43,233 nucleotides of DNA, from positions 1-43,233 of the forward strand of contig CANKAM010000030.1 in NCBI GenBank assembly GCA_947479755.1, given 5' to 3'. The translations under genes and the position numbers were made by a program. The first letter of the stretch is position 1. The number at the start of each line of letters is the position of its first letter. The notes beneath the pieces are model-generated. The model was not told the DNA's origin. It did no database searches and worked only from the letters and a program-made list of their open reading frames with translations. The DNA is from Bacteroidota bacterium (GTDB lineage: Bacteria; Bacteroidota; Bacteroidia; SXHM01). Of the stretch, positions 1 to 43,233 are shown one piece after another.

Positions 1-401
1 CCAACGGCAAAATCGCAGATGTCAATCATTTCCTGCACTTCCCCCAATCCTTCCTGATAGCTTTTTCCCATTTCGTAGGAGACCAGCATACCAAGTTCAT
101 TTTTGTATTTGCGCAGTTCATCACCTATCTGGCGCACCACTTCACCGCGCTTAGGCGCAGGAACCATTCGCCATTCCTTAAATGCAGCTTCAGCAGTTTT
201 TATTACCGTTTCATAATCTTCGGGTGTGGCGGCATTTACGCTGGCAATCAATTCACCGGTAACAGGCGAAAATGAATCTATTTTATTGCCTTGTGTTTTA
301 AATGATTTTGTACCGGTGGAAGCGCCTGAATTTTCCTTTCCTATTTTGAAAAGTTCCAGAACTTCTGCTATGCCGGGTTTTGCGGTAAGGGTTGCGGACA
401 T
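1..401 (-). CDS. Aldehyde dehydrogenase, ALDH7 (antiquitin/aminoadipate-semialdehyde) type, N-terminal part
   Basis: Reading the minus strand from the ATG at 401 gives about 133 residues of an NAD-dependent aldehyde dehydrogenase; the gene continues past the left edge, so the catalytic Cys and Glu are outside the window. Visible are an FSPVTGE segment, a stretch of the type [18 protein letters not shown], and EMGK followed by [18 protein letters not shown]. The last block is characteristic of ALDH7, which oxidises alpha-aminoadipate semialdehyde in lysine breakdown. The family call is firm; the substrate is inferred from the subfamily. It is transcribed leftward, away from the neighbouring SRPBCC gene's stop with a 28-nt gap. 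Confidence 0.9.
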
Positions 402-429
402 GGGGTGATGATTAAATGAGGGGGCGAAA

Positions 430-909
430 TTAGTAATTCTTCACCACCTCCCTCCACCTCTCCGTTTCCGCAAACTCCTTAATCATTTTATTACGCTCGG
501 TTAAAAGATTGGTAAGATAGTTTGTAAGAACTAATTTATTGGCAATGCTTCCCAAAATTCCCAGCGGAGATTCAAAATGAAAATCATCGGTCATAATGGT
601 GACCACACCTTCCTGTTTGAAATGATGCCGGTGGTGAATAGACTTAAATGCTCCTTCGAGCATTTCATCTGTAAATAAATTCGTGCGCTCAAACTCCGTA
701 ATTTTTGAACTCAGCTTTTGCCAAACCCCAAAATGTTTTGCACGCCAGGTTACGGTTTCATTTAAGCCAATCAAACCCGAGGTAGTTCCGGCTATGGCTT
801 CTTCCTGTGTGTTGCCGGTGCTTAGTTTGTGCAGGTCAATGCTTCGGGCAAGGTCAAAACAGCGCTCTATGGGGGCATTTATTCGGGTTTCGAGGTGGAT
901 TTTGGGCAT
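430..909 (-). CDS. SRPBCC (START/Bet v1-like) family protein
   Basis: A 159-residue protein beginning [24 protein letters not shown], the first strand and helix of the SRPBCC ligand-binding fold, in the COG4276-like branch. It has no signal peptide or membrane segment, so it should be cytosolic. Such proteins bind a hydrophobic ligand in a helix-grip pocket; no ligand can be read from the sequence. The ATG at 909 follows a TACCTTTG promoter -7 box by 13 nt on the minus strand, supporting this start. Its upstream side is a 21-bp minisatellite. Confidence 0.75.
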
Positions 910-922
910 AATTAAGTATCAG

Positions 923-930
923 CAAAGGTA
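923..930 (-). promoter_or_regulatory. Bacteroidota -7 promoter box for the SRPBCC gene
   Basis: Minus-strand TACCTTTG matches the Bacteroidota TAnnTTTG -7 consensus exactly. It ends 13 nt before the ATG at 909. No TTTG -33 element is seen at the expected 17-23 nt spacing, so only the -7 half is supported. Confidence 0.5.
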
Positions 931-966
931 AAATAAGCTGACAAACCACTCCGTTGTTTGTAACTA

Positions 967-1113
967 AAACTTCGTTGTCCATTCCTGTAACTCCGTTGTC
1001 TATTTCTGTAACTCCGCTGTCTATTCCTGTAACTCCGTTGTCCATATCTATAACTCCGTTGTCCATTTCTATAACTCCGTTGTCCATATCTGTAAGTCAG
1101 ATGTCCATAACTG
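967..1113. repeat. 21-bp tandem minisatellite, about seven units
   Basis: Units start at 967, 988, 1009, 1030, 1051, 1072 and 1093. Five are close matches to TAACTCCGTTGTCCATTTCTG, and the first and last are degenerate; an older, decayed unit may precede 967. Because 21 is a multiple of three, several frames stay open on the minus strand and give heptapeptide repeats such as MDNGVIE. Differences between units fall on all codon positions and mostly change the residue, so a protein is not supported. The unit can be read as three related heptamers (for example TCCGTTG and TCCATTT). It fills most of the 291-nt gap between the divergent genes at 909 and 1201. Confidence 0.9.
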
Positions 1114-1168
1114 TCCACCTATTGTATAACTGAGTAAAAGTTTTTAATTTCGGAGCGTCAAATCACCA

Positions 1169-1186
1169 TCCCGCAGTATTGCGGGA
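1169..1186. repeat. Perfect hairpin upstream of the small unknown gene
   Basis: TCCCGCA at 1169-1175 pairs with TGCGGGA at 1180-1186 around a GTAT loop. It lies 14 nt before the ATG at 1201, within the likely leader. It could affect translation of that gene, or it may be a member of a palindromic intergenic repeat family; only one copy is visible here. Confidence 0.6.
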
Positions 1187-1200
1187 CACAAATTGAATAC

Positions 1201-1452
1201 ATGAAACAAATAACTAAGGAAGAAAAGGCGTCTTTTATCACCCGCCCTATGCGTAAACAGAGTATTATCCGCACTATGTTGCTTAACATGAAGGTGGGCG
1301 ATATCTATTTTATTGAATCGCAGGAATGGAAATGGACATCTGCCACACCGGCTTTTCTATGCCGCAGGATAGAAAAGGATACTGATTATAAATTTGAATG
1401 TGAAAAAGCCTTGCAGCCCAAAACAGGCTGGATAATTGAGCGTACAGTCTGA
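1201..1452 (+). CDS. Small conserved-looking protein of unknown function
   Basis: An 83-residue soluble protein starting MKQITKEEKASFITRPMRKQ. It is basic at the N-terminus, with a central KVGDIYFIESQEWKW segment and a C-terminal GWIIERTV. I recall similar short proteins ending in a Trp-containing strand in other Bacteroidota, but no named family. There is no signal peptide or membrane helix. It stands alone on the plus strand between the minisatellite and a convergent gene whose stop is 2 nt away. Coding is supported by ordinary amino-acid composition and a clean ATG; function is unknown. Confidence 0.65.
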   Translation: MKQITKEEKASFITRPMRKQSIIRTMLLNMKVGDIYFIESQEWKWTSATPAFLCRRIEKDTDYKFECEKALQPKTGWIIERTV

Positions 1453-1454
1453 AG

Positions 1455-1922
1455 TTACTCCTTGTCGCCTTCCTTAATAATTACTTCCACCTCTTTGTGC
1501 ATTTTGCACTCGCCTTTCATTGCACTGTCTTTGCAGCATTTCATGTTACATTCTTCGCCTTCTTTCATGCTGCATTTGCCGTCTTCGCCCATGTGAGGAC
1601 ATTCGCCTTTAACGCAACCGCCTTTCATGCATTTGCCTTCCATGCCGCCTTCTTTATGGCATTTTTTCATCATCTTGTGATGGTCGCCATCGCCCCCCAT
1701 CATCATTTCGCGGCTACATTCTTTTTTACATTTTTTGCCGCCATGTTCCATTTTATCCACACCGCGAAAAAGCTGGCAAGCAAGCACTAATACCGCAGTA
1801 AGCAGTACAAAGTAGGCAAGAATTTTAGAAAGAATTCCAAGATTTTCGTTGCGCACTTTTGCAAGCAGATGAACCGATGCAATAATTGCTAACAACGTTA
1901 CGGAGAGAGATAGAAAATACAT
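1455..1922 (-). CDS. Membrane protein with Cys/Met/His-rich tail, putative metal-binding
   Basis: The first ~50 of 155 residues form two hydrophobic helices, roughly residues 2-20 and 29-49. The rest is a hydrophilic tail rich in Lys, Met, His and Cys: eleven Cys in about 90 residues, with HHKMMKKCHK, KCCK and repeated (G/K)-x-C spacing, then an acidic end. Such composition fits soft-metal binding (copper, silver or zinc), which is inference from residues only. With two helices both ends should face the same side. The opposite-strand reading frame over the tail is a His/Phe/Ala-rich shadow. No metal transporter gene is adjacent. Confidence 0.65.
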   Translation of the reverse strand: MYFLSLSVTLLAIIASVHLLAKVRNENLGILSKILAYFVLLTAVLVLACQLFRGVDKMEHGGKKCKKECSREMMMGGDGDHHKMMKKCHKEGGMEGKCMKGGCVKGECPHMGEDGKCSMKEGEECNMKCCKDSAMKGECKMHKEVEVIIKEGDKE

Positions 1923-1967
1923 GGCGTTTTGTTTTTAAGGGTTAATAATGAAGTACGAATTTATGAA

Positions 1968-2363
1968 TTATTCAATCGGTGGCGGCTGAATCATATCCTT
2001 TCTTACAAAGGCATAAGGAAACTCAACATTAATACTGTTCAAAAATTTGCGGGCTTCCAGCTTGGTGCGAAAATCACCCACACGCACAATAAAGTTAGGA
2101 TTATTAAAATCAAGGTAGGCGGGAATATCAGGGTATTTACTTACAAAAGACGAACGTTTTTCGTTGGCACGCTCGCGTGCACCGTTTCCCGAATCAGAAA
2201 AAATCTGAACCCTGAAACCGGGAAAACCTTTGCCTTCTGAATTAGCTTTTATATGCTTTTTAACCAGTAAATCAATTGTAGGGTCGGCAACAACGATTAC
2301 CTGAGCAGAAGAAATTTTTGCTGAAAGCAAAAAAAGAAAAAGAAAAATGGTTCTTGAAATCAT
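1968..2363 (-). CDS. Secreted SPOR-domain protein
   Basis: 131 residues from the ATG at 2363. A signal peptide (MISRTIFLFLFLLSAKISSAQ) is followed by a SPOR-like domain of ~100 residues: GFRVQIFSDSG at the start and FIVRVGDFRTKLEARKFLNSI in the second half are the two strand-helix elements of that fold. SPOR domains bind glycan strands lacking stem peptides, often at division sites. The longer frame from 2411 is rejected because a -7 promoter box (2375-2382) lies inside that extension and the signal peptide begins at 2363. Confidence 0.85.
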   Translation of the reverse strand: MISRTIFLFLFLLSAKISSAQVIVVADPTIDLLVKKHIKANSEGKGFPGFRVQIFSDSGNGARERANEKRSSFVSKYPDIPAYLDFNNPNFIVRVGDFRTKLEARKFLNSINVEFPYAFVRKDMIQPPPIE

Positions 2364-2374
2364 AGGATACGCCA

Positions 2375-2382
2375 CAAATGTA
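2375..2382 (-). promoter_or_regulatory. -7 promoter box for the SPOR gene
   Basis: Minus-strand TACATTTG is an exact TAnnTTTG match, 11 nt before the ATG at 2363. It decides the start, since the upstream in-frame start at 2411 would lie ahead of the transcription start. Confidence 0.55.
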
Positions 2383-2404
2383 AAACTAAAAGCGGAAGAA
2401 AAGT

Positions 2405-2463
2405 TTGCCACTGATTCACAGATTTTTTTAATGCTTTAGTTTTAATCTGTGAATCTGTGGCAA
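2405..2463. repeat. 20-bp inverted repeat of the CACAGATT family (copy 1)
   Basis: Arms 2405-2424 (TTGCCACTGATTCACAGATT) and 2444-2463 are complementary at 19 of 20 positions with a 19-nt loop. A clearly related inverted repeat is at 10928-10980. It lies between the divergent SPOR and ABC ATPase genes. No coding potential. Confidence 0.85.
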
Positions 2464-2533
2464 TTTTATGCTAATAATTATGCCATTATTTCAGCACGTT
2501 TATTTTTTACCTTCGCAGCAAGAAAAATCTCCC

Positions 2534-3247
2534 TTGGAAAATATTATAAAAATAACAAACATCGCGCGGCACTATACCATTGGCACCGAGCTGGTGAAGG
2601 CGCTGAACGATGTTTCGATCAACATCAACAAGAACGAATATGTGGCGCTCATGGGTCCTTCAGGTTCGGGAAAATCAACGCTCATGAATATTCTTGGGTG
2701 CCTTGATACGCCTACTGCCGGAAGCTATGTGCTGAACGGAACAGACGTAAGTAAACTGCAGGATAACGACCTTGCCGAAATCAGAAATAAAGAAATTGGT
2801 TTCGTATTTCAGACCTTTAATTTATTGCCGCGCTCTACCGCACTGGAGAACGTAATGCTGCCTTTGATTTATGCAGGAATGGGCAAAGCCGATAGAATAA
2901 TCCGTGCGCAGGAAGTATTGAAACAGGTTGGTCTTGCCGACCGTGTAAAGCACCAGCCCAACGAGCTTTCGGGCGGACAGCGTCAGCGTGTAGCAGTTGC
3001 TCGCGCATTGGTAAATCATCCTTCTATTATTCTTGCCGATGAGCCAACGGGAAATCTTGACTCGAAAACCTCGGTTGAAATTATGGGTTTGTTTGAAGAA
3101 ATCCATCGTCAGGGAAATACCATCATTGTAGTAACGCACGAAGAAGATATTGCCAAACATGCTCATCGCATTGTGCGCCTGAAAGATGGTTTTGTAGAAT
3201 CAGACCAGTTGAATCCAAACATTACAAGAGTTTTAGCAAAAGCATAA
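2534..3247 (+). CDS. ABC transporter ATP-binding protein, MacB/LolD type
   Basis: 237 residues from a TTG at 2534. In order: Walker [11 protein letters not shown]-loop VFQTFNLLP, signature [15 protein letters not shown], Walker [13 protein letters not shown] and switch His in VTHEED, all intact. The NLLP and DEPTGNLDS forms are typical of the MacB/LolD/FtsE group that powers lipoprotein or substrate extrusion. No permease gene is adjacent, so it is an orphan ATPase here. The frame is open upstream to an ATG at 2468, but that stretch spans a possible -7 box (TACCTTCG, 2508-2515) and is unlike the family N-terminus, so TTG is preferred. The stop is immediately followed by the amt ATG. Confidence 0.9.
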
Positions 3248-4582
3248 ATGAAAGAAAAAGAACGAAAGAAAAAGTACGGAACCATAGCTTTTATTTTGCT
3301 TTTTGCCTTGAGTTTACTCATGGCATTTTATCCTGCTAATCACCCCGAAGCAGCAGAAGGAGCAATAGATACGGGAAATCTTGCCTGGATAATTACTGCA
3401 TCAGCTTTTGTATTAATCATGACTCCCGGCCTTTCCTTTTTCTACGGTGGAATGGTAAAACCTAAGAATATTATTTCCACCATGCTGCAAAGTTTTATTG
3501 CATTAGGCGTTATCAGTATTTTATGGTTCACTGTTGGTTTCAGTCTTGCCTTTGGCGACAGCATCGGAGGATTTATAGGCAACCCGATGACCTATTTTCT
3601 TTTTAATAATGTGGGTACCGCACCGCATCCTATAATTGGAAGCACTGTTCCTTTTGTATTGTTTGCCGCGTTTCAATTGAAGTTTGCCATTATCACTCCT
3701 GCGCTCATCACCGGCTCGTTTGCTGAACGTGTGCGTTTCTGGAGTTATTTAATTTTCATCACACTTTTCAGTTTGCTTATCTATTGTCCGCTTGCCCACT
3801 GGACCTGGCACCCCGATGGATTTTTGTTCAAATGGGGCGTACTTGATTTTGCAGGAGGAACTGTTGTTCACATCTCGGCAGGCTTTGCCGCACTTGCAGG
3901 TGCAATGGTATTGGGAAGAAGAAAATCGCATTTGGTGAAAGAAGAATTTTCACCTGTTAATATTCCGTATGTAATTCTCGGAACAGGTTTGCTTTGGTTT
4001 GGTTGGTTTGGATTTAATGCCGGTTCTGCTCTTGGGGCAAACTCGTTGGCGGTAACTGCTTTCATTAATACCAACCTTGCTTCGGCAGCCGCTATGCTTG
4101 CATGGGTGCTTTTAGATGCCATGCGCGGAAGAAAGCCATCAGCGTTGGGAGCTTGTATTGGTGCGGTGGTAGGCTTGGTTGCTATAACACCCGCAGCAGG
4201 TTTTGTAGAATATGGTCCGGGGATCTTTATTGGTGTTATTGCAGCGGTGGTCAGCAATTATGCAGTTCACTGGAAAGAAACAAAATCAACCTTAGATGAT
4301 ACGCTGGATGTTTTTCCCTGCCACGGTGTTGGCGGAATTGTGGGGATGATTGCAACTGCCATTTTTGCAAAAGAAGGCGGAGTAATCACCGGCTCGTTTG
4401 AATTATTGAAATATCATCTTTTAGCATTGGTCATTGTTTCGCTATTTACTTTTTTTGGTTCGGTCTTGATTTTTAAACTCACGAACTTTATCACCCCTTT
4501 GCGTGTTAGAGAAGAACAAGAACTGATGGGGCTGGATTTAAGTCAGCACAAGGAATCGGTTTTCATGGCAAATCAGAACTAA
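3248..4582 (+). CDS. amt: Ammonium transporter (Amt)
   Basis: 444 residues with about 11-12 hydrophobic helices. Family features are visible: FFYGGMVKPKNIISTMLQS near the N-terminus, the first pore His in GGTVVHISAGFAAL, WFGWFGFNAGSALGAN, and the second pore His in FPCHGVGGIVGMI, with the Amt C-terminal tail. It conducts ammonium across the inner membrane. There is no glnK/PII gene alongside, which is the commoner partner. It follows the ABC ATPase with no gap and its stop overlaps the next ATG by one base, implying co-transcription and translational coupling. Confidence 0.95.
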   Translation: MKEKERKKKYGTIAFILLFALSLLMAFYPANHPEAAEGAIDTGNLAWIITASAFVLIMTPGLSFFYGGMVKPKNIISTMLQSFIALGVISILWFTVGFSLAFGDSIGGFIGNPMTYFLFNNVGTAPHPIIGSTVPFVLFAAFQLKFAIITPALITGSFAERVRFWSYLIFITLFSLLIYCPLAHWTWHPDGFLFKWGVLDFAGGTVVHISAGFAALAGAMVLGRRKSHLVKEEFSPVNIPYVILGTGLLWFGWFGFNAGSALGANSLAVTAFINTNLASAAAMLAWVLLDAMRGRKPSALGACIGAVVGLVAITPAAGFVEYGPGIFIGVIAAVVSNYAVHWKETKSTLDDTLDVFPCHGVGGIVGMIATAIFAKEGGVITGSFELLKYHLLALVIVSLFTFFGSVLIFKLTNFITPLRVREEQELMGLDLSQHKESVFMANQN

Positions 4583-5133
4583 TGAAAATTTACACAAAAA
4601 CAGGCGACAAAGGAACCACTGCTCTCTTCGGTGGCAAGCGCGTTTCAAAAAGCAATATACGAATTGAAGCCTACGGAACAGTAGATGAACTCAACTCCTA
4701 CATCGGGTTGATTCGTTTCAAAGACATTGATGCACGAGCTATAGAAACACTTGGTGAAATTCAGGACAGACTCTTTACACTTGGTTCTATTCTTGCCTCC
4801 GAGCCCGGAAAAAATAATTTGAAAGTTCCCGATTTACACGAAGGAGATGTTGAACTTTTAGAAAATGAAATTGACAAAATGAATGAAACATTACCTGAAC
4901 TGAAAGCATTTATTTTACCAGGCGGAAATGATGCAATCGGCTTTTGTCATGTTGCTCGTTGTGTATGCCGCAGAGCGGAAAGAGATACGGTTCATCTTGC
5001 CGAAACAGAAACAGTTCCTGTCATCGTTATCAAGTATCTCAACCGCCTCTCCGACTATCTTTTTGTGCTTTCACGCAAACTTACCTACGATGCAAACTTG
5101 CGTGAAACGCCTTGGAAGCCCCGTATTCAGTAA
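4582..5133 (+). CDS. Cob(I)alamin adenosyltransferase, PduO type
   Basis: 183 residues, full family length. The N-terminus MKIYTKTGDKGTTALFGG carries the ATP-binding TKxGDxGxT motif, followed by RIEAYGTVDELNSYIG; the C-terminal helix has CRRAERD and YLNRLSDYLFVLSR, which hold conserved Arg, Asn and Asp residues. It transfers adenosyl from ATP to corrinoid, giving adenosylcobalamin in the cytosol. The ATG overlaps the amt stop (TAATG). No B12-dependent enzyme is in the window, so the link to ammonium transport is unexplained. Confidence 0.95.
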   Translation: MKIYTKTGDKGTTALFGGKRVSKSNIRIEAYGTVDELNSYIGLIRFKDIDARAIETLGEIQDRLFTLGSILASEPGKNNLKVPDLHEGDVELLENEIDKMNETLPELKAFILPGGNDAIGFCHVARCVCRRAERDTVHLAETETVPVIVIKYLNRLSDYLFVLSRKLTYDANLRETPWKPRIQ

Positions 5134-5180
5134 GGTTTTCACAAAATTTTCACAACTATTTTTTTGTATCATATAATTTT

Positions 5181-5188
5181 TACTTTTG
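5181..5188 (+). promoter_or_regulatory. -7 promoter box for the DUF2795 gene
   Basis: TACTTTTG matches TAnnTTTG exactly. A TTTG at 5163-5166 could be the -33 element but the spacing of 14 nt is short. The implied leader before the ATG at 5264 is about 70 nt. Confidence 0.5.
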
Positions 5189-5263
5189 CGGACTTGTAAA
5201 AAGTGAATTTGTAAAAACATTGCTTCAACAAATCATCGTTGAATCGTTTAAAAATATAGAACT

Positions 5264-5485
5264 ATGTATTGGACATTAGAATTAGCATCGTATCTTGAAG
5301 ATGCACCCTGGCCTGCCACAAAAGACGAGTTAATTGATTACGCCATGCGTTCAGGAGCACCATTGGAAGTGATGGAAAATCTTCAGGAAATTGAAGACGA
5401 AGGCGAAGTGTACGATACCATTGAAGACATCTGGCCGGATTACCCTACCAAAGACGATTTTTTCTTTAACGAGGACGAATACTAA
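5264..5485 (+). CDS. DUF2795-type small acidic protein
   Basis: 73 residues, strongly acidic, with MYWTLELASYLEDAPWPATKDELIDYAMRSGAP and then EVMENLQEI. This pattern (helical domain with WPATKDELIDYA and a Gly-Ala/Ser turn) matches the DUF2795 family, common in Bacteroidota and of unknown function. No signal peptide, so cytosolic. It has its own promoter box and ends at a strong terminator shared with pheT, making it monocistronic. Confidence 0.85.
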   Translation: MYWTLELASYLEDAPWPATKDELIDYAMRSGAPLEVMENLQEIEDEGEVYDTIEDIWPDYPTKDDFFFNEDEY

Positions 5486-5494
5486 AGTCCGAGC

Positions 5495-5545
5495 TATAAA
5501 ACAAAAAGGGATGAAACCACAGGTTTCATCCCTTTTTGTTTTATA
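5495..5545. terminator. Bidirectional terminator between DUF2795 gene and pheT
   Basis: A 24-bp perfectly paired stem (arms 5495-5518 and 5522-5545), with a GGGATGAAACC core flanked by A- and T-tracts on both sides, sits between convergent genes. The T-tract in each direction fits intrinsic termination for both. Confidence 0.92.
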
Positions 5546-5554
5546 TGAATTGTA

Positions 5555-7996
5555 TTAGCGAATTGTCGCTCCAAGATTTTCTTTCAATGTTGCCGCTACT
5601 TTCTCCATCACCTTGCTAATCGTTTTATCATTCAATGTAGCTTTCTCATCTTGAATGATAAATGAAATAGCGTAAGATTTTTTTCCCGGCTCTAAGTTTT
5701 TTCCTTCATAAACATCAAACAGGTTCACTTCTTTCAAAAGAGTTCTCTCAGTTTTGAAAGCAAGTTCTTTTATGTCGGTATAACGCACTTGTTTATCAAC
5801 CAGCAAAGCCAAATCCCTTCGCACAGATGGGTAAACCGGCACTTCAGTATATTTTACAGAAACTTTTTTTACCTGATTTAAAATTTCATCCCAGTCAAAA
5901 TCGGCATAAAAAACTTCCTGGTCTATATCCAATTTTTTCAGAACTAATTTTTTCACTTCTCCGAATTCAACAACTTTTTTCTTTGCTGATTCATAGGTTA
6001 TGGAATAAGAAAAAAGTTGAGAAGTATTGTCTGCACTTACTTCCTTAGTTTCAATGCCCATCTTTGTTAATACAGATTCGACCATGCCTTTGAGTTGAAA
6101 AAAGTTCACGTTATCAGCATTGACGTTCCAGCCTTCCTGTTGTTTTCTTCCAGTTATAAGAATTGAAAGCCTGTTCTTCTCCGTATATTTCCATTCGCCT
6201 GAATCGCTAAGGTGATAAGTTTTCCCGAACTCATAAAACTTCAAATCAGGATTTTTGCGGTTGATGTTGTGTGAAATCATTTCCAATCCGTTGAAAAGCA
6301 AAGTCTGGCGCATCACATTTAAATCGCTACTCAACGGATTCAGGACGTGAACATTTTTTGCTCTTTCTGTTTCACCCAACAGTTCTGAATATTTTTCTGC
6401 TGTCAGCGAGTTGCACATTATTTCTGTAAAACCTTTAGCAGTCAGCAAATCAGAAATTGTATTCTTCACTTTCTCTGCATCAGGCTTTGTGGAATACGAA
6501 ATAGAAGAACGGAGCAATGAGGAAATCTCAACATTATTGTAACCATAAACGCGGAGAATCTCTTCAATCACATCCACCTCGCGCGTTACATCTGCTTTGA
6601 AAGGAGGAATAGAAAGCTGTAAACCTGTTTCAGTTTCCTTTTTAATTTCAATCTGTAAATCGCGAAGAATATTTTTGATTATTTCTTTTGGCAATGCTTT
6701 TCCGATAAGTCTTTCGCAATTGGTGTATGAAAAATCTATTTTGAAATTTTCTATTGCTCTCGGATAAACATCAACAATAGAAGAAGAAATTTTTCCTCCT
6801 GCAATTTCTTTTATCAAAAGCGCAGCACGCTTCAAAGCATACACAGTAATATTTGGGTCAGCGCCCCGCTCAAAACGGAATGAAGCATCTGTTTTCAGTC
6901 CATGCAAGCGTGATGTTTTACGGATAGAAACAGAATTGAAATAAGCACTTTCCAAAAATATATTTTTTGTTTCTGCACTAATTCCTGATTTCAAACCACC
7001 GAAAACTCCGGCAATGCACATGCCTTCATCTGCATTGCAAATCATCAAATCGTTTGATGATAGCTCACGTTCTATTCCGTCAAGTGTGATGAACTTTGTG
7101 CCTTGCTTCATTTTTTTTACCACTACTATGTTACCGGTAACCTTGTCTGCATCAAATGCATGGAGCGGTTGCCCGAACTCGTGTAAAACAAAATTGGTTG
7201 CATCTACAATATTATTAATCGGTTTCAACCCGATTGATTTCAATCGTGTCTGCAACCATTCAGGAGAATCTTTTATTTCAACACCAGAAATTGTTACACC
7301 CGAATAACGCGGACATGCTTCAGCATCTTCAACAACCACTTCAATTTTCAGACTTTCATTGTCAATAGAAAAATTTTCAACAGCAGGCATCTTGATTCTT
7401 GCATCTTGATTCTTGCCTCCATTAATTACAGCAGTCAAATCTCTCGCCACACCAATATGAGAAGCCGCATCAGAACGGTTTGGCGTTAATCCGATTTCAA
7501 GAACATAATCATCCTCAATTCCAAAATATTCTTTTGCATGTGTTCCCACTTTTGCAGTTGCATCCAGCACCATAATTCCTGCATGGCTTGAACCTAAACC
7601 AATTTCATCTTCAGCACAAATCATTCCTTCCGAAGCAGCACCACGTATTTTTGATTTTTTAATTTGAAAAGGTTCACCTGTTAAAGGATGGACAGTTGCA
7701 CCAACTGTTGCCACAATTACCTTTTGTCCTGCTTCAACATTGGGCGCACCGCAAACGATGTTCAGTAATTCAGCAGCACCAACATCCACTTTTGTAACAC
7801 TCAAACGGTCGGCATCAGGATGTTTTTCTCTTTCTTTTACTTCACCAATTACCAAACCTTCAAGCCCGCCTTTCACTGATTGGAACTTTTCTGTACTCTC
7901 TACTTCTAAGCCACATGCGGTAAGCAACGCAGCAGTTTCTTCTGCAGAAATTTTTAAGTCAATATACTTTTTAAGCCAGTTGTAAGAAATCTTCAT
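5555..7996 (-). CDS. pheT: Phenylalanine--tRNA ligase, beta subunit
   Basis: 813 residues, normal for bacterial PheT. Starts MKISYNWLKKYIDL. An EMAP-type tRNA-binding domain follows (about 42-150, with HPDADRLSVTKVDVG and IVCGAPN), then the B3/B4 editing region (GLTPNRSDAASHIGVARDL; NNIVDATNFVLHEFGQPLHAFD), the B5 domain (DVTREVDVIEEILRVYGYNN), a catalytic-like core, and a C-terminal FDX-ACB domain (YPSVRRDLALLVD). It pairs with PheS to charge tRNA-Phe; pheS is not in the window. Residues ~193-201 (KNQDARIKM) are encoded by a heptamer repeat array, in a loop between the EMAP and B3/B4 domains. Three nucleotides more distant neighbours are separate units: it ends at the shared terminator. Confidence 0.97.
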   Translation of the reverse strand: MKISYNWLKKYIDLKISAEETAALLTACGLEVESTEKFQSVKGGLEGLVIGEVKEREKHPDADRLSVTKVDVGAAELLNIVCGAPNVEAGQKVIVATVGATVHPLTGEPFQIKKSKIRGAASEGMICAEDEIGLGSSHAGIMVLDATAKVGTHAKEYFGIEDDYVLEIGLTPNRSDAASHIGVARDLTAVINGGKNQDARIKMPAVENFSIDNESLKIEVVVEDAEACPRYSGVTISGVEIKDSPEWLQTRLKSIGLKPINNIVDATNFVLHEFGQPLHAFDADKVTGNIVVVKKMKQGTKFITLDGIERELSSNDLMICNADEGMCIAGVFGGLKSGISAETKNIFLESAYFNSVSIRKTSRLHGLKTDASFRFERGADPNITVYALKRAALLIKEIAGGKISSSIVDVYPRAIENFKIDFSYTNCERLIGKALPKEIIKNILRDLQIEIKKETETGLQLSIPPFKADVTREVDVIEEILRVYGYNNVEISSLLRSSISYSTKPDAEKVKNTISDLLTAKGFTEIMCNSLTAEKYSELLGETERAKNVHVLNPLSSDLNVMRQTLLFNGLEMISHNINRKNPDLKFYEFGKTYHLSDSGEWKYTEKNRLSILITGRKQQEGWNVNADNVNFFQLKGMVESVLTKMGIETKEVSADNTSQLFSYSITYESAKKKVVEFGEVKKLVLKKLDIDQEVFYADFDWDEILNQVKKVSVKYTEVPVYPSVRRDLALLVDKQVRYTDIKELAFKTERTLLKEVNLFDVYEGKNLEPGKKSYAISFIIQDEKATLNDKTISKVMEKVAATLKENLGATIR
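7392..7419. repeat. Heptamer tandem array (TTGNNTC x4) inside pheT
   Basis: Four consecutive 7-bp units on the plus strand: TTGATTC, TTGCATC, TTGATTC, TTGCCTC; the flanking CATC suggests a partial fifth. It encodes part of a PheT linker and keeps the frame. Same architecture, different sequence, as arrays at 25349, 34261 and 41939. Confidence 0.8.
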
Positions 7997-8005
7997 AAAA
8001 TGTTT

Positions 8006-8428
8006 TTAAATAGTAGCAATCACTTTCAGTTCAATACCAATAGGTGTAGGTAGACAATTTATTTCCACAGTTGTGCGGCAGGGATGATTGTCTTTAAAAT
8101 AGTCAGCATAAATGCGGTTATAAGTCGCAAAATCATCTTTCATATTGGTGAGGAAAACGGTCACATCTACAATATTATCCCAACTGCTTCCGGCATCTTC
8201 CAGAATATATCTCACATTCGCAAATACAGAGTGGCATTGTTTTTCAATGTCATATGACACAATTTTTCCGTTCGAGTCTAACTCAACTCCCGGAATATTT
8301 TTATTTCCTTTTTCGCGCGGACCAACACCTGACAGAAAAAGCAGGTTACCTACCTTTCGTGCATGGGGATATAATCCCACCGGTTCAGGTGCTTTTGAAG
8401 AATTGATAATTGTCTTTTCGTCAGGCAT
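8006..8428 (-). CDS. RidA/YjgF family protein, 2-aminomuconate deaminase-like
   Basis: 140 residues from the ATG at 8428. The RidA fold is shown by LLFLSGVGPREK, VFANVRYILEDAGSSWDNIVDVTVFLTNM, the conserved Arg in HPCRTTVEI and a C-terminal IELKVIAT. The PVGLYPHARKVGN opening and the GVELDSNGKI insert resemble 2-aminomuconate deaminases of the 3-hydroxyanthranilate pathway more than plain RidA imine hydrolases; that assignment is inferred. The longer frame begins at a TTG (8464) that overlaps a promoter-like TACTTTTA, so ATG 8428 is chosen. Divergent from the dehydrogenase at 8502. Confidence 0.85.
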   Translation of the reverse strand: MPDEKTIINSSKAPEPVGLYPHARKVGNLLFLSGVGPREKGNKNIPGVELDSNGKIVSYDIEKQCHSVFANVRYILEDAGSSWDNIVDVTVFLTNMKDDFATYNRIYADYFKDNHPCRTTVEINCLPTPIGIELKVIATI

Positions 8429-8487
8429 AATTGAGTTCTTTTGCGATTGCGTAAAAGTATGCAAAGATTGATAATTTTACCGCTCTA

Positions 8488-8495
8488 TAATTTTG
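8488..8495 (+). promoter_or_regulatory. -7 promoter box for the SDR dehydrogenase
   Basis: TAATTTTG is an exact TAnnTTTG match, 6 nt before the ATG at 8502, so the transcript would be leaderless or nearly so. An ATTG at 8467-8470, 17 nt upstream, could be the -33 element. It also rules out the in-frame TTG at 8493. Confidence 0.5.
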
Positions 8496-8501
8496 AAAAA
8501 T

Positions 8502-9479
8502 ATGACGAGAAAAGAGAAAGCCATTGTCATTGGTGCTTCCGGACAAATTGGAACTGATTTGGTTGAAAAGTTGCGCGAGCTTTACGGAGTTGACAATGTG
8601 GTAGCTTCGGATATCAAAGGGGCCTCCGACACAGTGATGAATGACGGACCTTTTGAAATTCTTGATGTATTGGATGGAAATAAACTGGCTGAAGTAATTG
8701 AAAAACATAAAATCACCCAGGTTTATTTGTTGGCTGCGTTGCTTTCTGCTACTGCCGAGGCAAAAATAAAATCTGCATGGAGGCTCAATATGGATGGGCT
8801 TTTCAATGTGCTGGATTTAGCCAAAGAAAAAAAGATTGAGAAAATCTTCTGGCCAAGTTCCATCGCTATTTTTGGTCCAAGCACTCCTAAAGTAAAAACA
8901 CCACAAAATACAATTGCAGAGCCCAGCACCGTTTATGGAATAAGTAAATTGGCGGGCGAAAGATGGTGTGAGTATTATTACAAAAAGTTTGGAGTAGATG
9001 TGCGTAGCATACGCTATCCCGGACTGATTGGCTACAAATCAATGCCGGGCGGAGGCACAACAGATTATGCTGTTCAGATTTTTCACGATGCAATTTTGAA
9101 AGGCAATTTTGAATGTTTTCTTGGCAAACAAACAACACTTCCAATGATGTATATGCCAGATGCGATTAAAGCAACAATTGATTTGATGCATGCGCCTTCA
9201 GAAAAATTATCGGCCCGATATGGATATAACATTGCAGGAATGAGTTTTTCTCCAAAAGAAATTGCTGCAGAAGTAAAAAAGCATTTCCCTGATTTTGAAA
9301 TCACTTACAAGCCTGACCACCGTCAGCAGATTGCAGACAGCTGGCCGCATTCAATTGACGATTCATTTGCCCGAATGGAGTGGGGCTGGAACGCAGAGTA
9401 TGATTTAGAAAAAATGACAAACGATATGTTTAAGCATCTTATACCAATGCTTAAGAATCCTGAATTACAAAAACACTAA
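8502..9479 (+). CDS. L-threonine 3-dehydrogenase, SDR (epimerase-like) type
   Basis: 325 residues. NAD-binding Rossmann start AIVIGASGQIGTDLV, then VYLLAALLSATAE, catalytic Ser in FWPSSIAIFGP and Tyr/Lys in VYGISKLAGE, followed by RYPGLIGYKSMPGGGTTDYA. The PGGGTTDYA block and the overall layout match the short-chain UDP-sugar-epimerase-like threonine dehydrogenases described from Flavobacterium and relatives, which oxidise threonine to 2-amino-3-ketobutyrate. The partner ligase Kbl is not nearby. Its stop is 5 nt before the GH1 start, suggesting co-transcription. Confidence 0.88.
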   Translation: MTRKEKAIVIGASGQIGTDLVEKLRELYGVDNVVASDIKGASDTVMNDGPFEILDVLDGNKLAEVIEKHKITQVYLLAALLSATAEAKIKSAWRLNMDGLFNVLDLAKEKKIEKIFWPSSIAIFGPSTPKVKTPQNTIAEPSTVYGISKLAGERWCEYYYKKFGVDVRSIRYPGLIGYKSMPGGGTTDYAVQIFHDAILKGNFECFLGKQTTLPMMYMPDAIKATIDLMHAPSEKLSARYGYNIAGMSFSPKEIAAEVKKHFPDFEITYKPDHRQQIADSWPHSIDDSFARMEWGWNAEYDLEKMTNDMFKHLIPMLKNPELQKH

Positions 9480-9484
9480 ACACC

Positions 9485-10915
9485 ATGAATAGAAGAGAAC
9501 TTCTAAAGGCGCTCGGAGCCACTGCTGCAGGCATTGCATTGCTGCCTCAGTTGAAAGCGATGGGATATTTTGCTCCGGCAGAACTAACAAAATCTGCTTT
9601 CGGTGATGATTTTTTGTGGGGCGTTGCCACAGCTGCCTACCAAATTGAAGGTGGCCATGATGCAGATGGCAAAGGACCTTCGGTGTGGGATACATTTTCG
9701 CATGGCAAGAAAAATATCAAGACGGGAGAGAACGGTGATGTAAGCTGCGATTTCTATGACAGCTATGCTCAAGATATTGATTTTATCCGCCAGATGAATA
9801 TGCAGGTATTTCGTTTTTCAACTGCATGGTCAAGAATATTGCCGCAGGGAACAGGGACAGTAAATCAAAAAGGCTTAGATTTTTATAGTAGAGTAATTGA
9901 TACCTGTTTAGAAAAAGGGCTTCAGCCATGGCTTACAACGTATCACTGGGATATTCCGCAGGCTTTACAGGATAAGGGCGGATGGACAAACCGTGACGTG
10001 CTTGGCTGGTATAATGAATATGTTGAAGTGATAACGAAGGCTTATGGCGACCGTGTAAAAAACTGGATGGTGATGAATGAACCTCTTGCATTTACAGCTA
10101 TTGGTTATTTATTGGGTATTCATGCTCCGGGCGAAAAAGGTTTTAAAAATTTTATTCCTGCAGCACACCATACAACACTTTGTCAGGCCGAAGGCGGAAG
10201 AATAATAAGACGTAATGTGAAAGATGCTAATGTGGGAACTACCTTTTCCTGCTCATCCATTGAGCCATTTAAGGGAAAAGATGTTCATGCAAAAACAGTG
10301 GAACGCTGGGATGCAATGGTCAACCGTCTTTTTATAGAACCTGCATTAGGAATGGGCTATCCAATGGAGTCATTGCCTGCAATAAAAAAAGTTGAAAAAT
10401 ATATGCAACCCGGTGATGAAGAAAATATGAAATTTGATTTTGATTTTATCGGTGTTCAGAATTATACACGGGAAATTGCACGGGCAAATTTTATTATCCC
10501 GTATATGAAAGGGTTAGAAGTTCCAGCAAAAAGAAGACATGTGGAAACAACTGAAATGGGTTGGGAAGTTTACCCGGAAGGAATTTATAAAGTGCTGAAA
10601 AAATTTGCTGCTTACCCGGGCGTAAAGAAATTATATGTTACTGAAAACGGTTGTGCTTTTCCTGATGTGGTGGAGAATGGAAGAGTGCACGATGCAAAAC
10701 GCGTTCAGTTTTTTAAAGATTATTTAGCTCAGGTTCTTCGTGCAAAAAATGAAGGAGTAAATGTGCAAGGCTATTTTGTGTGGACCTTGATGGACAATTT
10801 TGAATGGGCCGAAGGTTATAAAACCCGATTCGGTCTGGTACACGTTGATTTTAAAACACAGCAACGAATTATGAAAGATTCTGCTCTGTGGTTTAAAGAA
10901 TTTTTGGCAGATTAG
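9485..10915 (+). CDS. Glycoside hydrolase family 1 beta-glucosidase with Tat-like signal
   Basis: 476 residues. The N-terminus MNRRELLKALGATAAGIALLP is a twin-arginine-type signal; most GH1 enzymes are cytosolic. The mature part starts FLWGVATAAYQIEGG, the N-terminal GH1 signature. The acid/base Glu is E199 in MNEP and the nucleophile is E387 in YVTENG; the aglycone-side WTLMDNFEWAEGYKTRFGLV is also present. All catalytic residues are intact, so a retaining beta-glycosidase, probably beta-glucosidase, exported folded to the periplasm. Downstream is an inverted repeat that may act as terminator. Confidence 0.93.
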   Translation: MNRRELLKALGATAAGIALLPQLKAMGYFAPAELTKSAFGDDFLWGVATAAYQIEGGHDADGKGPSVWDTFSHGKKNIKTGENGDVSCDFYDSYAQDIDFIRQMNMQVFRFSTAWSRILPQGTGTVNQKGLDFYSRVIDTCLEKGLQPWLTTYHWDIPQALQDKGGWTNRDVLGWYNEYVEVITKAYGDRVKNWMVMNEPLAFTAIGYLLGIHAPGEKGFKNFIPAAHHTTLCQAEGGRIIRRNVKDANVGTTFSCSSIEPFKGKDVHAKTVERWDAMVNRLFIEPALGMGYPMESLPAIKKVEKYMQPGDEENMKFDFDFIGVQNYTREIARANFIIPYMKGLEVPAKRRHVETTEMGWEVYPEGIYKVLKKFAAYPGVKKLYVTENGCAFPDVVENGRVHDAKRVQFFKDYLAQVLRAKNEGVNVQGYFVWTLMDNFEWAEGYKTRFGLVHVDFKTQQRIMKDSALWFKEFLAD

Positions 10916-10927
10916 ATTTTTAAAATG

Positions 10928-10980
10928 TTGCCACAGATTACACAGATTCAATCTGTACTAATTTGTGTAATCTGTGGCAA
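10928..10980. repeat. 21-bp inverted repeat of the CACAGATT family (copy 2)
   Basis: Arms 10928-10948 and 10960-10980 pair at 20 of 21 positions around an 11-nt loop. The outer TTGCCAC..GATT and its complement are shared with the copy at 2405-2463. Between the convergent GH1 and thioesterase genes, where it could serve as a terminator. Confidence 0.85.
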
Positions 10981-10985
10981 AAAAT

Positions 10986-11498
10986 CTAACGCGAGAATAA
11001 AGCCTTTAACTCCGTTGCATCTTCAGGTTTCATTTTTCCGGCAAGTATTAAACTCAGTTGTCTCCTTCTTAATGCACTTTCATATCGTTCTATTTCTAAA
11101 TCAGTTTCGGGAACAATTTCGGGAACATTGATTGGTCGCCCCACTTGGTCAACTGCAACGAAAGTGTAAATGGCTTCATTGCATTTTTTCTTCTCACTGG
11201 TAACGGTGCTTTCCACCCAAACATCAATAAAAATCTCCATGCTGGAAGAGAATGCACGAGATATTTTTGATTCAAGCGTAACGATTTCTCCAAGCTTTAT
11301 TGGCTGATTAAAGTTTACATTATTTACAGATGCAGTTACAACAACGCGACCGCAGTGGCGCTGAGCAGTAATTGCAGCAGCAATGTCCATCCAGTGCAGA
11401 AGTTTTCCGCCCATCAGGTTGCCAAGTGTATTAGTGTCATTTGGCAAAACCATTTCTGTTAAAACTGCAAGTGATTCTTTCGGTGTTTTCTTTTTCAT
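10986..11498 (-). CDS. Hotdog-fold acyl-CoA thioesterase
   Basis: 170 residues from ATG 11498. Signature PNDTNTLGNLMGGKLLHWMDIAAAITAQRH contains the Asn/Asp and the GG-x-hotdog-helix motif of the YciA/ACOT group; VVTASVNNVNFNQPIKLGEIVTLESK forms the central strands. It hydrolyses acyl-CoA in the cytosol; chain preference is unknown. An Arg-rich C-terminal tail follows. The frame stays open to 11546 only because it runs into the terminator of the upstream gene; the -7 box at 11503-11510 fixes the start at 11498. Confidence 0.9.
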   Translation of the reverse strand: MKKKTPKESLAVLTEMVLPNDTNTLGNLMGGKLLHWMDIAAAITAQRHCGRVVVTASVNNVNFNQPIKLGEIVTLESKISRAFSSSMEIFIDVWVESTVTSEKKKCNEAIYTFVAVDQVGRPINVPEIVPETDLEIERYESALRRRQLSLILAGKMKPEDATELKALFSR

Positions 11499-11502
11499 GG
11501 TG

Positions 11503-11510
11503 CAAAGATA
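11503..11510 (-). promoter_or_regulatory. -7 promoter box for the thioesterase
   Basis: Minus-strand TATCTTTG is an exact consensus match ending 4 nt before the ATG at 11498, implying a leaderless transcript. No -33 TTTG is seen at proper spacing. Confidence 0.5.
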
Positions 11511-11519
11511 ATCAGCTAC

Positions 11520-11560
11520 AAATAAAAAGCCCCTTGCAATTTGCAAGGGGCTTTTTATTT
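11520..11560 (-). terminator. Intrinsic terminator downstream of the T9SS cargo gene
   Basis: A long stem with core GCCCCTTGC (11529-11537) pairing with GCAAGGGGC (11543-11551), extended by A/T tracts on both sides. It follows the stop at 11576 by 16 nt on the minus strand. Confidence 0.9.
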
Positions 11561-11575
11561 AAAGATAAAACAGTG

Positions 11576-12655
11576 TTATTTGGTAACAACCATTTTCTTT
11601 GTAAGTCTGTTTCCGTTAGCTTTCAAAGAGTAGTAGTAAGTACCTGCAGCAAGTTTTGTGTTCTCGATGCTGATGCTGTGACGACCGGCAGTTTTTTCAC
11701 CTTCATTAATCACAACTGCTTTTCTTCCGTGAACATCAAAAATCTCCAGTTCAACAGCGGTTGTATATTTTTCCAACTCATATTGAATAACTGTGTTTCC
11801 GTTCATTGGGTTAGGGTTGTTTTGGCTCAATTTTAGGCCGTTGAAAAATTCAAGACTTTCAACACCGATGAAGTTCTCGTCAATTACAGCAAAAATGGCG
11901 ATGTCGTTATCAACGTCATCAGTTCCGCTTGCGCTGAATGCGAAGTCAGTAACATACCATGAACCTTGGAATTTGTGGAATGCATAGTCTAATCCGTCAG
12001 CATCACCAATCTGGTCGCAAAGCAATCCTGCAGTATCTTGAGCTGCGTTCAGGTTTGTGAAATCAACAGAAACAGCAAAATCAGTTCCGTTAATGAATAC
12101 CGGAGTTGGGAAAGTAATAACGTTCCAATTTCCGAAAGTTGTGTCAATATCATCAAAGAAATAATCCTGTGATCCAAGTAATTGATTTGGTCCCGGTGAG
12201 TTTACTGCTTGTCCGCCTGCACCGTCTGTATTACGTGCTTTGTTTGCAGCCATACTGTAAACTTTTACTACTGCTTTTGAAGTAGCGCTTCCTGATACTC
12301 CTGTTTTCCCTGTGAAAAGTAACAGAACTTCTTCAATTCCTAAAGTTGATTGATTAACGTTCAGGTAACCTTGAGCGCACTCGTTTAAACCGTCAGCATT
12401 GTTTCCGTAAACCCAGCCACCACCTTGGTAACCGAAAGCTACAACTTCACCGCTGATACCGGCAAATATAGGAGCAAAATTTCCTGAATCAACCCATCCT
12501 GCAGTGTCAGTAGGAAGAGCTGATTGTGCAGGGTTGCTTACAGGAACCGGCATTACTCGTTTAATTACACCCTTGTTTTGTGTTTGCAATGTTCCCTGTG
12601 CAAATACCGTTGCACCTGAAATTAACATTGCTGTCATTAAGTAGATTTTTTTCAT
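11576..12655 (-). CDS. Secreted protein with T9SS type A sorting domain
   Basis: 359 residues. Signal peptide MKKIYLMTAMLISGATVFAQ. The middle is an acidic, Gly-rich beta domain without a family I recognise (WVDSGNFAPIF; a GNADGLNECAQGY region; paired Cys are few). The last ~85 residues are a classical type A sorting domain: LSQNNPNPMNGNTVIQYEL, EIFDVHGRK, and LAAGTYYYSLKANG ending KKMVVTK. It should cross the outer membrane through T9SS and be released or anchored. It has the best promoter in the window and its own terminator, so it is probably a well-expressed monocistronic gene. Confidence 0.9.
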   Translation of the reverse strand: MKKIYLMTAMLISGATVFAQGTLQTQNKGVIKRVMPVPVSNPAQSALPTDTAGWVDSGNFAPIFAGISGEVVAFGYQGGGWVYGNNADGLNECAQGYLNVNQSTLGIEEVLLLFTGKTGVSGSATSKAVVKVYSMAANKARNTDGAGGQAVNSPGPNQLLGSQDYFFDDIDTTFGNWNVITFPTPVFINGTDFAVSVDFTNLNAAQDTAGLLCDQIGDADGLDYAFHKFQGSWYVTDFAFSASGTDDVDNDIAIFAVIDENFIGVESLEFFNGLKLSQNNPNPMNGNTVIQYELEKYTTAVELEIFDVHGRKAVVINEGEKTAGRHSISIENTKLAAGTYYYSLKANGNRLTKKMVVTK

Positions 12656-12701
12656 TTTTTTTATTTGATTGATTAATAGTTGATTTTTTAAGTCAGGATG
12701 G

Positions 12702-12731
12702 CAAAAGTAAACCTTTTTTATTCAGAACAAA
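12702..12731 (-). promoter_or_regulatory. Bacteroidota promoter (TTTG / TAnnTTTG)
   Basis: On the minus strand TTTG (12731-12728), an 18-nt spacer, then TACTTTTG (12709-12702). Both elements and the spacing fit the primary sigma consensus. The leader to the ATG at 12655 is about 42 nt. Confidence 0.8.
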
Positions 12732-12835
12732 ATCCTGAAAAGATAAAATTAATGTCATGATTTTGTCGGACAAGCTTGCTAAAAAACAGAACGGCTTAAA
12801 ATCCTTAATATTGCAACCCTAAAAACCAAATAGAA

Positions 12836-13804
12836 ATGCTACACCGTCCGCGCAGATTAAGAAAGAACGCAATTATAAGAAATGCCGTTGCTGAAACAAG
12901 ATTAAGCAAAGACATGTTTGTTTACCCGTATTTTGTTACCAGTGGAAAAAACATTGCTGAGCCTATAAAAGCCATGCCCGGAGTTTTTCATTTTTCAGTT
13001 GACAGGCTTTTAAAAGATGTTGAGAAAGGATTGAAATATGGAATCAATAAAGTGTTGCTTTTTGGTGTTGGTGAAACAAAAACAAAAGATGCCTCGTCTG
13101 CTTCTGACAAAAATTCAATAGTTGCAAAAGCAGTTCGCGAACTGAAAAATAAATTCGGTGATGACTTGTATGTGATTACCGATGTCTGCGTTTGTGCCTA
13201 TACTACGCATGGGCATTGCGGAATTCTGGAACACGAGTATGTACAGAATGATAAGAGTGTGGATGTTTTGGCAAAAATGGCATTGGCTCATGCACAGGCC
13301 GGAGCAGATATGGTAGCGCCTTCTGATATGATGGATGGTCGAGTGCTTGCTATTCGAGAAACATTAGACAAAAATGGTTTTGAGAATACAGCAATCATGT
13401 CGTACTCCACAAAGTTTGCTTCTGCTTATTATGGTCCTTTTCGAGAGGCTGCCGATTCTTCTCCTTCGCATGGCGACCGCAAATCATACCAGATGGATTT
13501 CCGCAACGGAAGAGAAGCGCTGCAGGAATCTCTGATTGATGAAAACGAAGGTGCCGATATTCTGATGGTAAAACCGGCTCTAGCTTACTTAGATGTAATT
13601 CGCGAATTAAGAGATAACACCTTGTTGCCAATTGCCTGCTACAATGTTTCAGGAGAATACAGCATGGTAAAAGTCGCTGCTAAACAAGGTCTGGTTGACG
13701 AACAAAAAATTGTGATGGAAAATATGTATGCCTTTGCCCGTGCCGGTGCAGGTATAATTATTACCTACCACGCCAAAGATATTTTAGAAAAGGGCTGGCT
13801 TTAA
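12836..13804 (+). CDS. hemB: Porphobilinogen synthase (delta-aminolevulinate dehydratase)
   Basis: 322 residues. Condenses two 5-aminolevulinate into porphobilinogen for heme synthesis. Zinc-type Cys cluster DVCVCAYTTHGHCGIL, then APSDMMDGRV, the first active Lys in SYSTKFASAYYGPFREA, the second (Schiff base) Lys in LMVKPALAYLDVIRE, and CYNVSGEYSMVK. All expected residues are present. hemW lies 1.5 kb away on the other strand. A palindrome begins at the base after the stop codon. Confidence 0.97.
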   Translation: MLHRPRRLRKNAIIRNAVAETRLSKDMFVYPYFVTSGKNIAEPIKAMPGVFHFSVDRLLKDVEKGLKYGINKVLLFGVGETKTKDASSASDKNSIVAKAVRELKNKFGDDLYVITDVCVCAYTTHGHCGILEHEYVQNDKSVDVLAKMALAHAQAGADMVAPSDMMDGRVLAIRETLDKNGFENTAIMSYSTKFASAYYGPFREAADSSPSHGDRKSYQMDFRNGREALQESLIDENEGADILMVKPALAYLDVIRELRDNTLLPIACYNVSGEYSMVKVAAKQGLVDEQKIVMENMYAFARAGAGIIITYHAKDILEKGWL

Positions 13805-13823
13805 CCCTCTCCTTTGGAGAGGG
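13805..13823. repeat. Palindrome CCCTCTCC/GGAGAGGG, likely dispersed repeat acting as terminator
   Basis: Perfect 8-bp stem with a TTT loop directly after the hemB stop, followed by AAGGGTGAGG. The leading AACCCTCTCC recurs at 35723-35732, next to another small hairpin. It separates the convergent hemB and DUF502 genes. Confidence 0.75.
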
Positions 13824-13835
13824 AAGGGTGAGGCT

Positions 13836-14390
13836 TTATTTCTCCACCTCGGTAACTCCACCCGAAACAATAAACTTCATCACTTCTGAAGAAGGCACAT
13901 TCACTTCGCGCACATTTTCTTGCGGAACTATAAAAACGTTGCCCGAAAAATTGTAAGAGTGCGGAAGATAAACGGCTACAAATTCTGGTCCCATGCCCAG
14001 TTCCGATAAATCTTTTTGGGTTACAAAACCAAGTTTATAGACCTCGGCATCTTTATTCATTTTCACAATAACCGGTTTGCTGAAACGTTTTTTATTGTCA
14101 ACAAATGCAGCAATCAAATCTTTTACAGAGCCGTAAATTAGTTTTACCAACGGAGTTTTTTCAATCCAGTGTTCAATAAAATCGACAAAAGGTTTGTTAA
14201 GGAATAGTGGACTCAGATAACCAACCAGTGTTATCACTACTATAATAATTACAAATCCCAATCCCGGAATTTCAATCGGAATTATTCCGTCAATGGCTTT
14301 GAATATGAAATAGATTACATAAATAGTCACGGTCATAGGCACTATGTAGAGCAGCCCTTGAAGAAAATAGCGTAATAATCGTTTTCCCAT
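13836..14390 (-). CDS. DUF502 membrane protein
   Basis: 184 residues. Two hydrophobic segments (about 8-31 and 42-64), then the conserved cytosolic/periplasmic part: IEKTPLVKLIYGSVKDLIAAF, VYLPHSYNFSGNVFIVP and SSEVMKFIVSGG are hallmarks of DUF502. Function is not known; plant relatives are LCV-like. It is the last gene of a three-gene minus-strand unit, starting 2 nt after the MmcQ/YjbR stop. Confidence 0.88.
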   Translation of the reverse strand: MGKRLLRYFLQGLLYIVPMTVTIYVIYFIFKAIDGIIPIEIPGLGFVIIIVVITLVGYLSPLFLNKPFVDFIEHWIEKTPLVKLIYGSVKDLIAAFVDNKKRFSKPVIVKMNKDAEVYKLGFVTQKDLSELGMGPEFVAVYLPHSYNFSGNVFIVPQENVREVNVPSSEVMKFIVSGGVTEVEK

Positions 14391-14392
14391 TT

Positions 14393-14746
14393 TTATAAAT
14401 TTTTTAAATGTTGTTGTTGTGTTTTTGTCAGACTTTTTTCAACCAGATTGTATGAATCTTCAATCCATTTTTTTGCATCTAAATCAGAAATTGACCCATC
14501 AAAGTAAATAGTATTCCAATGCTTTTTGTTCATGTGATAACCGGGTTTTACTCCTGAATATTTTTCGCGCAGTTCAATTGCTTTTTCGGGATCGCATTTG
14601 AGGTTCACAGTGAATTCTCCCTCTGTACTTGTAAGTGCAAAAATTTTACCCAAAACTTTAAAAACTAAAACTGTGTCGTCAAAAGGAAAACTTTCTTCCG
14701 CACCTTTTTTCTTTAAACAATATTCACGCAATTCTTCAATATTCAT
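14393..14746 (-). CDS. MmcQ/YjbR family protein
   Basis: 117 residues matching the whole MmcQ/YjbR fold: MNIEELREYCLKKKGAEESFPFD at the start, KVLGKIFAL, and PGYHMNKKHWNTIYFDG. This fold resembles a CyaY-like or DNA-binding arrangement; the role is not established. Start ATG overlaps the Lrp-type regulator's stop by one base (TAATG), implying coupled translation. Confidence 0.9.
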   Translation of the reverse strand: MNIEELREYCLKKKGAEESFPFDDTVLVFKVLGKIFALTSTEGEFTVNLKCDPEKAIELREKYSGVKPGYHMNKKHWNTIYFDGSISDLDAKKWIEDSYNLVEKSLTKTQQQHLKNL

Positions 14747-15219
14747 TACTCATAATTAAGTGGAAGCACCGGTGATTTTTTCACTTCACTTAGAATAACA
14801 TTTGTTTGCATTTGGCCGATATCAGCTATTTTGCTGAGTTTTTCACCAATCAATTTTTCAAAAGAAGGAATGTCTTTTACCACCACTTTCAGCAAGTAAT
14901 CATAGTTGCCGGTTACCTGATAACACTCTACAATTTCATCAATTTTATTAATCTGTTTTTTGAAATTTGAAATGGCATTATCCTTCTGCCTCACCAGCGA
15001 AACCTGTATCATGGCTTTAATTCCAAGCGCAACCGCTTTTTCTTCCACCACTGCGTGATAGCTTTTTATAATGCCTGAGTTTTCTAACTTCTTTACTCTC
15101 TCTAAAGTTGGAGCAGGTGATAGCCCAATCTCGTTAGAAAGTTGAACGTTGGTTTTGCGCCCGTTTTCCTGCAAAAGTTTCAAAATCTTCAAATCAATTT
15201 TGTCTAAGTTTACTTCCAT
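14746..15219 (-). CDS. Lrp/AsnC family transcriptional regulator
   Basis: 157 residues. N-terminal helix-turn-helix (LDKIDLKILKLLQENGRKTNVQLSNEIGLSPAPTLERVKKLE) and C-terminal RAM/ACT-like ligand domain (YQVTGNYDYLLKVVVKDI). These sense amino acids and form octamers. It heads the unit with MmcQ/YjbR and DUF502. A near-consensus -7 box, TACCTTTA, lies about 15 nt upstream on the minus strand. Targets cannot be read from the sequence. Confidence 0.93.
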   Translation of the reverse strand: MEVNLDKIDLKILKLLQENGRKTNVQLSNEIGLSPAPTLERVKKLENSGIIKSYHAVVEEKAVALGIKAMIQVSLVRQKDNAISNFKKQINKIDEIVECYQVTGNYDYLLKVVVKDIPSFEKLIGEKLSKIADIGQMQTNVILSEVKKSPVLPLNYE

Positions 15220-15302
15220 ATAATTTTATTTAAAGGTAAAATTCGAAATAATATTTTTAAAATCCGGCTAAAACTAATGAAATAAAATACATTATTCTGT
15301 AA

Positions 15303-16430
15303 TCAGGCAAAAAAATCGGAACTTATTCTGTCTGCAATCAATTTTCCTTGGTTGGTGAGAATTAAGTGATTTTCTTTTTGAATGATTTTATCAGAATTGA
15401 GATAAATTTTTGCTTCTGTTAAAAGTGTGTTTAAATGGTTTTCTCCAAATTCTGTTTTTACTTTTTCAAGACTAATTCCTGTTGAGGTTCTCAAACCTGT
15501 CATCATGTATTCATTGAATTTTTGCTCAAGTGTAAGCGTTTCCTTTTCACTTGGAATTTTGTTTTCGGCAATAGACTGGATGTACCTGAAATTGTTGGAA
15601 ACATTCCATTGGCGAGCGTTTCCGTCAAATGAATGAGCAGAAGGACCTAGACCTAAATACTTAATTCCCTTCCAGTAATTGCTGTTGTGACGCGAGTGAA
15701 AACCGGGTTTGCAGAAATTAGAAATTTCGTAATGCTCATATCCATTTTTTGCGGCCTCGTCCATCAGAATTAAAAACTGTTCAGCCGATTGTTCTTCATC
15801 AACAGGTTTTACTTTTCCTTTTTTGATGTGACTTTCTAGCGGAGTTTTTTCTTCAACAGTTAATGAATAAGAAGAGAGATGCGGAATATCATAACTGAAA
15901 ACCTTTGCAAGATTTTTTCTCCAGTTTTCGTCACTCAATCCGGGTGTGCCGTATATCAAATCAGCCGTTATGTTTTCAAATCCGGCTTGCTGACTTTCCT
16001 TAATACAGTTTTCGGCAAGTTGAGCAGTATGCGCACGGTTCATCAAATTTAAATCAGCCTCAAAAAAACTCTGAATGCCAATGCTCAAGCGGTTTACGGG
16101 TGATGACTTTAATTCCTGTAATTTTAGTTTACTCAAATCATCAGGGTTTGCTTCGAGAGTAATTTCAGCATTTTTTGCAATGCTGAAATTATCATAAAGA
16201 GTTTTAAAAATCTTGTCAAGTTCTTTTGCTGAAAGCAGGGAAGGAGTTCCTCCGCCAAAATAAACAGTTTCAACTTTTGCATCTTCTCCGAGGTAATTTT
16301 TTTGCAGTTCTATCTCACGAATCAAAGAAGAAAGAAAAGCATCTTTACTTTTCAAAGAAGTTGAAAAATGAAAGTCGCAATAAGAACAAGCCTGTTTACA
16401 AAAAGGAATATGAATGTAAATACCAGACAT
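15303..16430 (-). CDS. hemW: Radical SAM heme chaperone HemW
   Basis: 375 residues. Opens with YIHIPFCKQACSYCDFHF, the CxxxCxYC radical-SAM cluster motif in the HemW form (Phe after the last Cys rather than the extra HemN Cys). Then YFGGGTPSLL, LEANPDD, RLSIGIQSF, DLIYGTPG, and HNSNYW plus LGLGPSAHSF in the C-terminal HemN-C region. HemW delivers heme to target proteins rather than oxidising coproporphyrinogen. It starts 1 nt after the histidine kinase stop, so both are probably one transcript. Confidence 0.95.
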   Translation of the reverse strand: MSGIYIHIPFCKQACSYCDFHFSTSLKSKDAFLSSLIREIELQKNYLGEDAKVETVYFGGGTPSLLSAKELDKIFKTLYDNFSIAKNAEITLEANPDDLSKLKLQELKSSPVNRLSIGIQSFFEADLNLMNRAHTAQLAENCIKESQQAGFENITADLIYGTPGLSDENWRKNLAKVFSYDIPHLSSYSLTVEEKTPLESHIKKGKVKPVDEEQSAEQFLILMDEAAKNGYEHYEISNFCKPGFHSRHNSNYWKGIKYLGLGPSAHSFDGNARQWNVSNNFRYIQSIAENKIPSEKETLTLEQKFNEYMMTGLRTSTGISLEKVKTEFGENHLNTLLTEAKIYLNSDKIIQKENHLILTNQGKLIADRISSDFFA

Positions 16431-16431
16431 T

Positions 16432-17583
16432 TCAGGTCGTCAAAACTATCCTGAATGTTGTCCCTTTATCAACGACAGAATTCTTTACGAAAATTTTTCC
16501 TGAATGATAGTTTTCAATAATACGCTTGGTAAGTGAAAGCCCAAGTCCCCAGCCGCGCTGCTTGGTAGTAAAGCCCGGTTCAAAAACAGTTTTAAATTTT
16601 GATTTCGGCATTCCTTTTCCGGTGTCCGAAACATCAATAATGACCCGTCCTTCTTTCGCTTCCATTTCAACGGTGATAATTCCTGCACCGTTCATAGCAT
16701 CAATTGCGTTACGGCACAAATTTTCTATCACCCACTCAAACAATGGAATATTCATTGGAACATTTACATCAATGGTATTTCCCGGATTGAAATTGTAAAC
16801 CACTTTTTTTGACGAGCGTAATTTCATATAGTTGACAGATTCTTCCATCACCTGAGCAATGTTTTTTAATTCAAGTTTTGGTGTAGCTCCAATCTTTGAG
16901 AAACGTTCGGTAATTGTTTCCAGTCGTTTTAAATCCTGTCCGATTTCAGTCAGCGTTTGTTCGTCAACGCCTTTTGCACGCAGATGTTCCATCCATGCCA
17001 GCAGAGAGGAAATTGGCGTTCCCAACTGGTGTGCTGTTTCTTTTGCCATGCCTACCCAAACCTGATTTTGTTCAGCTTTGCGAGAGGTGCTGAATGCAAT
17101 ATAAGAGACCAAAATGAATAATGAAATTACGCCTAATTGAACGTAAGGATAATATTTCAAGCTGTAATAAAGTTTTGAATTACGGTAAAAAATCAGATTT
17201 TTTTCTCCCGCAACCAGCCCTACTTCAATCGGAATGTGTTCTTCTTTCATCAGTACTAGTTGCTCTTTCACATATGCGGTATCAAGCGATAGCAGCGAGT
17301 CAAGATTTCGCACTGAAATGACATTTTCATTCTGGTCGGTAAGAATTACGGGAACAGTTTCGTTATCGCGGATAACTTCAAAAACAAAACTGATGTCAAT
17401 ATTTTCGTCTGCTGAATTGGCAAGCAGTTCAGTAGCTTTTGCCCAAAGTTTTACTTTGTTTTCTTCCTCTTGGGCTAATTGTTTCACCAATCTGTCGGTA
17501 TAAACAAGTGATGAAATACCTATCAGCGCTGCTGTAACAAAAAGCAGTCGTTTCCAGGTTTGTTTTTGTGAGTAGATGTTCAA
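16432..17583 (-). CDS. Membrane sensor histidine kinase
   Basis: 383 residues. Helices at ~13-29 and ~147-166 flank a ~115-residue periplasmic sensor. The phosphoacceptor H185 sits in KETAHQLGTPISSLLAW, the HQLGTP variant frequent in Bacteroidota kinases. N box ENLCRNAIDAM, G1 DTGKGM, F box FEPGFTT and G2 GWGLGLSLTKRI are intact. No HAMP or PAS domain is evident and no response regulator is adjacent. Its partner and signal are unknown; the tight link with hemW is notable. Confidence 0.93.
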   Translation of the reverse strand: MNIYSQKQTWKRLLFVTAALIGISSLVYTDRLVKQLAQEEENKVKLWAKATELLANSADENIDISFVFEVIRDNETVPVILTDQNENVISVRNLDSLLSLDTAYVKEQLVLMKEEHIPIEVGLVAGEKNLIFYRNSKLYYSLKYYPYVQLGVISLFILVSYIAFSTSRKAEQNQVWVGMAKETAHQLGTPISSLLAWMEHLRAKGVDEQTLTEIGQDLKRLETITERFSKIGATPKLELKNIAQVMEESVNYMKLRSSKKVVYNFNPGNTIDVNVPMNIPLFEWVIENLCRNAIDAMNGAGIITVEMEAKEGRVIIDVSDTGKGMPKSKFKTVFEPGFTTKQRGWGLGLSLTKRIIENYHSGKIFVKNSVVDKGTTFRIVLTT

Positions 17584-17884
17584 AAGGACTTATATATCAG
17601 GTTTCAAAGCTATAAAATCTACAGTTATACAAAAGATGTTGTTTACATCCATACAGTTTTTGATTGTCGTCAGGATCCGGAAAAAATGAAAGACAATTAA
17701 ATTCACCTTTCTGCACTATTGCTCTACGCTCCTCCGTGCCACCTCCTTCTTCCTCTGTGTAACAACCTTTGCGCCTCTTCACCACCCAAAACATTCCCTC
17801 GTTTCCATTGTTTTACTTCTTACCGAATACCTTGTTAATACGAAACAGAATTTCCTACATTTACTCGCTCATTTTAATTTCTGA
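17584..17884. other. 301-nt intergenic region with candidate promoter for the cytochrome gene
   Basis: Spacer between divergent genes. It holds a pyrimidine-rich stretch at about 17700-17800 (repeated CTCC/CCTC-type blocks on the plus strand) with no convincing frame. A possible promoter for the cytochrome gene is TTGT at 17832-17835 and TACATTTA at 17856-17863 (one mismatch to TAnnTTTG). Nothing else recognised. Confidence 0.5.
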
Positions 17885-19840
17885 ATGAATATAAAACGAC
17901 TTCTTGTTCTTGCAGTAATACTTTGTTTCATTGCTGCCATGTCTGTTTTCAGTCCCGGACAAAACGCAGTAAAAGCATCCTTCCACACCGAAGAAGAAAT
18001 ACGTGCCTTTAACGACCACAGCCGCGCACCTATAGACGAGGGCGATTACTTCCTCAACTCCTTCCGTTGCAGCGGATGCCACGGAAGAGATTCGTCAGGC
18101 AATGCCAATGTAAACGAAGCAGGCGATGATGTAAACCTCTATGATCACTGGCAACCCAGCATGATGGCAAACGCTGCACGCGACCCATTGTGGCGTGCCA
18201 AAGTAAGTCAGGAAATAACAACTAACCCTGCTCACTCAAGTGAACTGCAGGATAAATGCACATCGTGTCACGCACCCATGGGGCGCTACACCAAGTTTTA
18301 TCATGGTGGAGGGCATTACACCATGGCCGAGATTGATGGCGACAGCCTTGCCTATGACGGAGTATCGTGTGCCGGCTGCCACACCATCGGACCAAACGGT
18401 TTGGGAACTATGTTCTCGGGAAACATACCGTATGATACCACCCGCAAAGCCTACGGCCCTTTTCCTTTACCTGAAACAGGACCTATGCAATTGTATGAAG
18501 GATATACACCCACCTTTAGTCTGCACATGGATGAATCACGCTTTTGCTCACCTTGTCACACACTCTACACCAATGCTGTCGACCTTAGCGGAAACCTTAC
18601 CGGAACATCGTTTCCCGAGCAGGTTACGTATCACGAATACCTTAATTCATCCTTCCCTGCCAACAGCATCACCTGCCAGAAATGCCACATGCCCCGCATC
18701 GAAGATCCTATTATTATAGCTAACGGACAAACAGGATTAACACCGCGCACACCGTTTAATCAGCATACCTTTCAGGGTGCAAATTATTTTATGCTCAACC
18801 TGATGAAAGAAAACAAACAGGCGCTGGGCATTACCGTTGAAGACTGGAAATACGACACCACGCTTGCCGCCACTTCGCGCTCTTTAAAACTGCAATCAAT
18901 TGACCTTAATTTATACTTAGACAGTTTAACTTCCGATACTGCATTCTTTACCGTAAAACTCAAGAACAAAGCAGGACACAAGTTTCCTTCGGGCTATCCT
19001 TCGCGCAGGGCGGTGGTGCAGTTTGTTGCGCTCAACTCGAATAACGATACTGTTTTTAAATCAGGAATATTCGGCAGCGATGCCCGTGTGAATAACGAGA
19101 CACCTTCCTTTGAACCGCACTACAATGTTATAAAGCAAAGCGGAAAATCACAGATATACGAAATGGTGATGGGCGATGTAAATGGTAATTACACATCAAC
19201 GCTGGAGCGCGCTGCTGTTATGCTGAAAGACAACCGCATTCCTCCTGATGGTTTTACTGCTTCCTCATCGGTTTACGATACCGTTGCCGTTGTTGGCGTT
19301 CCCGCAAGCGATACCGATTTCAATATCGAGAATTCACTGGAAGGTTCAGGCGCGGATTATGTGCATTACCATGTTCCCGTTGCAGCCTTTTCAGGAAATA
19401 TCTCGGCTTATGCACGCATGTATTACCAAACAGTTCCTCCCAAGTTTCTGGACGAGATGTTTGCCCTCAGCACCGCACCCATCAATACCTTCCGCGATAT
19501 GTATGACAATGCCGACAAGCAACCCTTCCTGATGCAACACGATAGTTTGCTCAACGTGCAAATCATCACCGGAATTCAGGAACAGGCAAATGAATTCAAT
19601 GTATATCCATCTCTTACAGCCGATGGAAGAGTTTCTATCACTTCACCTCAAGCGATTGAGAATATAACAGTTTACAACACGGAAGGTAAGTTAGTCTTCT
19701 GTTCCCCCTCTTCTGTTTCCCCCTCCTTCCTTCAAGGAGGGGGCCAGGGGGTGGTAATACTCCCCGAGACTTCCGGCATCTATTTTATAGTAGTTCAAAC
19801 CGCCAATAAATCTTTTCACCGAAAAGTGTTGCGGCAATAA
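17885..19840 (+). CDS. Pentaheme c-type cytochrome with T9SS sorting domain
   Basis: 651 residues. N-terminal hydrophobic signal (about 4-22). Five CxxCH heme c sites: C62 (CSGCH), C125 (CTSCH), C162 (CAGCH), C221 (CSPCH) and C264 (CQKCH). The middle has NKAGHKFPSGYPSRRAVVQF, a His-rich beta segment common in large multiheme cytochromes. The C-terminus is a type A sorting domain (VYPSLTADGRVSI, NITVYNTEGKLV, PETSGIYFIVVQT). Heme attachment in the periplasm followed by T9SS export would put it on the cell surface. A dispersed palindrome has been inserted in-frame into the sorting domain (19719-19743), adding a SPSFLQGGGQ-type segment. Redox role inferred. Confidence 0.9.
   Translation: MNIKRLLVLAVILCFIAAMSVFSPGQNAVKASFHTEEEIRAFNDHSRAPIDEGDYFLNSFRCSGCHGRDSSGNANVNEAGDDVNLYDHWQPSMMANAARDPLWRAKVSQEITTNPAHSSELQDKCTSCHAPMGRYTKFYHGGGHYTMAEIDGDSLAYDGVSCAGCHTIGPNGLGTMFSGNIPYDTTRKAYGPFPLPETGPMQLYEGYTPTFSLHMDESRFCSPCHTLYTNAVDLSGNLTGTSFPEQVTYHEYLNSSFPANSITCQKCHMPRIEDPIIIANGQTGLTPRTPFNQHTFQGANYFMLNLMKENKQALGITVEDWKYDTTLAATSRSLKLQSIDLNLYLDSLTSDTAFFTVKLKNKAGHKFPSGYPSRRAVVQFVALNSNNDTVFKSGIFGSDARVNNETPSFEPHYNVIKQSGKSQIYEMVMGDVNGNYTSTLERAAVMLKDNRIPPDGFTASSSVYDTVAVVGVPASDTDFNIENSLEGSGADYVHYHVPVAAFSGNISAYARMYYQTVPPKFLDEMFALSTAPINTFRDMYDNADKQPFLMQHDSLLNVQIITGIQEQANEFNVYPSLTADGRVSITSPQAIENITVYNTEGKLVFCSPSSVSPSFLQGGGQGVVILPETSGIYFIVVQTANKSFHRKVLRQ
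19719..19743. repeat. Palindrome inside the T9SS sorting domain coding region
   Basis: CCCCCTCCTT (19719-19728) pairs perfectly with AAGGAGGGGG (19734-19743), loop CCTTC, followed by CCAGGGGGTGGT. Very C/G-rich and unlike the surrounding codons. It interrupts the strand between GKLV and LPETSGIYF of an otherwise standard sorting domain without breaking the frame. Confidence 0.85.
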
Positions 19841-19903
19841 TATATTTAATCTACTTTGCCGCCTTATTAGCCTGATACCCAATTAAAATCTAATTAATAA
19901 TTT

Positions 19904-22774
19904 ATGAAAAACTTTACTCTTAAACGTGCAGTTATTGCTTGCTCACTTGTTGTTGCAACAAGCAGCGCAGCACTTGCACAGCTTTCATTTACCAACTCTA
20001 ATGCAAGGTTGGAAACAGTTACACACAGCGGTTGTGTTGTTACTGTAACCGATGTAAACTTTGATGGTCTTGATGACTTAGTTAGAATGGATCAGGGACA
20101 TCTTGTTAATGTGGATATTCAGGAGCGTGATGGTAACTTCACCAACTACTACATCCGCGACAATGGCGGAGGCAGTTCATGGGGTATGGCGGTAGCCGAT
20201 ATTGACCAGAATGGCTACAAAGACATTGTTGCAGACGGTTCTGGAGGTATTAACGTGATTAAACTTTTCTGGAACGGAACCACTTTTACTTCTACCAGCA
20301 CCACACTTGCAAACTCAGGTTTCTTTCTCCAGAACGTTACCGTTTGCGATGCAAATAACGATGGTTGGGTTGATATTTTCGGATGTGATGATAATGATGC
20401 AAGCACCTTGTATGTAAACAACGGATCAGGATCATTAGCGCCATCAAACATCATCAACTTTGCGCTTAATCCGGGCACGAACTACAATGGCGACCCTGCT
20501 GATTCAGGTAACTACGGCAGCGTTTGGACCGACTTTGATGGTGATAACGACCTTGACCTTTTTGTAGCACACTGCCGCCAAAGCACTTCAAGTGTTACTG
20601 ACCTGCGCAGAAAAGACCGCCTGTTTGAAAACAACGGCAGTAACGTATATACCGAAACAAGTACTGCTCACGGAATAGAACTTCCCGGTGCTTACCTGCA
20701 GACATGGACAGCCATGTTCGGAGATATTGATAACGATGGAGACTTTGATCTTGGTCTGGTTAACCACGATGTGGGCAGCCAGATATTGGAAAATGACGGA
20801 GCAGGTAATTTCAGTAATATCACAACAGGTTCAGGTTTTTCTTACAGTGGCAACTACATTGAATCAGTAATGGAAGATTTTGACAACGATGGATACATTG
20901 ACATTCTAATCTCAGGTCCTGAGTGGAAATACTTTAAGAATGATGGCGACAACACCTTTACCGAACAAGCGAGTCTTTTTGCAAATAACGGAATGTCTTC
21001 ATTTGCAATCGGTGATTTGAACCACGATGGATTTATTGATGTGTTTGCTTCTTACGGTGATATTTATGTATCACCAACATCTGTTGATGATGTGCTTTAC
21101 CTCAACAATAAAAACGCAAACCACTTCATCACTTTTGATCTGGAAGGAACAAGCAGCAACAAAGGTGCTGTCGGAGCAAAAGTTACCATCCATGGCGCCT
21201 TCGGAACACAAATTCGCGAAGTACGTGCAGGTGAAAGCTACGGAACCATTAACTCATCTCAACTGCACTTTGGTCTTGGCCAAAACGAAGAAATCACTTC
21301 TGCAGATGTTTGGTTTCCTTCAGGTGAAACACAACATTTCGATAACCTTGCAGCCGATCAGTTTGTAACGGTGTTGGAAGCAACTTGCAGCATCACCGGA
21401 AACATCATCCCGGGTCCTCACATCATCTGCACAGGTCAGTCTTCAACACTTACCGCTGTTGGTGGTTATACTTCATACCTGTGGAACACAGGCGAAACCA
21501 CACAATCGGTTACAGCTAATTCTACCGGTTCTTATTTTGTAAAAGTTTCTGACGGAACATGCAGCAACATTTCTCCTCTGATTGATGTTGAGGTTAGCCC
21601 TGACGAAACACCAAGTATTGCAGCAGCAGGAGATTTGCTTTTCTGTGAAGGTGGTTCAGTAACCTTAGATGGTATTTCAACTTCAGCAACTTCTTACCTG
21701 TGGTCACCGGGCGGTGCTACAACACAGTCTCTGGAAGCAACACAGGCAGGAGATTACACCTTAACCATTCAGGGAGTTTGCGGTGCGTTCACCTCTTCAC
21801 CTATTACAGTTGCTGTGCTTCCTGCAGATGCGCCAACAGCAAATGATGTTACACTTAACTTCCCTGCATCAACTACATTGAATGCAACCGGTAACAATCC
21901 GCAGTGGTATGATTTACCAGTAGGTGGCACCTTGCTGGGCACAGGTAACTCGTACACAACTCCTGTTCTTAATGCTGCTACTACGTACTATGTTGAAGAT
22001 ATTACAACATACCCCGGTGGAACAGACTACACAGGTATTACTGCTCACTCAGGAAACACCTTCAGTGGAAACACTACCAATGGAAACCTGGTCTTTGATG
22101 TAACATCAAACTGCACATTGGTATCAGTAAAAGTTTACACCGATACACAAGGTAATCGCGAAATACAATTGAAAAATTCAGGCGGAACTGTTATCGCAAG
22201 TCTTGTTGCAAACATTCCTGTTGGCGAGTCGCGTGTAACGTTAAACTTTGTGTTAACTCCAGGTTTCAGTTATGAGATTACAACCAATGCAACATTGAAC
22301 AATACCAACTTCGGTTACAATGCTCCACGTCTGCAACGTAACAGTAGCGGTGTTTCTTATCCCTACACCATTACGGATGTAGTATCTATCACCGGTTCTA
22401 ATCAGGGTGCACAGTACTACTACTACTTCTACGATTGGGAAGTTGAACTGGCTTCTACAGAATGTGTGAGCGAGCGCGTTCCAGTTGTAGTTGATATTGC
22501 AACCGGAATAAACACTGTGGATGTTAATGGAATTGAACTTTATCCAAACCCTGCAAAAGACAGATTGTTTATAAGCCTTAATAATCAGGCTTACACTAAC
22601 GTATTTGTAAACGTAATGGATCTGGAAGGAAGAACAGTTGCACAACAGGCATTCTATAACACTGCCTCATCACAAAAACTGGAAATCGGATTAAACAACC
22701 TTGCAGAAGGTGTTTACATGATTAAAGTAATTGCTGACGAAACAGAAAGTGTTTACAAAGTAGCGGTTAAATAG
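19904..22774 (+). CDS. Large secreted VCBS/FG-GAP and ASPIC/UnbV protein with T9SS domain
   Basis: 956 residues. Signal peptide ends SAALAQ. Residues ~40-400 hold repeated calcium-binding-type DxDxDxxxDL motifs (DVNFDGLDDL, DFDGDNDLDLF, DIDNDGDFDLGL, DFDNDGYIDIL, DLNHDGFIDVF), a VCBS/FG-GAP beta-propeller. An ASPIC/UnbV-like block follows (KGAVGAKVTIHGAFGTQIREV, LHFGLGQNEEI), then two Ig-like modules with Cys pairs (SYLWNTGETT; SYLWSPGGATT), and a type A sorting domain (GIELYPNPAKDRLFI, AEGVYMIKVIADE). Probably a cell-surface or adhesive protein. It follows the cytochrome by 63 nt and ends at a bidirectional terminator, so both may be co-expressed. Confidence 0.92.
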   Translation: MKNFTLKRAVIACSLVVATSSAALAQLSFTNSNARLETVTHSGCVVTVTDVNFDGLDDLVRMDQGHLVNVDIQERDGNFTNYYIRDNGGGSSWGMAVADIDQNGYKDIVADGSGGINVIKLFWNGTTFTSTSTTLANSGFFLQNVTVCDANNDGWVDIFGCDDNDASTLYVNNGSGSLAPSNIINFALNPGTNYNGDPADSGNYGSVWTDFDGDNDLDLFVAHCRQSTSSVTDLRRKDRLFENNGSNVYTETSTAHGIELPGAYLQTWTAMFGDIDNDGDFDLGLVNHDVGSQILENDGAGNFSNITTGSGFSYSGNYIESVMEDFDNDGYIDILISGPEWKYFKNDGDNTFTEQASLFANNGMSSFAIGDLNHDGFIDVFASYGDIYVSPTSVDDVLYLNNKNANHFITFDLEGTSSNKGAVGAKVTIHGAFGTQIREVRAGESYGTINSSQLHFGLGQNEEITSADVWFPSGETQHFDNLAADQFVTVLEATCSITGNIIPGPHIICTGQSSTLTAVGGYTSYLWNTGETTQSVTANSTGSYFVKVSDGTCSNISPLIDVEVSPDETPSIAAAGDLLFCEGGSVTLDGISTSATSYLWSPGGATTQSLEATQAGDYTLTIQGVCGAFTSSPITVAVLPADAPTANDVTLNFPASTTLNATGNNPQWYDLPVGGTLLGTGNSYTTPVLNAATTYYVEDITTYPGGTDYTGITAHSGNTFSGNTTNGNLVFDVTSNCTLVSVKVYTDTQGNREIQLKNSGGTVIASLVANIPVGESRVTLNFVLTPGFSYEITTNATLNNTNFGYNAPRLQRNSSGVSYPYTITDVVSITGSNQGAQYYYYFYDWEVELASTECVSERVPVVVDIATGINTVDVNGIELYPNPAKDRLFISLNNQAYTNVFVNVMDLEGRTVAQQAFYNTASSQKLEIGLNNLAEGVYMIKVIADETESVYKVAVK

Positions 22775-22793
22775 TCCTGACTTAAATAGACTG

Positions 22794-22831
22794 AATAAAA
22801 AAACGCTCCCCATCGGGAGCGTTTTTTTATT
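22794..22831. terminator. Bidirectional terminator
   Basis: ACGCTCCC pairs with GGGAGCGT around a CATC loop, extended by A7 and T7 tracts (arms 22794-22810 and 22815-22831). Shared by the convergent VCBS protein and TonB receptor genes; its edge overlaps the receptor stop codon. Confidence 0.93.
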
Positions 22832-25191
22832 TAAAACATTACCCGATACATTGCAGTTGGAAAAATACCAAACTGATAACTGGTTGTTATTTCCTGCTTG
22901 CGTTGGTCATACTCTTTCCGGAAAATGTTTTGCCTGTTCAGGATATTCTGCAAATCAATAAAGCATTCGTGTGTTACCTTCTTGCCGTTTGATTTGAAAG
23001 AGATTTTGAAATCGAGGCGGAAATAATCTTTCAGTTTGTTGGTGTATGCCTGATCATAGTAATAAACGCTATTGCCACTGGCTATTGATGCATCGAGATT
23101 AATTGGGATGTAGCGTTTGCCTCCTGCAAATGTGACTTTAGCATCAAAGCCAACGGTTTTGTTCTGTTTCTTTTTACTTACGTTAAATTCTTTTCCGCCT
23201 AAAAAATTGACGGTGTAGTTTCCATTGAATGCAGTGTTGCGCAACACACCATCACTGCCTTTGTATTTTGATTCATAAAGGGAAGTGGTGAATAAGGAGT
23301 ACCATCCCTTAGCATAAAACTTCTCTGCCGTAAGTTCTAATCCGTAGTTATATCCTGTTCCTTTATTAACAAGACTATCAGTATCGGGCGTGTCAAAGTT
23401 AGCGCCAATGTTTACCAATGAATAATAGGACGAATGTTGCTCAACAGGTAGTTTGCTCAGGTATTGAAAATACGTTTCAAATTTGAAACGCATGCCTTTT
23501 ATTGCAGTGTTATCATAAGCCAGCACCATTTGTTTGCTCTGTGATAAACTCATGTTTTTATTGGTTTGTGCAGAAGTTCCGTCATTATAATCTGTCTTCA
23601 CAAAATAAGCTTGCAGCATTTGTATCTGGCTGTGGAAGCCTGCTCCAAAACTCAATGCATTTCCTTTTCCCACGTCCCACTTTAAACCCATGCGCGGTTC
23701 AACTGCATAACTGTTGTTTAGAAAAAATTGTTGATAATGAACACCTGTTGTAAGTGAAAGATTATCTGTAAAACGATGTTGCCACTGCATGTATGCCTGC
23801 AACAAAAACGAGTTGCCGTTGAAGTCGCGCAGCGTGATGAAATGTGTTCCGTTGATTAAGGTACTGTCAGTAAAATCAAAACCGTAGCGATCAAGAATAA
23901 ATCCGGTCTTCACAGTATTCTTTGCGCTGAATTTTTTGTTGACACTATAATTAACGGTAAGCTTGTGTTGCGAAGAACGATTGTGGTAAGAGGGGATAGC
24001 CGTGCCGTCAACGGTACTGAGCGAATCATCTTTAATATTATTCCGCGTTCCTGACATAGCAATAATCAGTTTTGAAAAGACCTTTTCGCTAAAGAAGAAC
24101 GTATGCGACAAACCAACTGTTCCCATGTCAGAACCAAAGTAATTGTCTGAGCCACCGGAAGCATAAGTGTCATTCTTCTTTCCTTTGCTTTCCAATAATT
24201 CAATATAGCTTGTTCCGCCAACACCAAACAAAGAAAAGATCCCGGCTTTCTTAGTTGGAAAATGAAATTTAAAAGAGATATCCTGATACAATGGAAGCGC
24301 GCCACCCGAACCAAAATCAACTCCGAATAATGCAACCAACGCTAGAACTGAATAGCGGTAATTGACAAGATAACTTGCTTTGTGCTTTTTAGAAAACGGT
24401 CCTTCTAATCCAACTTCAATGCCGTTAAAACCAACCTGTGCCATGTATTCACGCTTCTCGTTGTTTCCATGTCGCATGCGTAAATCAAACACGCCCGACA
24501 TTGCATTGCCGTATTCAGCAGGGAATGCTCCGGTAAAAAAATCAGAGCGGTCGAGTACATTATTATTCAGAATATTAATTGGTCCGCCCGTTGACCCCAA
24601 ATTACCAAAGTGACTTGGATTTGGAATATCAACACCGTCCAAACGGTAGAGCAAACCAATGGGAGAATTTCCGCGAATGATGATGTCATTACGCGCATCA
24701 TCGGCTTCTGTGACTCCTGCAAAGTTGGCAGCCATTCGTGCAGGGTCGTTGCGAGAGCCTGCATATTTACGTGTGTCTTCTACAGTGAATGAACGTGCAC
24801 TTACTGTAGCCATTTCATTCAGCGTTTGCGATTTATCGCGCTCGCCACTGATGACAACTTCTTTCCCTATTACAACGCTCTCTTCTAATTCAATATCTAT
24901 AATGGTTTCTTTACCTGTGTTCACAATTACAGGAATTGTTGTTTCCTTATAGCCGAGGTAAGAAATCTTCAGTTGTTTTCTTCCTACAGGTACTCCTGTG
25001 ATTTTAAAAACACCTTCTTCATCTGTAGCCGAGCCAAGTAGTTTTATAGAATCTACAACTACAACACTTGCGCCAGGCAAAGCCGCTTGCGATTGCTTAT
25101 CCACCACTTTTCCGCGAATAGTTTGCAGGTAGTTTTGTGCAGCAACCTGACCAAAACAAAAAATAAAAACAGATATAATAAAAATGCGCAT
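22831..25191 (-). CDS. TonB-dependent outer-membrane receptor
   Basis: 786 residues from ATG 25191. Signal peptide MRIFIISVFIFCFGQVAAQ. A carboxypeptidase-D-regulatory-like domain follows (IRGKVVDKQSQAALPGASVVV, LKISYLGYKE), then the plug (ARMAANFAGVTEADDARNDIIIRGNSP, YRLDGVDIPNPSHFG, GNAMSGVFDLRMR) and a 22-strand-type barrel ending FPTAMYRVMF, with aromatic C-terminus. Substrate unknown; no SusD partner is beside it, so glycan uptake is not indicated. The longer frame to 25272 is rejected because the promoter -7 box lies within it. Confidence 0.92.
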   Translation of the reverse strand: MRIFIISVFIFCFGQVAAQNYLQTIRGKVVDKQSQAALPGASVVVVDSIKLLGSATDEEGVFKITGVPVGRKQLKISYLGYKETTIPVIVNTGKETIIDIELEESVVIGKEVVISGERDKSQTLNEMATVSARSFTVEDTRKYAGSRNDPARMAANFAGVTEADDARNDIIIRGNSPIGLLYRLDGVDIPNPSHFGNLGSTGGPINILNNNVLDRSDFFTGAFPAEYGNAMSGVFDLRMRHGNNEKREYMAQVGFNGIEVGLEGPFSKKHKASYLVNYRYSVLALVALFGVDFGSGGALPLYQDISFKFHFPTKKAGIFSLFGVGGTSYIELLESKGKKNDTYASGGSDNYFGSDMGTVGLSHTFFFSEKVFSKLIIAMSGTRNNIKDDSLSTVDGTAIPSYHNRSSQHKLTVNYSVNKKFSAKNTVKTGFILDRYGFDFTDSTLINGTHFITLRDFNGNSFLLQAYMQWQHRFTDNLSLTTGVHYQQFFLNNSYAVEPRMGLKWDVGKGNALSFGAGFHSQIQMLQAYFVKTDYNDGTSAQTNKNMSLSQSKQMVLAYDNTAIKGMRFKFETYFQYLSKLPVEQHSSYYSLVNIGANFDTPDTDSLVNKGTGYNYGLELTAEKFYAKGWYSLFTTSLYESKYKGSDGVLRNTAFNGNYTVNFLGGKEFNVSKKKQNKTVGFDAKVTFAGGKRYIPINLDASIASGNSVYYYDQAYTNKLKDYFRLDFKISFKSNGKKVTHECFIDLQNILNRQNIFRKEYDQRKQEITTSYQFGIFPTAMYRVMF

Positions 25192-25198
25192 CAGCCTG

Positions 25199-25206
25199 CA
25201 AATGTA
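25199..25206 (-). promoter_or_regulatory. -7 promoter box for the TonB receptor
   Basis: Minus-strand TACATTTG matches the consensus exactly and ends 7 nt before ATG 25191. It supports the short, signal-peptide start. A divergent TATGTTTG box at 25255-25262 serves the other strand. Confidence 0.55.
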
Positions 25207-25255
25207 ATTTCTTGTGGAACTAGAAAGAAGCATTTTTAATTCATCTGCAATCCTT

Positions 25256-28200
25256 ATGTTTGCAAGAAACAATTTTGGTTTAGTGCGCTATCCTTTTTTA
25301 CACATCACTTCTTTTTTTGGCAGAATTTATTTCCTGCTTTTAATACTTGTCAATTGTCAATTATCAATTGTTAATTGCTTTTCTCAGGAAGGCAGTTCCT
25401 ACATCACCAACTTCAATCTTAGCGAAACAGTTTACAGCAACCAGAACTGGTCTATTGTGCAGGATAACGATGAGGTAATGCTCTTTGCAAATCGCAGAGG
25501 TGTGCTTACTTACGATGGCGCTTACTGGAAGGAGATAAGTCTGCCCGATATTATTTTCACAATGGCTGCCGACCCTCAGAAAAGCAGAATATATGCTGGG
25601 TGCAGAAATGGTTTCGGATATCTCTCAAAGGATGAAAAAGGAATTTACAACTATACAGAACTTTCCTCTACGCTGCCAAACACATCAGAGATCTCAAAAC
25701 TGGAATTGACTTCCGATGCAGTTTATTTTTATAACAATGAAAGTATCAGCCGCTGTTTAGTTAGTAATCTCAGCAATACACGCCAATGGACAACCGCTCC
25801 AGAAAATCCTTTTTCAGGAACCATAAAGTTTAAAGACAAAATTTATGTACTGATTTCAGGCAAAGGATTACACGTTGTTGAAAAAGATACGCTGCTGGAA
25901 GTAAAAGGAGTTTCTTCTCTGCCCAATGAGATTTTATTCAGTACTCCTTTTGATGAAACCCATGTATTGGTTGGAACAAACACAGATGAACTTTTTCTTT
26001 TTGATGGAAAATCATTTACCAAATTTTTATTTGAAGGGCAGAAACATGTTACCGAGAATATCCTTGCAACAGGATTAGAACTCAACGATAATGAGGTTGT
26101 AATTTCAACGGTTACAGGTGGCTGTATTATAATTAATAAGAAAACGGGCGCCACATCGCAGTCAATAAATTACCGCACCGGTTTGCCTGATGATGAATTG
26201 TATGCAATCGGTAAAGACCGCAATAATGGACTTTGGCTTTCGCATGAATATGGCTTGAGTCGTATTGATAACAATCTTCCTGTGCGCAATTACAGTTCGT
26301 ATCCCGGATTGGAAGGTAATCTGAATGCAGTTGCTACAACTGGCTCCACTATATATGTTGCAACCAGTCAGGGGGTTTATTTTCTTACAAAAACGTATGA
26401 CACGCAGGAGGTGAAAAAACTAATTCAACTTCAGGACAGAGAAAAATTAGAGCGTACAAAAACTGAAGAAAAAAAACAAACCGGCCAGGCCGATTTCCAA
26501 AAGTTGTTTGATGCACCAATTGAAAGTTCGCAGTCAGACAAACCTGAAAAAGAAGTGAAGAAAGAGCAGCGCGAAGAAAAGAAGAAAAAGAATAAGGATA
26601 AATGGAATGCTTTGTTTGGCTCTAAAAAGAAAAAACAATTACAGAAAGGAAATGAAGAAGAGAATGTTGAACCGGAAGAGCAGGAGGAAGCAATTCAACC
26701 AGAACCCGAGAAGCAGACAGAGCCTCTTGCACAAGTTGAAAAGCAAGAGCCTGTAAAAACTTTTGAGAAGAAAACAGCAACCGTAAAAGCCGAACAACCA
26801 TCAGCACCGCAAACATCATTTGGAACGTATATTTTTAAAAAAATAAGTGGACTGAATGAAAAATGCAAGCAGATGGCTGCATTCAAAGAACAGATACTTG
26901 TTGCAACAAACATGGGTTTGTATGTTGTTAAAAATAATGTTGCGAAGGTTTTAGTTCCCAATCGTTATATCAATTGCATTTCTGCTTCTGCAAATAATAA
27001 CCGATTTTACATAGGAACAAACAACGGATTTTTTTCAGTGAGATGGGATGGAAGTGATTGGTTGGTTGAAAATGGTTTTGAAGATTTCATCAGCCCTGTT
27101 TATTCAATTACTGAAGATCGAGGAAACAGCCTGTGGCTGGGCAGTGATGGTGTTGTTTACAATACTGTTCTTAGTGAGAATGCAGGAGTTGCAGCAACAA
27201 AAGTGTACTCGTTTGAAAAAGATTATGCCGAGAAAGTAATTACAGGAAGAGTAGATGGCAAAGTCAACTTTTTCCTTTCATCAGGAATTTATGCATACGA
27301 TGCAGCAAAAGATTCTTTAGTGAATGCTGATAAAAATTCTGATGGAATAGTTAAAAATTTTAACAGGCGCTATGTGTCTTCCCAGGAAGATATTACCTGG
27401 GCATATAACAACACTGAAAAAAAATGGAAAAGTTATAAAAACAACACATCCCAGAATTTAATTTACTCGGCATATCTTGATTTGTTTGATGGTATTCAGA
27501 ATATTTTCGTTGATGCACAGGGAATTTTCTGGGTGATTGACGGAGAAAATGCGCTCTACAAAATTTTACCTTCCGAGAAATTTATGGAGATGCACAATTT
27601 CAATGTGTATATCCGTGGTGTTTCAGATAATCAGGAAAATAATTTTTCGTTGGAACAATTAGTGGTGGATGCAGCCAACAATATGTTGTCGTTTAAAATT
27701 GCTGCGCCTTATTATTTGAAAACAGATGCAACAGAATACCAATATATTATTGACGGTTTAATGACTGACTGGAGTAAGTGGGATTCTAAATCAGAGATTG
27801 GCCCATTCCCTTTGCCACCCGGAAGTTATACGCTTAGAGTGCGCGCCCGTAATATTCTTGGAACAATAAGCGCGGAAAAAACATTATCGTTTTCAATTAA
27901 TCCTCCTTTTTATAAAACCTGGTATTTCTATTTGTTATACGCGTTGGTTGCTGTTGGATTGGTATGGCTTTTTATCCGTTTCCGTGAAGCAAGTTTAAAA
28001 CGTGAGCAAGCTATACTTGAAGAAAAAGTAAGATTGCGTACAGCACAACTTGCCGAACAAAAAGAAAAAACAGAAGAATTATTATTGAATATTTTACCTC
28101 ATGAAACTGCAGAAGAATTGAAATTAAAAGGTTTTGCAACTACGCGTTTCTATAATATGGCTTCAGTAATGTTTACGGATTTCAAAGATTTCACAAAAAT

Positions 28201-28783
28201 TTCGGAGACCATGAAACCAACTGAACTTATTGGTGAACTCGACAGTTGTTTCAGAAAGTTTGATGACATTATAGAAAAATACGGTTTGGAAAAAATTAAA
28301 ACCATTGGTGATTCATACATGTGTGCAGGTGGCATTCCTAAAGCAGATGACTTTAATCCGATACGTATAACACTTGCTGCACTTGAAATTTGTGAGTTTA
28401 TGGACGAAAGGAGAAAGGAGAAAAATGTACTTGCTCCGTTTGAAATCCGAATCGGTATTCACACCGGACCAATCACTGCGGGAGTAGTAGGTAAAAAGAA
28501 ATTTGCTTACGATATCTGGAGTGATACCGTGAATACCGCCAGCCGCATGGAATCAAGCGGAAAAGTTGGCAAAGTGAATGTTTCAGGCACAACACATGAG
28601 TTTATTAAAACGTATTTTGATTGCGAACATCGTGGTAAAGTAGAGGCAAAAAACAAAGGAGAAATTGACATGTACTTTGTAACAGGAATAAAAGAAAGAT
28701 ATTCTGAGAATGGAAAAGGAAAAATTCCGAACGAATTATTTCTTGAACTTCTTGCTTCAGAAGAATCATTACAAAAAGCCTGA
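25256..28783 (+). CDS. Membrane adenylate cyclase (class III) with propeller/Y_Y_Y sensor
   Basis: About 1175 residues. A signal or anchor segment is followed by beta-propeller sensor repeats (GVLTYDGAYWKEI; GLWLSHEYGLSRID; SLWLGSDGVV), split by a ~130-residue Lys/Glu/Gln-rich low-complexity stretch (nt ~26410-26810). A Y_Y_Y-type domain (YQYIIDGLMTDWSKW, LPPGSYTLRVRARN) leads to one membrane helix (nt ~27920-27985), a coiled coil, and a catalytic domain. Metal Asp in VMFTDFKDFT, Lys in KIKTIGDSY and Asp in YDIWSDTVNTASRM specify ATP, so cAMP. ATG 25256 is the only ATG start, but the TATGTTTG -7 box overlaps it, so GTG 25283 is a real alternative. GTG 25214 is unlikely. Confidence 0.9.
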   Translation: MFARNNFGLVRYPFLHITSFFGRIYFLLLILVNCQLSIVNCFSQEGSSYITNFNLSETVYSNQNWSIVQDNDEVMLFANRRGVLTYDGAYWKEISLPDIIFTMAADPQKSRIYAGCRNGFGYLSKDEKGIYNYTELSSTLPNTSEISKLELTSDAVYFYNNESISRCLVSNLSNTRQWTTAPENPFSGTIKFKDKIYVLISGKGLHVVEKDTLLEVKGVSSLPNEILFSTPFDETHVLVGTNTDELFLFDGKSFTKFLFEGQKHVTENILATGLELNDNEVVISTVTGGCIIINKKTGATSQSINYRTGLPDDELYAIGKDRNNGLWLSHEYGLSRIDNNLPVRNYSSYPGLEGNLNAVATTGSTIYVATSQGVYFLTKTYDTQEVKKLIQLQDREKLERTKTEEKKQTGQADFQKLFDAPIESSQSDKPEKEVKKEQREEKKKKNKDKWNALFGSKKKKQLQKGNEEENVEPEEQEEAIQPEPEKQTEPLAQVEKQEPVKTFEKKTATVKAEQPSAPQTSFGTYIFKKISGLNEKCKQMAAFKEQILVATNMGLYVVKNNVAKVLVPNRYINCISASANNNRFYIGTNNGFFSVRWDGSDWLVENGFEDFISPVYSITEDRGNSLWLGSDGVVYNTVLSENAGVAATKVYSFEKDYAEKVITGRVDGKVNFFLSSGIYAYDAAKDSLVNADKNSDGIVKNFNRRYVSSQEDITWAYNNTEKKWKSYKNNTSQNLIYSAYLDLFDGIQNIFVDAQGIFWVIDGENALYKILPSEKFMEMHNFNVYIRGVSDNQENNFSLEQLVVDAANNMLSFKIAAPYYLKTDATEYQYIIDGLMTDWSKWDSKSEIGPFPLPPGSYTLRVRARNILGTISAEKTLSFSINPPFYKTWYFYLLYALVAVGLVWLFIRFREASLKREQAILEEKVRLRTAQLAEQKEKTEELLLNILPHETAEELKLKGFATTRFYNMASVMFTDFKDFTKISETMKPTELIGELDSCFRKFDDIIEKYGLEKIKTIGDSYMCAGGIPKADDFNPIRITLAALEICEFMDERRKEKNVLAPFEIRIGIHTGPITAGVVGKKKFAYDIWSDTVNTASRMESSGKVGKVNVSGTTHEFIKTYFDCEHRGKVEAKNKGEIDMYFVTGIKERYSENGKGKIPNELFLELLASEESLQKA
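25349..25376. repeat. Heptamer tandem array (RTYAATT x4) in the cyclase signal peptide
   Basis: Units GTCAATT, GTCAATT, ATCAATT, GTTAATT. It encodes the NCQLSIVN part of the hydrophobic signal segment. Seven is not a multiple of three; four units give 28 nt, so one extra base elsewhere keeps the frame. Confidence 0.8.
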
Positions 28784-28786
28784 CCA

Positions 28787-29974
28787 TTGAGGTATCTTAC
28801 CGCTGATTATATTTTTCCAATTTCGCAACCGCCAATTAAAAATGGAATTGTTGCAGTAGATGATGAAGAAAAAATTGTGTCTGTCACTTCGAGCGTAGTC
28901 GAGAAGTTAAAGGATAACCAATTAGAAATTTATAAAGGAATCCTCTGCCCTGGTTTTGTAAACACTCATTGCCATCTCGAACTGTCGCATATGAAAGGTG
29001 TAATTCCTGAAATGACAGGATTGGCAGGCTTTATCAAAAATTTTATCTCAGCACGAAGAACATTTTCATCCGAACAAGTTGAAAATGGAATCGCAGCAGG
29101 TGAAAATGAAATGCTGGAAAACGGAATTGTTGCAGTAGGCGATATCTGCAATGGTTCAGATACATTCAAGCAAAAAGCAAAGAAGAATTTAAAGTATTAC
29201 AATTTTATTGAAGGCTTTGATTTTTTCCCCGAGAATACAGAAACTGAATTAAAAAGAGTGAACAATGTTATTGAAGAGTTAATGCAAATAGATGCACGCG
29301 CTGATTACTCGTCTGTTCCTCATGCACCTTATTCAGTTTCAGAAAAGTATTTTCAGACGTTTTCTAAAACATTACCTGACAAAATTATTTCCATTCACAA
29401 TCAGGAAAGCGCGGATGAGAATCTGATGTTCCGTGAAAAAAACGGAAAGATTATTGAGTTTTTTATTTCGCTGGGAATGAACTTTTCAAATTGGAAAGCA
29501 AGTGGAAAACATTCGTTGGAGAGTTATTTAACTTTTTTACCAAAGGCAAATAATTTGCTTCTGGTTCACAATACATTCACCAATTCAGAGGACATAAAAT
29601 TTGCAGAAGCTTACAGTAATAACATTTATTGGGCAACCTGCCCGAATGCAAATCTTTACATTGAAAATAAACTACCGGATTATAACTTATTTATTGCTGC
29701 AGGGGCAAAAATGACTATCGGAACCGACAGTCTTGCTTCCAACTATTCACTTTCAATTCTGGATGAACTGAAAACTATTTCTAATCATTTTCCTGAACTG
29801 AAATTGGAAATGCTTTTGCAATGGGCAACGCTGAATGGGGCTAAAGCATTAGGCTTTCAGAACGAACTCGGTTCGTTTGAAGTTGGTAAAAAACCAGGAG
29901 TTCTTTTGATAGAGAATACTAACCTCGATAAGGTTTCTCTTTCATCTGAATCTAAAGTGAGGCGCTTGGTTTAA
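28787..29974 (+). CDS. Amidohydrolase-superfamily deaminase (chlorohydrolase-like)
   Basis: 395 residues starting at TTG 28787, three bases after the cyclase stop; no ATG fits the conserved opening MRYLTADYIFP. Metal ligands: HxH in FVNTHCHLE, His in VPHAPYS, His in SIHNQES, Asp in GTDSLAS, the set used by the ATZ/TRZ and aminodeoxyfutalosine deaminase branch. Substrate is probably an aromatic or nucleoside amine; the THCHLELSHMKG form is close to futalosine-pathway deaminases but I cannot assign it. Codons ~33-40 lie within a dispersed palindrome (28882-28906). It abuts the convergent DUF4468 gene stop to stop. Confidence 0.85.
   Translation: MRYLTADYIFPISQPPIKNGIVAVDDEEKIVSVTSSVVEKLKDNQLEIYKGILCPGFVNTHCHLELSHMKGVIPEMTGLAGFIKNFISARRTFSSEQVENGIAAGENEMLENGIVAVGDICNGSDTFKQKAKKNLKYYNFIEGFDFFPENTETELKRVNNVIEELMQIDARADYSSVPHAPYSVSEKYFQTFSKTLPDKIISIHNQESADENLMFREKNGKIIEFFISLGMNFSNWKASGKHSLESYLTFLPKANNLLLVHNTFTNSEDIKFAEAYSNNIYWATCPNANLYIENKLPDYNLFIAAGAKMTIGTDSLASNYSLSILDELKTISNHFPELKLEMLLQWATLNGAKALGFQNELGSFEVGKKPGVLLIENTNLDKVSLSSESKVRRLV
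28882..28906. repeat. Palindromic element GAGCGTAGTCGA inside a coding region (copy 1)
   Basis: TGTCAC, then CTTC (28887-28890), the core GAGCGTAGTCGA (28891-28902), then GAAG (28903-28906). The same core and TGTCAC lead occur at 38525-38549 with CCCT/AGGG in place of CTTC/GAAG. It encodes about eight residues (VTSSVVEK) of the amidohydrolase N-terminal sheet. Confidence 0.85.
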
Positions 29975-30553
29975 CTACCAATCTTCCTTTGCAGGCAACC
30001 CTTTATCTTCCATGCCTGTAATCATTGCATCAATATCCTCTTTAATTTCTTTGTCAATAATTGTAAGCCATAGCGCATGCTTTTCGGCATCAGCAGGTAC
30101 AGCATCTTTTCCTGCAGGTAGTGTGGGTATCCAGTGCTCTATCCCGAGGTCAGACACAGATTTTTCATTTATATTATTGATGGTGTATTTATAGCGGCCG
30201 TCTTTAAAATTCAGAAACAAACTATATTGTATAGTGGTGACACCACTTTCCACACCTTTTTTATCAGGCACCATTAATTTAAAACGGATAAAACCTTCTA
30301 TTTCATTTTTCAGTGAATCATCGGTTCTTATTTTTTCTGTGGGATTTTTAAAATAAGAGAAGAACCATTTTTTTCCACGTTTATATAATTCAGGAGCAGT
30401 GGTTCCCTGTATATTCATTACAGCAGTGTAGGTAATAAACTCGTTCTTATCATCCATAGGTAGTTTTGGAAAAACTACAGGTTGTGATTTTTGTGCGAAT
30501 AGTGCTGTTGCAGCAAAAATTGAAATGAAAAGAAAAAGAAGTTTTTTGTTCAT
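29975..30553 (-). CDS. Secreted DUF4468 protein
   Basis: 192 residues. Signal peptide MNKKLLFLFISIFAATALFAQ. The DUF4468 core is seen: ITYTAVMNIQGTTAPELYKRGKKWFFSYF, IEGFIRFKLMV and YSLFLNFKDGRYKYTINNI. These TBP-like-fold periplasmic proteins of Bacteroidota are uncharacterised. A -7 box TATTTTTG (30587-30580) is 27 nt upstream. Stands alone. Confidence 0.87.
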   Translation of the reverse strand: MNKKLLFLFISIFAATALFAQKSQPVVFPKLPMDDKNEFITYTAVMNIQGTTAPELYKRGKKWFFSYFKNPTEKIRTDDSLKNEIEGFIRFKLMVPDKKGVESGVTTIQYSLFLNFKDGRYKYTINNINEKSVSDLGIEHWIPTLPAGKDAVPADAEKHALWLTIIDKEIKEDIDAMITGMEDKGLPAKEDW

Positions 30554-30579
30554 GATTTTAAATTAAATTTTGTGAGCAG

Positions 30580-30587
30580 CAAAAATA
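30580..30587 (-). promoter_or_regulatory. -7 promoter box for the DUF4468 gene
   Basis: Minus-strand TATTTTTG, an exact TAnnTTTG match, 26 nt before ATG 30553. No -33 element seen at the right distance. Confidence 0.45.
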
Positions 30588-30647
30588 GAAATTAGATTGC
30601 TTCGCTGCATTTGCAACGCGATGAAATCAAAAATAGAGCCAGAGAAA

Positions 30648-31703
30648 TTAGTTTGAGCCGTTTTCGGTTGTTTCTTCTGTGCACTCATCATCAACAACAG
30701 GTTCAAGTTCCTGACCTAAAACACCAAGACCGATGCTTTTATAATAATTGTTGAACATATTTACAGCAATATCATTACGGGTGGTAGAACTTTCAACTCC
30801 CAATACAATGGAGATTACACGATGGTCGCAACGTTTTGAAGTGGCAACTATACAGGTTTTTGCATTTTTTGTGTAGCCTGTTTTCAATCCGTCAATTTCG
30901 TTCTTATAATATTTAACCAGTTTGTTACGGTTCTCATATTCCAGTTGATTGTATCCGTTGTGAATGGTTTCTTTTTCACGACTCGATATCTCAATGTATT
31001 CAGGATGTTTGAGTGCTTCGCGGGCAAGTATCAGCAAATCCTCGGCTGTTGAATAATTGTCTTTATTACCTTTCTGTATTCCCGGCAAACCATTTGAATT
31101 CCAGAAGCGAGTATTCTTCATGCCCAGTTCCTGCGCTTTTTCGTTCATGCGTTGAACAAAATAATCTTCCGTTCCGCAGCCCCATTGTGCAAGCAGAAAA
31201 GCAGCATCATTGCCCGAGCGTATCATTGCGGCTTCAAAAAGATCTTCAACGGTTACAATAGCTCCTTCTTTCAGAAAAACCCGTGAGTCCATAACAAGAC
31301 TTGCTTCTTTGGTAACTTTTACCGGAGTTTTCCAGTCAATAACACCCGCCTTTATGTCTTCAATGGTAATCAAAGCCACCATCATTTTTGTAAGCGAAGC
31401 AATAGGAACCTGTGTTTTCATCTGCTTTTGCCAGACAATGGTATTGGTATTCACATCATAAATAAGGCCGGCACGCATATATTTTTCGCTGTAACCCAAT
31501 GTTGAATCAATTGCTATTGAAAACTCATTGCTTTTTTTGGTACGCAGAACTCCGGTTGTGTCGTTAGATAGAATGCCGTTGCCATAGCCCATACCGGGCA
31601 TTCTTCCTGGTAGCAGAAGAATAAGTAAAACAACAATTATGGGAGCTATGAAGTTGCGCATGGCTTTTAATAGACTAACGTTGTTTTTCTTTAAATATTG
31701 CAT
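30648..31703 (-). CDS. D-alanyl-D-alanine carboxypeptidase (peptidase S11, PBP5-like)
   Basis: 351 residues from ATG 31703. A membrane/signal segment (NFIAPIIVVLLILLLPG) is followed by the S11 domain: SxxK as ASLTKMM, SGN as RSGNDAA, KTG as LKTGYT, all intact. It trims the terminal D-Ala of peptidoglycan stem peptides in the periplasm. The PBP5 C-terminal beta domain is absent or short, and the end is acidic and Cys-containing (VDDECTEE). The ATG at 31730 lies upstream of a near-consensus -7 box TATACTTG (31721-31714), so 31703 is used; 31661 is another option. Confidence 0.9.
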   Translation of the reverse strand: MQYLKKNNVSLLKAMRNFIAPIIVVLLILLLPGRMPGMGYGNGILSNDTTGVLRTKKSNEFSIAIDSTLGYSEKYMRAGLIYDVNTNTIVWQKQMKTQVPIASLTKMMVALITIEDIKAGVIDWKTPVKVTKEASLVMDSRVFLKEGAIVTVEDLFEAAMIRSGNDAAFLLAQWGCGTEDYFVQRMNEKAQELGMKNTRFWNSNGLPGIQKGNKDNYSTAEDLLILAREALKHPEYIEISSREKETIHNGYNQLEYENRNKLVKYYKNEIDGLKTGYTKNAKTCIVATSKRCDHRVISIVLGVESSTTRNDIAVNMFNNYYKSIGLGVLGQELEPVVDDECTEETTENGSN

Positions 31704-31778
31704 TTGAAGGATGCAAGTATAAAACAACATACCTTAAAACGCAATTAAACTTAAAAGGTTCTTTTAACAGTGTAATGT

Positions 31779-32462
31779 TTAAAACACTTTAGATTTGGCT
31801 GAATTGACAAGGGTTTCAGCTACAAGAAAGTCGGAAGGGGTAGTGATCTTGATGTTTTCAGCGTTTCCTTCTACTAAATGCACTGTAAAACCTGACGACT
31901 CCACCACGCTGGCATCATCAGTAAAGAAAGCTTGGTACTCAGTCTGATAAGCTGAAATCAACACATCAGAACGGAAACATTGGGGTGTTTGCACCAAAAC
32001 GTGCTTGTTGCGGTCTAACGAGCGGCTTTCGTGCCCGTTATAGAAGCGTATGGAGTCATTCAACGGAACAAAGGGAACAGCAGCACCAAACTTCTCAGCA
32101 GCTTCATAGCTGCGTGAGATGGTTTCGGTTGAAACCAAAGGCCGGGCAGCATCATGCACGCCAACAATTCCTTTTTCGGTTATTATTTGTAGTCCGTTTT
32201 GAACCGAATGAAAGCGGGTTTCTCCACCTGTAACCAATTTGTGAGGAATACTAAAGTTGTATTCGGTACACAGTTCTTCCCACTCAGAAAAAAAATCGGC
32301 AGGCAGGGCAATAATGATTTCGGTTGTAGTATCAAAATTGTAAAAAGCTTCTAAAGAATAAAAGAGAACAGGTTTTCCGGCAAGCGGTAAAAACTGTTTG
32401 GGTGTAGATGAATGCATCCGCGTTCCCGAACCACCTGCTACTATAATTGCGTATCGTTTCAT
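31779..32462 (-). CDS. ispD: 2-C-methyl-D-erythritol 4-phosphate cytidylyltransferase
   Basis: 227 residues. Starts MKRYAIIVAGGSGTRM with the nucleotide-binding GGxGxRM loop, then PKQFLPLAGKPVLFYSLEAF, VHDAARPLVS and TPQCFR. Makes CDP-methylerythritol in the non-mevalonate isoprenoid pathway. Part of the minus-strand run after obgE, with a repeat in the spacer. Confidence 0.94.
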   Translation of the reverse strand: MKRYAIIVAGGSGTRMHSSTPKQFLPLAGKPVLFYSLEAFYNFDTTTEIIIALPADFFSEWEELCTEYNFSIPHKLVTGGETRFHSVQNGLQIITEKGIVGVHDAARPLVSTETISRSYEAAEKFGAAVPFVPLNDSIRFYNGHESRSLDRNKHVLVQTPQCFRSDVLISAYQTEYQAFFTDDASVVESSGFTVHLVEGNAENIKITTPSDFLVAETLVNSAKSKVF

Positions 32463-32521
32463 GTTGGATTTGCTGTGATAGAACGCTTATTTTTATGATG
32501 ATTAAGATACACTATGATTTT

Positions 32522-32557
32522 AAAATCTGCGAAAATCCGCCCAATCCGCGTCATCTG
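32522..32557. repeat. Dispersed-type repeat with ~10-bp periodicity in the ispD-obgE spacer
   Basis: AATCTGCGA, AATCCGCCC and AATCCGCGTC appear in series. Resembles the intergenic AATCCGCG-type repeats I know from Bacteroidota genomes; only one copy is in the window. Confidence 0.5.
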
Positions 32558-32564
32558 AGTTCTA

Positions 32565-33566
32565 TTACCCGTTTATACTCTTCCAGATTGCATCTTTCAA
32601 CTTCATAATTCCCTTTTCAGTATGCGATGATATAAAAAGTATCTCAATTCCTTTCACTGTTTTCTTCACTTCCTTTTTCAGTGCAGTTTCTAATTCATCG
32701 TCTAGCAAATCACATTTTGAAATAGCCAGTAGGCGTTTTTTATGCAGCAATTCAGGATTGTATTCTTTCAATTCATTCAGCAGAATTTTATACTCTTTTG
32801 CTATGTCATTGGTATCGGCAGGAGCCATAAATAATAAAATAGAATTCCGCTCAATATGTCGTAGAAAGCGCATTCCAAGTCCTTTGCCTTCATGCGCGCC
32901 CTCAATAATGCCGGGAATATCTGCCATTACAAAACTCTTGTAATCGCGGTATTTTACAATGCCCAGATTTGGAACCAATGTGGTAAACGGATAATTGGCA
33001 ATCTCCGGTTTTGCTGCAGAAACTACCGATAGTAAAGTTGATTTTCCCGCATTAGGGAAGCCAACCAAACCAACATCGGCCAATATTTTAAGCTCCAGAA
33101 TTTTCCAGACTTCTTGTCCTTCTTCCCCTGGCTGTGCATATTTAGGAGCCTGGTTGGTGGAAGTTTTAAAATGGTCGTTACCCAAGCCGCCACGGCCACC
33201 CGGAAGTAGTATGTGCTCTTCACCGTTTTGTGTTATCTCAAATTCTATTTGCCCGGTTTCGGCATCTTTTACAATGGTTCCCAGCGGAACTTCCAATATC
33301 TCATCCTTACCTTCAGCTCCTGTTTTGCGTGAGCTTCCGCCACCTTCTCCCGGACCGGCAATAACGTGTTTACGGAATTTCAGGTGAATTAATGTCCAGA
33401 CCTGATTGCTACCTTTAAGAACAATGTGTCCGCCACGTCCGCCATCACCTCCATCGGGACCGCCTTTAGAGTTTTGCTTGTCGCGGTGAAAATGTTTTGA
33501 ACCCGGCCCGCCTGCGCCCGAACGGCAACAGATTTTCACATAATCAACAAAATTGGATTCTGACAT
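32565..33566 (-). CDS. obgE: Obg family GTPase
   Basis: 333 residues. The Gly-rich Obg fold (1-158: [35 protein letters not shown]) precedes a G domain with G1 GFPNAGKS, G3 DIPGIIEGA and G4 SKCD. The extra C-terminal OCT domain found in some homologues is lacking. It is a ribosome-assembly and stress GTPase in the cytosol. Conserved neighbour of adk and hpt. Confidence 0.96.
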
Positions 33567-33595
33567 TTATAGTAGGTTTATCTGTGTGGAAACTT

Positions 33596-33663
33596 CGTCA
33601 TGCTGAACTTGTTTCAGCATCTGTTTATAATTAATGAGATTCCGAAACAAGTTCGGAATGACG
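33596..33663. repeat. Pair of inverted 27-bp palindromic elements in the obgE-adk spacer
   Basis: Copies at 33596-33622 (plus) and 33637-33663 (minus) are 23/27 identical. Each forms its own 8-bp stem around a CTTGT loop (ATGCTGAA/TTCAGCAT versus ATTCCGAA/TTCGGAAT). All four differences are two compensating base pairs. Confidence 0.88.
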
Positions 33664-33667
33664 TTAG

Positions 33668-34237
33668 CTACTTATCAATCAAACTGCACAACGCAGCAAA
33701 AATATCATCAATGCTGCCTATGCCATTTACTCCGTGAAATTTTCCCTGAGCCGTGTAGTAGTTTTTAAGCGGTGCTGTTTTATTATTGTATTCATTAATC
33801 CGGTTGCGGATAATGCTTTCATTGCTGTCATCAGCGCGCCCAGAATCTTTACCGCGAAGCAAAAGACGTTTTGTCAATTCTTCGTTATCCACTTCCAGTG
33901 CCAGCATCATGTTAACGGATGTGTTTTTTCCTGCCAGCAGTTTGTCCAATGCTTCAGCCTGTGCTGTGGTTCGGGGAAAACCATCAAAAATAAAGCCTTT
34001 AGCATTTTTATTTTCTTCCAGCTTGTTGCCAATCATTCCTATTACCACTTCATCGGGAACAAGAACTCCGGCATCCATCAGTTTTTTGGCTTCCAGTCCA
34101 AGAGTAGTCTGGTTTTTAATTTCTCCGCGTAGAATATCACCCGTTGAAAGATGAACTAATTGGTATTTAGCAATCAGTTTTTCACTTTGGGTTCCTTTTC
34201 CTGCACCCGGAGGACCAAATAAAACAAGGTTAAGCAT
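33668..34237 (-). CDS. adk: Adenylate kinase
   Basis: 189 residues. P-loop GPPGAGKGTQ, LSTGDILRGEI, GFIFDGFPRTTAQAEAL, and RGKDSGRADDSNESIIRNRI, i.e. the short-lid form without a zinc Cys cluster. Interconverts ATP+AMP and 2 ADP. Sits between hpt and obgE, separated on both sides by repeat-filled spacers of ~100 nt. Confidence 0.97.
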   Translation of the reverse strand: MLNLVLFGPPGAGKGTQSEKLIAKYQLVHLSTGDILRGEIKNQTTLGLEAKKLMDAGVLVPDEVVIGMIGNKLEENKNAKGFIFDGFPRTTAQAEALDKLLAGKNTSVNMMLALEVDNEELTKRLLLRGKDSGRADDSNESIIRNRINEYNNKTAPLKNYYTAQGKFHGVNGIGSIDDIFAALCSLIDK

Positions 34238-34260
34238 GATGTTTAATTTTTAAAAATATT

Positions 34261-34346
34261 GAATACTGAATAAGGAATATCGAATATCGAAATGCAGACA
34301 ATACTTCATTATTCATCATTCCTTGTTCGATATTCATTATTCGTTG
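34261..34346. repeat. Two opposed heptamer arrays in the adk-hpt spacer
   Basis: Array 1 (34261-34288): GAATACT, GAATAAG, GAATATC, GAATATC. Array 2 (34305-34346): TTCATTA, TTCATCA, TTCCTTG, TTCGATA, TTCATTA, TTCGTTG, the inverse of a GAAnnnn-type unit. The second array overlaps the hpt stop codon and encodes its last residues (NE). Confidence 0.85.
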
Positions 34347-34888
34347 AGTTTATAAATCTCGGGCAGGTTGCGTCCCAGTCCATTGTAGTCTAATCCGTAG
34401 CCCACTACAAAGTCATTCGGAATTTCCATGCCTGTGTAATCAATCTTAAAATCTCTTTTAAAAGCCGATGGTTTAAAAAGCAGTGTTGCAATTTTTATCT
34501 CGGCAGGTTCTTGGCTTTCCAAGATCGGCAGCAGTTTGGCAATGGTGTTGCCGCTGTCAATAATATCTTCAACCAACACAATGGTGCGTCCTTTTATATC
34601 TTCTTTCAAACCAATTTGTGTTTTTACTTCGCCTGAAGATGCAGTGCCCTCGTAAGACGATACTTTAATAAAACTTACCTCGCAGGGAGTTTCAATTTTG
34701 CGCAGCAAATCAGCTGCAAATAGGAAAACACCATTGAGCACACATATAAAAAGGGGATTTTTCCCCGCAAGGTCGGTATTGATTGCTGAAGCTATTTTGG
34801 CTACAGCATTTTCAATTTCTGCCGCACTGATGTGTGACGCAAATTTCTTGTCGTGAAGCTGAACCGTTTTTGTAATTGTTTCCTGCAT
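34337..34888 (-). CDS. hpt: Hypoxanthine phosphoribosyltransferase
   Basis: 183 residues. PRPP motif VLVEDIIDSGNT, the first loop LNGVFLFAADL, VSSYEGTASSGEV and VGYGLDYNGLGRNLP. Salvages hypoxanthine/guanine. The C-terminal two codons and stop lie in a heptamer array (34305-34346). Own promoter upstream, so likely the head of the hpt-adk-obgE-ispD run. Confidence 0.94.
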   Translation of the reverse strand: MQETITKTVQLHDKKFASHISAAEIENAVAKIASAINTDLAGKNPLFICVLNGVFLFAADLLRKIETPCEVSFIKVSSYEGTASSGEVKTQIGLKEDIKGRTIVLVEDIIDSGNTIAKLLPILESQEPAEIKIATLLFKPSAFKRDFKIDYTGMEIPNDFVVGYGLDYNGLGRNLPEIYKLNE

Positions 34889-34904
34889 TTTTGCTAAAGG
34901 GCAG

Positions 34905-34935
34905 CAAAGGTAAAAATACAGGCTGATTTACCAAT
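34905..34935 (-). promoter_or_regulatory. Promoter for hpt
   Basis: Minus-strand TACCTTTG (34912-34905) with ATTG about 19 nt upstream as a -33-like element. Ends 16 nt before the ATG at 34888. Confidence 0.65.
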
Positions 34936-35588
34936 TAAAATCCCATTGCACCGGGCTCATAATCTTTCTTGGCATACCCTTTTGGAATTGTAAAGTATTT
35001 TTTATCCTGTTTCCCGGTTTTAAATTCGGTAGCTGAAAGCACTAAGGTCATAGGGCCTGTGCTTGTCATAGTTTTCAGTGCAATACCCGGAACCCCCGGA
35101 ACCCCTGTAGCCATCAAGCCATCATTACCTTTACCTTTCATTACAGGAAGAGTGTAATCTGAATTAAGCCAGACATAAGAGGTTTGTTCACCCTGTGCAG
35201 TTGTTGTGGTTACTTTATATTTCTGGCAACTCAAACCGTTGATGGTTAAAACTTCATCTTCTTTTACCACAACCGGACTATCGTCCTTTTCAGCAGCATC
35301 GGATTTATAGATGTAAGCGGTCTGCTCGCTGTGTTTTATCATGTATGATTCTTTAGGTGTAGATAGCACCTCTCCCATCATAGCTTCCATCATCCCCCCG
35401 TTGATTTTAATCATCGTGCCTTTTTTGCTTGAATATAAATCCATGGAGGTCGGCATCATAGATGCATAGGCATCCATACCCTCGCCCATTATTTTAAACG
35501 AATAATTGATATGCCCTTCAAATACTTTTTGGGCAAAAAGGTTGGTGGTGGCTATAATGCAGATAAGGAGAAGGGATAGTTGTTTCAT
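34935..35588 (-). CDS. Secreted DUF4412-type protein
   Basis: 217 residues. Signal peptide MKQLSLLLICIIATTNLFAQ. The GHINYSFKIMG start, a Met-rich stretch, SCQKYKVTT and a C-terminal GYAKKDYEPG resemble DUF4412/GLPGLI-like beta-sheet proteins. Function unknown. Preceded by -7 box TACCTTTG at 35616-35609. Confidence 0.8.
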   Translation of the reverse strand: MKQLSLLLICIIATTNLFAQKVFEGHINYSFKIMGEGMDAYASMMPTSMDLYSSKKGTMIKINGGMMEAMMGEVLSTPKESYMIKHSEQTAYIYKSDAAEKDDSPVVVKEDEVLTINGLSCQKYKVTTTTAQGEQTSYVWLNSDYTLPVMKGKGNDGLMATGVPGVPGIALKTMTSTGPMTLVLSATEFKTGKQDKKYFTIPKGYAKKDYEPGAMGF

Positions 35589-35608
35589 GATTTTATATGG
35601 TTTGGCGC

Positions 35609-35616
35609 CAAAGGTA
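35609..35616 (-). promoter_or_regulatory. -7 promoter box for the DUF4412 gene
   Basis: Minus-strand TACCTTTG, exact consensus, 20 nt before ATG 35588. A GTTG about 16 nt further upstream is a weak -33. Confidence 0.5.
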
Positions 35617-35720
35617 AAAGATTATGTTTTCCCAACCTCTCCTAATTTTATAACATATTTTCAAAATTCTATAACGGTTTTACAACTTGATGAAGCGACA
35701 TTTGTGTCGTTAATTCAATG

Positions 35721-35748
35721 CTAACCCTCTCCCGTCTCAGGCGAGACC
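35721..35748. repeat. Hairpin/dispersed element upstream of the PqqD-like gene
   Basis: TAACCCTCTC followed by GTCTC (35734-35738) pairing with GAGAC (35743-35747), loop AGGC. Shares its leading TAACCCTCTC with 13802-13811. It lies 15 nt before the ATG at 35763. A second small hairpin, CGACA/TGTCG with a TTTG loop, lies about 30 nt upstream. Confidence 0.6.
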
Positions 35749-35762
35749 AAAAAATAGAAACC

Positions 35763-36020
35763 ATGAAAATCAAAAAAAATATAGCAATCAGCGATTCAGG
35801 CTTCATCTTCAACCCATCAACCGGTGATAGTTTTTCTGTAAACCCCATCGGTTTGGAAATCATAAAACTGCTGAAAGACGAAAAACCGGCTGCCGAAATA
35901 AAAAAGCACATTCTTAACCTCTATGCAATTGATGAAGCAACCGTTGAAAAAGACTTCTATGATTTTTTAAAAATGCTGGAAGCAAATAAGCTGAGCGCAG
36001 AAACAGAAAAAGCTAACTAA
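35763..36020 (+). CDS. PqqD-like small protein (RRE-type, candidate peptide carrier)
   Basis: 85 residues from ATG 35763. IKKNIAISDSGFIFNPSTGDSFSVNPIGLEIIKLL, then a helical DEATVEKDFYDFLKML, match the winged-helix PqqD/RiPP-recognition fold that binds leader peptides for modifying enzymes. A C-terminal extension (KLSAETEKAN) follows. No precursor peptide is identified. First gene of a six-gene unit; one nucleotide separates it from the ATP-grasp start. The frame continues upstream to 35718 into a repeat element and is not used. Confidence 0.8.
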   Translation: MKIKKNIAISDSGFIFNPSTGDSFSVNPIGLEIIKLLKDEKPAAEIKKHILNLYAIDEATVEKDFYDFLKMLEANKLSAETEKAN

Positions 36021-36021
36021 C

Positions 36022-37119
36022 ATGGAACCGACAACTTTAATAGCGCAGCCCCCCGTGAAAAACAAAAAGGGTAAACGCAGAAAAATAACAGTGGCGGTTA
36101 CCGGGTTAAACGCCATTGACAGTCCCGGTCCGGGGGTTGCGGTTATCCGTGCCCTGCTCGAAAGTGCGGACTATGATGTGCGCATCATCGGTCTCAGCTA
36201 CGAAACCCTGGAGCCGGGTATATATATGCACGAGATAGTGGATAAAACCTACCAGATACCATTTCCCTCTGCGGGAATTGATAATATTTACGAGCGGCTG
36301 GAATACATTACTTCGGTAGAAAAGATAGATGTGCTGTTCCCTAACTTTGATGCAGAGCTTTATAACTTCATCAAAATGGCCGATAAGCTGAAAAGCGAAC
36401 TGAATATCCACACCTTTCTTCCCACCATGGATCAGTTTGAGGCGCGACACAAATCAAACCTTAACGAATACGGAATAAAGAATGGCATCAGTGTTCCCAT
36501 GAGCAAAATGATTTTCAGCACTGCCGAAATTCCCTCGCTCAACAAAGAGTTCACCTACCCCATGGTAGTGAAAGGTAAATTTTACGAAGCAGCCATTGCC
36601 TACAATCCCGATCAGGTGGCAACGCACTTCAATAAAATAAGCGCGAAGTGGGGACTGCCCATCATCATCCAGCAATTTGTGCATGGCGCGGAAGTGAATG
36701 TATGCGCCATCGGTGACGGAGAAGGAAATACCATTGGTGCCGTTCCCATGCGCAAGCAATACATCACCGACAAAGGAAAAGCATGGGCAGGAATTGCCCT
36801 TGACGATGAAAAATTATTAGAAGAAACCAAAAAACTTTTAGCAGCTACCAAATGGCGCGGAGGTTTAGAACTGGAATACATAAAAACCAGTGATGACGAA
36901 TATTACCTGCTCGAAATCAATCCCCGTTTTCCGGCTTGGGTTTATCTAACTGTTGGTTGCGGACAAAATCAACCAGAGGCATACGTTAAACTTGCGCTCG
37001 GTGACACAGTCAAACCCATGACGAAATACGAAGTAGGCAAAATGTTTATCCGCTACTCATGGGATATGATAGTAGGACTGGATGAATTTGAAAAAATATC
37101 AACTTTAGGAGAATTATAA
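36022..37119 (+). CDS. ATP-grasp ligase, CarB/biotin-carboxylase-like
   Basis: 365 residues. N-terminal pre-ATP-grasp Rossmann domain (KITVAVTGLNAIDSPGPGVAVIRAL), then FTYPMVVKGKFYEAAIA with the ATP-binding Lys, IIIQQFVHGAEVNVCAIGD, GGLELEYI, and EINPR at 298-302, which hold the metal-binding Glu/Asn. This predicts an acyl-phosphate intermediate joined to an amine, thiol or carboxylated group. The substrate is unknown. The neighbours suggest an amino-acid- or peptide-derived substrate. Confidence 0.88.
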   Translation: MEPTTLIAQPPVKNKKGKRRKITVAVTGLNAIDSPGPGVAVIRALLESADYDVRIIGLSYETLEPGIYMHEIVDKTYQIPFPSAGIDNIYERLEYITSVEKIDVLFPNFDAELYNFIKMADKLKSELNIHTFLPTMDQFEARHKSNLNEYGIKNGISVPMSKMIFSTAEIPSLNKEFTYPMVVKGKFYEAAIAYNPDQVATHFNKISAKWGLPIIIQQFVHGAEVNVCAIGDGEGNTIGAVPMRKQYITDKGKAWAGIALDDEKLLEETKKLLAATKWRGGLELEYIKTSDDEYYLLEINPRFPAWVYLTVGCGQNQPEAYVKLALGDTVKPMTKYEVGKMFIRYSWDMIVGLDEFEKISTLGEL

Positions 37120-37140
37120 CTTTTATATAAAAGACAATAT

Positions 37141-38499
37141 ATGGCTAAGCTGCAATACGAACGTCCGCTGATTCAGAAACTGAACACCGGCACAATGAAT
37201 AAATTCGGAACACGCACCGAATACCGCCCTCACACCGAAATTGATGGAGCAAAAGTGGAAGCCCTTATGAAAGAATTTGGCTCTCCGCTCTTTGTTATTT
37301 CAGAAAAAACTATCCGTGATAAATTCAACGATGCCAACCGCGCTTTCAAAACCCGTTACCCGAAAGTGCAGTTTGCATGGAGCTACAAAACCAATTACAT
37401 CGCTGCTGTATGCAACGTTTATCACCAACTGGGCTCATGGTCAGAAGTGGTTTCAGGATTTGAATACAACAAAGCACTGAAAAGTGGTGTTCCCGGTAAC
37501 AAAATCATTTTCAATGGTCCCGACAAAACTGTGGAGGAATTAAAACTGGCCATTGAAAACAGTTCACTCATTCACATCGACCACCTTGATGAACTCTACA
37601 CCATCATTGAATTAACCAATGAAATAAAAAAACGTCCGAAAGTTGCCATTCGTGTAAACATGGATACCGGCATTTACCCGATGTGGGACCGTTTTGGTTT
37701 CAACTACGAGAACGGACAGGCATGGGATGCCATCAACAAAATTGTCCTCACCGATAAAATGGATTTGGTTGGGCTGCACTGTCACATCGGAACATTTATG
37801 CTTGCGCCAAGTGCCTACGGAGTGGCAGCAGCAAAACTTTCTGAACTGGCTTTAGCTATCCGCAAGAAATACGGAAAGACCATTCAGTATTTAGACATGG
37901 GTGGAGGTTTTGCTTCTAAAAATACATTGAAAGGTTCATTCCTTCCCGGAACTGATACCACACCACCGATTGATGATTATGCAGAAGCAATCACCACTTC
38001 TATTTTAAATGCGGGTTTTCTGGAAGAAGAATTACCAACACTGTATTTGGAAACAGGAAGAGCCTTGATTGATGAAGCAGGATATTTGCTGGGAACCGTT
38101 ATTTCAAACAAACGTTTGTCGGATGGGCGCAAAGCAACCATCATGGATTTTGGCGTGAATATTTTGTTCACTGCTTTCTGGTACGACCATAAAATAACAC
38201 CTGCGCAGGAGTTCAGTCACTACACCGAAAACTCGGTGATGTATGGACCGCTGTGCATGAACATTGATGTCGTGCGCGAAAATGTAACACTGCCGCCAAT
38301 GAAAAAAGGTGACCATGTGGTAGTGCATACAGTAGGGGCTTACAACATGACACAATGGATGCAGTTTATTTCGCTGCGACCTGCGGTAGTAATGGTTGAC
38401 CTGCAAGGTAAAGCGCATCTTATCCGCAAACGTGAAACACTTTCAAACATTGATGCCAGTGAAGAAATGCCTGGATATCTGAAAGAGTTTAAGTTGTAA
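37141..38499 (+). CDS. PLP-dependent decarboxylase, fold type III (LysA/ornithine-decarboxylase group)
   Basis: 452 residues. PLP Lys K83 in AWSYKTNY, His/Gly motif HCHIGT (213-218), GGGFAS (254-259), ETGR (304-307) that binds phosphate, and GPLCMNIDVV with C372 and D376, plus GAYN at 399-402. These are the active-site elements of diaminopimelate/ornithine/carboxynorspermidine decarboxylases, but the N-terminal ~30 residues and the ETGR (for EPGR) set it apart from LysA. Probably removes a carboxylate from a D- or L-amino acid end. 21 nt after the ATP-grasp gene. Confidence 0.9.
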   Translation: MAKLQYERPLIQKLNTGTMNKFGTRTEYRPHTEIDGAKVEALMKEFGSPLFVISEKTIRDKFNDANRAFKTRYPKVQFAWSYKTNYIAAVCNVYHQLGSWSEVVSGFEYNKALKSGVPGNKIIFNGPDKTVEELKLAIENSSLIHIDHLDELYTIIELTNEIKKRPKVAIRVNMDTGIYPMWDRFGFNYENGQAWDAINKIVLTDKMDLVGLHCHIGTFMLAPSAYGVAAAKLSELALAIRKKYGKTIQYLDMGGGFASKNTLKGSFLPGTDTTPPIDDYAEAITTSILNAGFLEEELPTLYLETGRALIDEAGYLLGTVISNKRLSDGRKATIMDFGVNILFTAFWYDHKITPAQEFSHYTENSVMYGPLCMNIDVVRENVTLPPMKKGDHVVVHTVGAYNMTQWMQFISLRPAVVMVDLQGKAHLIRKRETLSNIDASEEMPGYLKEFKL

Positions 38500-38524
38500 T
38501 TGCTACGTTTGCGTTTACTTGTTT

Positions 38525-38549
38525 TGTCACCCTGAGCGTAGTCGAAGGG
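38525..38549. repeat. Palindromic element GAGCGTAGTCGA (copy 2) in the operon spacer
   Basis: TGTCAC, CCCT (38530-38533), core GAGCGTAGTCGA (38534-38545), AGGG (38546-38549). Same element as 28882-28906 with compensating flanks. It lies in the 63-nt spacer between the decarboxylase and urea-transporter fusion genes. Confidence 0.88.
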
Positions 38550-38562
38550 CTTATTAACTTAT

Positions 38563-40737
38563 ATGAACTTCCGCAAATCCTTAGAGCTTTTTTTCTCCGG
38601 AGTAATCAACAGTTATTCGCAGATATTTTTCAGCAATAACAAGTGGTTTGCGCTGCTGTTAATTCTCACTTCTTTCATTGACCCGTATGCAGGTCTGGGT
38701 GGAATTGTCGCGGTGGTAGTCAGCAACTTGTTTGCCTATTACATCGGCTTAAGTCCTGATAATATCCGCAACGGAGTGTATGGTTTTAACTCTGCCATGA
38801 TAGGAATGGTGTTAGGAGTTTATTTCAAACTCAGCGCTGAATCAATTTTGATTTTATGCATGGCTTCGTTGTTCACTTTGTTGTTGACAGTAGCTTTTCT
38901 TGCTTGGGCTTCAAAGTATGGAGTGCCGTTTATGAGCTTTCCTTTTCTCATTTGCATCTGGACGGTGTTACTCACCACACGAACTTACTCTTCACTTGAA
39001 TTAAGCGAGCGCGGAATTTATACCATTAATGAACTCTGGTTTCTTGGGGGTGAAAATCTTGTGGGGTTTTACAACTTCCTGAATGACCCGCCAATTCCGC
39101 AATATATGGATGTATACCTGAAATCATTGGGAGCAATTTTCTTTCAATACAACCTGATTGCAGGAGTTTTAATTTTTGTCGGCATGTTGATTTTCTCACG
39201 CATCTCATTGGTGCTTTCCATTGTTGGTTTTGCAACAGGCTATGCATATTACAAAATTACCGGAGCAGATCTTACACAGCTGCAATACAGTTATATCGGC
39301 TTTAATTTTATTCTTTCTGCTATTGCACTGGGTGGTTTTTTTCTCATCCCTTCACCGCGTTCTTTTCTGGCGGTATTACTTTCCATTCCATTGATTGCAT
39401 TGTTGATTGGCGCTTGTGCATATGTTTTAGGAATGTATCAGTTGCCAACGTATTCATTGCCCTTTAACATAATTGTGATGTTAGTTTTGTATGTGTTGCA
39501 ATTGCGTTATGTAAACTACGGACCATACCTTGTGCAGGAACAATTTTTTTCTCCGGAAAAAAATCTTTACAGTTTTTTATATCGCAAAGAGCGCTACTAT
39601 AATCAAACCTATTATCACATTCATCTTCCGTTTTTTGGTGAATGGAAAGTTTCACAGGGACACAGCGGAAACATAACACACAAAGGCGATTGGAAAGAAG
39701 CATGGGATTTTGTGGTGACTGATGAACAGGATAAAACATGGCGTTCTCCTGGAACAAATGTCACCGATTTTTATTGTTATAATCTACCTGTTTTATCACC
39801 ACAGGCAGGTTATGTAATCAAGATTGAAGATACTATTGATGACAATACTATCGGTGGAGTTGACCTTGAGCATAATTGGGGAAACACTATTATTATTAAA
39901 CATGGTGAAGATCTTTACAGCAAACTGAATCACATAAAAAAAGGAAGTTTTAAAGTAAAGGAGGGCGATTATGTGTATAAAGGTGATGTGCTTGCAACCT
40001 GCGGAAACAGTGGTCGTTCACCCGAACCGCATATTCATTTTCAATTGCAGGTTACACCTTTCGTTGCTTCAAAAACCATTAAATATCCAATCAGCTATTA
40101 CGTTAGTAAAAAGAATGATGGTTATGATTTTCACTCTTTTGATTATCCTAAGGAAGGAGAAACAATTTCGCGTGTTGCCGGAACAAAGCTGCTGAAAGAT
40201 GCATTTTATTTTATCCCCGGAAAAAGTATTGCATGGAATTTTGAAGGTAAAAATTTTGAGTGGGAAATTTTTACCAGTGCGTATAATCAAGCCTATATTT
40301 ATTGCCGGAAAACCAACTCAGCAGCCTATTTCGTCAATAATGACACACTGCATTACTTCACCGAATTTTATGGCGATAAAAAATCATTGCTCTATTATTT
40401 TTATCTCGGTGCACATAAAATTCTACTCGGTTATTACCAGAATTTAGAAGTGAATGATTTGCTTCCTGTGGAAGGTTTTTATTCCGGCCCGGCAAAATTC
40501 TTTCAGGATTTTATTGCACCGTTTTACATTTTTCTTAAGACGAAATATGTTTCACGTTTTGTTTCGGTTGATGATTTAAATCATCCGCAGCAGATTAAAC
40601 TAAGTTCAGTTGCCGAAGTCTCAGCATACGGAATGGAGAATAGGAAAATTAAGTTTGAATTGATGTTGGGCATAAATAAAATTTCATCATTCACCATTAC
40701 CGAGAAAGGAAAGAAAAGGGAAGCGGTATGCGTTTAA
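38563..40737 (+). CDS. Urea transporter domain fused to M23 (LytM) metallopeptidase
   Basis: 724 residues. The first ~315 form ten hydrophobic segments of a urea-transporter (UT) domain: DPYAGLGGIVAVVVSN, IRNGVYGFNSAMIGMVLG, and LPTYSLPF, close to the UT signature LPxxTxPF. Residues ~355-500 are an M23 peptidase with H373, D382, H457 (LNHI) and H490/H492 (PHIHFQ), all zinc and catalytic positions kept. Residues ~510-724 match nothing I know. Ten helices put the M23 part on the same side as the N-terminus, which in known UTs is cytosolic, yet M23 enzymes cut peptidoglycan outside. The end overlaps the next gene by 10 nt. Confidence 0.87.
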   Translation: MNFRKSLELFFSGVINSYSQIFFSNNKWFALLLILTSFIDPYAGLGGIVAVVVSNLFAYYIGLSPDNIRNGVYGFNSAMIGMVLGVYFKLSAESILILCMASLFTLLLTVAFLAWASKYGVPFMSFPFLICIWTVLLTTRTYSSLELSERGIYTINELWFLGGENLVGFYNFLNDPPIPQYMDVYLKSLGAIFFQYNLIAGVLIFVGMLIFSRISLVLSIVGFATGYAYYKITGADLTQLQYSYIGFNFILSAIALGGFFLIPSPRSFLAVLLSIPLIALLIGACAYVLGMYQLPTYSLPFNIIVMLVLYVLQLRYVNYGPYLVQEQFFSPEKNLYSFLYRKERYYNQTYYHIHLPFFGEWKVSQGHSGNITHKGDWKEAWDFVVTDEQDKTWRSPGTNVTDFYCYNLPVLSPQAGYVIKIEDTIDDNTIGGVDLEHNWGNTIIIKHGEDLYSKLNHIKKGSFKVKEGDYVYKGDVLATCGNSGRSPEPHIHFQLQVTPFVASKTIKYPISYYVSKKNDGYDFHSFDYPKEGETISRVAGTKLLKDAFYFIPGKSIAWNFEGKNFEWEIFTSAYNQAYIYCRKTNSAAYFVNNDTLHYFTEFYGDKKSLLYYFYLGAHKILLGYYQNLEVNDLLPVEGFYSGPAKFFQDFIAPFYIFLKTKYVSRFVSVDDLNHPQQIKLSSVAEVSAYGMENRKIKFELMLGINKISSFTITEKGKKREAVCV

Positions 40738-41924
40738 TTTTGGTTGTCGTATTTTTTTTGCAAATAATAAATTCCGCAAAAGCACAGTCGCAACTCACGT
40801 TCAGTGAAGTTGAAAGCCGCAGCTATAAACTTTATTCAGAACAAAAATGGGATTCACTCATTGATTATTTACGCGCAGCAAACAAAGCCGGAATAAATTA
40901 TTATTACTTGCAGGCGCGACTTGGTGCAGCTTTGTATGAAAAGAAAAAATACCGTAGCGCAGCCTTCACTTTTCAAAAAGCATTGAACTATAATTCAGCC
41001 GATAGCTACGCAAAAAACAGTTTGTATTACAGTTTGCTGAATTCAACAAATACAACGGCATCGCGCTACCTCAGCGGGAAATCAGAAAGCATAAGAAAAG
41101 AAACAGACACACTCGGCTATAATAAAATGGGTTTTATTTATGCCGAAGGCGGAGTGAAATTCTGTAACAAAAAAGAACCACTTGGCAATATCAATTATTT
41201 CAATCTTGGTTTGCGTCACAGCCTTGGAAGAAGTATTACTTTGTATCATGCGTTTTCATTTCTTGGTCAATACAAACACTACCAGCAAATAAAACAGTCA
41301 AACTACTATTTGGGCGCATGGATTCAGTTGGGTGTAAACTGGAAACTATGCCCTTCGGTTCATTTGTTTTGGATTAATAAAAGTCAACAAACTGAAATTC
41401 CCATTAGTCCGCCACGTCCGCTGGCAAGAGCAAGCAAATCAAATGAACAGGCTTTTTCATTAGTATTACAGCGGAGTTTCAGAGTTTTTGATTTGGGCGC
41501 AATGGCAAGCTACAATAATTTTGATGGGATAAAAGCAGGACAATTTGGAGGTTATCTGACGCTGTATCCATTCGGAAGTAATGTGTTCAGCGCTACAACT
41601 ACTGCAGTTTACCACACACGAAAAATGTCAGCATATCAAACTGTTTTTAAAGAAACAATCAATTTTAAATTGCTTAAATATTTATGGCTTACTGGCGAAT
41701 ATGCATATGGTAATGAGCAAGTGCAATTGCAATCTGAAGCGACTTTCCCTGCCAACAATAGTCTTGACCCCAATAACTACCGATATTCAATATTATTAAC
41801 TTCGCCCATCTCAAAATCAGTTTCGCTTTATGGATTTTATCAACATGAAGACAAAGATGAAAACGCCACGAATGTTTCCTATACTTTTAACTCAATTATT
41901 TTCGGACTAAAAATCAAATTATGA
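40728..41924 (+). CDS. TPR plus outer-membrane beta-barrel protein (YaiO-like)
   Basis: 398 residues. Signal peptide MRLILVVVFFLQIINSAKAQ. Residues ~25-115 hold TPR-like helices (YYLQARLGAALYEKKKYRSAAFTFQKAL). The rest alternates short strands (INYFNLGLRHSLGRSITLYHAFSFLG; GAMASYNNFDGIKAGQFGGYLTLYPFG) and ends IIFGLKIKL, as a barrel does. Overlaps the UT-M23 gene by 10 nt and the TPR gene by 4 nt. Probably an outer-membrane partner of the upstream membrane protein; inferred. Confidence 0.82.
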   Translation: MRLILVVVFFLQIINSAKAQSQLTFSEVESRSYKLYSEQKWDSLIDYLRAANKAGINYYYLQARLGAALYEKKKYRSAAFTFQKALNYNSADSYAKNSLYYSLLNSTNTTASRYLSGKSESIRKETDTLGYNKMGFIYAEGGVKFCNKKEPLGNINYFNLGLRHSLGRSITLYHAFSFLGQYKHYQQIKQSNYYLGAWIQLGVNWKLCPSVHLFWINKSQQTEIPISPPRPLARASKSNEQAFSLVLQRSFRVFDLGAMASYNNFDGIKAGQFGGYLTLYPFGSNVFSATTTAVYHTRKMSAYQTVFKETINFKLLKYLWLTGEYAYGNEQVQLQSEATFPANNSLDPNNYRYSILLTSPISKSVSLYGFYQHEDKDENATNVSYTFNSIIFGLKIKL

Positions 41925-42535
41925 AAAAGCTATTATTCTTACTTCTTACTTCTAACATCTTACTTCTAACATCTAAAGCACAGGACAACGACAAAATTGC
42001 TTTAGCGTTTAAAAACAGTTACACGAATGAAACGGCTGCTGAATACACCAAAGCAATTCAGAACATAAAAGAGGTTTATGCAGCCGATAATTATGAAATT
42101 AATCTGCGCCTCGGTTGGTTGCATTACATGGGCGGTTTGTTCACCGAATCACAAACGTATTACCAAACTGCAATGAACTTGAAACCGTATTCCGTTGAAG
42201 CGAAATTCGGTTACATATATCCTGCTGCTGCACTTGGAAACTGGGAACAGGTGAAAAAGCAATACGTAGATATTCTAAAAATTGATGCGAACAATACCAC
42301 TGCATTATACCGCCTCGGCTTGATTTATTATGGTGCAGAAGATTACATGAAAGCTTTTACCAATTTTGAAAAAGTAGTGAACCTTTATCCGTTTGATTAT
42401 AATTCTTTGCTGATGCTTGCCTGGTCAAATTTCAAATTGGGTAAAACCCGTGAGGCAAAAATTTTATTTCAGAAAGTGTTGTGGGCCTCACCTTCAGATG
42501 CAAGTGCGTTGGAAGGGTTGGGCTATATTAAATAG
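41921..42535 (+). CDS. Periplasmic TPR protein
   Basis: 204 residues. Signal peptide MKKLLFLLLTSNILLLTSKAQ, whose LLTSNILLLTS part is encoded by a heptamer repeat. Then about four TPR units (LRLGWLHYMGGLFTESQTYYQTAMNLKP; ALYRLGLIYYGAEDYMKAFTNFEKVVNLYP; SLLMLAWSNFKLGKTREAKILFQKVLWASP). Likely a scaffold for the outer-membrane partner at 40728. ATG overlaps the preceding stop (ATGA). Stops 8 nt from the convergent LysM gene. Confidence 0.87.
   Translation: MKKLLFLLLTSNILLLTSKAQDNDKIALAFKNSYTNETAAEYTKAIQNIKEVYAADNYEINLRLGWLHYMGGLFTESQTYYQTAMNLKPYSVEAKFGYIYPAAALGNWEQVKKQYVDILKIDANNTTALYRLGLIYYGAEDYMKAFTNFEKVVNLYPFDYNSLLMLAWSNFKLGKTREAKILFQKVLWASPSDASALEGLGYIK
41939..41973. repeat. Heptamer tandem array (TWACWTC x5) in the TPR signal peptide
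   Basis: Units TTACTTC, TTACTTC, TAACATC, TTACTTC, TAACATC. It supplies most of the hydrophobic core of the signal peptide. Confidence 0.82.
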
Positions 42536-42543
42536 AAGAAAAC

Positions 42544-43233
42544 TTACTTCTTCTTATTTTTCAAGTTCAGTTTCTCCCCAACCTTTGGTTGTGTGCCAAC
42601 AACCATGTTGTTCTTTTTGTAAAGTGTTTTCAAACGTATGCCATGCTGCTGAGAAATATCACGCATGGTTTCACCTTCTTTAACAATATGAAACCCTTCA
42701 TCTCCATTGTAACGCTTTGGTTGCAGGTAAATTTTTTGTCCCGGGTTTAAGCCTTCATCTTTATTTATATCGTTGTATTTATAAATCTGCCACAGCATCA
42801 TTTCGTATTTTTTGCAGATTGAAAAGTAAGTATCACCCGGCTGTACCGTAATATATTTTATACGGTTATGGAGTAATATTTTTCCGGCAGATGCAAGTGT
42901 TGTTGCATCTGCTTTTACAGTGTTTTCTTTTACAATCGTTTTGTTAAAATCTTTTGGCACTTCCGTCAACAGGTCATATTGATGCAATTGATTTTCTTCA
43001 ATTATTTTAATCAGCAGCTCAGGATATTTTGGATTAGTGGCATAACCCGCATCTTTCAAACCCTGCGCCCAGCCTTTGTAATCAGTTCTTTCTAACTTGA
43101 AAAGATTTTCATAGCGACTGCGTGTTTTTAAAAATTGAGAATGGTCGTCATAGGAATCAAAGACAGATTTGTAAACACGGAAACATTCACCTTTCGCATC
43201 ATCATCCATGTAAAACTTTTCTCCTTCCCATTC
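42544..43233 (-). CDS. Glucosaminidase with two LysM domains, C-terminal part
   Basis: The frame is open through the right edge (EWEGEKFY precedes the Met at 43209), so this is 229 visible residues of a longer gene. The N-terminal visible part (FRVYKSVFDSYDDHSQFL, GWAQGLKDAGYATNPKYPELLIKIIEE) is the end of a glucosaminidase domain that cuts peptidoglycan glycans. Two LysM domains follow (ITVQPGDTYFSICKKYEM; HIVKEGETMRDISQQHGI), ending LNLKNKKK. Probably a secreted autolysin. Confidence 0.92.
   Translation of the reverse strand, partial: EWEGEKFYMDDDAKGECFRVYKSVFDSYDDHSQFLKTRSRYENLFKLERTDYKGWAQGLKDAGYATNPKYPELLIKIIEENQLHQYDLLTEVPKDFNKTIVKENTVKADATTLASAGKILLHNRIKYITVQPGDTYFSICKKYEMMLWQIYKYNDINKDEGLNPGQKIYLQPKRYNGDEGFHIVKEGETMRDISQQHGIRLKTLYKKNNMVVGTQPKVGEKLNLKNKKK

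Follow-up and report, generated by a model that had tools for sequence, protein, structure and literature searches.

The gap between the genes for adenylate kinase (adk) and the GTPase ObgE (obgE) in the window, the whole stretch of 43,233 nucleotides of Bacteroidota DNA analysed here, holds two inverted hairpins that differ from each other at four positions. This raises the question of what keeps such a pair of similar but unlike palindromes, how it spreads and why it is situated directly behind a gene. Each hairpin consists of an 8-bp stem, a CTTGT loop and an outward-facing CGTC tag (Table 1). The element takes up most of the 101 bp between the two genes; the adk stop codon is 4 nt from the CGTC tag of arm 2 (TAG-CTAA-CGTC), and the obgE start is 29 nt from the element. 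The element is conserved with the same arms in the related genomes G001 and G004, and in G003 and G005 the adk-obgE gap holds an unrelated repeat instead. The spacer is unlike the spacers of other copies and is nearly conserved at the adk-obgE locus in two related species.

Table 1. The paired element (window positions 33596-33663) and the genes that flank it
Feature	Position	Strand	Description
Arm 1	33596..33622	+	CGTC-ATGCTGAA-CTTGT-TTCAGCAT-CT; commonest arm type of the genus, 65 of 149 sampled arms
Spacer	33623..33636		14 nt, AT-rich, between the CT tails
Arm 2 (inverted)	33637..33663	-	CGTC-ATTCCGAA-CTTGT-TTCGGAAT-CT; seen in 3 of the 149 arms sampled; also present in further families of the class
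adk (adenylate kinase)	33668..34237	-	NF001381, 238.7 bits (cut-off 187)
obgE (GTPase ObgE)	32565..33566	-	NF008956, 426 bits (cut-off 300); next gene downstream of adk

These hairpins belong to a repeat dispersed through the genomes of an uncultured freshwater Bacteroidota genus, whose closest named records are metagenome-assembled Bacteroidetes, several of them freshwater by our reading of the isolate names. In the genome to which the window belongs (3.9 Mb in 112 contigs) a two-arm pattern yielded 63 exact matches against 0 for the reversed pattern, and a stem-neutral pattern, which specifies GTC, CTTGT and CT but none of the 16 stem bases, yielded 137 against 7 for the reversed control. 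Whole convergent dimers number 233 across all seven genomes of the genus (37, 7, 23, 31, 47, 50 and 38), with 0 in the reversed control. In a class-wide survey the dimer was present in 22 of 395 genomes and 10 of 197 genera. No Rfam family scored over its threshold, the best match reaching 21.3 bits where the gathering score is 97, and a literature search with core 11-mers of the repeat returned only unrelated items among the matches listed.

Pairing within the arms and affinities of the repeat

The four differences had been read in the earlier note as two swapped base pairs within otherwise identical palindromes, and this description proved accurate: they fall at stem pair 3 (G-C in one arm, T-A in the other) and stem pair 5 (T-A and C-G, respectively), and the tag, the CTTGT loop and the CT tail are the same in both arms. 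The differences are compensatory within each arm, not between the arms. Both strands of the pair fold better than all 200 dinucleotide shuffles, and the lowest-energy fold is a long inter-arm hairpin in which the same four differences become mismatches.

The stem differences among the genome copies do covary, as the note had expected. Among 149 arms, obtained as stem-neutral matches from sampled stretches of three genomes, every arm has at least 5 Watson-Crick pairs and 121 have 8. Pair 3 is found in all four types (GC, CG, TA and AT) and pair 5 as TA or CG, pair 1 is A-T in 147 of the 149 arms, and pair 2 is T-A in 81 and C-G in 65. The mean of 7.74 pairs per arm compares with 6.60 when the 3' halves are shuffled (shuffle maximum 6.86). 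Scored for covariation, the 29 distinct types reach 0.360; shuffled sets give 0.163, none of 500 equalling the real value, and slid partners do not exceed 0.136. On the same 29 types, measures based on the number of pairs or of types show no excess over shuffles (equalled by 134 and 479 of 500 shuffles). A full in-place change of the stem is seen at one orthologous locus, with ACCCCGAA/TTCGGGGT in the window's genome, G006 and G003 versus ACACCGAA/TTCGGTGT in G001, and a stepwise series of arms runs from ACCC/GGGT (48) through ACCC/GTGT, with one side changed (5), to ACAC/GTGT, with both changed (1).

Given that the copies covary, a hairpin is kept in each arm, either by selection or by hairpin-templated mutation; template switching inside the hairpins could be the source of the covariation. 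Hence, the claim that the paired structure itself is kept survives for the family, but not as compensation at this site: the arm with ATTCCGAA recurs in other Bacteroidia families, and the window pair is therefore no record of a local event. It is, judging from the sequences compared, a combination of two old arm subtypes common to Bacteroidia. Local compensatory mutation as the source of the swapped pairs was rejected on the grounds that both arm types recur elsewhere and that G001 and G004 share the arms.

The pair fits membership of the published CGTC-tagged REP superfamily, nearest to its CGTC-2 class, as described in 2013 by Di Nocera, De Gregorio and Rocco (PMC3733652), who name Bacteroidetes among the host phyla. 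The unpaired CGTC tag is present, with a C before GTC at almost every stop-facing end listed, and the tag, the 8-bp stem and the 5-nt loop are those of CGTC-2. With CGTC-2 and CGTC-3 the repeats share inverted dimers among which heterodimers predominate, and with CGTC REPs in general a location mostly downstream of coding regions and the lack of a linked transposase, the search here covering Y1 transposases. There are also departures from the published description (PMC3733652). Complementary A/T is given there as almost invariable at stem positions 1 and 2, whereas the second pair is T-A or C-G in our repeats; the common tail there is CCA and here CT plus a variable base, with CT fixed in several search patterns and the tail thus not freely sampled; and, unlike CGTC-2, the dimers sampled here include no homodimers and have short spacers that differ between copies. 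The tight placement behind stop codons and the exchange with other repeat families between species, described below, are further points of difference from CGTC-2 that the present data bring out. A sister family with GAGCTTGTCGAAG (L061:2348-2408, L129:4496-4554 and L123:1654-1713) was also noticed, the stem of which would contain tandem G-A mismatches around the same CTTGT loop.

A comparable arrangement is known from the REP/BIME elements of E. coli, namely inverted unlike palindromes between genes, a significant share of them 1-20 nt after an ORF, and those at most 15 nt from a stop codon are reported to stall ribosomes (PMC12306157, also for Liang et al. 2015, and PMC6006769). The likeness lies in the inverted intergenic pairs of unlike palindromes placed close after ORFs; the E. 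coli elements differ from the present ones in their GTAG-type tag, their cognate RAYT and their sequences.

Transposases and the pairing of unlike arms

REPINs, reportedly described together with RAYTs by Bertels and Rainey in 2011, are said to be units of two inverted palindromes that occur in many copies per genome. The window pair resembles them in both respects but shows neither linkage to nor co-occurrence with a RAYT. The earlier note had named a RAYT-like Y1 transposase acting in trans as a candidate for recognising the hairpins, and the window's genome indeed encodes two Y1 proteins, one of them a RAYT over cut-off (L032; NF047646, 108 bits, cut-off 80) and the other a shorter IS200-like protein (L031). 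The candidate nevertheless fared poorly. None of the 15 Y1_Tnp loci in seven genomes of the genus, a search directed at Y1 transposases, has a repeat arm within about 1.5 kb on each side, in contrast to the flanking of the RAYT gene by repeat copies that marks RAYT-associated REPs (REPtrons), and the tag is CGTC, not of their GTAG type (GT[AG]G). RAYTs exceed the cut-off in 132 of the 395 genomes of the class, with no association between them and the repeat (8 of 22 repeat-bearing genomes, as judged from best E-values, versus 124 of 373 others; p=0.82). The RAYT locus moreover carries a different palindrome of its own. Mobilisation by a cognate RAYT is thus very unlikely and was dropped as the leading model, even though inverted pairs with outward tags look like REPINs and the opposite orientation of some dimers at orthologous loci would suit a site-specific enzyme.

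The RAYT gene at L032:900-1947 (G000 C18), the motifs of which match subclass 2.6 of Bacteroidetes (PMC6006769), is preceded by a tandem array of CCGTAACCGTTACGG palindromes with a 41-bp period, in place of CGTC arms; these palindromes are perhaps the RAYT's own repeat family. The second protein (L031:1492-1917, G000 C86; 141 aa, motif YISNQEEHH) is similar to the uncharacterised subclass 1.2 of the same source and was likewise set aside as a mobiliser, flanking repeat copies being absent there too. The 2013 paper reports CGTC repeats as being without a dedicated transposase, which left their spread open (PMC3733652); the missing RAYT link is now extended to 395 genomes. In this genus the mechanism can be studied across numerous copies and close relatives, with the help of empty sites and of what look like in-place inversions.

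The dimers are composed of unlike arms with great regularity. Among the 75 listed of the 233, 74 combine arm A (ATGCTGAA) with some other arm; the last (G003 C4:221719) has a half-converted arm and the same spacer as G001 C3:37646, whose A arm is intact. In the sampled stretches 78 of 78 dimers combine A with a non-A arm, where random pairing of the arms would make 31 alike (minimum 18 in 20,000 shuffles). At further loci 62 of 62 do so, this set being held out from the 78, with its G003 dimers overlapping the listing of 75. Homodimers are accordingly 0 of the 140 sampled genus dimers, against about 40% alike under random pairing. Outside the genus, where 25 of 27 dimers were listed, 23 of the 25 have unlike arms; of the two exceptions, that in G058 is a homodimer and that in G087 a near-homodimer. 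Since pairs of ACCCTGAA with ATTCCGAA occur among these, the rule is that the arms differ, arm A itself being dispensable. The order of the arms relative to transcription shows no preference (A upstream in 21, downstream in 20). In RNA folding the natural homodimer of G058, which lacks the mismatches, reached -51 kcal/mol and a heterodimer -37.3 kcal/mol. The inter-arm fold is mismatched exactly where the arms differ, which suggests that evolution keeps pairing within the arms and prevents full pairing between them.

The usual agent against long palindromes is SbcCD. Protection from this nuclease was the reason suggested for unlike arms in the 2013 paper (PMC3733652). A search for SbcD (TIGR00619) gave a score over cut-off in 0 of the 7 genomes of the genus, with one weak match, and the same search gave matches in 13 of 14 control genomes, 8 of them over cut-off, so that a divergent SbcD could escape it. 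SbcCD cleavage of homodimers was for this reason rejected as the sole cause of unlike arms; as SbcCD seems absent, homodimers would have to be lost in some other way. A strict rule of unlike arms without a recognisable SbcD thus calls the SbcCD explanation into question.

Placement after stop codons and exchange between species

Elements in the sampled stretches occupy 38 convergent, 51 co-directional and 5 divergent gaps, from totals of 168, 570 and 218 such gaps, respectively; the figures for G001 alone are 7, 16 and 2. The stretches of the window's own genome were picked around known copies and are therefore enriched in copy density, most of those from G001 were taken along contigs, and the genes are simple ORF calls, some of whose starts and orientations will be wrong. 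The dimers begin about 5-6 nt past the stop codon. They lie at most 15 nt from it in 59 of 67 co-directional cases, namely 32 of 38 in a first set (median 7 nt) and 27 of 29 at held-out loci (median 6 nt), and convergent dimers usually leave about 5-6 nt on each side. Where at least 50 nt are free downstream, 8 of 10 dimers are at most 15 nt from the stop versus 1.5 expected, and in long gaps at held-out loci 3 of 4 versus 0.67 expected. Other inverted-repeat families of the genus show stop-facing ends within the same 15 nt in 27 of 32 cases (CGTCATTGCGAG), 13 of 13 (CCACTAAG), 8 of 8 (CCACAGATTAC) and 5 of 9 (GAGCTTGTCGAAG type).

Gaps were compared between species at 16 co-directional or convergent sites of the window's genome that hold an element and have an orthologue in G001 or G004. 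The element is retained in the other species at 8 of these. Of the 8 gaps without it, 4 contain a different dispersed repeat by an automatic test based on repeated 12-mers, which misses low-copy families; by eye, 7 hold another inverted repeat and the eighth is a 12-bp gap. A score for ungapped inverted repeats missed the other families, being too strict. By comparison, 48 repeat-free gaps of the window's genome are repeat-free in the other species in 44 cases, hold another repeat in 3 and this element in 1 (Fisher p=0.006). Five loci carry the dimer the other way round in a second species, and since the rare ATTCCGAA arm is kept at three of the five, these look like in-place inversions. One clean empty site was found, in G004, which lacks the whole element, spacer included. 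Within the window's genome 52 of 53 spacers are distinct. Change at orthologous loci amounts to 2.7% in arms, 3.1% in spacers and 7.2% in flanks, in related species pairs that are non-independent and from which pairs with strongly differing arms were excluded. As the spacers differ between copies yet change as slowly as the arms, each copy appears to have begun with a spacer of its own.

Taken together, we consider it reasonably likely that the window pair is a dispersed CGTC-tagged REP heterodimer which acts as a hairpin at mRNA 3' ends, spreads in trans by an activity unlinked to it and has arms that are kept different as a guard against loss. The element probably functions at the 3' ends of mRNAs, here that of adk. 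Its main role would be that of a hairpin closing the upstream transcript, which would halt 3'-5' exonucleases, encounter the ribosome at termination, as reported for E. coli REPs, or both. We propose that unlike arms persist because two identical ones would form a perfect inverted repeat, about 26 bp per arm with a short spacer, prone to loss. Counting against this explanation is the observation that the arms evolve no more slowly than the spacers at orthologous loci. Hairpin-templated mutation could restore pairing without selection, and insertions could be driven close to stop codons by a need to spare the promoter that follows. The common placement of several repeat families about 5-6 nt after the stop connects dispersed repeats with mRNA 3' ends in a way that can be tested.

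A bolder reading, which we hold tentatively and regard as somewhat doubtful, is that the bases after the stop codon are a standing slot in which unrelated hairpin families (CGTC-AACTTGTTTC, GAGCTTGTCGAAG, CGTCATTGCGAG, CCACAGATTAC, CACTAAG and others) interchange and flip, as a modular, sequence-independent 3'-end or termination device kept by dispersed repeats. If true, it would mean that families replace one another between species at the same post-stop site. Set against both readings is the view of the elements as neutral insertion debris that survives near stops given that other places are harmful, the families sharing a gap by chance. Some orthologous sites indeed lack any insert, the gaps are short and divergent ones contain few copies. 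However, the crowding of dimers against the stop where ample space is free, at the new loci as well, and the excess of other repeats in gaps that lack the element in the other species (4 of 8 versus 3 of 48 by the automatic test) make this view rather unlikely.

Mutation instead of selection might likewise account for the covariation, in that template switching in the hairpin (quasi-palindrome correction) would repair an arm against itself. Both the stepwise series of arms and the half-converted arm beside an unchanged spacer are what such a process would leave. Correction between arms should yield homodimers, though, of which the sampled dimers contain none, and the tight placement after stops would be left unexplained; we judge this account unlikely. 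An ordinary Rho-independent terminator of adk would explain a stem-loop directly after that gene, and a scan does flag 33600-33620 as terminator-like, though that site is on the + strand. The adk strand shows no site combining a GC-rich stem with a T-run, and the dispersal of more than a hundred near-identical copies over co-directional and convergent gaps alike argues for a repeat family, so that a terminator is very improbable. Elsewhere in the window, long perfect stem-loops of 17-24 bp near stop codons (5495-5545, 11520-11560 and 22794-22831) are likely terminators.

Several further observations concern the spacers and loops of individual copies. A minority of dimers share a structured spacer of about 47 nt (L117:9518-9612, L121:18991-19085, L179:10468-10562 and 12176-12270, and L104 of G001), which is conserved between copies and species; these dimers may have been copied whole. 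At G003 C1:1002882-1003071 two tandem dimers have almost identical 28-nt spacers, a local duplication. At L043 and L106 of G001, orthologues of L130:11478 and L181:10394, the hairpin tips are replaced by small palindromes (CCCGATAGCTATC and TCCGCCTTAGGCGGA, respectively), as if the hairpin loops accept nested inserts.

Follow-up and report, generated by a model that had tools for sequence, protein, structure and literature searches.

The window is the whole 43,233-nucleotide stretch of DNA that was analysed. It contains six consecutive open reading frames on the plus strand, with intergenic spacings of 1, 21, 63, −10 and −4 nt. These spacings, the shared strand and the intact active sites were all exactly as described in the first-pass annotation, as judged by ORF calls and alignments. 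The features are as follows.

35654..35762, plus strand: upstream block, promoter/operator candidate, with two TATAAC boxes
35763..36020, plus strand: PqqD-like (RRE-fold) protein, 85 aa (PF05402)
36022..37119, plus strand: ATP-grasp ligase, 365 aa, catalytic residues invariant (PF15632, PF02655)
37141..38499, plus strand: fold-III PLP amino-acid decarboxylase, 452 aa, FslC-like (PF02784/PF00278)
38563..40737, plus strand: UT-M23 protein, comprising a urea-channel domain, an M23 metallopeptidase domain and a C-terminal beta-rich domain (PF03253, PF01551)
40728..41924, plus strand: outer-membrane protein, 398 aa, with signal peptide, TPR-like helices and a 14-strand beta-barrel (AlphaFold, Foldseek)
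41921..42535, plus strand: TPR protein, 204 aa, with an N-terminal signal-like segment (TPR families)

Approximately 105 nt of the upstream block are kept up to the ATG in four species of the genus, with divergence beyond. The conserved start of the PqqD-like gene is position 35763, as opposed to an in-frame ATG at 35718.

Enzyme genes

The PqqD-like protein matches PF05402 at 3.6e-10 (40.4 bits against a cut-off of 23.4), and its residues A8, G13, F16, P18, G21, S23, N27, G30, D67 and F68 are invariant; no cut-off of the named PqqD/RRE families is reached. In 125 of 125 loci, no more than 60 nt separate its gene from the ATP-grasp gene, and overlaps are common. Since the C-terminus is not conserved among homologues, attachment of a substrate at this position is unlikely, which speaks against the earlier suggestion that the PqqD-like protein might itself be the carrier substrate; a LysW-type amino-group carrier was rejected for want of a conserved C-terminal acceptor residue. 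The first-pass annotation had found no precursor peptide, and likewise no short ORF is conserved in or near the homologous ATP-grasp loci, where the sole short-ORF family recurring at several loci was PqqD itself, overlooked by the gene caller; a precursor gene could still be unlinked. PqqD/RRE-dependent RiPP pathways also pair a PqqD fold with an adjacent enzyme that consumes ATP, but differ from this operon in these two respects, the missing precursor and the unreached family cut-offs.

The ligase matches PF15632 (1.9e-9) and also PF02655, with no variation at K184, E283, E285, E298, N300 or R302 among 21 diverse homologues. Its nearest solved structures are 2pn1 and the CPSase large chain. 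Two further matches were discarded, one on a Priestia plasmid as unrelated (sugar-transferase context) and one in a phage as an unannotated fragment.

The decarboxylase matches PF02784 (2.7e-30) together with PF00278, and K83 and C372 are invariant in its homologues. The best solved relative is the N-citrylornithine decarboxylase FslC of rhizoferrin synthesis (7kh2, profile E 8e-76), which acts on an N-acylated amino acid; however, the score against the FslC family NF041039 is 228.5 bits, below the cut-off of 500, and the partner of FslC is an NIS synthetase, whereas that in the window is an ATP-grasp enzyme. Against LysA (TIGR01048) the score is 227 bits, below the cut-off of 297.9, and a true LysA (398 bits) is encoded on a different contig of the same genome. 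The Arg of 'RPALY' and the Glu of 'CEsgD' ('CExxD'), the substrate residues of DAPDC, are absent, and the aligned segments FTAFWY and CMNID are strongly conserved in the family. By these sequence criteria the enzyme is no LysA; its resemblance is to N-citrylornithine decarboxylase. An assignment to a lysine or polyamine pathway, which the first-pass annotation had named as a finding that would undo its proposal, was rejected on these grounds.

Butirosin biosynthesis offers a further comparison, in which BtrI, BtrJ and BtrK are an acyl carrier protein, an ATP-grasp ligase and a fold-III PLP decarboxylase. The two systems share a small carrier-like protein, an ATP-grasp enzyme and a fold-III decarboxylase, and BtrK (2j66/7ru7) is among the solved relatives, although it matches the decarboxylase of the window more weakly than FslC or MjDAPDC. 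However, BtrI is an acyl carrier where a PqqD-like protein is found here, and a phosphopantetheine Ser of the BtrI type was not found, the invariant Ser23 sitting in another fold. Butirosin also lacks the UT-M23, barrel and TPR proteins.

Channel fusion, barrel and TPR proteins

The UT domain of the fusion (residues ∼1–315) matches PF03253 at 4.9e-61 (206.9 bits) and consists of two inverted halves with LP boxes, and the M23 domain (∼355–520) matches Peptidase_M23 (PF01551) at 6.6e-15. In structure comparisons with the AF2 model (pLDDT 91.7), the UT part matched dvUT (3k3g, TMt 0.85) and the M23 part matched LytM domains; the C-terminal beta-rich domain (540–723) had no counterpart among the matches listed. 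The fold and the pore Gln, Phe and hydroxyl residues of dvUT/Yut are retained: Q20, F23, F75 and F247 fall on pore residues of dvUT in the alignment, and the Thr of both LPxxTxPF motifs is replaced by Ser. However, identity to dvUT is 24%, the score against Yut (TIGR03441) is 143 bits, below the cut-off of 274.6, and the domain is fused to M23 and the C-terminal domain. Because one dvUT pore Glu is also replaced (GAIFF), the selectivity may differ from that of dvUT. No urease alpha gene was found in the genome; uptake of urea for urease was therefore rejected, and the channel does not serve simple urea use.

Both termini of known UT structures are cytoplasmic, and the charge bias of the fusion (positive-inside) favours a cytoplasmic location of the M23 domain, which may thus face the cytoplasm. 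The idea of a conserved disulfide proving a periplasmic M23 domain was dropped, as Cys405, Cys480 and Cys581 vary independently. The Zn ligands (HxxxD/HxH) and catalytic His of an M23 metallopeptidase, comprising H373, D382, H457, H490 and H492, are invariant in 44 of 44 cases. The earlier view of this peptidase as an envelope (peptidoglycan) enzyme is uncertain in view of the charge bias and of the same M23 subtype occurring as a membrane-anchored form in haloarchaea, which are devoid of peptidoglycan. A cytoplasmic M23 domain would be compatible with hydrolytic release and incompatible with wall opening.

The fifth gene product has no Pfam match of its own. Its AlphaFold model (pLDDT 90.7) combines a helix resembling a signal peptide with TPR-like helices and a barrel of 14 strands, for which Foldseek returned porins, OmpG and FadL from the PDB. 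The sixth protein matches TPR families with E down to 1e-14, and a TPR gene closes the operon in most loci.

Co-inheritance and replacement of the enzyme half

The possibility raised in the first-pass annotation that the first three and last three genes rarely occur together was not borne out by genome comparison. Among 345 Bacteroidia genomes, UT-M23 is present in 66 of the 67 that carry the ATP-grasp gene (66 with both, 1 with ATP-grasp only, 9 with UT-M23 only and 269 with neither; Fisher p = 1e-59, uncorrected for phylogeny). The complete order PqqD–ATP-grasp–decarboxylase–UT/M23–barrel–TPR is found at 74 distinct loci, at least the ATP-grasp–decarboxylase–UT/M23 part is retained in 109 of 120 loci, and the gene order is common to several families and recurs over a large part of the phylum Bacteroidota. 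The exceptions are one genome with the enzyme and transport halves on separate contigs (L113/L114) and one locus without an adjacent UT-M23 gene (L177). The six-gene neighbourhood is not due to chance, and the comparison supports its reading as one putative functional unit, half biosynthesis and half transport. The coupling proposed earlier is thus upheld by co-inheritance, whereas a RiPP-like peptide as its product is not, no short ORF being conserved nearby. The intact unit occurs in approximately one fifth of the Bacteroidia genomes sampled and must serve some useful purpose.

In a Streptomyces zaomyceticus plasmid (NZ_CP108525), the ATP-grasp and decarboxylase are fused in one protein (P0015; 28% identity, 3e-31; decarboxylase part 1e-10). 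Furthermore, after one incomplete MAG and one contig break had been set aside, all seven UT-M23 genomes truly lacking the first three genes were found to carry a VOC protein, an OKR_DC fold-I decarboxylase and a PRK06524 ATP-grasp enzyme, divergently adjoining the same transport genes wherever the contig allows a view. This OKR_DC enzyme is of the Orn/Lys/Arg type and non-homologous to the decarboxylase of the window, its partner is a different ATP-grasp enzyme, and PqqD is lacking. Because another such pair replaces the first three genes, the transport half is accompanied by a ligase and an amino-acid decarboxylase, whichever enzymes these are. Repeated independent swaps were rejected, since the replacement is confined to one nested clade of the tree and represents a single event.

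Clusters of OKR_DC and PRK06524 (Roseobacter and Bacteroidota; Rv2531c-type decarboxylase) thus resemble the operon in placing a ligase and a decarboxylase beside the same transport module, but elsewhere they are tied to catabolic genes. Where UT-M23 is lacking, the pair lies beside a gabT-like aminotransferase, a C-N hydrolase, a C45 acyltransferase/hydrolase and a semialdehyde dehydrogenase, neighbours that would fit the logic of amine metabolism via N-acylated intermediates.

The six-gene system is a previously undescribed combination of known families; no relevant description of the system or its product was found in the open-licence literature, which is weak evidence of absence. If the operon is biosynthetic, its urea-type channel would be the first example known to us in such a setting.

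Possible functions of the operon

Our preferred reading, offered tentatively, is that the operon is a dedicated system in which a small amine or amide, N-acylated, is synthesised from an amino acid and passed through a pore of the urea-channel type. The product class, the order of steps, the direction of export and the role of M23 are what we infer as follows. The tightly coupled PqqD-like protein would hold or activate the ATP-grasp enzyme, which would join an amino acid, or the corresponding amine, in an amide-type bond. The FslC-like decarboxylase would strip the alpha-carboxyl group before or after ligation, giving the small N-acylated amine or amide. UT-M23, with its urea-channel-like pore, would then let the product through the inner membrane, and the TPR-barrel porin would take it through the outer one with help from the TPR protein. 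En route, the M23 domain could hydrolyse an amide and so free a carrier or protecting group; were it periplasmic, it could instead open the wall. This reading is supported by the co-inheritance, the ligase–decarboxylase fusion, the module swap, the pore residues, the porin-like barrel with TPR and the missing urease; that the enzyme half was replaced in a single event counts against it, as do the passive nature of UT channels, the replaced pore Glu, the charge-based placing of M23 in the cytoplasm, and the exceptions L113/L114 and L177. A broader proposal is doubtful, namely a new class of envelope small-molecule export, in which a UT–metallohydrolase fusion and a TPR-porin take the products of interchangeable ATP-grasp and amino-acid decarboxylase pairs through protecting-group chemistry (ligation, decarboxylation and release at the channel mouth). 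The fusion and the swapped enzyme module yield specific predictions. A new metabolite class is possible, and, if the export reading is true, many Bacteroidota would be sources of a new family of amide metabolites; the operon is also a test case for the roles of a PqqD-like protein and an ATP-grasp enzyme without a peptide precursor.

Since UT proteins are a family of passive, bidirectional channels, uptake through the pore would be equally possible as export. A fuller version is rather unlikely, in which an amide, a urea-like substance or a cell-wall-derived compound enters by way of the porin, the TPR proteins and UT-M23 and is then modified by the decarboxylase and ligase to serve as a nitrogen source or building block. 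It would accommodate the release of cell-wall peptides by M23 and the catabolic operons of the replacement-cassette relatives. However, no catabolic genes (dehydrogenase, aminotransferase or urease) were found to be conserved with the six genes, nor was a TonB-type receptor or ABC importer at the loci, and an ATP-consuming ligase with a decarboxylase suggests synthesis.

Two further explanations are improbable to a similar degree. A PqqD-like RRE might present an unlinked precursor to the ATP-grasp enzyme and decarboxylase, with cleavage by M23 and export by UT and the barrel; the PqqD fold, its invariable closeness to the ATP-grasp gene and the peptidase nature of M23 agree with such a RiPP-like route, whereas the lack of a conserved short ORF, a channel for urea-sized molecules and replacement enzymes of a free-amino-acid type (OKR_DC) without PqqD do not. 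Alternatively, a citrate- or acid-amide of ornithine or lysine might be made, decarboxylated as in rhizoferrin and exported as a metallophore under a metal-sensing regulator. The kinship with FslC would fit, as would an AraC-type regulator upstream in 47 loci, whose N-terminal domain is weakly like the copper chaperone CopZ and has a conserved Cys. However, the FslC cut-off is missed by a decarboxylase scoring 228 against 500 bits, neither a TonB receptor nor an NIS synthetase is conserved at the loci, and the regulators vary by lineage, with LytTR/histidine kinase in others and none adjacent in the genus of the window. That ordinary lysine or polyamine genes lie beside an envelope operon by coincidence is scarcely credible, as membership of the LysA superfamily is outweighed by the missed LysA cut-off, the separate LysA, the absent DAPDC residues and the co-inheritance with UT-M23.

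Layout and conservation of the operon

The ORF coordinates confirm the arrangement described in the first-pass annotation, namely six plus-strand genes at 35763-42535 with gaps of 1, 21, 63, -10 and -4 nt, comprising an enzyme half (genes 1-3) and a transport half (genes 4-6):

35763-36020, plus: gene 1, PqqD-like protein (PF05402)
plus: gene 2, ATP-grasp ligase (PF15632/PF02655)
plus: gene 3, fold-III PLP decarboxylase
38563-40737, plus: gene 4, urea-transporter (UT) domain fused to an M23 metallopeptidase domain (UT-M23)
plus: gene 5, barrel protein, with no match in the family (profile) search
plus: gene 6, TPR protein

The flanking genes, encoding a DUF4412 protein upstream and a glucosaminidase/LysM protein downstream, both lie on the minus strand and, by locus comparison, are common to the window's genus only. 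The start of gene 1 is placed at 35763 because the ~105 nt before this ATG (35654-35762) are kept in four species of the genus; this block contains two TATAAC boxes ~21 nt apart and is a possible operator or promoter. In the PqqD-like protein, Ser23 is invariant within a G-D-S-F motif in 31 diverse homologues. At 47 loci (L062, L063, L176-L213 and others), a regulator of ~195 amino acids lies directly upstream of PqqD on the same strand, combining an AraC helix-turn-helix with an N-terminal HMA-like domain that has weak CopZ likeness and one conserved Cys, NM[VT]xx[SC]C. Loci of a different lineage have a CHASE3 hybrid histidine kinase and LytTR response regulators at this position instead; in the window's genus, neither type adjoins the operon.

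Among 345 evenly drawn Bacteroidia genomes, the ATP-grasp was found in 67, UT-M23 (full, or partial with the UT part) in 75 and both in 66 (Fisher p 1e-59, uncorrected for relatedness); in the sole genome with the ATP-grasp only, the beginning of UT-M23 is visible at a contig end. This co-occurrence and the shared gene order strongly support the single coupled biosynthesis-transport unit proposed earlier. All six genes occur in the same order in 74 of 120 distinct ATP-grasp loci, and at minimum ATP-grasp–decarboxylase–UT-M23 in 109; many of the remaining loci are interrupted by contig ends, and several seeming absences of PqqD are gene-calling misses. The distance from PqqD to the ATP-grasp is at most 60 nt in 125/125 loci. 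In one genome (L113/L114), the two halves lie on different contigs. Three contigs with the operon (L153, L173 and L197), which bear the titles Bifidobacterium breve, Candidatus Kuenenia and Melainabacteria, are Bacteroidota-like in sequence and are probably mislabelled or contaminated bins. The decarboxylase at L079:4566-5923 and the UT-M23 at L095:5940-8122 are each broken into two overlapping frames, reflecting a frameshift or assembly error.

Replacement of the enzyme half

Nine of the 345 genomes contain UT-M23 with the ATP-grasp unmatched. One of them is an incomplete MAG (68%) from the same genus as the window, and in another the contig breaks just within the decarboxylase. The other seven encode a decarboxylase of the fold-I Orn/Lys/Arg type, sharing 80-100% identity with the OKR_DC protein P0010, and, where visible, an ATP-grasp of the PRK06524 type (P0011); wherever contig extent permits viewing, this pair adjoins UT-M23–TPR–barrel divergently. 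In the tree, the UT-M23 proteins of these seven genomes group in a single nested clade (SH-aLRT 100), so the swap occurred once, and the new half has been retained through divergence down to ~76% identity. Relatives of P0010 occur in 27/345 genomes; the 20 from genomes of the other kind share just 53-63% identity and mostly lie beside a GABA-type aminotransferase, C–N hydrolase, C45 acyltransferase/hydrolase and semialdehyde dehydrogenase, a context similar to that in Roseobacter. From these neighbourhoods we infer amine metabolism via N-acylated intermediates.

A recurrent Bacteroidota operon (L246-L263, e.g. L253:6489-15841) has the order gabT-like aminotransferase, C-N hydrolase, VOC, OKR decarboxylase (Rv2531c family), PRK06524 ATP-grasp, C45 acyltransferase/hydrolase and aldehyde dehydrogenase, and is likely an amine pathway, which could explain Rv2531c-type enzymes. 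The closest solved relative of P0010 is Rv2531c (9n0o), which is without assigned activity (PMC12910592).

The ligase–decarboxylase pair

The gene 3 decarboxylase is nearest to the N-citrylornithine decarboxylase FslC (7kh2, 8e-76), with diaminopimelate decarboxylases ranking behind, and falls below the cut-off of both families; the true LysA of this genome is on another contig. On the Streptomyces zaomyceticus plasmid NZ_CP108525 (L242:7998-10274), a single 758-residue 'hypothetical protein' combines the same two families, its N-terminal part (2-295) aligning with the ATP-grasp (28%, 3e-31) and its C-terminal part (386-748) with the decarboxylase (21%, 1e-10). The fusion provides direct evidence of a common pathway for the two enzymes. 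The motifs KG(K/Q)xYEA, GK(A/T)WxG and NPRFPAW, common to the fusion and the operon ATP-grasp, mark one ATP-grasp subfamily. A 195-residue protein without a family follows the fusion gene.

In the proposed mechanism, for which we infer the substrate, order of steps, direction and M23 role, the PqqD-like protein and ATP-grasp would act together on an amino acid or amine to give an amide, the decarboxylase would generate the amine end, M23 might release a group, and the product would pass through the UT pore and the TPR-porin. What the analysis demonstrates is the gene set, its conservation, the fusion, the swap and the catalytic residues. Ligation before decarboxylation has chemical precedents in butirosin BtrI/J/K and FslC. 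BtrK and FslC are among the solved relatives of the gene 3 decarboxylase. PMC11405602 names the BtrI/J/K set in butirosin. The searched open literature yielded no description of the operon. We class it with the amino-acid-derived metabolite pathways, its transport part being distinctly unusual; the peptide product suggested in the first-pass annotation is unsupported.

The transport half

The earlier 'barrel' label for gene 5 is right, because its AlphaFold model (pLDDT 90.7) contains a 14-strand barrel in addition to a signal helix and TPR-like helices, with OmpG, FadL and porins as the closest solved folds. For gene 4, the model (pLDDT 91.7) can be superposed on dvUT, the urea channel of Desulfovibrio (TMt 0.85), as well as on LytM/M23 domains. 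The C-terminal beta-rich domain of UT-M23 (residues 540-723) is modelled with high confidence; these last ~180 residues have no solved counterpart among the 50 PDB matches listed. The Q, F and F pore positions known from dvUT are retained, and both LP-box threonines are serines. The M23 zinc ligands and catalytic residues are all invariant in the homologue alignment.

The side of the membrane on which M23 lies is the least settled point. In solved UT proteins both termini are cytoplasmic; in UT-M23 the positive charge sits at the N-terminus (1.6 K/R per sequence) and in the stretch following the last helix (~5.6); and the closest M23 relatives include membrane-anchored proteins (up to 40% identity) of haloarchaea, which are without peptidoglycan. 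On these grounds the domain may well be cytoplasmic, with the wall not its target. Haloarchaea and Thermus encode M23 proteins of this subtype that are anchored in the membrane and have intact zinc ligands (L243:2755-3618, L244:1605-2678 and L245:2276-3235).
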